Translations under genes and position numbers: made by a program
Notes under the pieces: generated by a model
What the model was told of the DNA's origin: nothing
Databases searched by the model: none
Seen by the model: only the letters and a program-made list of their open reading frames with translations
Part shown: one piece after another, positions 1 to 64,000 of the stretch
Numbering within the stretch: the stretch's first letter is position 1
Layout: each line of letters opens with the position of its first letter
Assembly (NCBI GenBank): GCA_030267965.1
Contig: BRYA01000201.1
Location: 1-64,000 of the forward strand
Length of the DNA: 64,000 bases
Direction of reading: 5' to 3'
Source: Triparma columacea
Lineage: Eukaryota > Sar > Bolidophyceae > Parmales > Triparmaceae

Positions 1-54
1 CTTTACACCCTTTACACCCTTTACACCCTTTACACCCTTTACACTCTTTACACA
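1..54. repeat. 9-bp tandem repeat (CTTTACACC)
   Basis: Four perfect CTTTACACC units are followed by two one-base variants and then decay into A/C-rich simple sequence up to about 180. The unit is not a canonical TTAGGG-type telomere repeat. Its position at the extreme left edge would fit a subtelomeric or contig-end satellite, but that is inference. Confidence 0.85.
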
Positions 55-229
55 CTCTTTCTTTACACACACTTTACCCTTACACCAACACACACACACA
101 TACACACCTTCAACCACACTTACAAACACACACACACCATATCACCTAATACCCTTCTCTCCTCTACTCTCCCCCCTCGCTTTCTCTCTCTCTTCTACAC
201 CACCACACTCATCTATCTTTTATTCATCC

Positions 230-600
230 CCATACACATCAACTACACTTCTATCATACTCACAAACCACTATAACACTTCCACATACTTTTTAAAAATT
301 CATCCACATCTACTACACTTCCATTATACTAACAAACCACTATAACACTTCCACAACCTTTTCAAAACTTTATCCACATGTACTACACTTCCATTATACT
401 CACAAACATTTATAACACTGCCACAACTCTTCAAAACTCCATACACATCTACTACACTTCCTTAATACTCACATACCACTTGAACACTTCCATTTTTCTT
501 TTCAACGCTTCCTCAATACTCACAAACCATTTTTATGCTCCCACAATACTTCTACTACACTTTCACAATACTTACAAACCACTATAACACTCGTTAATAC
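230..600. repeat. degenerate ~70-bp minisatellite
   Basis: About five diverged copies of a 69-70 bp unit. The landmark WACTACACTT recurs at 241, 311, 381 and 450 and in shortened form near 553. Each copy carries an A/C-rich stretch with CACAAACCACTATAACACTT. The block ends about 85 bp beyond the stop codon of the giant minus-strand gene. Short plus-strand reading frames inside it are simple translations of the repeat and are not considered coding. Confidence 0.8.
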
Positions 601-686
601 TCAACATACACCTAAACCTCTCTCAAAATAGTCACTAATAAACCAAATCGAATCATTTTATCCTACAAATGTTGCTGCCCTATTAG

Positions 687-3600
687 TCACTCCCTATCCT
701 CGTCGTCTATCTGAGCAACACTGCTTACTTTATATCTCCTATCTCCAACCTCTATGATATCTCCACCCTCAGCGCCTCCAACACTTGCCCTCTCAATACT
801 TGCTCCCAAAGCACCTGCTAGACCACCCTCAGCTTCAGCATCAACACTAGCTCTCCTAACACTCTCTTTTCTCCTAGCATCTCCTTCTTGTGGAATGAAC
901 TCAACTGGAACCTTTGCTTTCAATTGATCAGTAAACCATTCTGGTCGCTCCTCTTCCCATTGAGCCCAATTTAGCTCAACCCATTCCTTTAACTCTCCCT
1001 CAATTGAGACCCAATGATGCCTTGAGCTTCCAAAGACTAAAATTTTAATATCATCGTTTTCTCCTTCAAGGAAGTATGCCATAGTCTTGTCCTTGCCCCT
1101 CTGTGTACTCCAGAAGGTGTGCAAGTAGTTCCTCTCAATGTTAAAAAAGAAAACAGCAAGGCATATGGTAGTTATTGGAATGATATACTTCACTATAAAT
1201 GATGCAATATCAATTGGGTTGTCTTCTACATAAGGAGAAAAAAGATATATGTATATTGATACTGGTAGGCTCCCCATTGTCAATAGAAGGCCAAACAACC
1301 AGTAAGCTCCCCCAACTTCATTAGGATGTCTAAACTGCACTATTGAAGTGAAGTCTACAATGATCTTTACAATCACTCTGTCAACAATGCTACTCACAAT
1401 CTCTAAGTCACCCCCCGCTGGTATCCAGTACCAAAAGTCTCCCCTCAATATCTTAACCAAATTGTACAGGCCAAGGTCAGCTCCAATGTAGAGAAAAGCC
1501 CAACTACCTCCCATCAGCCCCAGAAGAATTATTGTCATGCACCTTATTAGAAGCATTCCTGCAGTGACCAGCAACATGGACAGAAATACTACTGTTCTCT
1601 TGCTTGCTTTTGCTGGTATGTACCCATAGAAGTCAGGTGCTTTTTCTCTCCTAGCAGGGTCTGTGTCCCAGTCATAACTAATTGTTGCTGAGGCAAAGCC
1701 TGTTGTAATTGCTGACACTGCAACTGAAAGCCATGCTGAAGTTGAGACATCTTTGACACTGGTTGCTATAGCCATAAGTTGGATGATCACTCCAGGGATT
1801 GCCTCAGCAAACATTTCGGCACATTTCATGAATGTCATCTCCGTCATTGGGTCAACTGCAGTCCCAATCTCAAACTTTGCCCCAGTTGCAACCCTGTAAG
1901 CATCAACTGCAGGCTTGTACCCAAGCAAGATTGGAATCCACTCCTGTACCACCCTCTTCATCCCCAACCTCCTGTTCTGTCCCCAAACAATGAGCATCTG
2001 AAACCCAATTGACACCACTAAACTTGCCAAAGAAGCTTTGAAGAACCCGTACTTCTTATCTTTCCTAAACATGTACGTAACATACACATCAGTAAGCAAA
2101 TCAGTCATGCTTGTGAAAGCTCCAACTGTCACCCTCATCTTGACACCCCAAGGGACTTCCTCCATCAGCTTGAAGCCAATCGTCTCGAGCAGAGGTCGGA
2201 ACCAGCCGTACTCTTCATCAAGCTCCTTCAGAGCAGGGAACTGGTGCATCCACTCATCGACAGCGGATTGCACCTGTGTAGTTGTTGCCAATGTTGATGC
2301 TAGGCTTTCGCCGATCTCCTTCCCGTCCTTCTTCTCCAGGTCCTTGGCTGCCCCCTCCACCTTCCTCATCTTGTGCAGCTTGTTCTCAATGACAACAGCC
2401 AACATTGCTTCAACAAATGCGTACTTCTCTGCAGCCTGCCTTAGAATATAGTTTGACCCTATAAATAACCTCACTGCTTCCTCTTTTTTCATTCCCTTTT
2501 TCCTGAAATTTATTGCAACTAACAGTTGCTCACCCAACAACTTTCCTATTTGTTTAGGATCTAGGCCTGCATAGTCATTTGTAGTATCATTCACAGCGTG
2601 TGAAGCAATCAGTGCGCCTCTGTTGTCCATGCCAACACTTGCTCTCCTAATGCTTGCTCTCAAAGAACCTGCTAGAACACTCTCAGCTTTAGCATCAATC
2701 CTTGATCGCCTCATACTCTCTCTCTTTCTTGCATCTCCATCTGCTGGAATGAACTCAACTGGCACCAAAGATTTCCTTGCATCATCAAACCAATCTGGCT
2801 GCTCCTCTTCCCATTTAGACCAGTTTAAACTAATCCACTTTCTTAGCTCGCTTTCTATTTTGACCCACTGATGCCTTGAAAGTGTAAAAACTACAAATTT
2901 TTCTGAATCACTTTCCCCTTCAAGGAAATATGCCATTGACATGTCCTTTGATCTTTGTGTACTCCAGAAGGTGTGCAAGTACTTCTTTTCAATATTCAAA
3001 AAGAAGACAGCAAAACACAGGGTAGATATCAGTATGGAATACTCTACGATAGTCGATGCTACATCAATTGCACTGTCATCAACATGAGGTGAGGCTAAAT
3101 ATATTGACACTGGTAAGCTTCCCATTGTCAACACTAGACCAACTAACCAGTACAATCCCCCAACTTCATTAGGATGTCTAAAGTGCACCATTGATGTGAA
3201 GTCTACAATGATCTTTACCACCACTCTCATTACAATACTACTCACAACCTCTAAGTTACCCCCCGTTGGTATCCAGTACCAGAAGTCACCCCTCAATATC
3301 TTAACCAATAAGTACAGGCCAAGGTCAGCGCCAATGTAGAGAAAGGCCCAACTACCTCCCATCAACCCAAGAAGAACTATTGTTGAACATCTTATTAAAA
3401 GCATTCCTGCTGTGAACAGCAACATGGACACAAATACTAGTGTTCTCTTGCTTGCTTTAGCAGGTATATATCCATAGAAGGCTGGTGTTTCTTCTCTCTT
3501 ATCAGGGTCTGTGTCAAAATCATAACTAATTGTTGCTGATGCAAAGCCTGTTGTGATTGCTGACACTGCAACGGAAAGCCATGCTGACGTTCCAACCTCT

Positions 3601-6600
3601 TTGTCGCTGGTTGCTATTGCCATAAGTTGGATGATCACTCCAGGGATCGCCTCTGCGAACATCTCAGCGCATTTCATGCATGTCATTTCTGTCATTGGCG
3701 GAAGTGCAGCGCCAGCCTCTTGCTTTACTCCAGTTGCAACCCTATAGGCATCTACTGCAGGCTTGTACCCAAGCAAAATTGGAACCCATTCCCTAAGCAC
3801 CCTCTTCATCCCAAGTCTCCTATTTTGAAACCAAACACCAAGCATCTGAAACCCAATAGACACTGCCAAACTTGCCAAAGAAGCCTTAAAGTACCCATAC
3901 TTCTTATCTCTCCAAAACTTATGTGTCACATACACATCAGTCAGCAAATCAACCATGCTTGTGGCAGCACCAACAGTCACCCTTGCTTTTAAGCCTAAGG
4001 TAGACTTCATAAAAAGTTTCATAACTATCTCCTCAAGCATGGGCCGTAACCACACTTGTCCATTAATTACTTCTTGCACTTCAGTGAATTGATGCGCCCA
4101 TTCGTCAACAGCATGAGCAGCAGTCAAAGTAGTCAACATGACTGCTGTCATTGCATTCCCAATCTCCCAACCCCTGGCTTCCTCCTCACTCTTAACTTCT
4201 CCCTCATTTGTTGCTCTCCTTTTAAATTTGTTCGTAACCACAGCATACAGCAGAGTTCTCATGAAACCATGCTGCTCTGTAGTCTCTTTCAGTGCCCTAT
4301 TGGCAGCAATAAAGTCCCTCACGACCTCAACCTTACTGTCCTCGACATTCCTTTTCTTCACTTTCTCCATAAGCTGCTCTCCAAACCTCCTCCCATCCTG
4401 TTCCCCTGCTTCATTGCTCTTGAGCAGATTATCGAAGTAGTAAGCAGCATCAGTTGCCATGCTCAGGTGCTTAATTACACTGTTTTTGCTGGCAGCTTTT
4501 CCTAAACCCTCCTGTCTAGTCATCAGTTCAACATCTGTCTTCATCTGACCAGCATCTGATATCCTTACAGCTTTGAGATGCCCTTCATGTTCGACAGTGA
4601 TGACAAGCATCTTATTGTTGACTCTGTGAAGCTTAAGCTGGGAGTCAACTCCACTTTTGAAGTCCCAGAAAAATGCTGCAACTTCCTTGTGGGATGCTCT
4701 CACAGTTATTGAAGTCTTCCCCCATCCCATTCCCTTCTCTACCTTTATCAATGTCTGTCCAGACAATGCACAACTGATCTCTTGAGCTCCCTCAATCTCG
4801 TCAAAGTGACTTTCAATCCCTTGTGCTCCCTCTATTGCAATATTCTCAAAATTTGCAATGATCTGCTGTCTGTTGAAGGCGTCATTCTCTTTGCTCTTGT
4901 CAAACTTCTTTCTCAAGTCTGAGACTTGTGCAAGAAACCTTGGTGCAAGCTTGTTCACGATGGAGGAGAAGAAAACACCACCAAGGTCTACCTTTGTTGT
5001 GAAAGTGACTGATGTTTGTGGCACACCTCCAATAGGGTCAAGTTGCTCAAACATCCATACTGTGTGAATCTTTACTAAAACATTCCTAGCCTTCACTGGA
5101 AAGTCTTCATAAATCTCCTCTGTGTCTGCAACATCAATAATAACTTTGCCATCATGTTGCTTGGACCAGGTAACTTTACTCCTTCCATCACGTGGAGCAA
5201 AACCAGGGAGACCAAGTTCCCTTGTACTTACATAGTAGAGGGTGTGGGCATTTACATTGACAACTTTCATAAAGGTGATTCCATTGTTCTGGGCTTTCCT
5301 GTTTTTCTCCCTGCTGTCTAAACCAACTATTTCATTTGCTGCACACTCCTCCACACTCGCATCAACCACAGTAGTGGCAAAACCAGTCCCACTGCTTGCC
5401 CCATCAACATGAACTAGCTTCATCTTGACCCGCTCATCAGGACTCTTCATATCATCAAAGTTCTTATCCACCTTGCACTTCTCATAGAACTCCTTTCCCT
5501 TCCTGATTGCACCCTTCTCCTCAGCAGTATAATCTTGGTGTTCATTCTTGATGATGTTGACAAGAGAGGCCAGTGCAGCTTCATCAACCTCTTCATCCTG
5601 CTTGAAGGAGTCCCTTAGTGTTGCTATTGCACTTAGTCCTCTTGGTATTGTTCTGTGGACAACTTTTACTGGAATGTGCCCCCCTGCATCCATAAATTGG
5701 GTATATGTGAGTTTACACTGGTGAACACCATCTTGGTCCTCAATGTTCTTTGCAGTTAAAATTCCACTAGATGTTGCCCGCACAAGCTTTCCAAGGTTTC
5801 CCCCATAGTCAACCTTCTCCTTAGCTGGGACAAATGCCACAGACATGATGTTGCCATCTAGGTGTCCCTTCTTCCATACAAATCTCAACACAAACTCTCT
5901 TTTGTGAAGAGGGAAGCGAAGTTTCTTGACTGTTGCAAACAGCTTCTCATTTACCCTTCCCTCACCCAACTTCCTGATCTCCAGCCTTGCAGGACTTCCT
6001 TCCTCTTGGCTCAGTGCCATTCTTTCTCTGCTGCAGTACTCAAAGAACCAAGCAGCTGCTTCCTCGGCTGAGCAGTCGGCAACACACTCGGCTCTTCCAA
6101 AAGCGAGTGTCTTTTCCCCTTTCTCCTGCTGCTTGTACTTGATCTCCATCTTCACTTTATCATAGGGTGACTTGAGATGTCCCCAACCTTCTTCATCCTC
6201 CTCGCCAAAGAGCTCCTCCAACTCCCCAAACACCTTCTTCTGGTCCTCCTCCAACTCAACACCCTCCCTCATCCTCTGTACCAAGGCCCCCCTGACCTCA
6301 GCATCAACTTCCTTCCCGTTCCTCCTGAACTTCCTCTGCAACCTGTTGGCCTCAACAAGCTGATTCTTTGCAAGGTAGTCAATTGCTTTGTCCATCACTG
6401 TCTTATGAATGCCACTAAATTTCAGATCAACTGTTTGAACGCGTGTCACTCTGCAGACATTTGGAGCAATCTCATTGAAGAAGTAGGCACCTGTAGTCTC
6501 CGCCAGCTCAAATCCCTTCTTACTGAGGTCCTTGAAACCTCCTCCTGGGTACTCTGTCAACGGCACAAACCCCAACAAGTATCCTGCCATGCCACTGCTC

Positions 6601-9235
6601 AACTTGATTTCCTTCCAAGTAAACCAGGCTTCGAACAGACGGTCTTTTGCTGGACTAGGCAGGTGAACTCCTACGTGACTATGGTGACTTCTAGTTCCAT
6701 CGACATCTTTTCTAATAACCCTAGGCAGATTGCCATTTTCCTTCTGATGGCCTCTTGCATAAGTGTAAGTGTCGCCTAAATTTAGCTCTGCCAATGCACC
6801 CTTTGTTGACTTGTCCACAGTGACCCCAAAGGCTGCCCACACATTGTCTTCCTCTCTCCACAGGAACTTGTCAATGCCCTCCTTCAGTGTTCCCTTGACT
6901 CTCTTTCCCTTCTTGTAGAGTTCCTTCTCCAGCCCTGCGACACTTTCCAGCATCCCGTCCTCTTCCTCAGTAAGAGTTGGCACATTGGGCATGACCTCCT
7001 CTACAAAGTGTCTTTTCCTCCTCTCATCAATGACTGCAGGCTGTCTGAACTGCTTCCTGACCTCCTCCATGATACCCTTTACTGCTGCATACGCAGCCTT
7101 GACGTCACCCTTCTTGGTCCTGCCTGGGCTGCCTTCAACGCTAGATCTCGTGGATCTCACACTCTTAAAGCTTTTGAATGTGCGGACATCAACTTCTGGT
7201 GTTATCTCTGTTGCTCTCTTCTCTGCCTTGAGAGTTCCCACCATGGTGACTGCAGTTTGTCCAAACTCAAAGTCAGTGAAGCTGAGCTCGCCCTTAATGA
7301 CACCTCGTTTGACAGTCTTGGTCTTTGTTAACGCTAGAATTTTGACAAGCATCGCAGTTGCCTCATCAGAAAGGTCGTCCTCATCAAGGGGTGCCAACTC
7401 CATAATGTTCGTCGATTTGTCAGGAGATACGACTTTGACGTCGAGGAGAAATTCGACAAACTTATTCCCGCTGCCGTAGTGCTGCCAGTAGACAAGTCGG
7501 TGAATGACTCCTTCCTTTTCGTCATACTCCTGGAGGGTCTTCCTTCGGAACTTGCCCTGCTCACAATCGGTGAGGAGAAAGTCAATGATCTTGTCGCGCT
7601 CGTCGTGGAAGACACCAGCGAGCTCCATAACCTTCACATCGACGCTGGTAGAGTTACCTATGAGGCTTTCAATGGCTCCTCGGCGCATAACCTTCCTATC
7701 GACACCGGTAGAGTTGTCTATGAGGCCTTCAATGGCTCCTTGGTCATCCAGAAGCTTGACAAGTTTACCTTGTTCCAGACCAAGAGCTGCATAATCGATA
7801 TCTACGGGGCCGTGTATTGCGGAGGGTGTGTGATTGGGGCTGGAGTGGGGCTGCGGGGGGTCTTTATTCCTGACGGTGTTGTCAGGATCCAATGTCATGG
7901 CCTGAGCGTCAGTGGCATGGCTGACAGTGGCAAGGCCGACAGGCGTACGGCCGGGAGTCGCGCACCCGACAGCAGGCTGTATAGCGCTTAGATTGCTCTC
8001 GCCCGCTATTCCACCGTTTAAGGGATCATCGGAAATTTCAGCGTTGAACTTTTCGAATCCAGGCTGAAGATGAGGATGGCCAGAAATTTCTGGGGGGTGG
8101 TTTAGGGGGATTTTTGGTGAAAAGGGGTCAAAAAAAGGCAAGCATCTGAAACTCCCTTAGAACGGCTTCCCAGCCCTCCCCTGAACAATCAAAATACTCT
8201 ACTTTTTGTCTACACGACTACGCAAACTCACCTCGTCTAGCATCCTCGTGAGAGCTTCTAGAGACTGCGAAGGGGACAATATTGTTGCAAAAGTGAGAAA
8301 AAATTACAAAGTTTCAACACGCCCTCCCACGACTCTTCCGCTCTCCCCTAGAGTATTAAATTGTCCTTTCTCTCTTCCAGCTCTCAACGCACAACTCACC
8401 TCCTCCGGCGTCCTCGTGGCGGATTTTGGAGTCTGCGGTAATGGCGATTATGGTGTTTGTTATGTTAGTCAACATGAAGATATTTCAACGCGTGCTCCTC
8501 ATTTCTGTGTAGCATATCAAGCGCTCCACGCAGTCGCCGGTGATGGAGCCCATGCGGTCGCCGCAGAAGCGCCCCATGCGGTCGCCAGAGACGGAACCCA
8601 TGTGGTCGCCGCAGAAACGCCCCATGTGGTCGCCGCAGACGGAACCCACGCAGTCGCCAGAGACAGATCCCATGAGGTCGCCGCAGACCGGCGCTCGCGC
8701 GCATGCGCTACGGCCGCCGCCCGTCGAGCTCAACGCCGAGGGCCAGGCCCTCCGCGAACGGCACCACGCGTTCCGCACGCAGGCGGTGAGGAAAAACTAC
8801 AAAATTTTAACGCGCCCTCCCGCGACTCTCCTACTCTCTCCTAGAGTACCCAATTGTCCTTTCTCTCTTCTATCTCTCAACGCACAACTCACCTCGTCCA
8901 GCGTCCTCGTGACCATTTTCAGAGTCTACGGTAATAGGGATTATGGTGTTGGTTAGTCAAAATGAAAAGGTTTCCACGCGTGCCCCTACATATCGTCCCC
9001 ATTTCCCTTTAGAATATCACACGTCTCCACCCCTACAACCCCCTGACACGACTCTCTCACCTTGTCCAGCATCCCCACGAATTCTTTCAATTGACGAAGA
9101 CGGAGTAACTTGCCTCTCATGGCCTAGATCGGGTACTGAATGGCAGTTATCGGGCATCGGGGCGTCAACCTGAAGTATATGAGTCTCCTCCACACGGTCT
9201 TCTCTCCCTCCTCGTGAATCGTTTTCCGTGTCCAT
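687..9235 (-). CDS. giant START-like, duplicated multipass membrane protein
   Basis: Proposed CDS complement(join(687..8089, 8232..8264, 8400..8432, 8893..8925, 9061..9235)), about 2558 aa. The large exon has no ATG at its 5' end (the open frame starts at a TTG at 8141). It has a CAG acceptor at 8090-8091, and three 33-nt mini-exons plus a first exon with ATG at 9235 join to it in constant phase. The amino-terminal half carries at least two START/Bet v1-like lipid-binding domains (about 6150-5610 and 5430-4900) with related but less clear segments at 6690-6380 and 4760-4540. The carboxy half is two copies of a roughly 617-residue module (about 4440-2600 and 2600-700) with six or more hydrophobic segments and a motif resembling the XK-related scramblase family (EAIPGVIIQL). 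No function is proven; lipid binding or movement at a membrane is inferred. The large exon is certain; the 5' exons are a model and may extend past 9235. Confidence 0.75.
8289..8990. repeat. two ~200-bp direct repeats (exon plus intron units)
   Basis: The segments 8289-8497 and 8782-8990 align base for base at an offset of 493 bp. Each contains, on the minus strand, a 33-nt exon-like block with an AG acceptor before it and GTGAGTTG after it, followed by a related intron of A/G-rich sequence. Weaker partial copies lie at 8220-8270 and 9050-9095. This looks like tandem duplication of an exon-intron unit in the 5' region of the START-like gene. Confidence 0.75.
8526..8693. repeat. 24-bp GC-rich tandem repeat, 7 copies
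   Basis: Seven consecutive 24-bp units share the core CCAYGNGGTCGCC. Because 24 is a multiple of three the array is open on both strands: on plus it reads as repeats of PMRSPQ type, on minus as repeats of GSVCGD type. It sits in the intron between the second and third 33-nt mini-exons of the START-like gene, within a stretch (8520-8790) that is visibly more GC-rich than its surroundings. No transcript model supports it as coding. Confidence 0.8.
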
Positions 9236-10051
9236 GTGCTGTGAGCTCAACTCTCGCGCGGGGGATTTAGAATCTGTGGGGGCATGGGTACGTTCGGTGA
9301 GAGTGAGAATACTGCCGGTCTCGTCCCATCTTTAAGAGAGATGTTGCCCTCGATCACTCAAGCCGGCATTTAGGCCCCTTCTTAGAATCCAACACATACA
9401 CAGGTTCCTCGATGCCTCTCTCCTCAGGGTATTTTTGTTCCCACTTTCTGTTATTTACCGCCTCCTCAGCCCCTCCGGCGTCTATATTCTCCCGTTTATC
9501 CTCCCCACCAACCTACCTGCTCAGCACCAGTGTTGTAGCCCCACTCCTTCAAGGGTCTTCAAAAAAACAGCTCGCCCCTGATGTTATTTGCCACACTTAT
9601 GGCCTTAGTACGCCCACAAGAACTTGAGCGCTCCCGAAGCTAGTCTTACGCTTCTTATGCACAATCCCAATCCCTTAGTAGTTGTCTGTCACAATTTATT
9701 TTCTTAGTAGAAGGTGGGCCAGGTGGCCGGGGAAGTAAGTCGGAAGTCGGAAGTCGATCGAGAAATAAATAATTCCCAATTATTTACATCCCCATTTAGG
9801 TTTTGCGCCCAAACGCCCCCACTGCGCCACTCCGTTTCTCCAATACTTTGTTTCACACAGTCATTTTCCACCCCATTCGAACGCCACAAGGCCCAAACCA
9901 CCTCTGCCAAACCTTACCTTCACCACTACCGACTCCTTTATCAGCTCCCTCCTTGCATCGATATATCCCACCCTCCCCTCCCCATCACCTCTACTCACCT
10001 CTCCCCCACCCTCCTTCCACCACCACCCACAAATACCATCTCCATTATATC
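9236..10051. other. spacer between divergent genes
   Basis: No gene is supported here. An exon upstream of the START-like first exon is possible: the minus strand has a CACAG acceptor-like site near 9285 and stays open into the exon that begins at 9235. A short plus-strand frame at 9412-9627 is low-complexity and has no clear start context. The right end is the promoter side of the zinc-finger/kinase gene. Confidence 0.4.
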
Positions 10052-10798
10052 ATGATTTGCCGATTCTGTACTTACGAAAATGGTCCTAATGATCTCAATT
10101 GTCTAATTTGTGAACAAGCACTTGAAAAGCTTCAAAACGTTCCTCAAATCCAACAAATGCAACCTCTTAACAACAACAACCCTTCTTTCCCTTCTTTCCT
10201 CATTATTTGCATGGGATTACCTGGTTCTGGGAAGTCCTCCTTCGCTAGAGAGCTCCATCGATTGCTTCCAAATTGTGTCGTAATAGTTTGTCAGGATGTC
10301 CTAAAGAGCAGGGGGAAATGTGAGAAGTTAGTGCGAACCACCCTGCACGATTACCCTTGCAACAAAGTTGTGGTGGTGGACAGGACGAACATTAGTAGGG
10401 AGCAGAGGTCTCACTGGTACAGGATAGCTGAAGATTTAGGGATTGAGGTTGACGTCGTGTATTTCAAGAGGTCTCCGGAGGATTGTATGAAGCGTGGTGA
10501 CTTAAGGTTGTTGGAGGGGGGGGAAGGCCACCCTACGATAACGAAGCTGGGGGGGGCGAAGAGGGTTGTGAACATGATGAAGAACAAGATAACGATGCCT
10601 ACGGAGATCGAGTCGAAGGCGTTGAGGAATATATTGGTGACAAAAACGGACGAGGAGACAAAGGGGTTGCTTCAAAGGTATGTTTCTCCAGCAGTCGACG
10701 ACCCAGCAGTCGAAGATGGAGAGGGGGGGGGGGAGATCATTGATTTAACAGGGGAGGGGGAGGAAGGGAGGGCCGTAAAACGGCAACGAAAAGTGTAG
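10052..10798 (+). CDS. RanBP2-type zinc finger / polynucleotide kinase-like P-loop protein
   Basis: Single exon, 248 aa, from the ATG at 10052. The frame is open farther upstream but the sequence there is low-complexity, and the zinc finger follows directly on this Met. Residues 3-25 form a CxxC-x10-CxxC finger of the RanBP2 type. Residues about 50-190 are a P-loop kinase with Walker A GLPGSGKSS, a QDVLK segment and VVVDRTN, the pattern of the polynucleotide-kinase-like domain found in plant aprataxin/bHLH140 proteins and in N4BP2-like proteins. No HIT (aprataxin) domain follows. The tail carries EIIDLTGE, which fits a SUMO-interacting motif, and ends in a basic KRQRK stretch that may be a nuclear signal. 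A nuclear role in end-processing of nucleic acid is plausible, but the substrate is unknown. Confidence 0.8.
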   Translation: MICRFCTYENGPNDLNCLICEQALEKLQNVPQIQQMQPLNNNNPSFPSFLIICMGLPGSGKSSFARELHRLLPNCVVIVCQDVLKSRGKCEKLVRTTLHDYPCNKVVVVDRTNISREQRSHWYRIAEDLGIEVDVVYFKRSPEDCMKRGDLRLLEGGEGHPTITKLGGAKRVVNMMKNKITMPTEIESKALRNILVTKTDEETKGLLQRYVSPAVDDPAVEDGEGGGEIIDLTGEGEEGRAVKRQRKV

Positions 10799-10840
10799 CA
10801 ATCTGCTGAATTCACTATTTATTTGTCAAACTATGAATCA

Positions 10841-12215
10841 TTACATTTCCCTGCTGTCATCGTCATCGTCGTCGTCGTCGTCTTCAGCTTCTAAATCTTC
10901 TAACAAATCTTCCTCCTTGGCCTTGAGGTCCCTGAGCCTCCCTCGCATCCTCTTTATTTCGTTTTTGACTCCCTCTATCCTGACTTGCTTGTCGGTGAAG
11001 ATCACGTCTGCCTCCTGACGGAGGGAGTTGAGGGCCTTGGATATTTGTGAGACGGTCACCATGGACTCCTTGGTGGGGTCGTGAGATCCATCGTCGTCCT
11101 CCAGGGCCTCCATGAGCTCGACGCCCCTCCCTAGCTCCCCCCCGAAGACGTACTCCACGAGGGTTCCAATCATCTCCTTCCTCTGCTGGACCCTCCTCTC
11201 CCTCTCCTGCAGCGCGTGCCCCATGCACTCCCTCATGTCTAGGTAGAGGTTGGTGAGGGCCGTGAGGTGAGACTCCCTGAGCTGAGACAGAGGGGGGCTG
11301 AAGGCGTCGTCCTCTTCTGGGTATTGGTTAGAGTCGCTCTCGTAGTTGCCGCTCGTTGGGGAACCGGAGACCGCCTCGAGCGGGGGGGGGGGGGCGCTCC
11401 CCTGCTGCTGCGGTGCCGCCCCACCGTTCGAATTTGACCTCCTCCTCGCAGGAGACTTCCTATAAACCTCTGGCGCCGGGGCCTCGCCTGACCAGTCCAC
11501 GACCCCCTCCATAACTAGCCTTTCAAAGTCCCCCACCCCCGAGCAGTTCTTTCCCGTGGATGCCAGGGCGTGTGAGTTCCCCGCGTTGCATCTTAGCAAT
11601 CGTAGGTTTGGGTCGCAAGGTACGACGACGCATTCCTGGCCCTCCTCCTCGTCCTCCGGGGTGGGGTTGCAAATGATGGCGTTCATTAGCCTCACGAGCC
11701 AGCTCGCCTCCCCCTCGACAAAATAAGCCTCGTCGTCTTCCTCATCGCCCCCCATCGTTGCCGGGGGAGCCCACTCGACCTCCCAGTCCACCGGGACGAT
11801 GGAGCTCCTGCACAGCTCCATGAAGAGGGGCTGCGTGTTCTGGTCGCAGCACTCGAGGAGCCTGACAGTCTTGAAGTGGAGCTTCACCTCGCCCCGCCAC
11901 TGGGGGTTCTGGGCGTCTGGGACCACGACGTCGAGATGGCCCACCATTCCTGAGCTCTTGGAAGGGGAAGATTCGTTTCCGTTCGGGGAAGAGGTGGTAG
12001 CAGATGCTGGTTGGGACTCGTAGTAGCTGCGGGGGGGGGGGGGGTAGGCCGAGGGGAATGAGAGGGGATAGGGAGATAGGCAAACCTTCCTCCCCTACCC
12101 TACCCCTCCTTCCCTCCTTCCCTCCTTACCTCAGTGCTGTGCCTATGAACCAACCCCCCGACTCGTCGCACACGTCCACGATCCACTCTACCGGAACGTG
12201 GCCCTCTGGGGTCAT
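10841..12215 (-). CDS. uncharacterised acidic coiled-coil protein
   Basis: Model complement(join(10841..12026, 12130..12215)), about 423 aa. Exon 1 ends CTGAG before GTAAGG; exon 2 follows a C-rich tract ending GCAG; the split codon gives Ser and the frame is continuous. The ATG at 12215 is the first in frame; another exon farther upstream is possible because an acceptor-like CCAG lies just before it. The start has VPVEWIVDVCDESGGW, followed by a globular-looking region to about residue 200, then a Pro/Ser-rich linker, a predicted coiled coil from about residue 280 to the end and a terminal run of aspartates. I do not recognise the family. It converges on the zinc-finger/kinase gene, with 42 bp between the stops. 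Confidence 0.65.
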
Positions 12216-12934
12216 GGAGGTGGAGATGTGGCTGGAGTAGGATGCTAAATGAGAGGAACTCGGGGTGAGGGAGGGATGGGGAGGCTGAGGTGTACGGGCG
12301 GAGAGGGGAATGGATGAGAGGGGGTGGGAGAAGGGGAGGGGGGGCACGCGTTAGAGACATTGGGACAGCAAGAGTTAAGCTGAAAAAACAAACTTGGCGA
12401 AGACTCGAATTTGGATAATCCTCAAAGGAGGGACCGCAAGCATGAATAAAAGACAGGGGTGGAGAGTGGCGGGAAGGAGATGGCTCACCGTGTTCGTCGG
12501 AGGTTCGAGGGCCGCCTTGATCATTTTCAAACCGCTTGCTGGAATTCGGATGGACTTTTGAGGCAAAATAATTTTGGAGGTGGGTCTGGATTGATTTGGG
12601 AAAGGTTTCGGGGGGGCGGCGGAGGAGTGGTTGGGAGTTTGTGCGGTGAATGTTAAGAGGGTGTAATTTAGCAGCTGAGGGGTCCCAAGATGTTGTATTT
12701 TGATGGAAAATGGGCAAGGGACGGAGATGAGCGACGACGGGATTGCCTGTTTTTGAAGCAGTTTGGGGATGGTTGGTGGAGATTGGGTGATTTTTCAATC
12801 TTCTTTCGTCAATCTAATACCATAAATCAACTTGAATCGCCAGAATACCCCCCTTAGGCCCAAATTTACATCCAAGGCAAACACAATAGACGGAGAGAGG
12901 AGAAAGAGCAAGGAAAGAGAAGAGAAAGAGCAGA
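12216..12934. other. intergenic stretch, possible upstream exon on minus strand
   Basis: No gene is clearly supported. On the minus strand an open segment from 12798 ends near 12490 at a GGTGAG donor-like site and could be an upstream exon of the acidic coiled-coil protein, but its codon content is unconvincing and phase cannot be tested. Confidence 0.3.
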
Positions 12935-12946
12935 TATATATAAATA
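12935..12946 (+). promoter_or_regulatory. TATA-box-like element of RPB11
   Basis: TATATATAAATA lies 41 bp before the RPB11 start codon, which implies a very short 5' leader if initiation occurs about 30 bp downstream. Assigned by motif and position only. Confidence 0.5.
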
Positions 12947-12986
12947 GGAAGTAGTAGTAAAAGAGTAGGAAGTTGGGAACAGCAAT

Positions 12987-13464
12987 ATGAACGCGCCTGA
13001 GAGAACCGCCGCGTTCATGCTAGATGAGGACAATGGAGAGCAGAAGATCAAGTACGCCCCCTCCACCAAGGTCCCCAATGCAGGAACCTTCACCTTCAAC
13101 AAGGAAGACCACACCGTGGGGAATTTGCTCAGGATGCAGGTAAGGCAACGTACAAGCCAAGCAAGTTGTCTGGCAAAGTAGTGAAAGTTGATGACTAACC
13201 CCACCCCGCCCCCCCCTTCTCCTGTAGCTCCTCCTAGACAGCAACGTCCACTTCGCCGGGTACATGATGCCCCATCCTCTCATCAATAGCCTCACCATGA
13301 CGGTACAGACCTCGGCTACGCACATCGCGCCGCTGGACGTAGTCAAGAATGCTTTGGATGACCTGCAGAGTGAGACTGTTAGTCTCGGGGAGTCCTTCGA
13401 GAGGGGGCTTAGGGAGTGGCACGAGAAGGAGGGAGAGAGGGGTATGAGGAGCAGGGAACTTTAG
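12987..13464 (+). CDS. RPB11: RNA polymerase II subunit RPB11
   Basis: join(12987..13139, 13228..13464), 129 aa, close to the usual 115-125. RPB11 pairs with RPB3 in the Pol II assembly platform and is the counterpart of the bacterial alpha dimer. The protein begins MNAPERTAAFML and contains the family hallmark KVPNAGTFTFNKEDHTVGN, then VHFAGYMMPHPL and VQTSATHIAPLDVVKNALDDL, all in the RPB11 order. The intron has GTAAGG and CTGTAG ends and falls between codons, right after the HTVGNLLRMQ helix. The start is the only ATG before the conserved region. The last dozen residues are charged and not conserved in the family. Confidence 0.95.
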
Positions 13465-13726
13465 GGGGGCGGGAGGGTTGGGGTGGAGGGAGGGGGGGAG
13501 GGGTAAGTGTAAGTCTAGGGAGGGGGGGAGTGGTCCAGAAAGACATTTGCAAAAGGTATTTCGTAAATTACGAGTTTTGATTTCTTCATTAGGTTCTACT
13601 TTGTTCTTCGTTGTAATGTATCCCTTCTCCCCCCTCTTTCTTTTCTCCCTCTTTCATTCTTTCCTCCCCCCCCTTTTCCCCCACACTCCACCCTCAGAAC
13701 AGAAGCAAAGAAGACAGAAGAATAGA

Positions 13727-16700
13727 ATGGACTCACAAGAGTCGAATTCCGTTATAAATATGTCCCTCCACCAGTTACTCTCCGATATGAGGGGCTCGGT
13801 GCGGGACCAAGTCGAGGGGGACCTGAATAGTGTTCTTGTGGAGGTGGGTGCTGCAACTGTCGAGGGGTTGGGAGGGTGTGGGGGGGATCAGCAAGAAGTT
13901 CAAATGTGGAGGTTCCCAAGTTTGGGGTCTATCGTGTAGGAGAAGTGGGTGCTGGGGAAGGAACAAGGGTCGATGGTGGAGGAGCTCTTGTTAGGGTTGC
14001 AACAGCAGGTCATTGCGGAACAAAAGCAGCTGTGGTGAAATAATTCCTCTCTGGCCATCTATTTCGGTCTTTCCTAGGACCCTCCCGTTATTGTTTGGTT
14101 TTCCCGCGCTCGCTCACTCCAACCCAACCCAACCCAACCCAACTGCCCCCCCCCCCTCCAGATGAAGGCAGACCTTGAGGAGCACATGGCCCAAACAGCA
14201 CTGAAGCACGTCAAGAAGGTGGTTGAACAGGCCGTTAGGGAATCTGTCAGGAAGGAGCTGAAGAGTTGTGGGATTATGGACGAAGGGGGGTCGTTGGTGA
14301 TGAAGGGTGGCAAGGTGGACGTTGAGGAAATGGACAGAAGAGTTCAGGCCGGATTAGGATCGCTGGATGAAAAGATCGAAGAGGTGAAGAATGACGTGGC
14401 TGTCGTCAAGGGAGAACTCTACGAAAGGGTTGGCGAGATTGAAAGGAGGCTGATTGCAGACCTCCTTATTGAAGCCGAGGGGGTAGACGAGGAGGAGGGG
14501 GTGGGAGAGAAAAGCGAGAAGGAGAACGAGAACGAGAGCGAGAGCGAGAGCGAGAGCGTAGATAATGAGGACGAGAAGGCAATTGGCAAGAAGGAGCCTC
14601 TAGTCGAGGCCATGGTGGAACCCGTGGTGGAACCCGTTGTGGAACCTGTTGTGGAACCCGTCGTGGAACCCGTTGTGGAACCCGTAGTGGAACCCGTGGT
14701 GGAATCTGAACCTCCAGTTATTTCGGTGGAGCCGGAGCCTGCAGAGGAGGAGCCAATTCCTGAGCCTCAGCTTGCTGTGGAAGCCGAACCGGCTGTCGAA
14801 GCTTTTTCCGAGCCCACGGTAACTGCCCCTTCCACGCCCGCACCCGCACCCACACCCACACCCGCACCCGCACCCGCATCCGCACCTGCACCCGCACCTA
14901 TACCTACACCTGCGAAGGAAGAAGCCGTGGCGGCTCCTGTGGTTGTTGAAGAGGAGAAAAAGGAAGAGGACGTTGTCCATACTCCTCAAGCCACAGTCGA
15001 AGTATCCCAGCCCAAGAGCACGCCTGGCATTAGCTCTCGCATTCGGGAGAAGGTTCGGATGTGGGCTAAGTCGGTATGCGAAGAGAACAGCCTTGCAGAT
15101 ACGAAAGGAAACAGACAGTCCATCTTCAGGAAGGCCGCCATAGTAAAGCACAGACAACACAAACAGAGCATTCTAATTGCGAGCAGGAACCCGTCCATGG
15201 TAATGCTTGCGCAGCTCCCGCAGAAGAAGGATGTCATGTCTAAGAATCACCAAATCCAAGACCTCGAGAAGAAACTTGAAGGGTTCATGGCGGAGACCAA
15301 GGGACGGCTCGAAAAGTTGGAGGTTGCTGTCTTTGGGGGTGAGGGAGACGAGTCGACGTCGATAGGGGGGAGAATGAATAAGCTTAAAGGTATACTCGAG
15401 GGGGAAATCAAAGGACGCCTTAAATCCACTGAGGATGGAACCGGGAAGCTTCGGGTTGCCGTCGTGAAGCTTACCAAAACGGTGGAAGCAAACGGATCCA
15501 ATGAGGGGGCAGTCGGGGAGGCGGAGCTCGAAAAGATAAAGGTGGAAGTGGGAGCAGAAATGAAGGAAATGAAGGAAACCATGGTGGAGGTCGTAGAGAG
15601 GGAGGTGGGGAAGGTCGGGATCGAGGTTGAGAATATGAGGTTGGAGGTTGGAGAGGAGGTGGGGCAGATTCACAGGGTCATCGGCAAGCTCAATGATAGT
15701 AAGAAGCCGACAAACACGCTTTCATCGATCGTCTCGTCAGTCATCGTCGGCTTCAAGCACATGGGTGAGAGCCTTGGTATGGTGGAGAAGAAGCAGGGAA
15801 GTATAGATTTGTTTGCCGGAAATGAGGGCGTGGCTCTGTGGAAGGAACTCGGTACACTGGGGAGCGCGGGAGCGAAGGTCGCCGAGGAATTAGGAGAAAC
15901 CCCGGCAGGAAACATTGCTGGGAAGATGGAGAGCGGGGAAGCAGAGGGGAAGGCTCTAGTAAACAAGATTGGATCCGTCGGAGTGCTATTGCTTTCGCTT
16001 CTGCGGAAGACCGAGGAGAATGGATACGTCAAGGACGTCTTGTCAAGGCTGAGCTACAAGAAACCGCCCAAAGGAGTCAAGGCGCAGAACTGCAGGATCG
16101 GGCTGGAGAAGGTTTTCGACAACGTCAAGATGCTCTTTGAGGTCGCAGGGGGGGGGTTGGGGGAGGTTGCCGTGGAAGTCATGGGGCTGAGGGGGGAAGT
16201 CGGGAGGAAGCTGGGGCAGTTCGAGGCGAAGGTAAGTCGAAGGTCCCGTTAGTGCTTTGAAATTGAAAGGTCGTCGCAAGAAGTTTACCATTCGTCCATC
16301 CGCCCCCTCCCCTTTGCAGGAAACGTTCACCCCTCTCGAGTACACACATAACCTCCAGGATACCCTGTCGAACAAGATTTCCGAGGCACATACACAGGTT
16401 ACAAGCTTCGAGGAGAAGATTGCGATGCTCCTCGCCTCCATGAAGGGAGACAAGCAGGCTATGGAGGTGATTGGAATGCTCAAGAGCAACTTGGATGAGG
16501 TGAAGATGAGGTTCATGCGATTGCAGGACGAAATGGGAGACAAGGTCGACGGCCAGGAAATGATGTCGCTCATGAACGATATGGGAGACAGCTTGAGGTC
16601 GACCTTAAGCAAGACTCCCCAAATAGCAAAACTCACTAGCATCATAAACAAGAAGGCTGATAGGGAGCAAATCGCGGAGCTAGAAGAAGAGATACAGGTG

Positions 16701-17210
16701 CGTATGGGAGTAAGGGCGAGGGGGAAGCGAAGGGGGGAGCGAAGAGAACGCAAGTAGATACTGATACTAACCCCAAATCAACCCCAAATCCCGTTACAGT
16801 CCAAGGTCACGTCGAACTTACCGCCAGCACTCACGTACTCAACCTGTCTTACGTGCAATCGGCCACTCGGGAAATTGAAAGGATCTTCGTCGTCGTCGTC
16901 GAACACCTCATATTTGGGCAACGGAGGGGGGAGCGGGGACTGGAAACGTCCTCCGAGCGTCGTTGACGGGAAGGAGGTTAGGGTGCTGAATAACAACAAG
17001 AAAATCAGCCTGACGAAAAAACAGTCGGATCCTCATGCGAGCCCAGTGCTCGTGTCCAACTTGATCGGCGATCCAAGGAAGCAGTCCTTCGTTGGGAAGA
17101 AGAACTTCAAGTTGGAGCTCGGAGGAGGGGGTGGGGAGGGAGGGGGGGGAGGAGGGGGAGTTGTTGTTAGCAAGTATCCGGGGAGAATGCTGCCGGCGGT
17201 GAAAAAGTGA
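13727..17210 (+). CDS. coiled-coil protein, QRICH2/DUF4795-like (flagellar type)
   Basis: Model join(13727..13843, 14162..16231, 16320..16697, 16800..17210), about 991 aa, with all junctions between codons. The 318-bp first intron is unusually long and could hide a small exon near 13940-14035, but no in-phase version was found. Order of parts: short N-terminal helix; acidic Glu/Ser region; seven VVEP repeats; a Pro/Ala linker; a long coiled coil; then KADREQIAELEEEIQ followed by STCLTCNRPLGK. That last pair resembles the conserved end of QRICH2/DUF4795 proteins, which are linked to flagella and sperm tails. The tail is Gly-rich and ends with LPAVKK. The gene itself is convincing; the family assignment is moderate. 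Confidence 0.7.
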
Positions 17211-17293
17211 AGAAATGAAATGTGATTGTATCAAAAAAAAGTTATGTTCTTGCTTCAAAACTGGAGTCACACAGTCGCGTTTCGTCCCCGTGC

Positions 17294-17301
17294 AAAAAAA
17301 A
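17294..17301 (-). terminator. RNA polymerase III T8 terminator
   Basis: Eight T residues on the minus strand begin two bases after the last anticodon-loop base of the 5' tRNA half. This is where termination would be expected if the rearranged tRNA gene is transcribed as one unit from the 17448 side. Confidence 0.75.
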
Positions 17302-17302
17302 G

Positions 17303-17448
17303 TTTCGAGTCAATCGCCTTAACCACTCGGCCACGTACGCTAAGAGCGCGAACGACAGGATTCTGAAGCGATGGGTGAGGACGTGTGTACGCGAGACGAG
17401 TAAGTTCGCGAAATAACTTACCGAACCTGCGAGGCTGACGCCAATTGA
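17303..17448 (-). tRNA. permuted tRNA-Ser(CGA) with T-loop interruption
   Basis: Read on the minus strand, the parts come in this order: 3' segment B 17448-17422 (anticodon 3' stem TCAAT, variable arm GGC-GTCA-GCC, T stem to TTCG); a 59-nt insert 17421-17363; segment C 17362-17347 (AAT, CCTGT, acceptor 3' strand CGTTCGC, discriminator G); 6 nt CTCTTA; then 5' segment A 17340-17303 (acceptor GCGTACG, D arm, ATTGA, loop CTCGAAA). Joined as A-B-C they give an 81-nt class II tRNA. The anticodon stem pairs 5/5, the T stem 5/5 (one G-U), the acceptor 6/7 with one T-T mismatch, and the T loop TTCGAAT is canonical. The anticodon CGA is at 17307-17305 and would read UCG. CCA is not encoded. The insert can start one base earlier without changing the product. 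Function is unproven; a decayed copy is the main alternative. Confidence 0.75.
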
Positions 17449-17701
17449 TATCAAACATTGGAAATTAGCATGAGAAATCGATTTTTTGCTATAGTTAAAA
17501 CGAAAGCTTGCCTGGCACAAAACCGAGGGCACTGTGAAGAAAAACAAAATTGATTGATTTGCACTTCTCCCTTCTTGGACGTATTTCGTCAAATTTGCTC
17601 CTTGTCCTTCCATTAGACTACCATTTACGCCTCAGAGTCTCGAAGAAGCTCCTACAACTCGCATAAGTCCAAAATCCCACCCTCATCTTCAGCTCCCCGA
17701 C

Positions 17702-18449
17702 ATGGTCTCCTCCTCATCTCCGCCCTCTGCCCTCTCGGACGACGAGTTGTTTGCCCTAGGGTGTTTGATGGCAATCTTAGTGTTGATTGTTACAAGCGTG
17801 TTGTGGTGTTTGGGCTGTTTTTCTCCAAAAACAAGGCCAACCACTGCCGAGGTTAAGACAGAGAGGTGAGAAGGGAGGGGGGGGGGGTGAAGGGGCTGAG
17901 GCGGAACAAATGCCGGCTGAGGCGGAACAAATGCCATTCCAACACCAAACCCTACGACAATAAACACTCTCCCAAAATCTAACCCCNNNNNNNNNNNNNN
18001 NNNNNNNNNNNNNNNNNNNNNNNNNNNNNNNNNNNNNNNNNNNNNNNNNNNNNNNAGTCTCCCCACCCCAACCAACGCTCCTGGTGACCCTCTCTATCCC
18101 CCCTTCCTCCCTTCCATTAACTCCAGTAACGAGGTGCCTGGTGAATTCCCTGGCCCTAGCGGCTTCCGGCAACCTCCTTTTGATCCTCCCCCCCTCCCCC
18201 CCACCTACCGCCTCCGTGGGGGAGGCGGAGGGTTTGCAAGGCCTTCTATTTCCCCCCCACCAAATCCTCCGCTCCTCCACTCGCGTCGGTAGGATCGCCA
18301 TCGTTCGGGGCCTAATTGACACCAAATCAGGCGTCAAGAGCGTACACTTGGACTACGATAAGGAGGTGGTGGACGAACTCAAGAGGTTCGATAACCACAA
18401 CCCAGTGCATTACGGTGGAGGGTTGCTGGACGTGTTGAAGGGGAATTAA
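17702..18449 (+). CDS. small single-pass membrane protein (model spans a gap)
   Basis: Exon 1 is 17702..17865: MVSSSSPPSALSDDELFA, then a hydrophobic segment (about residues 18-40) ending WCLGCF, before GTGAG. The intron contains the 69-base N gap, with CTAACCCC just before it. If the acceptor is the CCAG at 18123-18126, the phase matches and the frame gives a Pro-rich tail with a PPTY (PPxY-type, WW-binding) motif ending at TAG 18290-18292, total 109 aa. A different frame stays open to 18449 and ends with a convincing-looking segment (GVKSVHLDYDKEVVDELKRF). The gap or a further splice may connect to that frame. Exon 1 is fairly secure; the 3' end is not. Confidence 0.4.
17987..18055. other. 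assembly gap (69 N)
   Basis: Unsequenced bases inside the intron of the small membrane-protein gene; true length unknown. Confidence 0.99.
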
Positions 18450-18537
18450 TCGATAATCTGTTGGTTGTTTCGAGAGGTTTTCCATACTACTATTTTTGTT
18501 TTAAAGTGTTCATTGGGGCCTTATTATCCACCCCCCT

Positions 18538-19233
18538 TCACAAAACCGTAACCTTGAACCACAAGTGCGCGCTCCCTCCCCACCCTAAATCCCTCGTCCC
18601 GTACCCAGCCTTCGGTGGGACCTTGATAAGTCTCGTCCCTCCCTTCCTGACGCCTCTAAGTCCCATGTCCCATCCTTTAATGACGTCCCCCTTTCCGAAC
18701 TTGAAGCTAAAGTCGGAGCTCCTATCGAAGACCTTGCCGTTCTCGTCGTCCCTCTTGCCGACGTAAGACACCCTGATCCGAGTCCTGTCTTCGATGACTT
18801 CACCCTTCCCGATCTGAAGGTCCTTATACTTGATGCCCATGTTCATTTCCTTCCATTCTCCCCCCCCCCCTCCTCCTCCTCCACCTCCTCCTGCTCCCCC
18901 TTCCCTCTCCCTCTTCTTCTCTCTTGCCCTCTCCCTCTCCTTCTTCTTCCTCTCTTTTTTCTTGTCCGCCCTTTCCTGTAGTTTGTTCTTCTCTTCCTCC
19001 CTCTCTTTCTTCTCTTTCTCCTCTTTCTCCTTTCTTGTCATTTTCTTTTCCTTTTGTCTTTCCTTTTTTAGTCTCTTTTTCTCTCTCTTTTCTTCGCTAT
19101 CTTCTGTATGTTCTGCTGTATGTCCTGTATTGTCTCTTATCCTTTTCCTATTGATGCTCCTATTGATGTACATTCTTTCAATTTCATCATCATCCTCGTC
19201 GATGGCTTTGTTGGTTTTGCCTCTTCTTCCCAT
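18538..19233 (-). CDS. FKBP-type peptidyl-prolyl isomerase, charged N-terminus
   Basis: Single exon, 231 aa, ATG at 19233. Residues about 128-231 are an FKBP domain: IKYKDLQIGKGEVIEDRTRI, VSYVGKRDDENGKVFDRS, FSFKFGKGDVIKGWDMGLRG, then GGTRLIKVPPKAGYG and the closing HLWFKVTVL strand. The usual loop between the AYG motif and the last strand is shortened. The first ~125 residues are a long Lys/Glu/Arg-rich helix plus a Gly run, the layout of nucleolar/nuclear FKBPs of the yeast Fpr3/Fpr4 or insect FKBP46 type, which act on histones and in ribosome assembly. Nuclear location is inferred from that charge pattern. Confidence 0.88.
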   Translation of the reverse strand: MGRRGKTNKAIDEDDDEIERMYINRSINRKRIRDNTGHTAEHTEDSEEKREKKRLKKERQKEKKMTRKEKEEKEKKEREEEKNKLQERADKKKERKKKERERAREKKREREGGAGGGGGGGGGGGEWKEMNMGIKYKDLQIGKGEVIEDRTRIRVSYVGKRDDENGKVFDRSSDFSFKFGKGDVIKGWDMGLRGVRKGGTRLIKVPPKAGYGTRDLGWGGSAHLWFKVTVL

Positions 19234-19669
19234 TGTGCACTTTAATTTGCTCTATTTGCTGTCTAAATTGTGTCTATTGATTGGTATTGATTAGCAAAGT
19301 GATTTAAGTCTATCAAATTGTCGCTAATTTCTTCAAATTGGGCCCCTGCTTTTACTTCTGGAAAATTGAGAAATTGAGGGCCGGATCTCATCTAATAGAA
19401 CACAAGATTGAGATATAAGTGAAGAGCTTAGGCGCGTTACGGTACTTCTTGCAGTACGCGGCTGAGCGTGTCTATACGTGTGAACCAATCGTTAATTGGT
19501 GCGTAGTTATGGCATGTGTAAGTCAAGTAATAGATCCCTATTTCATTGTTTTTCTCCATTCCAGTCCAGATCCAGAGACCATCGAAATCACACTTCTTTC
19601 CTTCCTGCCCAACTCCTCAATTTGCACGTATTTCAACATCATTACAACTTTATCAACCTCTAGTCAAAT
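19234..19669. other. spacer between divergent FKBP and UTP10 genes
   Basis: A shared upstream region for two divergent genes. No coding, tRNA or repeat signal was recognised. Confidence 0.5.
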
Positions 19670-22600
19670 ATGTCGTCACTATCATCCCAATTAAATGCTC
19701 TATCAAGTCAATCTTCAAGCTCAAAATCGCACACCAACACCCATGGTCGTGGTTTTGGGTATACTGCAAACGCTGGTTATCAGGGTCAGGCTACAACAGA
19801 GGATAGTGCTAAGTATAAGGCGACGATTCTTTACGACGACCCGAAGAAGGCAGCGGAGATATCCAAGGGTTTGCTTAGAGAGAAGTAAGTGGCTGGCAGC
19901 TCGACATGGATGGGGGATTGTTGGGGGAATAAAGCAATACATCGAATCAAATCAAGAACAATTACGAAGCGCTGACGCTATCCATAACGCGGCTCATCGA
20001 TCGCTTTCATCACCCCCCTTGCCCCTATCCATTACTCACCCCCTGTACCCCCCCTTCCCAGTGCCCACGCCTCCCTCCTCCAGCTCGGTTCCACCCACTC
20101 CGACCCTATCCTGACGTCCTTTGCCGGTATCCTCTGCAGCCCGAGCAACCAGAACTCCACCAGGACCTTGCTAGGGAAGGAGGAGAACGAGAAACTCAAC
20201 AAGACCATCGAGAAGGTGAGACCAGGCAATGGAAGTGCAAGGGGGAAGCTGGGCAATGGGCGGAAGAAGTTGAGGGGAGCCGTGCTGTGCTCCATCGTTG
20301 CGTGCTCCATCGCCGCCCCCCCCCCCTTACGTACAACCTCCTCACCCCTCCCTCCCCCCCCCCCCCCCAATCCCCCCCCACAGCTCCTCTCCCACCTTCT
20401 CCCCCACCTCCCCTCCCCCCCCACCCTCCACGTTCTTGAGTACCTGATCCGCCGCTACTCCCTCCACACCTACTCCCCCCGCCCCTTCCTCCTCTCCCTA
20501 CTCCCCCACCACGCCTCCCCGTACTTCAGGAGGGCCCTGCAGCTGGTTAATGTGGCTGAGGACGGACTGCTAAGGTGGCTCAGAGGGTATGCTAGGCAGG
20601 AAAGCAACGAGCTCCAGGTGAGAATGGGAAAAATCAAGAAACTTAGCAACGACATCACTTTCTAGCGCAACAATCCTAACCCTCCACGCAACCCCTCCCG
20701 CGACTCGCTTCGCTCGCCGCCCAAAGCGTTCCGCCATCGCCGCCCAGTGCATGAAGGACCCCTCTATGATCCCCCCCCTCCTCTCCATCGGCACCTCCGC
20801 CAATGACGCCTGGAAGGACGTCTACTCTCGCCTCCCCCAACCCTCTCTCCCCCTGCCCCTCTCCCCTTGCCCCCAGTCGACGAGCGACGTCATCACCTTC
20901 ACCACAAACGTGCTCCTAGAGGCGCTCACCCTTCAATCCAAGGCGACGCCGGGGGAGCTCCCCGACAGGGTGCTCAGGACGCTGCTACCGTACATCGCTG
21001 AAAGCTTGAAGGAGGAGGAGGTGAGGAGGGCAAGGGTGAAATAGCGTCCCGAATACAGCACTCCGCTGCACGTCGCAATTCACAACATCCATTTCTAACC
21101 GATTGACGCACCACTTTCCTTGACTCGCTTCGCTCGTCACTTTCCTTGACTCGCTTCGCTCGTCGCTCGTCACAGACGGTCAAAATGAGGGAGAGCGGAT
21201 ACGTTGTCGCCATCAAGGTCGCCTCCTGCGTGAAACTCCAGAAGGGTGCCATGGAAGTTCTCGGCACTGGCATCATCAAGGGCGCCGCGGGCATAGAAAC
21301 ACAAATCAACCAGATCCAGGACGGGGAGGGTAGCAGTCTCAGGGCGCTGACCAACTACACGGACGCCATCCTCGTCCTGATTGCGGTGTTCTACCAGCCC
21401 CCCCACGAAGAGGACGTGGAGCTTCCGATATCGACGTTCAAGGTGCTGATGAAGTCGAAGCTGCTCCCAAAGGCTCTGGCAATTATTAGCAAGAAACACG
21501 GGGTGGACGTCAAGGGACTGGTCATGAGCATCGTCAAGAGGGTCGGCCAGTATTTGGGCACAAAGCTGGGAGCTAGATACGTAAAGTTGATTGAGATCCT
21601 TCTCACCAACCCTACCCTAACCCTAATCTTCACTCCTGCCTTCCTCGGAGACCTCACCACGACGATCCTGACGAATTTCGACCTCCAGACGGCCTCCACG
21701 TCTCCAAACTCAAATATCGAGGAGTTCCTTACGCTAAAAACCAACGCCACGTCCCTAATCAAGGCCATGGTTAACAAGGACAGGGAGGGAGTAGAGAGGG
21801 GAATCGGAAACGTCGTAGAGGGCAGCAAGGGAAAGACGAACAAAAATCTCCTCAACCTCGTTACCTCCACCCTCAACCTTCCCCCCTCCTCCTCCTCCTC
21901 CTCCTCTTCCTCTCTCCCCCTCCCCCCTACCGTCGCCCTAACTTCCCTGTCCCCAGCCACCCGAATCGAGGCCCTCAACACTCTCGACACTCTCCTCTCA
22001 TCCGAGCCCTCCCCAACTTACCTCCACTCCGTCCTCCAGGCCTTCATCTCCGACAACTCCTCGAAGGTCCTCACCCTCGCCGGCAAAACCTTCCTCGCCC
22101 ACGCAAAGAGTTATGAGATATCGGCACAACAAGCAAACGAGATAATCGACAAGTACGCCCTCTCCCTCTCCACGCCTACTTCCCATTGGAAGACTAAGGA
22201 CGTCCTTCGCGCGAAGAACAAACAGAAGACGCAAAATAGGCTCGTGACCGCTAACGAGCAGGCCATCAAGATTTGTCAGATGGTCAAGGAGCCCACAGCG
22301 CAGCTCATTCTCAAGCTCGCCTCCCACCTCTCCATCCCCTCCTCCACCCTCTACCCCTACCCCTCTACCACCCTCCACCCCCTCTCCCCCTCCACCCTCA
22401 AGCACCTCCACGACGCCTGTTCTTATGTCCTCCCCCTCCTCGACGCCGACCAAGCCCTCGACGCTAAGTCCAGGTCCACTTACGCTACGCTATTTAACGT
22501 CAAAAAACCAGGCCACGACATGCTTGTTTCCATCCTTGCCGAGGGGGACTTGAATGACAACGACAAGCTCGCCGTCTTCAACCTCCTCCTCCCCAAACCC

Positions 22601-25600
22601 TCAATCCTCTCCCTCGAAGACTCCCTCTCGCTCCAGAAATCCCTCTCCTCCCTCCCTCTCCCTCCCCTCCCCGCCCTCCCCGCCCTCCAGGCCCACCACC
22701 TTCTCGAGCTCGCGACCTCCTTCAAGCCTCAAGATTACGAATCTGCCGACAGGTGCATAGATGCGGCGATTCAGACCGTCGAGAAGGCCGCCTCCGGGAA
22801 GAAGAAGAGCAAGAAGGAGCAAAGCGGTTTCGCAAACGCGTTCCCTGCTGCCCTTTGCTTGCTTAGTCACTCGGAAAGAACCACGAGGAAGAAGTCACTC
22901 GTATTCCTCGACCACCTCGCCCCACTCCTGCCCTCACCCCTGGACTCTGTTGCCACTCAAGCGTCCTCCAACTTCGCGCTAGAGCTCGAGGTGAGCGTGG
23001 CAAAAGTATTTGAGCCAAGCATCTGCTTGTTGTTCACTAACATAACGTAAACCCCCCCCCCCCGCAGATGGACAGCACCGCTTTTCCGAACTTCCTCGGC
23101 AAAGTCTCCCTGAACAATGATGCTCTCAAGGAGGCGCTCCTCTCCATTATCACACAAGCTTTCCTTTTCTTCACAGACCTCTCCCTTGCCCACATCTCAA
23201 CCCCCACCCTTCTTTTCGCCCTCGAGAATGCCGGTGACGGGACCGACGACCTCTACCCTCTCGCGCTCCGCTGGGAGCTTTGTGGGAAGCCGATATTTGA
23301 CCACTTCCTGGACCTCGACGATGACATGGACTGGTCAGATCCTAGAGTTAACGTTATGAAGACTGTAACTAGAATGATGAGGTGTGTTGCTGGAGACGGG
23401 ACGGGCAGTGGCCTGGGGATCGTGAGCAACGGGAATGGCAGAGTTAGGAAATATAGCGTCTCCGAGTCCTCCTTCGTGGAACCCCCCCAGTCGCTCCTTA
23501 AAGCCGTCGAGGACGGCCTCGACTTAAAAAAATCAAACTCCATCACCAGGGACCTCATTGCGGGCGTCATGAAGAAGCACAGCTGGGTCGACCACATTTT
23601 CGTCGCCCTTGACGACAAGCGGAAACTCTCGATAGCCTCCCTACTTCTCTCCCAGCGCGTCTCAGGCGACGGAGGGTCTTCCTCCATCCTTTCGTTGGCC
23701 TTTGAAAATCTCATCCTCCCCGCCCCCCAACTCTCCACTCTCTTGGAGACGGGCAAGGGCACGGAAGAGCAGAAGCTTGTTAGACTCACCCTCCTTTCAG
23801 AATACCTCCAGTCTGAGAACGGCAAGTACGCCATGAAGGGGGCGGAAGGATGCGACCTCTTCAAGGTTTTGTTCAACAAGCTCTACGAGGTCGCTTCCTT
23901 GAAGGAGGAGATTGGCGGGGCCGATTACTGCAAAAACGCCCTCATCGACACTCTTCTCGAGATCGGACCTTCCGTCGTCATCCCCGACGAAAAGCAACAA
24001 CAGAAGAAGAAGGGCCGAAGGAGAAGCAGCAGTCTCAACGGAACGAGCTCTGTTGTGAAGAGTGGGGGGCAGCTAGAGAAGGACTTCCACAGCTTCTCTG
24101 ACCTTTGCATCGCTCTCATTGAGGGCGGCGACAAGGTGAGGTCAGACGAGGTGCCAATGGCTCTCCTCCTAAACATCGCCCCGAACACTCCAACGCTCCA
24201 ATTCTAACCCTCCGCTCATCGCAGATCTCCGGCGTAAAATCTCCTTCTGCCACCAAGAAGGTCCTCGCTCTTCTTTCTGTCCTCACGGACAAATGCCCCT
24301 CCATTGCCAAGCAGCTCCTCCCTGCCTTGAAACTTGTCGCCGAGAGGGACGAGGTTGACGATTCCAGGGCATTTGCTCTCACTACTGAATGTATGCAGAG
24401 CATCATTCCCAGCTTTTGTCGCTCCGGAGCGAAGAGCGGGCTGCGCCTTTTCGACCTCATCAAGGCCTTCGTTGAGGGCTTCGAGAACATGCGGGTGCAT
24501 CGCCGAAAGTCTTTCTTCTCCACCTTCATCGCGACTATTTCTTCCGTCAAGAAGAATGTTGCGATCCTGGGTAGCGTTGTGGGTAGCCTTTTGGCGATTG
24601 GCTCTGGTGCGGAGGAGATGAGAGCGTTCGTGCTCTCTCTCATTTTCAGCGGGCCGACCTCTGAACAGGTAGGTGTGGGTTAGTGTTGTTGCCCTCGTCC
24701 TCGTCCTCGTCCTCGCCCCCACTCCCCCCTTCTCCTTTTTCTTTCGCTATGATGTTTATACTTAATCTTTACAAAGCTGGACTAGACATCCTTTTAAAAA
24801 GATGCTGAAACGATTCGCTGAGCGACAAAGAGAGAGAAGAAACGTGTATTTTATTCGCCGCGCGTTACGCGGACACGCTGAAGTTACCTGAGGGTGGGGC
24901 GTTCACCAAACGTCTCAGACCAAAAACGAACAGCAAAATTAACGGAGCGTTACCCATTAGTTGTACTTCTGCCCGTGAAGATACCACCAAGAAAATGCCA
25001 ACGACACTAACCCAATAACCTTCCACTTCCGCTTCTACCCAGCTAATGTCCATGATCAAGTCTCTCGAGTACGCGACCGAGCTCCTCGGTGACGTTGTCG
25101 GAGCCAAGGTTGCTGGCAAGGCGGCTGCGGCAGCGGCCGCCGCCAACCAGCCCTTTTACCACGTTTCGCACCAGGATGTGCTGAGCCTCGTGCAAGGAGA
25201 TGGAGGCGCCGAGGACATTAAGAAGGTCATCAGCGGCCTCCTCATTTGCATGAGGACCCAGCTCGCACACCCTTCCTTCCCCTACATTGTCCGCAACACC
25301 AAGAAGGCCCAAACTTCCTTGATCGAATCGTGGGAGAAGCTCCTCCGTCTACGCTCCAGCATTGTCGACGTAAGCGAGGCGGTCATGGACGAGGACGAGG
25401 ACGAGGACGAAGAGGACACGTTCCTCAGTCCCGTCATGGGGGCTGTCAAGGATTCCTTGCTCCTCCTGCAGAAGATGCTCGACCTCCCGACCTTCCTCGT
25501 TACCATGAGGGTAATGGTGGAAACCGCGGGTGGAGGGGACGGGGATCTGTGCAGGTCAAGCCTTGTGCTTCTTGCGGAGAGGGTCAAAAATGTAACACCA

Positions 25601-27018
25601 GACATGCCTGAGCACACTCTTATTCTTGAGTTCCTCCCTGAGCTTATTGAGCTCGTCAAGGGGGGAGAGGAGGGAGTTGTTGACGTCGCCCTCAACGCAC
25701 TGGCAATCACAGTCAGCAACCTCTCTGGGGTTGACGATCAGGTTAAGGTGCTGCGCAGCGGTCTCGAGGCGTCTGCGGCATTCATTGGAAAGGATGTTAA
25801 CGGCCTCTCTCCTTGTATCGAGGCGATTCTCGGCAAGCTGAAAGCCAAGGCACTTCCCGTCCTCCCACGTTTGGTTGGAGCTATCGACACAAAGAGCGTC
25901 GATGTCGTTTGCTCGATAGTGACCCACCTTGGCGCCTTTGTGGCAAAGTACATGGACGGGATCGTGGCGCTTGTCGTTGACGGTGCTGTTGATTTGGGGG
26001 AAGTTGTTGTGGGGCACGTGCAGCTCCGCCTGCTCATTCCGGTCGTTAAGAAGCTGGGAGCGGACCGAGCGGCTTACGGGCTCCTCGTGAAGAGCGTTGA
26101 GAGGCTCTCAAAGAAGGAGATCTCTCCCGTGTTTGACAGCTTGGTCGAGGTACTGATTGAGGGACTGGAGAAGTGCGCAAAGAAGGAGAGCGAGACTGTC
26201 GATATACTGACTGATCTGACTCTCGCGATAGTAATGCGTCAAAACGAGAAGAAACTTAGAATGATTATTAAGAGGATGGAGGATATTAGGGAGGCGGGGC
26301 CTGCGGGGGAGATGGTGTTCTGGCACGTTGCCCACAAGGTGAGAATAGTCTGATATGGCAACAGCGCTACGACAAAGTTATCGCAATCCTAACCCACTAA
26401 CACAACCCCCTCCGCGATTCGCTTTGCTCATCGTAGTGCGCATCCTCCTTGAAGAGTATCTTCCTCCCCTGCATCCAAGTGGAGGACGTCGTTGAGAGGC
26501 TCGCCGGGTTCAAGAATAAGAAGAGGAAGGCCGCTGGGGTCGACGTCGGGGTTGAGGTCGTGAGGGTCATTTTGATGACCCTCCGCGAGCTGCTTTCAAG
26601 TGACAGCTTCGAGGGAGGGCAGTGGTGCCAGGCGGAGGAGGGGAGGCGGTTCCGTCTCGTCTTGAAAGAGCTAGAAAGGCTCATCTTGATTGACGTTGGA
26701 ATCTCCGAGCACGTCAGTGACTGTCTCGTGAATCTTGCAGCTGCCGGAGGATCAGAGATCCTATGGAAGCCCCTGAACCATGGCGTTTTGGAGGCGGCCA
26801 GCAGCGACAAGAAGACCGTTCGCATCACCGGTTTGAAGACTATTCTCGCTATCCTGAACACCGTCGGCGAAGATTATTTGGGTATGTTGCCCGAGTGCCT
26901 CCCTACGCTCAGTGAGAGGCTTGAGGACGACGATGAGGAAGCCGTGAGGCTTGCAAGGGCCTGCGTCAGCAGCGCCGAGGAGCTCAGCGGCGAGGACTTG
27001 GGGGAATATTTGATGTAA
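19670..27018 (+). CDS. UTP10: UTP10/HEATR1, small-subunit processome HEAT-repeat protein
   Basis: Model join(19670..19884, 20062..20215, 20384..20617, 20727..21020, 21176..22990, 23068..24135, 24225..24668, 25043..26338, 26437..27018), 2033 aa; yeast Utp10 and human HEATR1 are of similar size. The protein belongs to the t-UTP/UtpA complex that binds the 5' external spacer of pre-rRNA and couples Pol I transcription to 18S maturation. It starts MSSLSSQLNALSSQ like its relatives. Exon 3 carries the conserved N-terminal HEAT segment (HVLEYLIRRYSLHTY, LLPHHASPYF), the middle is alpha-helical repeat, and the last exon contains the BP28CT-type end (WKPLNHGVLEAA, YLGMLPECLPTLSERLEDDDEE). Phase is kept at every junction. 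Seven introns are about 75-180 bp; the seventh (24669-25042) is 374 bp. One acidic stretch is near 25390-25425. Confidence 0.93.
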
Positions 27019-27564
27019 TATTATCTATTGAAGAGAAAAAAAGTCGTCGTTTTAACGGCGTTCGCGTTGACCCTCATTCTTGATCATATCGTGTTTTACG
27101 GAAGCCTGGGAGAGAAATCGTCTGCGGTATGATCATTAAACATGGCCAACAAAAGAACAAAAGCACTTCTAATCAGGTAAAGTAATAAATATGCGCGTTT
27201 GTAGATCCAAAAACTTTCGAATACGCTTTTAAATACGCAATACGCTATGGTGACCCTTGAGAAGAAATGTTTCCGTTCAGGCATCAGTGAAATACTAAAT
27301 CAGTAAATACTAGTCGTTGCTAATGTCCTCCCCTTCCCCCAATTCCTCACCCCACGCGCCCTCCTCATCGTCAGATGACCATGATCCTAATCCTCAATAT
27401 TGCTCTCCTCCTTCTCTGCATTCTATTCCCCCCATTCTATTCTCTAATTACCACGTCATCATCTACGTGCTGCGTTACTCATCGTCACACGTCACCCACG
27501 TGACGCCTCAATCCCTGCACACGTCACTTAGCGGTTCTACGCTCCGTCAGATCGCGGCGGCACT
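27019..27564. other. spacer between UTP10 and the unknown 739-aa gene
   Basis: Convergent intergenic DNA. It includes a CACGTGACG palindromic E-box-like site near 27500. A plus-strand frame from 27317 starts at TTG, overlaps the next gene antisense and translates a GTT/GTC microsatellite, so it is not called. Confidence 0.4.
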
Positions 27565-29884
27565 TCATTCCTCATCATCGCTATTGCTATCTTTAGCCGC
27601 CTTCTTCGCCTTCTTGCTCACCGGCTCCGAGCTTGTCACTGTCGTTGTTGTTGTTGTTGTCGTTGTCGTTGTCGTTTTCGATGTCGATGTCGATGTCATT
27701 GTTGTTGTCGTTGCCTGCGCCCCCCCAAACTGGTGATGGTGCCCCTGGGGAACCTTTTTTTGGAAAAGATGTGCCCCTCTGTTGTGCTCGTCCCCCTCCT
27801 CTTCGTAATTGTAATACTTGACCAAATATTCCAACCTTGCATTGCTCCTCGTGTTCCTGCTTTCCGATCCCTTCTTAGTCCCAACCCAATTACCCGCCGA
27901 CCAAGGTCCTCCATGTAGCACCAGGTAGCACCAGATCCACGCAGACGGCGCATCATCTGAACTATGATTTTCCAACTGGTTTTCATGGAGGAGGTCGGAG
28001 GGGGAGAAAAATCCAAGTCGTATCTCTGTCTCAAATAGCTGTTTGTTTTCAGTGATAGCATTCCTCACGTAGTTCTGCCGATCAGAACTGAGGCTCCGCC
28101 AGAACTGGGTTTTCTCGAAGGGTAGGAAGGTTCTAGGAGGGATGACAGGATCGCAACCCTCACCAACGCCCTCCACTAAGAGTAGGCCGTAGAGGTGGGC
28201 GAAGTGAAGGGTGTTAGCTGGGCTGAGATCGCTGGTTGACTGAGCAACCTCTTGTTGGCCAACTCCAAGTCCCGTCGCCACGTCGTCATAGTAAAGGATG
28301 GGGTCTCTGTTTCCCTTTCCCATTTTTAATTCCTTCCCATCCTTCTCTGAGAGCTCGTCGCGGAAGTTTGCTTTGGTGGGGAGGCAGGATGAAAGCTGTC
28401 TGAACGGTCCTTTGAAATTCGTGCAGATCGCCATGTGTGTCATGTGCCCCTCCACCCCTTCCACCCTCGCAAAATTCAGAATTAATCCGATTCTCCCTGC
28501 AACAAGATCTTTCCCTTGATCCCAAAGCTGTGCAAGTGCGTCATGGTATATGCTCCCCGGTAACGACTCCGGCTGGCCCCATTCAATCCAGTACGCCCTC
28601 TCCCTGTAAACTTCCTTCAAAAACTTCCACTCCGCTGCAGTCGTGTCGAGGGAGGTCACATAAATGTAATTGAGCACGAAACCGCGTTTCTTAGCTGCCG
28701 ACTCCATTCTCCGCGGAAACGAATTGCGCAAGTTGAATTTCGCCACCATGCAAATGAGCCCAGTGTAATTACTTACTACACCATCTGGGAGCGTGTATTG
28801 TACGTATAATACTTGTGTAGCAAAAGTTGACCTGCTCATCGCCATCTTGAAACCATTCTTCTTCAACTCATCATATTGCTTCTCCTTTGCTTTCCTAGTA
28901 CCCTCTAAGCTAACAAACTGCTTCGTCGACAGCAGGCACAGTAAGCGTATCGGAACCTCGAATTTATCTCCCACCTTAATCAAGGGATTCACGCAATGCT
29001 CGGAAAACCAGTAGAACCCTTTTTCCTTTTCCAAGCATGCTACTATCATGCCGAAACAGTAACAGGCTATCGCAAGAATCTGGTTGTTCGGATCCTTTAA
29101 CCAAGTACTGTAGTCTTCCAAATTCTCCTCACCGGTCATCTCCGTCTCCTCGGCCTTCTTAACATGCTTGACCATCAGCTCTATGAGTTTGCTGCGGAAA
29201 ACATGGTCATTCCCAGAGTGTTCCTTAGATTTTCTTTGATTTAATGTAGCGTAAACACCCATATCAGACATCCCCAATTTGAGGGCGGTAGCATAGAGGT
29301 CCTTGTCACATAATTTCTGGAAACGTTCTTCGTCTGGATTCGAGGGTTGTTGTTGTGTTGGTGGCATGTTGATGTATTTGCTGTTGCGGATGCTAGTCCC
29401 TGTGGATGTCAGGCAGTGGCAAACGGGCGGGAGGGTGGGAGGGTTAGTACCACGTATGTTCAGTGTCCCTGGGTGGCTCCTCAATCCGCGTGTACTTACT
29501 TTTATCCGGCAAGCCCCTCACAATAACGTCTTCCTCACGCTTATCTGCAGCAGCTGTACCACCCTCCAATCGAGCAGCAAGTGCTTCTTTCTGCACGATA
29601 GTCAATTCGTAGGTAAAGCCCTCCGCACTCCAGCCTACTCCCCCAGGTTTCTTTGCCTTAGACGAAACCTTTTTATATCCGTATGTGGAGAATTGGAAGG
29701 GGAAACGAGCAAATGGCTCATCGGGCAGCTGAAATGAGGAAGGGAACGCAATTGAGGGGATTTCCCCCTTACAATAGTCCCTCTGCATCCACTGGAACTG
29801 TGCTGAAGTGTGACTTATGTTAGGGATACCCATTATGATGGGCTCTATAATTGTTAGCTGGTACATGATAGGCTGACGCCCCAT
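27565..29884 (-). CDS. uncharacterised 739-aa protein
   Basis: Model complement(join(27565..29399, 29500..29884)). Exon 1 starts with ATG at 29884 (MGRQPIMYQLTIIEPI) and stops at GATAAAA before GTAAGT. The intron holds a TACTAAC branch site and ends CCACAG. The split codon gives Arg and the second exon continues TSIRNSKYINMPP. An alternative single-exon protein could start at the ATG at 29367, but the matching phase and ideal splice sites favour two exons. The body is a mixed soluble protein without signal peptide or clear membrane segment. The tail has a run of threonines from a GTT/GTC-type microsatellite, then EPVSKKAKKAAKDSNSDDEE, a likely nuclear signal with acidic end. I do not recognise the family. 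Confidence 0.75.
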
Positions 29885-30015
29885 TGTTAAGTAGGAAGGG
29901 GGAGGAGATGGAGAGGGGTCGTCTGAGGAGGGGGAGGGGTTTGGGAAGGATTTGTGAAGGATGATAGTAACAGTACTGACAGCGCTCGAGTTGGGGTATG
30001 GCGTGGATGATTAGA

Positions 30016-30039
30016 NNNNNNNNNNNNNNNNNNNNNNNN
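30016..30039. other. assembly gap (24 N)
   Basis: Unsequenced bases between the divergent unknown gene and the AIM24-family gene; possibly part of a shared promoter. Confidence 0.99.
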
Positions 30040-30174
30040 TGCCAATAAATTTAATGCCCAAAATCTTTCCCCAAAAACCAATGGCAGACCAGGGAGGTTT
30101 TTCAGGTTTTGGGGAAGGATGATATTGGCTTTTAAGCTTTAAATTTCGCGCAGCAGTATTCTCGTACATTAGAA

Positions 30175-31482
30175 ATGAAATGTCTACGCCCTCCAATGGT
30201 GTCACGGTCTTTGCATCAGCTAAGGAGTCTATCGTCTTCCATCATTTTCTCATCTCCTTCTCTTCGAGACCATCGGAGATTCCCTTCTGCTGACCTTCCT
30301 CAGTCGCTGCGGAGCCTCTCCACGCTGGTTCCCGTCGAAAAACTCCCCTTCATTAGCTCTCCTGTCGACGACGAGCTTGGTGAAACTCGTGCCATCTCGT
30401 TTAAGGATTCTTGCCAAATCTTGGGTGGGGACATCCAAACACTGCTTGTAACGCTGCAGCCCGATCAAATCTTGCGCACAGAATCTGCATCTCTCTTGTA
30501 CTCCACCGACGGCATTCACATGGAGACAACCTCAGGCGGGGGGATGGGTCAGGCTTTCAAGCGCTACATCACTGGTACAAACGCGTTCGTAACTGATTTC
30601 TCCTACCGTGGCGACGAAGAATCAGGCCAAGTGTGCCTCGGTCCTGATTTCCCCTCGAAAATTGAGTTCGTTTCCCTTAACGACTTCGACGGAGAAATCA
30701 CGGCCTCCAAAGGCTCCATGGTTGCAATGGGTATCGACGTGCTCCTTGAACCCACTGTCGTCAAGGGCATTACTGCGGGAATCTTCGGAGGCGAGGGTTT
30801 CATAATGCAGAAGCTATCCTCCACCTCTGAACACGCGGGCGTGTTCGTCAAGGGGATGGGTCAATTATCGAAGCTCCCGCTCGAGCCTGGTCGTAGCCTG
30901 CGTGTCTCCACCGGCTCCCTCGTCGCTTACACGTCATCCACCTTAGAATTCGAGGTTGAGATGCTCCCGGGCGTTAAAAATGCCATTTTTGGTCAGGGCC
31001 TCTTTGTGACGAAGATCAAGAACGAGTCGGAAGACACTGGGTACGTCTGGGTTCAGGGGTTGGAACAGGGCAAGTTCGTCTCTGAGATTGGCCGCCGCTT
31101 GGGTGGCCGGGGAGGGGGTGGAGGAATGGGGATGCCTATAATGATGCCTGGGGGGGGGTCGACCGGGGGTGAGGGAGGAGGTGTATCGGAGGCTGGAGCT
31201 GAGGCCTCTGACCGCTCTGTCAACTCTGCTGCGAGTGTCATGGGCTCGGAGATGGCTGGTGACTCTGCTTCCTCTGCTGGGGATGCTTCACCCGGGGGCC
31301 TCTTTGGTGACGAAGCTCCTGAGGCTGATCCCTTCCTCGAAGACGCGACAAACGACGAGCCTGGTGCGTTTGATGATTTCGGTGATGATGGGGAGTCGTT
31401 CTCCTCGGAGAGTGGCGATGCTGGAGGTGATGAGGGCGGGGGTCTCCTCTCCTCAATTTGGGACATGATCAACGACGACTGA
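30175..31482 (+). CDS. AIM24-family protein, probable mitochondrial
   Basis: Single exon, 435 aa, ATG at 30175 (a second Met at codon 8 is an alternative). The N-terminus is rich in Arg/Ser/Leu without acids (residues 1-48), as in mitochondrial presequences. Residues about 70-310 match the AIM24/TIGR00266 fold: DIQTLLVTLQPDQILRTESA, then GGGMGQAFKRYITG, EGFIMQKLSS, GVFVKGMGQL, the repeated beta turns of this family. In yeast Aim24 supports the MICOS complex of the inner membrane. The last ~120 residues are a Gly/Ser/Asp-rich acidic tail ending LLSSIWDMINDD that is not part of the family core. Its stop is 47 bp from that of the next, convergent gene. Confidence 0.82.
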   Translation: MKCLRPPMVSRSLHQLRSLSSSIIFSSPSLRDHRRFPSADLPQSLRSLSTLVPVEKLPFISSPVDDELGETRAISFKDSCQILGGDIQTLLVTLQPDQILRTESASLLYSTDGIHMETTSGGGMGQAFKRYITGTNAFVTDFSYRGDEESGQVCLGPDFPSKIEFVSLNDFDGEITASKGSMVAMGIDVLLEPTVVKGITAGIFGGEGFIMQKLSSTSEHAGVFVKGMGQLSKLPLEPGRSLRVSTGSLVAYTSSTLEFEVEMLPGVKNAIFGQGLFVTKIKNESEDTGYVWVQGLEQGKFVSEIGRRLGGRGGGGGMGMPIMMPGGGSTGGEGGGVSEAGAEASDRSVNSAASVMGSEMAGDSASSAGDASPGGLFGDEAPEADPFLEDATNDEPGAFDDFGDDGESFSSESGDAGGDEGGGLLSSIWDMINDD

Positions 31483-31528
31483 TAAAAATAATGTCCCCAT
31501 CTCCAACCAAAAATAAAAATGTTTCCTT

Positions 31529-33670
31529 TTATCTTCCAATCAAGTTCCCCCCCCCCCCTCCCCCCCCTCCCCCCGACATTGCTACTCTTCCACTGGGTCC
31601 GTTCCAGTGCAGTTTGGGACCCTTGAACTCCCCTCCCCTCCTCCTTCCTCCCCATCCTCCGCCCCCCCCTTCATCCACCTCGTCCTCCTCCGCCCCTTCA
31701 TCGTAACCCCCTTTCCTCCCTCCTCCCCCTCCCACAATTCCCTCCTCCCCCTCCTCAACCTTCCCGCTCATCCTCACAATGCTCTCGATCAGCTTCAGGG
31801 CGGCATGGGGCGGAACCTCGTTTGCGTTGTACAAAACCTCCCCACTAAACCCCTCCGTTTTGTTGCCGGCCCCCCAACCAAGGACCTGCGGCGCGTGCGG
31901 AGCTTGAGGGATTCCCACGTCGTCAACGCAGAATTTCCTCATCTCTGTGGTGGCACAGTTGACAAAACTGACTACCCCTCCACCTCCCCCCGACAGGAGC
32001 CCCGCTGATAACCTCAGCGCGTTCGTTTTCGCTGACCTACAGGGGGCACACGTTTCGCCGTCGAGGAAGAGGACAATGTGAAACTCCTCGCTGTTTACCA
32101 CCTTCTCTTCGAACTCGTCCTTCCCCTTGATCTTCTCCACCTTGGCCCTGTCGAAAAGCCACAGCCACTCGGCCGCCACCTCGAATGCGTCCTCTCTGAT
32201 CTGTGGTTCGGGTTGATTAGCCTGGAGCTCGTGTTGCGTTCCGAAACTAGGGCTGACCAATCGCACCGTTGGATATCTCCTAATGTTGAACTCGTTCTGA
32301 CATATTGGCATGTAACTCTCACAATTCACCGCTCCAACTTCCAGATCTACCCCGTACCAATCATCATTCTCGTCCGGCTCGTGCTCTGCAATCTTCTCGG
32401 CCATTTTCTTGAACGTGTCGGTGAAGCGCTGACATCCTCCGCACCAGGGAGCGTAGAACTCGACTATCCAAATCTTCACCTTCTCCCCCTTCTTTGCCGG
32501 GGTCGCCTTTAGCTTGTCCCAGAGTTTCGTATTTATGTTCGTGATATGCTTGGAATTCCTGTAGAAGTCCTTTGTATTCCTTCTCCCGCTCGCCTCGTAC
32601 TCCCACTGCGTGTTGAATGAATCCAAGTCGTCCCCGTACATGTCGAAAGCTGCCCTCCTGTCTGGGTCGCTCAGTAGTTCGTGCGCCGCTACGAGTGATG
32701 TAAAAGCAATTAGGGCTTCATCCCCGCACAACGCTTGCGGGTGCTTGTCTGGGTGGAGCAAGACCGACAATTTCCTGTAAGATCTGCGAATCTCTGCCGT
32801 CGTTGCCGAGTCAGTTACGTTCAGGGCCATGTAAGGGTCCTCGGTGCCATCTATCTCCACCCTCTGCTTCACAATGGCACATTTACTGATTTCATTTTCT
32901 GTGAACTCTCCCCCCTCCCTCCCCTTCATCTCGCCGTCCGCCCCCACCTCCATCTCTACCTTGACTCTCAGCAGTTCCTCCCTCGTGAGGCGGTGTATAT
33001 CACTAGCGTCGTCCCCTTTCCTCTCATTTTCGAGCGTGGCAGTATGAGCGGCAGGATCCCGACACATCTCCTCGCACATTCCACAACCGCAGTTGCAGCA
33101 CCCATTCATATTCTCTGGGCGACCGCATGTGCATTGTCTCTCCTCTTCTTCCCTGTCGCAGTGGCAGATCTTCTGCCCCACGCAACCAGAGGAGTCCATC
33201 CTACAAACTCCATCTCCTGTACCAACAAATGTATCCTCCGCTGCCAGCCTGACCTCCTGCTTCACCTCATCAACCACCTCCTCTGCCACATCTTCCTCAT
33301 CCACCACGGTGGGGCACTCCTTCTTCATTCCGATCTTCCCTATATGGTCTTCCTCACCCTGGCACATCCAAGGTTCGTCAGGAACGCATGCCCTCTCCCC
33401 AATACACCACCCACACCCCTCAGCGAGGCACACGTCGCAGGACTGATGCGCAGAGCAGTCCTCAACGGTAGCCATCTTCTTCTTTACGCCCTCTTTCAAG
33501 GCCTTTTTAGTATCTTCCTGCTTAGTCATCTCCGCAACCTTTGCCTTGCACTGCTGAAGCTCAAACCGCAATTGAGATATTTCTGGAGAAGTGTGGGTTT
33601 CCGGATTCGCAACCACCCGAGCGGGGGGTGCTAGTGCCAGCACAGCAAGCCATGTCGTTCTTATTTTCAT
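31529..33670 (-). CDS. ER J-domain and thioredoxin-domain protein with PSI module
   Basis: Single exon, 713 aa, ATG at 33670. Parts in order: signal peptide (residues 1-21); coiled segment; PSI-like cysteine module (about 72-110, CDVCLAEGCGWC); Cys-rich zinc-like or EGF-like region (about 150-205); J domain with the HPD tripeptide (about 307) that would stimulate an Hsp70 such as BiP; thioredoxin domain with active site WCGGC (about 410); second thioredoxin-like domain with CAPC (about 542); a Gly-rich tail. This is the layout of ERdj5/DNAJC10-type reductases, which assist ER disulfide reduction and degradation, though here with only two thioredoxin folds and an added PSI module. No KDEL-type retention signal is visible. 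The terminal poly-Gly comes from a C-rich tract and may be affected by sequencing error. Confidence 0.85.
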   Translation of the reverse strand: MKIRTTWLAVLALAPPARVVANPETHTSPEISQLRFELQQCKAKVAEMTKQEDTKKALKEGVKKKMATVEDCSAHQSCDVCLAEGCGWCIGERACVPDEPWMCQGEEDHIGKIGMKKECPTVVDEEDVAEEVVDEVKQEVRLAAEDTFVGTGDGVCRMDSSGCVGQKICHCDREEEERQCTCGRPENMNGCCNCGCGMCEEMCRDPAAHTATLENERKGDDASDIHRLTREELLRVKVEMEVGADGEMKGREGGEFTENEISKCAIVKQRVEIDGTEDPYMALNVTDSATTAEIRRSYRKLSVLLHPDKHPQALCGDEALIAFTSLVAAHELLSDPDRRAAFDMYGDDLDSFNTQWEYEASGRRNTKDFYRNSKHITNINTKLWDKLKATPAKKGEKVKIWIVEFYAPWCGGCQRFTDTFKKMAEKIAEHEPDENDDWYGVDLEVGAVNCESYMPICQNEFNIRRYPTVRLVSPSFGTQHELQANQPEPQIREDAFEVAAEWLWLFDRAKVEKIKGKDEFEEKVVNSEEFHIVLFLDGETCAPCRSAKTNALRLSAGLLSGGGGGVVSFVNCATTEMRKFCVDDVGIPQAPHAPQVLGWGAGNKTEGFSGEVLYNANEVPPHAALKLIESIVRMSGKVEEGEEGIVGGGGGRKGGYDEGAEEDEVDEGGGGGWGGRRRGGEFKGPKLHWNGPSGRVAMSGGGGGGGGGNLIGR

Positions 33671-33916
33671 CCGCTTCCAGTTGGACCAAATTGCCCATTT
33701 TGAGAGACTTGCAAAAACCCCTGCTTATTTTCCTACTGTGCGTATTGAACGCGGTTTACATTCAATTCCATTCGATAACTGGAATTATCGCTTTCTTGGT
33801 CTTTCTGAGTCTCTCCTACGCAAAAAAGACCCCTTAAAAAGACCCCTTCTTCCGAACTTCTTCATTTCGATCCCTTTAAGAATCATTCGATTTCCACCCT
33901 CAAAACACCTCCACGA

Positions 33917-35876
33917 ATGCTTCGTCGCTCGCTCACCCGCTTGGCCCCAGATACTTCCAACATCAGGGTGCGCCTTGCATGTATAAATGATGTTTATGAG
34001 CTTGAGAATCTTCCCAGACTTCACTCCCTTCTCATGAACCTGAAGCCGCGGCCCAACGCCGTCACCCTAGCTGGAGACTTCATCTCCCCCTCAACTCTGA
34101 GTAGTATCGATGGGGGGAGGGGCATGGTGAAGACGTTGAGGGCTTGTGGTATCACACATGTTTCCCTCGGGAACCATGAGGCTGACGTCAAGCAGGGGGT
34201 GCTGAGGGAGAGGTTGAGGGAGCTGAGCAAGAGTGTGACGGTCCTCAATTCGAACATTGGCTTCAGGCGGCGGGACGCGGCGGAAGACTGGATAACGGAG
34301 GAAACCTCCTCCTATTCCATAATCCAGTCCCACTGCAAGACTGTATCTGTAGCCCTCTTCGGCCTCATGTCCGACGAGCCCGACATGTTCCGTGACGGCA
34401 CGTTCAAGGGCCTCCAGATTTCCTCTGTTCCCGGTTCCTTCTCCGCTTTAGCCTCCGACGTGAAGCACAGGCACGAGCCCCAGGCCTTCATTCCCATGAC
34501 GCACATGAGCCTTAAAAGGGACCAGGACCTCGTCAAGTATATTGGAAAGAGCCTGGAGCTAGACGGAAAGGTCCCGCTCATAATAGGAGGCCACGAGGTG
34601 AGATTGAACAGGGATGAGTCAGCGACCGACAGTGAAGAACGCTAACGCGCATACCCCTCTTGTTCCTCGCTTCGCTCACTGTAGCATGAGATGATGGAGA
34701 TTGGGACGGATGAGGGGATTACTATAGTCAAGACTGGTCAAGACGCTGAGAGGGTGGCAGTGCTGGATCTCTGGTTCCACTGGTTCAGCAGGGAGCTCGT
34801 GAAGGTCGAAGTGAACTGGTTGGAGACAAAGGACTGGCCGGAGTGCAAGGTGGTTGCCAGCATCAGGGACAAGGTAAGGCTTGAAAGGAAAGATTTAATG
34901 AAAGGACATCCAAGGGAGAGCGTGGTGTGTGTACACACACACTACTAACCTCTTTTCGCTCTTCTTTCGCAGCACATGGGGGTGCTCAAGGCCATGGACG
35001 AGACGAACATAATTGACGGGACGCTTCTGCCCGTGTGCAAGAGTGCCGACTTCTCCATGTCCAGCGTTAGGACGAGGTTTCAGCAGACGACGGTCGGGGC
35101 CTGGTTCTGCCAGGCGATAAAATTAGAATTGGAAGTAGACGTGTGCGTGATCAACGGGGCGACGATCAAGGGAGGGGTAGAGAAGTACGAGAAGAATCTC
35201 ATGAGCTACAGTCAGCTCAAGAAGGAGCTCCCATTCCCGCTGAAGATGGTCACGGTGGAGATGACGAGGAAGACGTTGGAGGAGGCGATACTTTGGAGCA
35301 GGACGAATGTGGAGGACGGACACGTACCTGAGGAGGGCGAGGAGGTTGCGAGGAGGTGAGGACGCAATATTGTCTTCTTGTGGATCGCCTCAATCTAACC
35401 CCTTTTTTCTCTTCGCCAGGGGATACCTACAAACCGACTTGGATTACCAGAATGGGGGGGGGGGGGGGGCTAACGACACCCTCGTTGTCGCCCTTCCGCG
35501 GAATCTGCTTGGTGGATTCTGTAAAATAAAGCCCTTGATGGACCTGGGGAAGGAGTTGAAGGAAAAGGGGAGCATGCCCAACAAGGACGACTACATCAAG
35601 GCTATTGACATTATAGTCAGGTTCTGCTGCAGAGAGAGGTGGGCGGCTTTGAGTTCGATGGCCTTCAGGGACATGGATCTAAACAACGACGGCGTCTTAG
35701 ACAGGGACGAGATTAGGGAGCTTATGACCCTCAAGTTGGGCGAGGAGCCCACGAGTGTTATGCTTGATTTGATGATGAACAGTGTGGACGAAAACAGCAA
35801 TGGGGTGATCGACGAGGACGAGTTCACCCAGCTCATGGCGAACTTGAAGCGCAGTACTGGGCATGGATTAAATTGA
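33917..35876 (+). CDS. 5'-nucleotidase-like metallophosphoesterase with EF-hands
   Basis: Model join(33917..34597, 34685..34873, 34973..35355, 35420..35876), 569 aa; all phases match. The calcineurin-like phosphoesterase part has the metal-binding blocks CINDVYELENL, LAGDF, SLGNHE (about residue 85) and GGHE-HE, the last split exactly by intron 1. Exons 3-4 give the 5'-nucleotidase C-terminal domain (NGATIKGG and following). The end has two canonical EF-hand loops, DMDLNNDGVLDRDE and VDENSNGVIDEDE. Enzymes of this family hydrolyse nucleotide or sugar-nucleotide phosphoesters; a calcium link is inferred from the EF-hands. No signal peptide is seen, unlike secreted 5'-nucleotidases, so it is probably intracellular. 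Intron 1 ends with CTCGCTTCGCTCACTGTAG. Confidence 0.87.
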
Positions 35877-35918
35877 TCAAGAATAATAATGATAATGTTG
35901 TGAGAAGAACTGTTGGCT

Positions 35919-36816
35919 TTAAAGGTGATTTATGAAGTGCTTGATGGCACAGTCAATAGCTCTCTTCTGGTCCTCGCTGGGTTTTCCGCGCGACACCCAT
36001 CCGTGGATTTGGTTTGAAAACTCAACGCTAATCTCAGATTCGTCAACGCCCCTTGCCTCCGCGAGAATCTTGACGACGGCACCTCCTGGCCTTACATCGA
36101 TCTTGTCGTTCCCTGCGGGAATGAGCAGGAGAGGCTTCCTGCCTACACGCCTGGCAAGGTCTGCAACAGGACGTCGGTGCAAGTCCTCGACGTTCAAAGA
36201 GGGGTGGATCCCCACTCCAGCACTAAACGGGGAATTCTCCAGGGCAAGACACTGAGAAACAGCCCAGCCGCCGAAGCAGAAACCCACACAGCCAAACGAC
36301 TCGTATCCCAGCGAGCGCAAGTGGGGGACGACGAGCCTCTGACAATCTACATTGATGGTCGTATCGACAGTGTAAGTAAACTTTAGCCTGTACAGCATCC
36401 CAAAAGCAGCCAGGGGCAATGCGACAGCCTCGGGCAACCACGAGATGGGTTGAATCGCATTATTGCCACGAAAAAAGTCGGGAAGGAACACGTCGACATC
36501 TGGGAGGGGAGGGGAGGGGGGAGGGGGTTGGGGGAGGTCGGAGGCATGCTTGAACAACACGTCTTGTCTCACCTTCTCCAACACCCTGCGAAAGAGCATC
36601 ACAAAATAAACGATGGTTGCCAGCTTCAAATCCAAAAACGTCAGAAAATACCACTATTGCCTTCTTCGGCTTCTCCTTCTTCGATGAGGGACTTTGGTAC
36701 ATTGACATGGAGGGGACATCCCCAGAAGAAGGGATGGTTGATAGAGAACCATTCGGTTTATCATCGGCTTGGAAGGGGAGCCCGACGGAGTCCGGGGGGC
36801 AGCACGGGGCACTCAT
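35919..36816 (-). CDS. dienelactone hydrolase-family protein
   Basis: Model complement(join(35919..36499, 36573..36816)), 274 aa, with the split codon giving Asp. The start MSAPCCPPDSVG matches the cysteine-rich beginning of eukaryotic DLH-like proteins. Then come KAIVVFSDVFGFEAGN, VFLPDFFRGN, the nucleophile elbow GFCFGG (Cys about 156), AGNDKIDVRPGG with the acid, and QIHGWVSRG with the histidine. So the Cys-Asp-His triad is intact in an alpha/beta hydrolase fold. The substrate in eukaryotes of this group is not established. Intron 36500-36572 is short and C-rich before the acceptor. It converges with the EF-hand phosphoesterase gene, with 42 bp between stops. Confidence 0.88.
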
Positions 36817-36839
36817 GATGTCAACAGTTTAAGGAAGGA

Positions 36840-37370
36840 TGTACAAAGGAAGACCTCAAGTCTGGATCAAAAACGGAAATTTCATTTTTTGTTATGACTT
36901 CAAAATTGATTTTAAATATATCAAATATCTTCAAATTACCAATTTAGTCAGTTTTAATACTGGATTGAAATAGGTAATAACTCAAAACAATAAATAATTA
37001 TTTACAAAAAGATTATGAATCAATTTATTTATCTTCAATGTTCTAATATTATATTATGTATCAATATTACCACTTCAGTAAAATTTTGAACTTTTAAATA
37101 CTCAAAATAATTTTTTTGCGAAATGTTAGAGTTTGCAGGGTTAGGTTTTCAGTACTTAAATTTATTACTATTAGTCCAAAAATGATTGTATCATATTACA
37201 TATGTATGATAAGGCAAAACAACATGATTATCTTAAAATTAAAAAAATAGATCACTTTTCCACGAAGTTTGAGCAAGTTAGGGCCCGTCCGTTGAGAAAC
37301 TGGCCGATATCGCTTTAGTTGTCTTTCAAGTACTCTTGATCTCACTATCCTTATTTCGAATCTACAAAGA
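36840..37370. other. AT-rich intergenic region
   Basis: A strongly A/T-rich stretch, unlike the rest of the window, lies between divergent genes. Only small runs of A or T were noticed; no gene, RNA or tandem repeat was recognised. Confidence 0.7.
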
Positions 37371-38456
37371 ATGGCCCCTCCTCAAATCCCCTCTGGTGCG
37401 ATTGCCGGAAATGATACCCCTCTCCGGGAGGCTGTGATGGGACTCATCTCCGGGATGGCATTTGGTTTTGTTTCTCCTATCGTTGGTCACCCCTTTGACA
37501 CTGTGAAGACGAACATGCAAGTAAAGGAGGAATATAGGGGGAAGGGGATGATTCATGTCGCCAGAAATATTGTAAAGGGTGGGGGTTTCCGGTCACTATA
37601 TTGTGGGTTGTTCCCCCCTCTAGTTGGTTCTACGGTTTTCCGAGGGGTCCAATTCAGCGCTTACTCTGCAGCTTTCTCATTCGCTGAATCAACAGAGCTC
37701 GGCAAGACTGCGATCCCCTTCACTGGTGGAATTCACCCCTCAGTCCTTTTCGGTGCCTTCTCTGGCGCACTTGCAAGGTCCTTCATAGAGTCCCCTCTGG
37801 ATTATATCAAGGTGCGAAGTCAGACGGGTCAGAGCTTTTGGGTTTCGGGGAGCTCTGGGTACAAATCGCTCTTGTCTCCAGGGACCGCCTTTCGCCAACT
37901 CGTGCACTGTTACACTGGGTTTGGTGCGACCTTCCTCCGAACTTGGGGCTTGTTTACAGGTGAGACAGTCAAGGGGGAGGCAGAAAGAGAGCAAGCGAAA
38001 AATGTTCGCTGACGCAACATCCTCCATCCATTCCCAACCCCTCGCAGCTTTCTTCTGCCTCGTCGACCTCTCCGTCCGACACATCAACCATGTTATATCA
38101 GCACCAGTCTACGGCCCCTTCTTTAAAGGATCCGTCTGCGCCACTACCGCCTGGGGGTTCGCGTTCCCCTTCGAGGTGGCTAAAAGCAAGATTCAGGGCA
38201 CGCAAGCAGCCACTTCGACGAGGATAGTGATGGCAGAGATTGTAGCCCGAGATGGCATCGCAGGTCTATATCAGGGTTTCAGGTGAGAATGACGCATTGA
38301 GGGAGTGCAAGGCACCTTTTAGCTATCCACTGACCTAACCCTTTCCACTGCTCGCTTAACCCTATCCGCAGTGCCGGCGCATCCCGATCGTTCGTTGCCA
38401 ACGGTGCGTCTATGACTGTCTATGCCCTGATGCAGGACACAATGCGGAAAAGCTAA
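37371..38456 (+). CDS. mitochondrial carrier (SLC25) family protein
   Basis: Model join(37371..37959, 38048..38282, 38372..38456), 302 aa, the normal length. The three repeats each have the PxD/ExxK/R signature at the end of the odd-numbered helices: PFDTVKTNMQ (about 41), PLDYIKVRSQ (about 142) and PFEVAKSKIQ (about 237). The last exon has GASRSFVANGASM, which resembles the RAFPAN segment of the carnitine/ornithine branch, so an amino-acid or acylcarnitine substrate is possible but unproven. The protein should sit in the mitochondrial inner membrane. Both introns (88 and 89 bp) have GTGAG donors and GCAG acceptors and interrupt codons in matching phase. Confidence 0.9.
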
Positions 38457-38525
38457 ATAGAAAGAACTAAAGAAAAATACCGCCTTATTTTACAGCAAAA
38501 CAAGCCCCATCGTTACACAATATCC

Positions 38526-40026
38526 TCACGACGCCTGCGAAAGCAATTGTTCAATACTGCCCTGTACACTCATTTCGTTATCAAATAGCGCCTGCAAGCA
38601 TTGCTCCTCTGCAAAGCCCATTCCCAAAAGCTGCTGGAGTTTTCGCGTTAGCTCTTCCTCCTCCTCCCCCCCTCCCCCCACGGCAACTGCCTCCACCACC
38701 ACCCCCCCCTCCCCCTCATGACTATCCACTTCCACCCCCTCCCCCCCCCTCCCTGTGGTCGCAACAGCAGCAACGACAGCCGCAGAAGTCGGTACACCAC
38801 CCGCCTCGACACCCAGGGCCCACCTGTCGTCCCCGCCTTCCTCTGCCACCTCCCTTCTCCTAATATATCCCTTACTCTTCTCGACCCCACAGCGCTCCCT
38901 CCAAAGAATATTTGACCATCCAATCTCCGTCTCCTCAATTGATGGGAACAAGGTCACTGCGATTGCTGAGTTCCCGTCATATAATACGCACTGCTGCCGC
39001 CCAACCTGTGCGCAAAGGTCAAAGAGCTCGCAGTCGCTTCTATCGAACTTTTCCCAACTCGTCACCTCATTAGCCTCATTCTCGTAGTTGAACTCCCAGA
39101 CACCGAGCCCGTTCAGCATGTCGTTGGAGAAACCAGGATCCGCTGCGCTCCCTATACGAATCACCGGTTGCCTGCTCACCCCTCCCCTCCTCTTGGCATA
39201 AAATTTCTCAAAATTGATCTTGATGTCGTCGTTCTCAGTTTGGCCGTACACCATGACACTCTTTTGGCCAGGTGAAAGGAAGGTATCCTCGATAATGTCC
39301 TGGGAGGTCAGCCTAGCCCAAGTGACCGTGAAGCCTTCCGGAGAATCGTCGGGGACATTTGACTCTCCCACGTACCAGCCCTTCTCTATGGGACGCTCTT
39401 GCACAGAAGAAGCAAGCGAAATCCAGATCGATGGTTCCAAGCTGGAGTTGTTGAGCATCTTGGCCATTGACTGGCTGGGCGAGTCATTGATGGAGGGTAG
39501 AGAGGGAGAGGACACGACTGCGAAGAGGAGAGGGCGGCTTCTGGTGAGGACATGATGCAACTAGCCAACGAACCACTTTCGAGACTAAACGCTTCACCCC
39601 CCCGTCTCACTCACCTCTTCCCTCCACGACGGGGACAGATTCATCATCAGTCCTATCGCTCGTGACAAGAATGCCCTGAGGGGTCACCTGCTGGTGTATG
39701 GGAGAGTGCGTCGGGAGAGGCGCAGAGGGGGAAATTAGAGGAAGAGGTTCATTCGAACCCCCCTGCCTGGCATTTTCTGCGGGGCTAGTCCTCTCATGGT
39801 AAGGTTGATCATCACTGTGTCTCCAAGAAAAGGCATTGCTCTGGACCCCTCGCATCGACGCAAAATTCTGGGGAAGACTGTGACGGTTTGAAGGAGGAGG
39901 TGTTTTTGCGGGGAAGCTAGAGCGATGCTCACGACTCCCACGTGGGGAATTAGCCCGAAGAAATTTGGCCCGAAGGCCTCTCGCCTGGCTCCCCCCAGGC
40001 TTCCATTTATACGACAAGCGAGTCAT
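38526..40026 (-). CDS. uncharacterised protein with C-terminal UBA domain
   Basis: Model complement(join(38526..39517, 39615..40026)), about 467 aa. The intron has GTGAGTGA and TTCGCAG ends and the phase matches (split Val codon). ATG 40026 is the first in frame, but the frame continues upstream without ATG through a hydrophobic helix (FFYILFAFTLTLLLVLM) starting at a TTG at 40101. An upstream exon could therefore make this a membrane-anchored protein. The first 150 residues are basic and disordered; the middle (about 180-370) is a folded domain I do not recognise; the last ~45 (LTRKLQQLLGMGFAEEQCLQ and following) form a UBA fold, so ubiquitin binding is likely. Its start lies 133 bp from that of the divergent ABC1 kinase. 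Confidence 0.7.
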
Positions 40027-40159
40027 AAGGACGAGTAGTAAAGTCAATGTAAAAGCGAAGAGTATATAAAAGAATGTCTTGATTTCCGCCTTGAGGGACA
40101 AATTGATAGATTAAATTTTGTTCCCCCAAAGAATTCCAGTGGAGAAGGAGGAAAACAAG

Positions 40160-42112
40160 ATGCTTCAGAACGTCTCGAAACTTCGAGGAACACAACTCCT
40201 CATTCGTTTCGTCCAACAATCTCACCTCTCAAGCCCTCCTAGTCTCTTTCACACATTAATTTCCCATCATAAACCGGTGCGCCGACTAGGACGAAGATCC
40301 TCTTGCAAACGCCTTTCCACCTCTTCCAAACCACCTCCTCGACAAACACTGGGGAGTGTGCGCCGACTAGGACGAAGAACCCCCTGCAAACGCCTTTCAA
40401 CCACTTCCAAACCACCTCCTCGACAAACACTGGCTCGTTCAGCCGGTGCTATTGCCCTTCTGTCCTTTGCTGCTTACTCAATCTTCCCCTACTTTGATAA
40501 CTCCTTCACGAGATCAACCACCCTCTTCATATCCCTCTCTCCCATGTACGCTGAGTGGAAGTGGCTGGAGTGGCGTATATCTCACTTACCCCCTGATCTG
40601 AAGCGTACCCACTACGACCAATTTCATCAGCGATGGAGGGACGAACCACTTCGTGTCATCTTGGCCCTTCGAGGATTTTACGTGAAGGCCGGACAAATCA
40701 TCTCAAATAACCCCGCTCTGGTCCCAGAGGCGTATGCGAAGTCCCTAAAGATTCTTCAAGAGGATGTTCCCGCCAAGCCCTTCGCCGTGATCAAGAAGAT
40801 TGTCGAGGAGGACATGGGGAAAAAAATGGAGGATGTGTTTTCGAGCTTCGACGAGGTCCCGATCGGTTCCGCGTCCATCGGACAAGTCCACTTTGCGAAG
40901 CTAAAGGCCGGGGATAAAAAGGTTGTAGTAAAAGTTCAATACCCCGAAGCTGAGCGCTACTTTGCCTTGGACTTCTGGACGGCACTGAAGATTTTGGAAT
41001 TCGTCAACCCTGGCCTAATAGAGGTTATGAAGAAGAACCAAGAGACTTTCATGTCTGAATTCGATTACAAGAGGGAGGCAAAGAACCTCGAGCTCATGAA
41101 TAGTCACGTCTCTCCACACTTTCCATCCGTGCAGTTCCCTAAACCCTTGAATGAGCACCTCGGAAAGCGGGTGCTAGTAATGACGGCGATGGAGGGAGAG
41201 ACGATTACAAAATATGGAAAAAAGCTGCTGGCCGAGATTGCAAAGACGAGGGGCAAGACACCGGAGGAGTTCAAGACGGAGCTGCGCAATGCCATGAGAG
41301 ATCCCAAAAAACTCGAAACACTCTCCAAAGTTGTGCCCTCCCTGAACGAGACCTTCTTCGACGTCCTCCGCAGTGCACTGCATCTGAAAAACGTCATTCT
41401 CTTTTGGCTGCCCGCGACTTACATCCCGCCCAACGGCCCTCGCCTGATGCAAATTCTCTTCGACGTTCACGGCAGGGAGATCTTCAACCTTGGCGCCTTC
41501 AACAGCGACCCGCACGCAGGTAATATTATGCTGGACGAGAAGACCGGGATTGTCTCCCTCCTGGACTACGGTCAGCTCGTGACAGTAGAGGACGAGGTTT
41601 GGCGGGAGAACTTTGCGAGGTATATTGTTGCTCTCGCTGACGAGGACAAGGAGGAGGTGGTTCGGCGTTGGAAGGATCTTGGCAACGAGTTCGTTTGGAA
41701 GCCGACTGGGGAAATAAACCCACCAGACATTACGTACGCGTGCGCTTGTTTTCACTTCGGCGGCCCCCCCGGCATCAAGAAGGCCCTCTCCATGCTTGGG
41801 ATTAGGATGTCAAAACTCCACAGCGACGTTTTCACAAAGATTGACATCACCAAGAGCACAAGTCAGTATGCAATGCTCCAAAGGACTTGCTTCTGTTTGA
41901 TTGGTGTGGCGCAGCAGGTTGGCGCCGGGGCTGGCGTTATTCCCAGCCAGATGCTGAGGAGCTCAGCCGTTCAATACATCGAAGAATGCGAGGCAAAGAG
42001 AAAGGACGCAAAAGAGTACAGTGAAAAAGGAGATATTTACGTCGCTGAGAAAACCAGCCTTCTCCCCAAGCTTGCTCTCCTCGCTTTCTTCGTCGTAGCA
42101 AGAATATTATAG
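40160..42112 (+). CDS. ABC1/ADCK (UbiB) family atypical kinase
   Basis: Single exon, 650 aa, ATG at 40160 (the open frame begins at a TTG at 40118). The family marks are all present: KAGQ (about 177), GSASIGQV nucleotide loop (about 236), SEFDYKREAKN (about 300), SDPHAGN (about 450) and DYG (about 469) replacing DFG. These proteins support coenzyme Q or plastid prenyl-lipid metabolism at mitochondrial or plastid membranes. The N-terminus is Arg/Ser-rich and free of acids, as in an organelle presequence. It contains a 27-residue tandem duplication starting VRRLGRR (81-bp DNA repeat, 40277 and 40358). The end KLALLAFFVVARIL is a possible membrane tail. Confidence 0.92.
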   Translation: MLQNVSKLRGTQLLIRFVQQSHLSSPPSLFHTLISHHKPVRRLGRRSSCKRLSTSSKPPPRQTLGSVRRLGRRTPCKRLSTTSKPPPRQTLARSAGAIALLSFAAYSIFPYFDNSFTRSTTLFISLSPMYAEWKWLEWRISHLPPDLKRTHYDQFHQRWRDEPLRVILALRGFYVKAGQIISNNPALVPEAYAKSLKILQEDVPAKPFAVIKKIVEEDMGKKMEDVFSSFDEVPIGSASIGQVHFAKLKAGDKKVVVKVQYPEAERYFALDFWTALKILEFVNPGLIEVMKKNQETFMSEFDYKREAKNLELMNSHVSPHFPSVQFPKPLNEHLGKRVLVMTAMEGETITKYGKKLLAEIAKTRGKTPEEFKTELRNAMRDPKKLETLSKVVPSLNETFFDVLRSALHLKNVILFWLPATYIPPNGPRLMQILFDVHGREIFNLGAFNSDPHAGNIMLDEKTGIVSLLDYGQLVTVEDEVWRENFARYIVALADEDKEEVVRRWKDLGNEFVWKPTGEINPPDITYACACFHFGGPPGIKKALSMLGIRMSKLHSDVFTKIDITKSTSQYAMLQRTCFCLIGVAQQVGAGAGVIPSQMLRSSAVQYIEECEAKRKDAKEYSEKGDIYVAEKTSLLPKLALLAFFVVARIL

Positions 42113-42209
42113 TCGCTCTGTGAAAGGCTAAATGAACTGATGTTGTTCGCGTGAATTATATTGTTTGCTTGTTAATCGATTTGACGAAGTTCTTTCGTAT
42201 TCATCTACA

Positions 42210-45196
42210 TCATTCCTCATTAATCCTCTTCCTCTCCACCCTCACAACCGGCAACTCGTCAATTTCACCCTCTTCCCCTTCACAAACAACTGTCAGATCC
42301 ATGGTATTGTCCATATAGAAATCGGGCACATCCTCGACCCCCCCTCCGTCCCCCTTTCCCTCCTCTAGCTCCTCTTCGATGGTCTCCCTGTACGCTTCCG
42401 TAACGTATTCCCAGAAGGGGGTCTTCATAATCTCCTCATCCCCCCCGTTCAAGAACCCGACGTAGACGACAACGTCTCCCACGCTAATGCTCCCTATTTC
42501 CACATCGTTGCCCACCAATTTCTTGAGCTTCTTGATGACTCCCCCTACCTTGATCTCTCCCTTCTTAGGCGCCCTGATGTCCACAGCATCCCACTCCGTG
42601 TAACCTCCCTCGATCCACCTGCTCTTCCTTCTTTCGCAGAGGGTAGGCCTCGCGTAACAGTACGTGTTAACTGCGAGATTCACAAAAGCGTTTAGGGGCT
42701 TCATCCCAAGGGACAGCTTTGCCAGCTCCATAACTCCCAAGGTTCCAACCAAAGAGGTAGTGGCGATCATGGCTGGGATTATGTTACCCGCAACTTTCCT
42801 AGTTTCGAGGGGCGAGAGAGCCTTAATCCCGTAAGAGACGCATCGAGTCTTGGAGGCGCAGTGGATGAACGCCATATGTCCGTTAGTTGGGTCATCCTTC
42901 TCGAAAACAAGCTTGTTGGGAGTCTGGTTCGGGGGCGACGAGCATGTTTTGCCAACGAGTCCCTTTCCACCCCATCCCGCTCCCTTGTACATTTTCTCAA
43001 CCCTTTCCTCCCAACCCTCCTCCCACACCCTCCCCCACACCTCCCCCCAGCACTTCACGGCTCCCTTGCACCACCCCAGTCCCTCCTCCCCCCCCCACCC
43101 AACAACTATCGGTCTCCTTCTCTTCCCGCCCCAGAAGTCGAACCCATCCTCGTCCTTGTGATCTTCAGGGTACTGTTCGAGGAGTTTGGCGGTAGGGAAC
43201 ACAATGTATTGCTCGTAAAGTTCCCTCGCAAAGCCAAACGCAACTGCGACAAAGGGTTGTGTTAGACCCCTTCCAACTTTCGACGCCTTTGGCAGAAATA
43301 GCAATAATCCATTCTCACCTTCAAGGTCCTCCTCTCCACCTCCTAGCCCATATTTCTTGTAAAGCTCCCCAATCCTCTTCCTCTCCCCCCCACCCCCCTC
43401 CTCTTCTCCCCGCATTTCCTCTTCCTCCTTCCAACCCCTTATGAAAACCTCCTCAAACACCTCTTTCCCCCACATTACACAGTGTTCTGGCTCGTTTGGG
43501 AACTGCTTCACCGTGCACACCGGGACCCCCTCATCGTCCCCTCCGTCCTCCGACGAGTCCCACCTCTCAGTCTCCCCCGGCAGGCTGACGTACGTGTTCC
43601 CCTTCGCCCCGAGGGTCCCCATGTCGATCATAACCTTCCCGTGCTTGGCACACATCCTAGCGCAGTGCAGCCGCGCCTCCCTGTTGTCCAAACAGGACAT
43701 GACAACGTCGACGTCAGCCCATATTTCGGGCCCGACGTCGGTGATAATGTTCTTGGTCATTGCCTTGACGTCAAGTCCCGTGGACTCCCTAACCTTCTTA
43801 GCAGCCACTTCGGACTTGAAACCCCCAATGTCTGCGTCGCCGAAGAGCATCTGACGAGATAGGTTGGAACGCTCGATCTTATCCAGATCGGTAACGATTA
43901 CGGAGGGGGGGGAAGAGAGGAGGGAGATTGACTTCAGTACCTCGCAGCCTATCGCTCCTGCACCCACAACGAAGACCTTTTTAATCTCCTTCGCCTGTGT
44001 CTTGACCTTCTTCCCGCCCCTCGGAGGTGAGTTGAAATCAACCGCCATGACCCTGCGATGAGCAGGGAGGAGCGAAGTGACGACCAAGGGGAATTAGAAC
44101 ATGGTTCTAACTTACTAGCTCGTCGCTTCGCCGTCGCTTCGCTACTCCTCCCATCTCACCTCTCGATGGTCGTGAAAACACCAGTTATGATCTTGAGAAC
44201 CTCACCACCTGCCACAGCCCCCATGTACATTCCCACCATCGCCTCAACGTCCTCGTCGCTTCGTGTTGACTCGTCCTCTCCTCCCCCCATAACGACGTCC
44301 CTTACGATGGTTTCTGTTTCCCCCATGCCTCCCATTACGTCCCCTTCGACCACATCCCCCCCCCCCCTCCCCTCCACAACGCGCCTCCAAACGTCCTCGA
44401 CCCCGCCCTCGTCGTTCCTCCTTACCAAATCCTTGACCCTCCTAACCTTGAGCCCGGTCGGAGGAGGTTCCGGGGACACCTCGAAAGAGTCCCTGCTTAA
44501 AATCTTAACAACCTCAAACTTCTGGCTCCCTTCCTCCCCGTCGTCTCCGAGGAAAACAATCTTGTCTTCCAGCCCGAGTTCATGGTTATCTCCCCTGAAT
44601 ACCCCCCCCCCCACATTCTCAACGTGCACATCTTTGACCTTGACCCCATCGCCGTCCGTTGTGATGCAATCCACGCTGGTCGTGAGGCAGCCCTTGCCCC
44701 CCTTCAAGCCCACGTGCACGTAGCTCCCCGACCGAGATCGCACCAGGGACTCTATGGAGGGGGAATGAGAACCGAATACAACAGCTATGTCAGAGTCGCT
44801 CTCGAGGGAGAAGGTGGCGGAGGAGGAGGAGGAGGGGGAAACATCTACCACATCCACGTCAGGGTTGTGAACGTTAAAGGGTCCCCTCATTGTGGAACCT
44901 TTTGTGTTGTAGCACTTGATCCTACGAACACCTGAAAGGACAAGGCATTTGAAGCACTCATCAGCTGCCCTGTTGTAAGAGTTGTAATTGCAGGCGTTAC
45001 CACCGTCGTCATCATCACCACTACCGTCGCTGCCATCACCGCTGTTGTTTATTATGTGAATCGTTGGTGATTTCGCAATCGCTTCCGAACCCTGCTTCCC
45101 GAATGTCAAGGCTTGTCGAGTGTATCTCTCGCTACCACTAGGAGAAGAGGAGGACATTGTAACGAGTAGTAGCAGGAATAAGAATTTAAGGACCAT
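42210..45196 (-). CDS. UBA1: UBA1-type ubiquitin-activating enzyme E1, with signal peptide
   Basis: Model complement(join(42210..44052, 44160..45196)), 959 aa; split Arg codon, phase correct. E1 adenylates ubiquitin and transfers it to its own cysteine, then to E2. The first exon holds the inactive adenylation half (SERYTRQALTFGKQG). The second has the active half: VVGAGAIGCEVLK, TDLDKIERSNLSRQ, MSCLDNREARLHCAR, the catalytic cysteine in VPVCTVKQFPNEPEH (about 520), and a ubiquitin-fold-like end. The protein is slightly shorter than cytosolic UBA1. It starts MVLKFLFLLLLVTMSSSS, a good signal peptide, which cytosolic E1s lack. Algae with red-derived plastids have a second E1 sent to the periplastid compartment for the SELMA import system, and this gene fits that role (inference). 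A start at the second Met (44 bases on) would remove the signal. Confidence 0.88.
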
Positions 45197-45439
45197 TGGT
45201 GAAAAGGAGGGCTGGGATAAGGAATACAACAATGACCCTCGACGATGCCATGATGGCAATGGCCTGTGTTTGTGGAACAACATGAAGGAGGCAAACTTGA
45301 CGCCCTTTCAGGATAATGACGAAGCTTCTTAGTGTTGCAAGTTACCCAATAAAAGGAGTCGACAAGCGCGTTGTGGAACCAGTGCTTTGCCCTTACAAAT
45401 TGAGTAATTTTACAGAACAACAACATGATCCCCTTTCAT
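45197..45439. other. spacer upstream of the E1 gene
   Basis: No gene is seen. The segment holds the E1 5' region and the 3' side of the aspartic protease gene, both on the minus strand. Confidence 0.5.
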
Positions 45440-46510
45440 TTATTCTCTTCTGATGAACCCAATCTTGCGGAGCTCATAGTCGAACGCGACAGCCTTGAAC
45501 CCCATCAAGAACGCCATACCGAAAACACAGTCATACTCTTGCCCATCATGCGACTTCAACTTCTCCCCTGCGCTGACCCTGTTGCATTCTCTCCCCCCAT
45601 CGTCAGCGTCAGGGTCCTCTTTCAGCACAAGGTCCTTTGCATTCACAGCCATTTCCCTCCCCGCGATCCTTATCCCCACCTCACAGTCCCCAAGTTCTTC
45701 TCTCCTCATGTTTCTAACGTCACACCCCCACACCTTACTCATCCACCGGGTGATGCTCTCGCAAATCTTGAAATGGCTGCAGCCCGTATCCACCAGCACC
45801 CGGACTTTCCGAAAATCGTCGCCACTCCCCATATTGATCTGAACCTCAACGAACCAATCACTTTCCGACCTGGGTATCTTCTCAGTCCACGAAAAGTCCT
45901 CCGGTGCAGCATGAAGACCTCCAAAAATTATGCTCGAAGGTCCTGTCAAGTTACTATTGAGATCAGCGCTATGCGCCTGCAGTCTATCTATCTCCAACCC
46001 CAAGAACCTCCTCCCAACTGGGAAACTCTGCATTATTCGGCGGCATAGATCTCCCGGGTGCTGAATGCCGTCTATTTTGAAGGGGCACGCCATTCGAAGG
46101 GAGAGGCCCACCACGCCTCTTGTGGGATACTTTATTGAGTGGGAAACCACGATGACAGCAGCCTCCTCAATTTTGAGTGAATGTGTACCGCTGTCACATT
46201 CAATTTCATGAGAATGGGCACTACCGCCACCTCCTATCTCTAGCAAACCGTATTTGAACCTTCCCTCAAAACTCTGTCCATCCTCGTACCCATCACCATC
46301 ATCCATACTGCCACTTTCATGCTCTGGCATTTCGTTGTCCCCCTTCTCCAACGCCACCCATGTCAGAGAACTTCCAGTATCAAGCATTACGGTCCGCTTG
46401 ACGCCATTGAAGTTCAATGGAGCCTGGTAAACACCAGCAGCTCCCTGAAGTAGCAATTTAATAGGCGCTTGACATCGAGGATTTTCATTACCATCTCCTT
46501 CGGTTTCCAT
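45440..46510 (-). CDS. pepsin-family (A1) aspartic protease
   Basis: Single exon, 356 aa, ATG at 46510. Both catalytic motifs are present: MLDTGSSLTWV (about residue 45) and LVDTGCSHFKI (about 242), with RGVVGLSLR and SSIIFGGLHAAP matching the pepsin fold and a closing CVFGMAFLMGFKAVAFDYE like the family end. There is no signal peptide at the chosen start (METEGDGNENPR), which is unusual for this group. Either the enzyme is cytosolic or a short 5' exon is missing. The flap region is expanded by an acidic Asp/Glu/Gly stretch. Confidence 0.85.
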   Translation of the reverse strand: METEGDGNENPRCQAPIKLLLQGAAGVYQAPLNFNGVKRTVMLDTGSSLTWVALEKGDNEMPEHESGSMDDGDGYEDGQSFEGRFKYGLLEIGGGGSAHSHEIECDSGTHSLKIEEAAVIVVSHSIKYPTRGVVGLSLRMACPFKIDGIQHPGDLCRRIMQSFPVGRRFLGLEIDRLQAHSADLNSNLTGPSSIIFGGLHAAPEDFSWTEKIPRSESDWFVEVQINMGSGDDFRKVRVLVDTGCSHFKICESITRWMSKVWGCDVRNMRREELGDCEVGIRIAGREMAVNAKDLVLKEDPDADDGGRECNRVSAGEKLKSHDGQEYDCVFGMAFLMGFKAVAFDYELRKIGFIRRE

Positions 46511-46728
46511 GATGGTGTGTGTTGAGTAGTGAAGCCCTCCAAATATCAGTCTTTGCTGATCTCAACGCCTAAGTAAAAGTCCGCGCAGACTTTCTTTGTC
46601 TAAATGTTGGGGTCTGCGGTGCTCTGCCCTTGAGGGGGGAGGTCAGGATGTTGGGTCAATCTTCTGGGGTTCTCTGTTTTCTTCAAGAGGGTCACGAGCA
46701 AAAAACAGAACTGCAAGCAATTATTAAT

Positions 46729-46989
46729 ATGCCCCTCCCTGAGTCTACTGAAGTCCTTGACAATGGTCCCCGCGTTGAGAAAGCCATCAGACAAGCAAGA
46801 ACTTCCCTACGAAGCCGCGATCTTACGGATAATTATGTTTTTGAATCTCCGAAACACGCAGCGAAAAAAACTTTAGAGCTTGAGAAAAAACATCAAGTGA
46901 GTGATCTTGCCCTCTCCGCACCCCTCCTTTAATCCCCAACACACAAATAGCTTCCGCACGGTACTTACTGCCCCGTATCATGCCATTGA
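46729..46989 (+). CDS. possible small two-exon protein
   Basis: Tentative join(46729..46896, 46951..46989), 68 aa. Exon 1 begins MPLPESTEVLDNGPRVEKAI and is a basic/charged helix; the donor is CATCAA before GTGAGTGA. The acceptor ACAAATAG gives a short tail LPHGTYCPVSCH. Codon content of exon 1 looks coding and there is no other gene in this 0.7-kb divergent spacer. The intron is very short (54 bp) and the 3' end is uncertain. No family was recognised. Confidence 0.35.
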
Positions 46990-47268
46990 AACCAACTTCA
47001 ACAAAGTGTGATCATCACACCTTGAGAACCCTCAATGCTTCTTCCTCCAAAGTCACCCATCTCACCCCCCCCCCCCATCCCCCCCATCCCACCCCCCGAA
47101 AGTCAACTCGCGTTATAAGATCTTCCACAATCGACGATATCATCGGCCGTCCTCGCCTCTCCTCTCATGCTTGATGAAGACTAGAAACAACGAAACGTAA
47201 ACGTAAAAGACAACCTATGTCTCATACAACAACAATACTATAATCTTCCCACACTCTTTTGCCCCCCT

Positions 47269-50200
47269 TTAGAACATGAACCTGTGGACTAGTTGGGTGA
47301 TTTCCAGCTGGGTCTCCTTCTGCACTGCCTCCCACTCCTTGATTCTCTTCTCCTCCTCCTTGTCCGCCAGTTCTCTGAGCCACACGAAGCTTTCGTACCT
47401 CTTCGGCTGGTGCATCAACCACGCGACCTCCGTCCTCTGGCTCTCCCTCAAGTTGACCATCTTCTTCCTTTGCTGCGTTGTCAGTGCCGTCCTGGCCCTT
47501 CGGACCAAACTATGCTGCACCTTAGCCTGGTATCCCCTGTGCCTCAAATACTTGAACGCCTCCGCCTTCTTCCCTTCCTGTGTCTTCGCGCTGTCCAAAA
47601 TATGCTGAATGTTATCCTCGGACGCTGTCGCCGTAGCTATCTCTGTCAAATGGTCCTCCACATAATGATTCTCAGCGTCCAGCAATAAAGCATCGTAGTT
47701 CCCGTCCTGCCCCTCCCCGTGCGCGTGAAGTATAGCCTTCTCTCTATGCCTGTGCTTCTTGACTGCCTTGATGGCGGCGTGGCTCTCGTCTTCATCGTGC
47801 TTGCCCACCAAACTGCTCCACTCGTACATCACGCTCAGGTGCTCCTCCTCGGTCAAGTGCGAACCCTCTAAGCTCCCAATGCTCTCTGCGACACTGAAAT
47901 CATCGTTCACAAAGTTGCTCTCATCCTCACCGAACACGGCGTCTTCCTCAGCCTCGAGCATCTTGGCCTCCCTTTCCTTGTCCTCCTCTTCCTTCTGCTC
48001 CCTCTCCACCTTTAGCTTCTCCGCCTCCTCATTGCTCGCGCTCAGCATAAGCTGCCTGTACTCCTCCGCCTCGGCCTCCTTGATCCTCCTCCACTCGTCC
48101 CTCTCCTTTTGCACCCTCACCCTCTCCTCCTCTGCCCTCTCCTTCATCTCCCTTTCCCTGTCCTCCGCCTCCTTCTTCAGCCTCTCCTCCTCCTCCGCCT
48201 TCTCCCTCTCTTCGATTTTCCTGAGCGCCTCGGCCCTCTCCTTCTCGAGCCTTTCCTCTTCCGCCTTCTTCTCCGCCTCAATTCTTTTCCTCTCCTCCTC
48301 CCGCCTCTTGAGCTCAGCGAGCCTTTCCTGCTCCTCGATCTCCTCGATCCTCCTGGCGACCTTCTTGTGCGCCAACAAGATCCGGGACCAGCACTGGATC
48401 ACCAGAAGAGCCGCGTTCTGCAGCTTCTTCTTCCGCCTCCTCTCAGCCTCCTTGGCCGCCAGCCCCGACCTCGCCTTGGTCTGGATCCTTATCAGCGCCT
48501 GGGACTCCTTCCTCTCTTGCCTCTTCGACGCAACCCTCTGTTTCGCCAGTCTCGTCCTGGCTTTCTGCTGCAGTATTAGAGCCGACGCGTTCTCTTTCTT
48601 CTTCTCCAGCCTCACGGCATTCACCCTCCCCTTGGCCTGCTTCCTCCTGATGACACCCTGCATCAAAACGCTAGCCTCGGTCTGTTCCTTGTGCTCCTGC
48701 CTCCTCGCCTGGACCCTAGCCCTCGCCACCTTCGCTCTCTGCAGATTGGAAATTTTGGTTGCCGCCATGATCTTCTCCATCAAGATCGGCCAAAGCTTCG
48801 TCCTGCAGATCACGCCCTTCGCCCACCTCTGGATGACGACCACCACGCGCTGCTTCTTCCTCTCCAGGGCAGCCGCCTTCCTCTTCATTTCGGCGACCGC
48901 CTTGTTCCTCTCTGCCTCGTACCGCTCCTCAGCGTGGTCGATTATCCTTACGAGCCGGTGCAAGTGATCCTTCTTGAAGAACAGCTCCGCCGCGCGCCTC
49001 TTGATCTCCTTCGCAAGCGCCTCCTGCTCCTCGTACCAGAAGCTCCACTTCACTTTGAACTTTCGGGCCTTCTCGGTCCGACCAGAGTTGAGAATGTTCT
49101 CGTAAATATTCCTGGCCTTGTTCACCTTATCCCTAATCTTCACGAGCTCATCCTTCAGCAAGGAGATGTTCTTCTCTTCGCCCTTCCCGTACTTTATGAG
49201 CTCCTCTAGCTCCACCTTTGCCTTGGTCCCCTTCTCCCTGAACTGCAGCATCGGCACAGTCTCCACGATCCTGCGGAGTTGGAGCTCCGGCTCCTTGGCT
49301 ATTTGGGGGGGTACGGTCCCGAAGTACGTTCCCCTCCTCTCCGAGGAGAGGGGGACTCGCTGCTTCGCGTTCCACCTCCCCCTCTTGTTGTCGAAAATGT
49401 CTGCAGTCCCGTGCCTTAGGGTGCCCTGCTCGAGCTCCATGTCGTCGAGGCCGTCCAGGCCCCCCAGCACGTTCCTCTGGGGGAGGTACGTGCTGTACTT
49501 GAACTCGCAGAGGGTGAAGAAGGGCAACTTGGATTGGGCCGTGGTCGGGGACATTGCTTCGGCCGGCTCTGCCTCCTCTCCAAAGTCAGCTTCTTCGGAC
49601 TCCTCCTCGGTGAGCTCCATCCTCTTGGCTTCCTCCTCCCTCTCCACGTCATCCTTCACCCTCGAGATGACGAAGGTCGAAACGTCCCTGATCTGTAGGA
49701 TATCGACGTCCTCCCCCACGACCCTAACCTTGCATTCATGAAAGTCATCCTCGCTGGACCAGACGACCGTCGGGTTCGCCTTTGCGTCCTCCGTCTCGTC
49801 CTCGACCACCGCCCGTCTGAGGGGTACCGGGGCCAGGAAGGGGTTCGCGTTGAAGTGGGAGCTGGGGACGCTGACTCCCTTGCCAAACCCAAAGGCCTTG
49901 CAAGCTCGAAAGTTTGTAGACATGAAGTCGAGCTCGGAATAAATTGACAGGAGGTAGTCGGAGTTGCGGAACAGGTAAGTGGTTTCCGGGTCCGGCTGCT
50001 TCTCCCCCCACCTTTGTATCATTTCCACAATCTTGATGGTGCAGACCCTCAGGTCGTTGGCCACTTCTTGGAACTTTCTCGTGGGGAACTTGGCCTTGTC
50101 CTCGTGGCCGGAGGCTCGGAGGACCTCCAGCTCTGACTCCGACCCCTCCAGCACATTTTTGAGGGCGGCTACGAGCTTGGATCTTGTGAGGATGAGCTTT

Positions 50201-51125
50201 ACAATTTCCAGTGAGTCTGCGTCCTCGTGGGCAGACTGGAAGGAAATCGGCGCCGGGTCTCCGGGCGAAGGGGGGGCGGCGGCGGCGGTCGGGGAGGGCT
50301 GCGGCGACGGCGACGTCGCCGGGTCCTCCAGGTTGTTGTTGATAGGGGGCAGCGGTGCAGTCTTGCTGAACTCAGAGTTGTTGTTACGGGCGTCTGTCAT
50401 TATCCCGCTAAGGGCCATGGTGGCGCTAGACATAATTTTAGGGGGCTGCGTATTGAGCAGCATGCTCTTGACCTTCTTCCCCCCCAGCGTCCCTCTAAGC
50501 GAGACTGTCCTAGTGAGCTTGGTGGGGGAGGACTCCTGCCCTGTGGAGCGGTCCACGGTCGAAGTCGTCCTGTTGAATTTCCTGGCCAGGGCTCGGGGGC
50601 AGTACCTGTCGTCCTCGGCGTTGTAGTCTGGGAGGCGGGCGCCGAAGCCAAAGTTGCCCTGCCAGGACATTTCCTTGTCCCTAGCCTCGATGTTCTGCTC
50701 CCTCCTTCGCTTCTGCCGGCGAGCCTTGCCCAGCTTCTTTGCTTGATCCCTCTTGCTGCCCTCTTTCGCCTGCTCCTTCATCATTTTAATTTTCGCCTCC
50801 CTCTCAATCTCTAGCAGCAGGTCCTTAACCTTTTGGTCACGAGCTGCGTTCTTGTTGTAAGTCCCGTGGAACGTTCCACGCTGGGAGGAGGTCTAGGGGG
50901 AGGTTAGGGGTAGGGTTAGAACCAGGAGCAGGGGAGGAGCGGGGAAGGGAGAGCAAGGGGGAAGCAAAAAGGCAAAGCTAAGCAAGCCGGGGGAGCAGTC
51001 GGTTGGGTGCAGGGTGAAGGGATGAGGGAGGAGGGAGGACCCACCTTGAACGTTATGGGGGAAATCTTGGACGGGGATAACGGAGGCCCGTCCATGTGGG
51101 CGACGGTGTGATGCGTGACCTTCAT
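47269..51125 (-). CDS. IQ-motif coiled-coil protein
   Basis: Model complement(join(47269..50892, 51045..51125)), 1234 aa. Exon 1 (27 codons, MKVTHHTVAHMDGPPLSPSK) ends before GTGGGT; exon 2 follows CCCCCTAG and both are phase 0. The open frame alone would start at 50784, but the in-frame sequence TSSQRGTFHGTYNKNAARDQ before it is convincingly coding. Regions: basic N-terminus (about 60-110); acidic/Ser/Pro linkers; a helical middle; five degenerate IQ-like repeats spaced about 37 residues (about 710-880, for example VVVIQRWAKG and ALIRIQTKAR) that may bind calmodulin-like proteins; a Glu/Arg/Lys single alpha-helix (about 870-995); a final helical domain. A cytoskeletal or flagellar role is a guess. 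Confidence 0.8.
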
Positions 51126-51353
51126 GGCCTGTTTTTGACCACAAGAAGATCGTTTTTGGGGGGTTGGAGGGTGGAAGGGGGTGAGAAAAAGGCAGTTGTG
51201 AAATCTGCGTCAAAAAGGCACCCGAGGTATAACAGTTACTGCGAGTCTACTTTGATAGGGATCAACCACCCCCTATTGCCATCTTTATCCACGCTCGCGC
51301 CTATCAAGTTGAGTTTAGTAGCTCCTGGGTTTGGGTTTCGTCCTTAGTGTGCC

Positions 51354-51563
51354 ATGGTAAAGTCCTCCTCCTCCTCCTCCACTTCCTCCTCTCCCTCCGC
51401 CCCCTCCGCGATGTCCCGTCACACCGCCGCCCAGAGCGCCAAGAATAGTGGGCTGAACGAGTTGTTCAAGAAGGTCTGCGCCGAGGCTATGCAGAAGGGG
51501 ATGGGTGAGAAGGAGGCTCTTTCGCACGCGGTCAAGAGGATCGAGGAGGAGATGGCGAAGTGA
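51354..51563 (+). CDS. small 69-aa helical protein
   Basis: Single exon with ATG at 51354. The first 20 residues are Ser-rich, then comes an amphipathic helical part (SGLNELFKKVCAEAMQ, KEALSHAVKRIEEEMAK). The codon pattern and position in an otherwise empty spacer between two minus-strand genes support a real gene, but no family is recognised. Its stop is 59 bp from the convergent gene on its right. Confidence 0.5.
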   Translation: MVKSSSSSSTSSSPSAPSAMSRHTAAQSAKNSGLNELFKKVCAEAMQKGMGEKEALSHAVKRIEEEMAK

Positions 51564-51622
51564 GAATAAGGGTTCTGTGTTTTTGTTAGTGTAGTGGATG
51601 AATGATTCTTTTACAAAACCAT

Positions 51623-53298
51623 TCACAGTCTATAATCAGGTCTCATACTAGTAAAGAAGAGTTCTAAAAGCGGTCTCTCATAGTCCAGTACTTTCCCTCT
51701 CCCCCTCTCCTTAATAACTTCCTGTTCCTCCCTCTCCTTCTCTTGGTTCCGCCTTCTGCGTATCTCATCTTTTACCCACCTCTTATACCCCTTCCCCTGT
51801 TTAAGTTGACGAAGCGAAAAGTTAGAGTCCCAAACGTTTGAGTATCGTGTTAGAACAACCTTAATGTAAATCCCCTCTTGTTAAAGATTCTCTCCCTTCC
51901 TCGTTCCCTCTTGTCTCCTCTCCTCCCCCCCCCTTATTTCCTCACCTCTCCGTCTTCTTCTCCCTTAATATCGCCCTCCCTAATATCAACGATCCTTTTA
52001 ATATCCTCTTCCCCTATTTGCACCAACCCCTCTCCCATAAGTCTACCACCATCAGTACCCACCCCCCCGTCCTCTAGTACTATGGCAAGACCTGATATAC
52101 CAGAATCATCGTAGGAGGGAACGTGAGGCATGGAGGGTGGGGAGGAGGTTGTGATAGAAGAACAACCAAGAAGCCAGGACCAGACGGTGCGGTAATGCAT
52201 ACACCTCTCACTGTACTCCTCCTTGTTCTCGATTTCGTTGTTTTCCTCGTTTTCCTCTTCCACAGCATCACTCTCCATCTGTATCCTATCCCCCGCCTCA
52301 GCCAACCATATCCACCAATCCCCCCTTCCTCCCTTCCAGTTTTTACTCCTTCCCCATCTCGCTAATTCCAGCACATATTCCTTCCCTTCGTTGTTTCCCC
52401 CCTCCTCCATACCTTCTGTTCTTCCTATACATAAAATAAAATGATAAGCTGCATGCATACCTTTCCAAACCTCCTCCTCATATTTCATTCCACCCTTCCC
52501 GTTTAATGCTGATCTTAGTCTCCTGATAGGAGCTTTGTAAAGGAGGTTAACATCGTTCCTTGTTAGGTATAATAACCTCATACATAGTCTAGGTACCGTG
52601 AGAGGGGGGAGGGCGGTTGGTTGGAACTGTGAGAGTATTTGTATAACGTGTGATAGTAATGGGATTGAGAAGGGGTTGTAGAGGAGGTGTGTTAAAGAGA
52701 GTTCCGGGGATTCTAGTATGAAGGTGGGGACGGGGGTTAGGGAGGGGGGGGGGAGAGATGACACGATGTGGGTGGTGAAATTTGAGAGAGATACGGGACA
52801 GGTTGGGGAGGAGGAGGAGGGGGAGGTGGGGGGAAGGGAAATACTTGGGGGAGGGGAAATGAAGACACGAGGTGATGAAGGGGTGGAGGGAAGGAAGATT
52901 GGAAACACCCAGGGGGGGAGGGGGGGAGATCTCGAGGATGAGGTTGGGGGGAGGGGGGGGAGGTTGGAGAGGAGTGCGTCAATGTCTGTGGATGCGTCTG
53001 TGTCTGTGTTGTGTAGTTTGTTTTTCTTGGAGGCATTTGTTGTTTGTTGTTGTTGATGTTTTTGATGTTTTTGATGTTCCTCATATTCTTCATATTCCTC
53101 GCTACTACTACTACTACTGCTGCTGTCATCGTCATCTCCAAGCATACTCCAATCAATTTGTTGTTGAATAGGTTCTTCATTGCTGCTATCATCTCTGTCA
53201 TGATCACTGTTGTTATCATCGCTGTTTTTATGATCGCTCAATTCATGTTTGAGATTGTTTTCATAATTCTCTAATCGTTTGATATGTCGCGTACTCAT
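51623..53298 (-). CDS. uncharacterised acidic/Pro-rich protein
   Basis: Model complement(join(51623..51874, 51946..53298)), 534 aa. The start is the ATG at 53298 (MSTRHIKRLENYENN); the frame reaches back to a TTG at 53400. Exon 1 ends GAC GGA GAG before GTGAGG; exon 2, after AAGAG, restores GIYIKVVLTRYSNVWDSNF and ends at TGA 51623-51625. Parts: Asp/Ser/Glu/Gln-rich disordered N-terminus with poly-Ser; a Pro/Ser-rich stretch (about 115-200); a folded region with LTVPRLCMRLLYLTRNDVN and RRLRSALNG; acidic loops; a basic helix near the end (WVKDEIRRRRNQEKEREE). I do not recognise it. Confidence 0.65.
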
Positions 53299-54215
53299 TG
53301 TGTATGTGTTTGTGTATGTGTATGGGTGTTTTGGGGGCCAAAATGAAGGCAAAATGAAGAGGTTCTCCTCAGAATTGTCGAGACTGAGGTTGCAATTCAA
53401 TCAATTGAGCAATTTATTGGAGCGATTGTAGCTTACAAATCACTCGTTACTCTCAAATTATGTACGGTGAACTTGTTATTATATTAACACCCAAATTGCA
53501 GCCAAAAACAGATTTTTTGTGGAATGCCAAGTCTTCCAAAGGCTGGGCCCTGGGCCCTGGCATTACTTGTCCCAAGACATGAGTGATAATTTCTCAACAA
53601 CTACAACCATTTAGTTCACGAAAAAGAAGCTGTTGCTGGCTATTAATTTACAACTTGTCTGAACTCACGAACCGCTAAATTCAAATCGATTCACACTCTT
53701 AAACAGTTCCTTTCCAAGACCTGAACTCCGAAATCCATCACCTTGGCTCCAAAAATCTAGAATCCAAAGAGGGCCATATTTAAAAGCTTATATTTGGGTA
53801 TATTGAGGTATAGACGGCAATCACGGCATACAGTACCATATAGAACAGTACAAAGGCATATTACGCCACGTTAAGGCATAATAAGGCATATTGAAAAGGT
53901 GAGGATTGACACGAGGTAGAGAGGAGAGGGACAATTCTAGGAGATTAAGAGATATTCGTGTATATTCGTGTATACTCGTGTATGCTCAGTATATTCATCC
54001 ACATTTCATACGATAGACTTGTATATATATACGTACACACACATATATACATATATCTACATACACACATCCCATACACATACACACAACAAGAACAAGA
54101 AGACACAGTCCAACTAACTCCCCAAAACTACCCCATCATCCTCCCAATCATCCTCCCCTCATCCTTCCCATCATCCTCTTTCTAGAGAGAAGCTTTCCCA
54201 TAAAAAGGTCCCAAG
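53299..54215. other. spacer between divergent genes
   Basis: AT-leaning, with imperfect short repeats (AAGGCATATT near 53860-53890; TATTCGTG/TATACTCGTG near 53950-53990) and a TATATATATA run at 54021-54030 that could serve as a distal TATA-like element for the VPS13-like gene. No coding sequence is supported. Confidence 0.5.
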
Positions 54216-57200
54216 ATGTCAGAAACAGAAATTCTAACCTCAATATCAGATCTACAATTGAATAATCTACAAACAATCACCTCCTCAATCACGTCCTCAA
54301 TCACCTCCATCTTAGACACATTTTCCTACATTCTTAATCTCTCTATATTCTCCTCTATATTCTCTCAATTTACTAGCCTTCCTAAACACCTTCTTCCTAA
54401 ACACCTTCCTAAACTACCAACAGATGTCCTCAAACTCCTCAAACTCCTCAAACTTCCCTTCTCCCTACCATCCTTCACTACTATCCTAACCATCCTCCTT
54501 CTCTCCCTCGTAATCCCATTCCTCCTTCTCCTTCTCCTTCTCCCCCTCCTTTCACTCCTTCTCCCAACTCTCCTAACAAAATACGTTCCCTTAATATCAG
54601 CGTCGCGGATATCCCTCTCAATAATCTCCGGTCTAACAATAACCAACCTAAACATCGCCGACAAGTCCCTAATAAACACAATCTCCACCCTAGTCTTCCC
54701 CTCCTCCGGTCTCCACCACCCCTCCTCAACCTCCAAAGACTTGAACTCACTAACCATATCACTAGCACGTATATCATGGTCCCTCCGTACAATATTCGTC
54801 CCTCTCCCCTACCTATCCCGTCCCATCCCCCTCCTCCTACCTACAATTGCAATAAAGATCTCGGGTTTAAAACTATTCACACATAAATGCGGGCGGTATA
54901 AAACCTCAACATACACACAAAACTACGAAGAATCACACCTACTAGTAGCAGGGGTGGGGAAAATCGAAGCCGATAATCTCTGCGATCTTGCGAGGGATTA
55001 CTGTAGACGTAAAATCGAGGATAAACGTGTAAAACCGGTGGCTGAGTTAATGCTGAAGTGTGTGAAGATGGAAATTGTAATGGTTAGAATGATCATGTTC
55101 ACGGGCGTACCGGGGGAAGATGAATGGAGTAAAGGGAGGAGGGTTGGGAAGGTTCTACACGAGGATATCCTCCCTTCAGGATGTGGAGGAGATGATACAA
55201 AAGAGGAGGAGGGTGGGGATGGTAAAGGGGAGGAGGGGTATGGGTATGTTGAGGTTAAATTTAGGAGACTTATGCTGGAGGGTAGAGCGGGGGGGGAACC
55301 TATGGTTGAGGTTGATATTGGGGATCTCGAGGTTAATGTTGGGATCGTTGAAGATAAGGATGAGGTTATGATTAACAAGAGAGGCAGGTGAGTGGGTAAT
55401 TAAGGGGAGAGGGGGGGGGGGGGGGGAANNNNNNNNNNNNNNNNNNNNNNNNNNNNNCCCCCCCCCCCCCCCCAGCCCCCCCCCCACCCCTCCCAGCCCC
55501 TCCCCACCTCCCTTAACATACCTCCACCCCCCTCTCTCCCGTATCTACACCGTCCACAAAATCCTCTCCCCCCTATCCTGTTTGTTGACATCCCCCTCCA
55601 TCTCAACCCTAGTCTCAAAAGGCCTATCCTACACACCATCTTTCCCATCAACGACCTTCAGGTACGACTTATCGCTAACGGCGGTTAAGGTTGATTTAAC
55701 GGTCAGACCGCTTTATCTGTGTCTGTACGCATTGGACGACTGGGCGGGAGATAGCGAACACAACGGGTACCTTGAAAGGATCGCACGAGGTATCAGGGAT
55801 CCTGAGGCTCTGAGGGGCATTGCGGACCCGGGGGAAACTGTGAGGATCAATGGGGTGGGGGGGAAGGAGGTGGAGATCAAGAAGTACGGGAGACTGGAGA
55901 GGGAGGAGGAGGAACTTTATAGGAAACATTATAGGGACAAATATATCAAGGACACGAAGAAAAGGGGGAAGGAGGAGGGGAAGAAAAACAAGGTGAGCAA
56001 CAGAGGACAACTGAACAGGACAGACCGGACCGAATTAGAAATCTAAATCCTAACCCCCCCCCTCCCTTTCCCACCCACAGTCATCCCAACCCTCCCCATC
56101 TCCATCCTCTTCCCCTGCCACCCCGAACCTCCCCCTCGACACCCTTCTTACAACCCTGGAGCTCCGAATGTCATGTTCCGAGATAATCTACCACCGCGTC
56201 CTCGCTCTCCCTGTCCTTTACGAGATCTCCAAGCGCGACTCAAACTTTGACTCCTTCATCCGCTTCTACTCCCACACCATAACCGACTCGAAGGCCGGTT
56301 TCGGCGATCCCCACGAGTCCAGGCAAGAGCTCGAGCCCGACAAGTCCTCCCCCCTAGATTTCCCCCCCTCCCCTCCCCCCCTCCGTTCTAACATATACAA
56401 CCGTGACGGGGAGGGTGTTATTGATATGATGAGGGAACTATTTGGACCGGTCGCGCCGAAGAACTGCTTCAATGTACACGTGGAGGCTGTCACGCTTAAA
56501 ATACCGGACGTTACGGATATTAGGAAGAACAAACTTGGCACGGGTGAGAAGGACAAAAGGGGGGACACCTTTTGGGGGGGGAGGGAAACCCTTGAGGGAA
56601 ACTATACTAACTCCTCTCCCCCCCTCACTCTTTGCTCCTCCTTCGCCTGTAAACCAAAATCCCTTTAGACATAATGATAGTCGACCTCACCCTCAGCATA
56701 ACCCTTCAGGGCATCCTGACATCCCTTGACTCCATCAACAGCAGTTCTCCCTTTCCCTCCACCTCCTTCGATCCTTCCTCTCAACCCTCCCGCGTTCCTA
56801 GTAAGTCCGCCCCTCCTCCCCCCGGCCCTAATTCCCCCTCCGGCGTCGAAGGTGTCGCCTCCTCCCCCTACCTCCCCGACCGTAGGCCCGTTATGAAGTT
56901 CACGCTAAAAGCAAGGGACGTATCAGTAAAACCAGACGAGAGCGAGGACTGGGAGGGGGAGGAGTGGAAGCCGCCACTACTCTACGATGGGAGCGCTTGC
57001 GCACTACTACACAGGCTGGAGCCTAAGCAAACCGCCGCTGGGGGACCCGCCCCCGGCACGGAATCAGGGGGAGATTATGAACACAACCTAAAATCACCCC
57101 TCATGGTCGACCTGAAGCTCGTGAGCTACGTGACATCTGCCGAGGGTAGTCTCAGTAAACGGAGCGAGGTCGACGTCGGGATTAGGGACGCTGTCGCCGT

Positions 57201-60200
57201 GGCTTTACCGACGCAGCTGGCGGTTATGTTGAAGGGGGTAGAGGCGGTACTCGCGTGCCCGACGTTAAGGGGAAACGAGGAAGAGGTGGGGGGGGGAGAG
57301 GGGGGGGAAGGAGAGGTTAAGGAGGGATACTTCGACGACGACGAGAGCGACGGCACGAGCTACGACAGCGAAAGCGACGGAGACTCCGACGACGGCTACG
57401 ACGATGAAGGGAGCGACAACGAACTTGAGGAATTCAACCTAGACCAAAACAACGACGAGGCAGAGATACCGGAGCCCTTCCCAAAACAGACGCTCCGAAT
57501 CGACACTGGCGCCGGGGTCGGCGACCACATGCAGATGCTCCACTCCCCCAACACCCCTCTCCAGGATCTCCACGCCTCTGAGCTTGACATAATCGAGGAG
57601 GACGTCGACGAGGAGGATAACAACGTTACCGAAACGGCCATACCTCAACCCCCGCCCGAGCCTCAGACGACGCTGGAGGAGGCCGGGAAGCAGAGCTCTG
57701 GGAAGAAGGACCTCTCAAAGTTCCTCGGTGCCACACCCTCAGCCCTCCTTTCCCCCTTCAGCCCCCCCCCCCCATCCTCCTCCTCCTCCTCTCCCCCACT
57801 TCCGGTATCCACGATAACCCCGGCCGTGATGAACGTGAACATGTCACCGCTGTCTGACGTTTCACCACTACCTAGCCCAACTTTGTCACCGCTAAGGGAG
57901 ACCGGTAAAAAGGAGAAAAGGGGAAGGAGGAAGAAAAGGAAGAGGAAAGGGGGGAAGGGGAAAAGGTGAGGAGACCACGAGATTTCACGCATGCATAAGC
58001 CAGAAATTACATGCCCTAAAGTCGCTAATGCAACAAATTACTTACTCCTCCGCTTGTTGCTCCCCCCACCCCCCCCCCGCCCACAGGCACCGCCTTGCTC
58101 CCCCCCCTCCCCCCCCTCCTCCCCCCCCTCCCTCCGACGGCACCATATTCAACGGCGCCGACCTCACTTACAACGTTCGCGTCTCCAACCTCTCCCTCGC
58201 CCTCCTCCACGACGAGAACGTCCTGGAGTCAGGCCTCCTAGACATCAACATATCGGACCTGAACCTGACCGCGGACTCGGACGTTATTGGGGGGGGCGAG
58301 CAAATCAAAGTCGTACTAGAGAGATTCACAGTCAAGGGGTGCAGGTGAGAATGCGGACAAGAAGGAAAGGAACTAAGGACCTTCCTGGGATACGGCCTTA
58401 CGCAAACTAATCATCGGACATCGTCGCCTTCGCCCCCCCCCCCCCCACCCCCCACTCGCTTCGATCGACACAGCCTTGACGGCTCATCCCATACGGGAGC
58501 GCCGCTCCGGATCACGCACCTGCCCTTCAAAGCCGCCGCCGAGGTTGGCGCCTTCAACATCCTTTACTCCGGCTGCTCCAGGCTCGACCAGACCAACAAC
58601 TTCAGTACCACGAGGCCCATAGTCGGAGGCCTCTCCCCCCCCGGCTCCCCGGACGGCGGCCTTTACAGGCAGATGTCAGCGAGCGGTTTCTCAGCGGAGA
58701 GCTTCGACGAGAGGGGAACCAGCATCATGTCCCCAGGCTTAGACATCAACGGCCTCCTCGAGCACGATGACCTCGACGGCGACAGGATAATAGGGACGGT
58801 TTTCGTGTCAACCGAAGTGGGGATCGGATCCCTCAAGGTAAACTTCACCCCTTCCCTCACTGCCGTGTTTAACGGCTGCATGGTATCCCTGACCAAGGTA
58901 TTCTCCTTGAGCGAGGAGGAAACTCGGAGGATGGAAGCCGAGGAGAATGAGAAGTTGGAGGAAGAGGCCATGAAGAAGCACGTGGCATTCCTCAACTCTA
59001 GACGCCAGGCACTCAGACACATATGGAAGCAGATTGACACTGACGGGAGCGACTCCTTGGACCAAAAGGAGGTGAGCGGAGACAAAATACTATGGTCGTA
59101 AAGAACTGTTGTTTCGCATGCACTGTACGCAAGTCACTAACCCTACATTTCGGTCGTCGCTTTTTTTTTGGTCGTAACAGGTCAAGAAGGTCATCCTTTG
59201 CCTCCTCGAGAAGCAGAAGGCTGCGAAGTCTAGCGACAAGTTCCTCGCCATGCAGGGTCGGTCCTCCCAGATTACCACGAAGGAGCTCAACAGGGAGCTC
59301 GCCAACTTCATGAACATCGTTGATGCCAACCACGACAACAACGTCTCCTTCAAGGAGCTCGAGGACGCCATGTTCATGATGAAGGGCGCCGAGGATCAGA
59401 TCAGCAACATCACCCAAGGCATCGTCTACTTCGCCAACCTCAAGGAGTACTGCTCATCAGTCATCGTCTACGAGATAACGGGGGTAAACGTTCAAGACGA
59501 ATTCCCCCCCCCAGTCAAGTGGGAAAACCCCGAGGGAATCGAAACCTTTTTCAAAATTTACACCGTCGAGTGCGGGTGCAGCAGGACGAGCCTCAACCGC
59601 CAGGACCCGAAGATTGTGCAGAGGAAGCTCGTCCGCGTACTTCAGAACTACAACTTCGCCAAGTTCTGCTGGGAATCCTTGGTAGAGGCAGGACTGAAGC
59701 CCCCGAAGAACCCCAGGAACCTCCAAGTCGGCAACACCATGAAGACGAGATGGTTGCTGGAGAGCGACAACAACACGAATTATAAGCAGGGAGCCATGGA
59801 TATCCTAGCCAGCCACGTTCAGCAAGTCACCCTCGAGAAGGTTAGGCAGAAGACGAGTCTCTTCAGGTTCGATACGAGCCTCGCTCTGAACCTAGACAAG
59901 GTCATCCTTTCCGCCGGAAACGCCTTGATATTCTCCAAGAGCCTCCTGAACATTGGCATATGCGACACGAAGATGTTCTGCAAGCTCAAGTTCGTCCCGG
60001 ATTCCGAGAACGGCTGGCTCAACATGGTCGACCCCTCCTCAAACGACGATTTGAGGAACGAGGACGAGAAGAAGACTGAAGGGGACGCCGAGCACCAAGG
60101 AAACGTGCAGCTAGGGGAGACGTCCTCCAACTACGGACTGGACGTCCACCTGGAAACTCGCATTTACGTCGAATGCCTCAACACCACCCACGGGGTCATG

Positions 60201-63200
60201 GGTATGATTATCGAACCGTGGAGTATGTTCCTCAACTTTGGCTACACTATCATGGAGGATGAGGGAGTCAGAACTGAAGTGAACGATGATGATGACGAGG
60301 AGGAGGAAAACGAAACTGGCTCGGCGAAGAGGACGAGCTTGGAGCTCAAATGCCCAGATTATTTAAAGATTGACTTCACAACGGAGACCTTGAGGACCCT
60401 CTCCTTACTTCAGAATATGGTCCAAATATCGCCGGAAGTTTTCGACCAGCTTAGTATTGAAAGAAACATGGAGAACCTCCGTGAGTTTTGGCTGAGCGTT
60501 GACGAAAACGACGATGGCCTCTTGGAGAAAGAGGAAGTCACCGAAATTGTCACGCAGTTTTTCGGCACAACTTGGCAGTCCATGCCCGCGGACCAGCTCG
60601 ACGAGATGGTTGAGGCCTTCATGGCCAAGGTTGACATCGATGGGGATGGGTGCATCAGTTTTTGGGAGCTCGAGCAGGCAGTCAAGAGCAGGACAATGAA
60701 CGCCAAAAGCATCTTCGAAAGCTCTAGCCTCATCCGATTCCGCAACACCACGGGGCACGACTTTTATTTCGGGAGCGTGGCGCGTGAGTCCATGGAAAGC
60801 GGGGAGGTGTCACAAAACTCTTTTGACGATGCCGTGAATGAGGCCTTGGATTCCTTCACCGTTTGCCACGTCGGAAGGACCAGACCGCTCCAGCTCGGCA
60901 AGGATATAACCCACAGGAAGCATCACAACTACTTTACGGCAAATGATACCGTCTCACTGAAGTTTCAGCACTTTAAGAACATCAACAAAATCCAAGTGCC
61001 AGCTTTCCAGAAGATTATCTTCCCTCTAACGTACCTGAAACCATCCCAGTGGTCTCCCGCCAGTCGTTTTGCCCCTACATTGACAATCGACCCAATATGC
61101 GACCCTCTGGAAACCGTCACCTTGACCGTGCGCTCAAGTTTCGTGATTGAAGCCCATACTCCCATCAACATTGAAATCTTCAAGGTGAAGGGTCTCTCTA
61201 AGTCGGGTGCTACGATCGAGGAGCAGATGGCACATTGCTTGCACAAGGCACAGTTTGTCCTCAGGCTCGACTTGAAGGAGGGAGAAAACGCTGGCATACC
61301 CCTTCGGGTAATTCTGTCGAATTCGTTGCATTTCCTTAGGATCAAAGATCAGGGCCAGGTGAAATGGAGGGATCCCGTTATTCTCGATAGGAATTTTCTC
61401 TGGAACCCCGCCGCCAAGAAGAGTGTGTCAAAGGCCCACTTGAATGTCGGGATCAACGTAGCTAGGACGAGGTTGATCCAAGAGCGATTATCAAATCTGT
61501 CAGAGCAGTCTCGGAAACAGTCCCGGAGAGTGTCCCGGAATATGTCTCAGAGTTCGAACGCACCACACTTACTACCGACTCAGGCTTGGGATACGACGAT
61601 ACAAGTGTTACCTAGTCTGATATTGAGCAACAGTCTTCCCTTCAATGTCCAGTTTCACTGCTTTCAAAAGGGGTCCAAGGGGAGCCTTTTCGAATCAGTC
61701 TCGCCCAACTCTTCCACGAACGTAAGCACGAGCCGAAACTTAGAGAACAGGAAGAAAGCAGCGTCAAATATGGAATTCTCTGCAATCTCCAGAAAATTTC
61801 AAAGAGGAAGGTCGAAATCTTCCTTCCAGAAATCTTTCAAGACTAGAGAAATGAAGGAACATGAGACTGTTAACCTCACCTCTTCATCACATTTCTTACC
61901 GTTCAATTCCAAGGGGGCTATCCGGATGGGTGGCGAAGTGAAGCTAACAGGGGTAGACTTGAACGAAAGTGTGTGGATATCGATAAGCAGGGAAGACGGG
62001 AGCATGAGGGAGAGCAAGCCGATCGAACTTGATCTCAAGGCCATGTTGGGAGGCAAAACTTTACCTATTGTCAGGGGAGTTCTTGAGGACGAGGTCAACT
62101 TCAAGGTCAGCGGCGTACACATGAGGAACACGTGCAAATTGCTCAACATTTTCAGCCCCTACTGGGTCGTTAACAAGACAGGAATGAGCCTCAGCTACAA
62201 GGTTTCTGGGCGCGACAGACCAATGAACGATACTACGTTGGGGAGCGCACCCGTGCTTGTTGATTCGCATGCGAGTGGCCAAACTTTGGGAAATAATTGG
62301 GGAGGGAACTGGATACAGGCCATCCCCAACCAAGGGGTGTACGCCGACAAGTTGAAAGAATGGTGGAACGAAAAGGAGAACGGCCAGATAACAGTGAGGG
62401 AAGACCTTCTTAACTGTGGCAGCCTCGTCGGCAAACACGGAGGCAAAGGAATCTCCCTGAATCCCGACTGGTGTGAAAAGATAGGGCTCGACAACGTAGG
62501 GCAAGAAGGGGAGGTCAACTGCGGAAATATATACTTCGGCGTTAGCGTTGAGACAATGACCGGGGCCTTTCATGAGAGCAACCTCATGACGTTCTACCCA
62601 AGGTTCGTGGTCAGAAACAACTACAAGTATGACATAACCATCGTGCCTCTCGAGGGCAAGTTGCAGGTATCCTCGAAGACCATTGATAGCGAATGGAAAC
62701 AGGGAAAATTCAAAAACTTGGAAATAAATGTCAAGATGGGCGAAGCAAGCGCAGTCTATAGCTTCAGTAAGTTTGGAAATTCCGGGAATACGGTCAGGTA
62801 TATCGCCTTGAGAACCATGTCCTCTGACTGCTCTGACACCTCCGACGGCAAGTACGACGGGGAAGACTTCGAAATAAGAGCTCGCACCCATATCATGCCC
62901 GTTGAGACGCTTGGAACTGTGCACTTCGCCGAGAGGGCAGGCTTGAGAGTAGCGAATGTCATCAGAGCCAAGAACACGAAGTCGGGGGCCACCACCATCA
63001 TTAACTTTGATTTAGCAAGCGAAGACGGGAAAGCGACAGGAGGGCAACCGCCGTACAGGCTAGAAAACCGAAGTTCAGATACAACAGTCGTTGTCATGCA
63101 TGACGACGACGACGCGGAGCCTGTGCTGCTCCCCCCCATGACGTGGTCCAGCTTTGCCTACGACAACCCGCACAGCACATTGAGGATCAAAGCAGTGGGA

Positions 63201-64000
63201 TTGAACAATGAGGGCTATGGTTACCTAAAGGATAAAATTAGCGGCCTCATGAATTCAATCGGAAAGCCTCCTAAGCGCAATCGCCGAAGTAAGCCAGGGA
63301 AGAGGCTACGCAACGGTGTCTCTAGTGCGAGAAGGCTGGTTATGGGCAAGAGCAGAAAGGAGAGGAACTTGAGTATTGTGCAAGAGGAGGAGTCTAGGGA
63401 GGACGCTTCGAAAAAGGGGGACGACTCATCTCATCAAATCAGCGAGAGCGATGAGAGCAGTTTGTACAGCAGCTTCAGCCTGGCCCAGAACGGCGACGGC
63501 ACTAGGTTCAAAAAGATCAAGGATAGGCGGGGTTATCTGAAAGCCCTCTGGAGCAACAAGAGTAGGAGCTACAACATTGACAAGGTTGGGAGGAGGAAGG
63601 ATCTACCGTCCGTGAGCATGCTCGGTAAAAGAGGAGACGACCTTTTCGTGGAGTGTAGAATACTCAAGGGCACTAAGGTCGTCAGCTTCAACGACTCTGA
63701 TTATCGGATCACCAAGCAACAGCAAGATCACTTGAGAAGCGGTGGCGACTGGATGGGTGCATCGACAAATGTCAAGATCGAAGGGCTCATCATCAACCTG
63801 ATTGACCAGCAGCCTCAGGAAATCTTGAGTATTTGTCTTCGGGATGTAGAGATCGTGAAGAACCAGGGGCAGATTGACGTCATGTGCAGGCTTAGGCACC
63901 TTCAGATTGACAATATGACAGATGGGGCCAGGTTTCCCATCATTCTACATCCGGCGACTGACAGCACAGACGAGAGGGAAAAGGAGATGGCCGAGAAAAT
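54216..64000 (+). CDS. VPS13-like bridge lipid-transfer protein with EF-hands (3' partial)
   Basis: Model join(54216..55387, 55662..55992, 56081..56543, 56669..57965, 58087..58344, 58474..59071, 59181..>64000), 2979 aa to the window edge, still open. Phase matches at every junction, including AG+G across the N gap intron. VPS13-family proteins form hydrophobic grooves that carry lipids between membranes at contact sites. The N-terminus is unusual: a long Leu-rich hydrophobic segment (about residues 85-130) instead of a plain chorein start. Then come beta-rich groove-like segments, a large acidic/Ser loop (about 57300-57450) and a basic tail on exon 4. Four EF-hand loops follow: DTDGSDSLDQKE (split by the last intron), DANHDNNVSFKE, DENDDGLLEKEE and DIDGDGCISFWE. 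After 62140, SPYWVVNKTGMSLSYK matches the VAB/SHR-BD region of VPS13. The chorein/ATG_C end should lie beyond 64000. Confidence 0.82.
55429..55457. other. assembly gap (29 N) between G-run and C-run
   Basis: The gap lies in intron 1 of the VPS13-like gene, with a long G run on its left and a long C run on its right. Opposite homopolymers on the two sides suggest failed sequencing through a G/C-rich stretch or a small misjoin. Confidence 0.95.

Follow-up and report, generated by a model that had tools for sequence, protein, structure and literature searches.

Permuted tRNA genes have been described in Cyanidioschyzon merolae, prasinophytes, chlorarachniophyte nucleomorphs and Thermofilum, 34 of them being counted in a 2014 review (PMC3978253), and they are also known from Auxenochlorella (PMC12633428). 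In C. merolae, the mature ends of permuted tRNAs are released by RNase P and tRNase Z (PMC3978253).

The locus described here stands closest to the type II genes of prasinophytes and nucleomorphs (Maruyama 2010, via PMC3978253 and PMC4494063), with which it shares the 3' half in first position, the 37/38 split, the Ser(CGA) identity and the layout of a single transcript. Its 6-nt spacer compares with 5-28 bp in those genes (PMC3978253, PMC4494063). The prasinophyte and nucleomorph Ser(CGA) genes listed in these sources are intronless, whereas the present one belongs to a stramenopile nucleus and carries a GT-AG intron in its T loop. In other respects it resembles C. merolae, where permutation is combined with a T-loop intron in tRNA-Gly(CCC), many tRNA genes are disrupted and a TATA-like promoter lies upstream (PMC3978253). 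The C. merolae introns, however, are of the bulge-helix-bulge (BHB) type cut by the splicing endonuclease and measure 11-69 bp (PMC3978253), whereas those found here have GT-AG ends and branch-site-like motifs, are 57-80 nt long and show no sign of a BHB. An mRNA-type intron in a Pol III gene, as we propose here, is known from the fission yeast U6 gene (PMC10484740), which is a single snRNA gene, in contrast to the many tRNA genes of the present case.

A 2026 review restates the textbook rule that tRNA introns do not depend on the spliceosome and are not marked out by GT-AG ends (PMC13149111); the wider GT-AG pattern in this genome contradicts it. Our searches of open-access papers yielded no earlier report of permuted tRNA genes in stramenopiles, nor of GT-AG or spliceosomal introns in tRNA genes.

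Organisation of the permuted gene

We analysed a window of 64,000 nt (positions 1-64000 of contig C199) from an assembly of 37.85 Mb in 789 contigs. The host is a bolidophyte/Parmales stramenopile. Over residues 120-640, an ABC1 kinase encoded in the window (40118-42109) matches metagenome proteins at 99% and 90%; the nearest match with a name is from Bolidomonas, a transcript at 74%, followed by Triparma strigata at 46%. An E1-like protein, 33% identical at best to its matches, gave no indication of the host.

All parts of the gene lie on the minus strand. In that orientation the 3' half begins with piece B (17422-17449; tRNA bases 38-57), which holds the 3' side of the anticodon stem, the variable arm, the 5' side of the T stem and TTCG. 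An insert of 59 nt at position 57/58 follows (17363-17421; GTAAGT...CTCAC...CTTCAG), delimited by an unconstrained deletion scan, and then piece C (17347-17362; bases 58-73) with the remainder of the T loop, the 3' side of the T stem, the 3' strand of the acceptor stem and G73. The spacer CTCTTA (17341-17346) separates the mature 3' end from the mature 5' end of piece A, the 5' half with the anticodon CGA (17304-17340; bases 1-37). After an A and a C comes a run of eight T, a Pol III terminator (17294-17301). A promoter-like element, ACTATAGCAAAAAATCGATTTCT, was found by a pattern search of the genome at 17473-17495, ahead of the 3' half. The three pieces were delimited by reading together with ARAGORN, the spacer and terminator by reading.

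Joined as A, B and C with the insert removed, the pieces form an ordinary cloverleaf, an 81-nt class II tRNA that ARAGORN identifies as tRNA-Ser(cga). Its acceptor stem pairs at six of seven positions (U4.U69 is mismatched), its anticodon stem at all five and its T stem at all five with one G.U pair; the variable arm has 3 bp and the discriminator position is G73. The order of the halves, their 6-nt separation and the T run after the 5' half agree with the initial annotation, as do the stems of the class II tRNA that it rebuilt, but it made no mention of the 59-nt insert. It had also placed the locus at 17303-17448. An A stands on both sides of the junction, which can thus be read as 37/38 or 38/39, and this explains the shift of one base.

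We take this locus, with a probability of about 0.7, for a functional type II (37/38) permuted nuclear tRNA-Ser(CGA) gene, whose T-loop intron would be removed by the spliceosome and whose ends would be processed by the tRNA splicing endonuclease and probably RtcB. The permuted gene proposed in the initial annotation is upheld by the structure, by tests against chance, by a promoter-like element in common with other tRNA genes, by the terminator and by the failure of our searches to find a conventional copy.

Reconstruction against chance

The initial annotation had suggested a permutation-aware search, for which we ran every sub-segment through the circular mode of ARAGORN, with one intron optionally removed. 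It recovered the locus as tRNA-Ser(cga), split 37/45, with a score of 116.8, inside the range of 27 ordinary tRNA loci of the same genome (107.1-122.6, one locus being rescored, L100). None of 60 random window segments gave a wrapped tRNA, and among 982 tiles covering both strands of the window the locus alone did so. When the upstream part, the 3' half, was shuffled, no wrapped tRNA was obtained in 400 trials; shuffling the 5' half gave 29 in 400, the best at 109.0, so that none of the 800 half-shuffled versions scored as high as 116.8. On the segment, tile and shuffle tests we reject a chance origin, in agreement with the earlier remark that separate pieces would hardly complement each other by accident.

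The circular mode also generates false wraps. In 130 tiles around 28 tRNA loci, 35 of 37 wrapped tiles were false wraps around ordinary tRNA genes, which mostly borrow a few acceptor-stem bases; the best with a deep split reached 111.2 (at L081), so a score near 111 would be unconvincing alone. Conventional calling returned nothing at the permuted locus, whether by ARAGORN, by Rfam at the gathering threshold or by Rfam at E<=5.

We further scored 4650 internal deletions of the locus with no GT-AG requirement. A wrapped tRNA resulted from 97 of them, and the best two, which yield the same product, remove the GT...AG insert or the same stretch shifted by one base. The folding energy of the putative circle was equalled or undercut by 156 of 300 shuffles, and neither the spliced RNA nor the circle has the cloverleaf as its minimum-energy fold. 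The energy thus lends no support, though for a tRNA this says little.

Promoter-like element and transcription unit

The exact pattern TAGCAAAAAATCG occurs six times in the genome, one of them at this locus, against one match of the reversed-pattern control. A longer upstream pattern with up to three mismatches gave 28 matches against three for controls; 19 lie at tRNA genes (the permuted one included), one at a U3-like gene, two are mirror matches and six have no recognised tRNA. At the 27 ordinary loci the element stands 32-83 nt ahead of base 1, with at most three substitutions in 18 and four or five in the other nine, a level (<=5 substitutions) attained by 8 of 8000 random window stretches. 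At the permuted locus it precedes, by 46 nt from start to start, the first encoded tRNA base, which is base 38. T-runs also follow the ordinary tRNA genes once these are reconstructed. A generic B-box search of the genome carried no signal (245 matches against 464 for reversed-pattern controls).

The 6-nt spacer lies within the range of 1-74 bp given for permuted genes (PMC3978253) and contains neither a T-run nor a promoter-like element. With the element before piece B and the T-run after the 5' half, a single transcript with the 3' half in front is the natural reading. Each half is intact, and split tRNA genes joined in trans do exist in Nanoarchaeum (PMC3978253), so that two half genes instead of one permuted transcript may be imagined here. 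With halves 6 nt apart, a single promoter-like element, ahead of B, and a single T-run, behind A, we hold such an arrangement to be extremely improbable. The locus gives a concrete form to the question of how permuted genes come about and how they can be transcribed when their A and B boxes are out of order.

Some observations concern the promoters of other genes. In 18 tRNA genes (L070-L087) a conserved element of about 60 bp lies some 50 nt past the T-run; its pattern TGGCAAAGTTTGAGAGTGATTGGAG, with up to three mismatches, has 18 genome matches and none in controls. It includes AGTTTGA, which we take to resemble the B box (GGTTCGA), and the element might be an external B box. At the permuted locus it is at most weak. 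A U3-like snoRNA gene on another contig (L089, C124; RF01847, 29.4 bits, below the gathering score) has the same upstream element together with a similar downstream hairpin region, which hints at a common type of Pol III promoter. In the 110 nt on each side of four identical copies of tRNA-Arg(CCG) (L005, L006, L007 and L008, on C54, C501 and C670), neither the upstream element nor a clear T-run is seen; they are perhaps tRNA-derived repeats or use a different promoter type. Among the B-box matches listed, two neighbouring ones fall in sequence resembling tRNA-Pro(CGG) (L059 and L060, C54:36443-36453 and 36762-36772), where reading revealed no upstream element.

T-loop insert and GT-AG introns in other tRNA genes

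The insert has the features of a U2-type intron. It starts with GTAAGT, in the manner of GTRAGT, ends in CAG and has a branch-site-like CTCAC whose A is 13 nt from the 3' end; by reading, a 7-bp hairpin (GTAAGTT/AACTTAC) can also be seen in it.

Comparable sequences interrupt other tRNA genes of the genome. The 27 ordinary loci had been found through the upstream element, the downstream element or Rfam, and from each we took out candidate introns (GT[AG]..., YTNAY, [CTA]AG, 35-125 nt), trying every combination of up to three or four, before scoring what was left. A tRNA was obtained from all 27, and 17 required the removal of GT-AG introns, 32 in total and 57-80 nt long; two of the 17 are near-identical neighbours on C762. 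The products of the intron-bearing loci scored 107.5-122.6. An extreme case is a tRNA-Pro(TGG) (L100/L119, C368), with five introns of 61-73 nt, whose removal leaves a perfect 72-nt tRNA with a score of 122.5; an earlier interpretation of L100 as an Arg gene with four introns was replaced by this one. Further examples are L094 (C151), L096 (C117), L092 (C663), L083 (C271) and L095 (C275). As a control, 400 random window segments gave 6406 spliced variants and no tRNA. In eight of the 17 intron-bearing loci an intron lies in the T loop or at its edge.

The 32 introns have G at +5 in every case, A at +4 in 31, T at +6 in 26 and T or C at -3 in 30. In the zone 8-34 nt before the 3' end, 22 of them have CTTAC, against 7% of shuffled introns, and 30 have CT[ACT]A[CT], against 34%. 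The intron search itself demanded GT, AG and YTNAY, hence counts of these three are partly circular. When six single-intron loci were scanned without these constraints, the best deletion was the GT-AG one, or one at most one base off, in four, and a different one in two (L068 and L082).

An alternative is that the splicing endonuclease cuts the T-loop insert along with its GT-AG counterparts in other genes, the GT-AG ends being incidental or secondary. In its favour is the type II permuted tRNA-Gly(CCC) of C. merolae, whose T-loop intron at 55/56 is cut by that enzyme (PMC3978253). The endonuclease gene is present in this genome too, and the insert shifted by one base would allow a central helix of four pairs with two wobbles and one of three outer pairs, though the T stem would then break. 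At its GT-AG boundary, however, the insert forms only two of the four central pairs, short of a BHB intron; a four-pair central helix occurs at this boundary in one of the 32 introns, against a mean of 1.35 when re-dealt, and a strict BHB in none. Neither the +3 to +6 consensus nor the position of the branch site is explained by BHB recognition, and we find endonuclease cutting of these inserts rather unlikely. By its sequence features the T-loop insert so appears to be one member of a class of spliceosomal-type introns found in tRNA genes across the genome. We know of no other permuted tRNA gene with an intron of this type.

The two protein-gene introns that we read, in genes for RtcB and an E1-like protein, are GT-AG with CTAAC or CTAAT and start with GTGAGG and GTGAGA. 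The combination GTRAGT..CTTACC..YAG is absent from the 64 kb of the window, against 0-1 in shuffles. Since these two protein introns start otherwise and the style does not occur in the window, the CTTACC style of the tRNA introns finds no match among the protein introns covered.

There is a possibility of something larger in tRNA introns than one permuted gene. A broader reading, which we favour with some reserve, is that the nuclear tRNA genes of this stramenopile lineage were colonised by spliceosomal introns, up to five in one 72-nt tRNA, that Pol III precursors would routinely be spliced by the spliceosome, that the permuted Ser(CGA) gene would need both the spliceosome and the endonuclease with RtcB, and that external promoters would have freed the genes from the order of A and B boxes.

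In four genes ARAGORN also places short introns without GT-AG in the anticodon loop (26 nt in L076, 10 in L079, 12 in L098 and 37 in L085), from which it follows that endonuclease-type introns coexist with GT-AG ones. Two of these four genes carry GT-AG introns as well.

Junction and proposed maturation pathway

At the permuted junction a C32:G(-3) pair is available by reading. A helix AAAC/GTTT between 3' trailer and 5' leader, put forward in the initial annotation as a substrate for the endonuclease, is possible, but in its predicted fold the unspliced RNA favours UUUGA:UCGAA next to the anticodon stem. A strict bulge-helix-bulge was found at the junction neither in the predicted fold nor by reading, and the fold suggests a relaxed motif instead.

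The genome contains a splicing endonuclease gene (PF01974, 50.6 bits) and an RtcB gene in two exons (PF01139, 323.8 and 215.4 bits). An endonuclease-like open reading frame lies at C29:13653-13877 (L115). By eye, it has a possible Y, H, K catalytic set.

From these elements we infer transcription, every processing step and function as follows. RNA polymerase III would start from the upstream element and produce one RNA with the 3' half, the 6-nt spacer and the 5' half, stopping in the T8 run. The spliceosome would take out the GT-AG intron of the T loop. The anticodon stem would bring the ends of the RNA together, the tRNA splicing endonuclease would trim them at 37/38 and RtcB would probably join them into a circle. 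From this circle CTCTTA would be excised by RNase P and tRNase Z, and CCA would be added. Two RNA-splicing machines may in this way be needed to make a single tRNA-Ser.

Search for a conventional copy and origin of the gene

The initial annotation had allowed for a normal tRNA-Ser(CGA) gene elsewhere, and pattern and whole-locus searches of this assembly, which may be incomplete, returned none. An 18-mer from the D arm with up to three mismatches has 26 genome matches against 11 in controls, and the only tRNAs among them are a tRNA-Ser(TGA) gene on C36, identical to piece A over this 18-nt D-arm stretch, and the present locus. GACTCGAAATC has 11 exact matches, none of them a tRNA by reading and ARAGORN, and AAGGCRNNNGACTCGAA occurs exactly here and at one non-tRNA place. 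With up to two mismatches AAGGCRNNNGACTCGAA gave 568 matches against 427 in controls, those looked at being the two exact ones, C36 and C228. The 175-nt locus matched only itself in the genome at E<=10, and viral contigs searched for a relative with the same gene gave 0 and 0 matches. A genome search with RF00005 returned at least 14 matches with 63 of 675 candidates scored, and the tRNA set is hence a lower bound.

Compared with tRNA-Ser(TGA), the rebuilt tRNA has the same length and layout, with 56 of 81 bases identical. The stem of the variable arm is compensated, GAC/GTC here corresponding to GGC/GCC there. Since tRNA-Ser(UGA) might read UCG, the cell need not depend on the permuted gene.

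One U.U mismatch in the acceptor stem and the weakness of the downstream element could be signs that the locus is a dead, shuffled copy, in which a rearrangement has left behind two fragments of tRNA-Ser. Both halves are nevertheless complete and complement each other in the acceptor and anticodon stems, the cuts are precise, the promoter-like element and the T8 run are in register, and our searches offered no other copy as an intact source. Decay of this kind is in our judgement quite improbable, and a functional permuted gene is the preferred reading.

As to its origin, spliceosomal back-splicing was rejected as the cause of the permutation, there being by reading no GT after piece A and no AG before piece B. 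tRNA-Ser(CGA) is recurrently permuted in prasinophytes and chlorarachniophyte nucleomorphs, type II examples being given for O. lucimarinus, O. tauri, M. pusilla, Micromonas RCC299 and the B. natans nucleomorph (PMC3978253), a recurrence that would suit transfer from a green alga rather than a rearrangement within Parmales. Such a transfer seems unlikely for a gene with the upstream element of its host genome and a T-loop GT-AG intron of the host's kind.

The host being a bolidophyte, the gene would extend permuted tRNA genes to stramenopiles, beside the diatoms, as the initial annotation foresaw for a host of this group. Parmales genomes of 31.0-43.6 Mb and RNA reads are published (PMC10328945), and as cultured relatives (Triparma) exist, the claim can be put to the test directly.

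The search with the D-arm pattern also brought up, by a chance match, a repeated protein-coding family (..KIGAEVKAWINE..) present on many contigs (L013-L034, for example on C15, C163 and C593). In the window itself, stretches of a 2484-aa open reading frame at 687-8141 resemble this family by eye.
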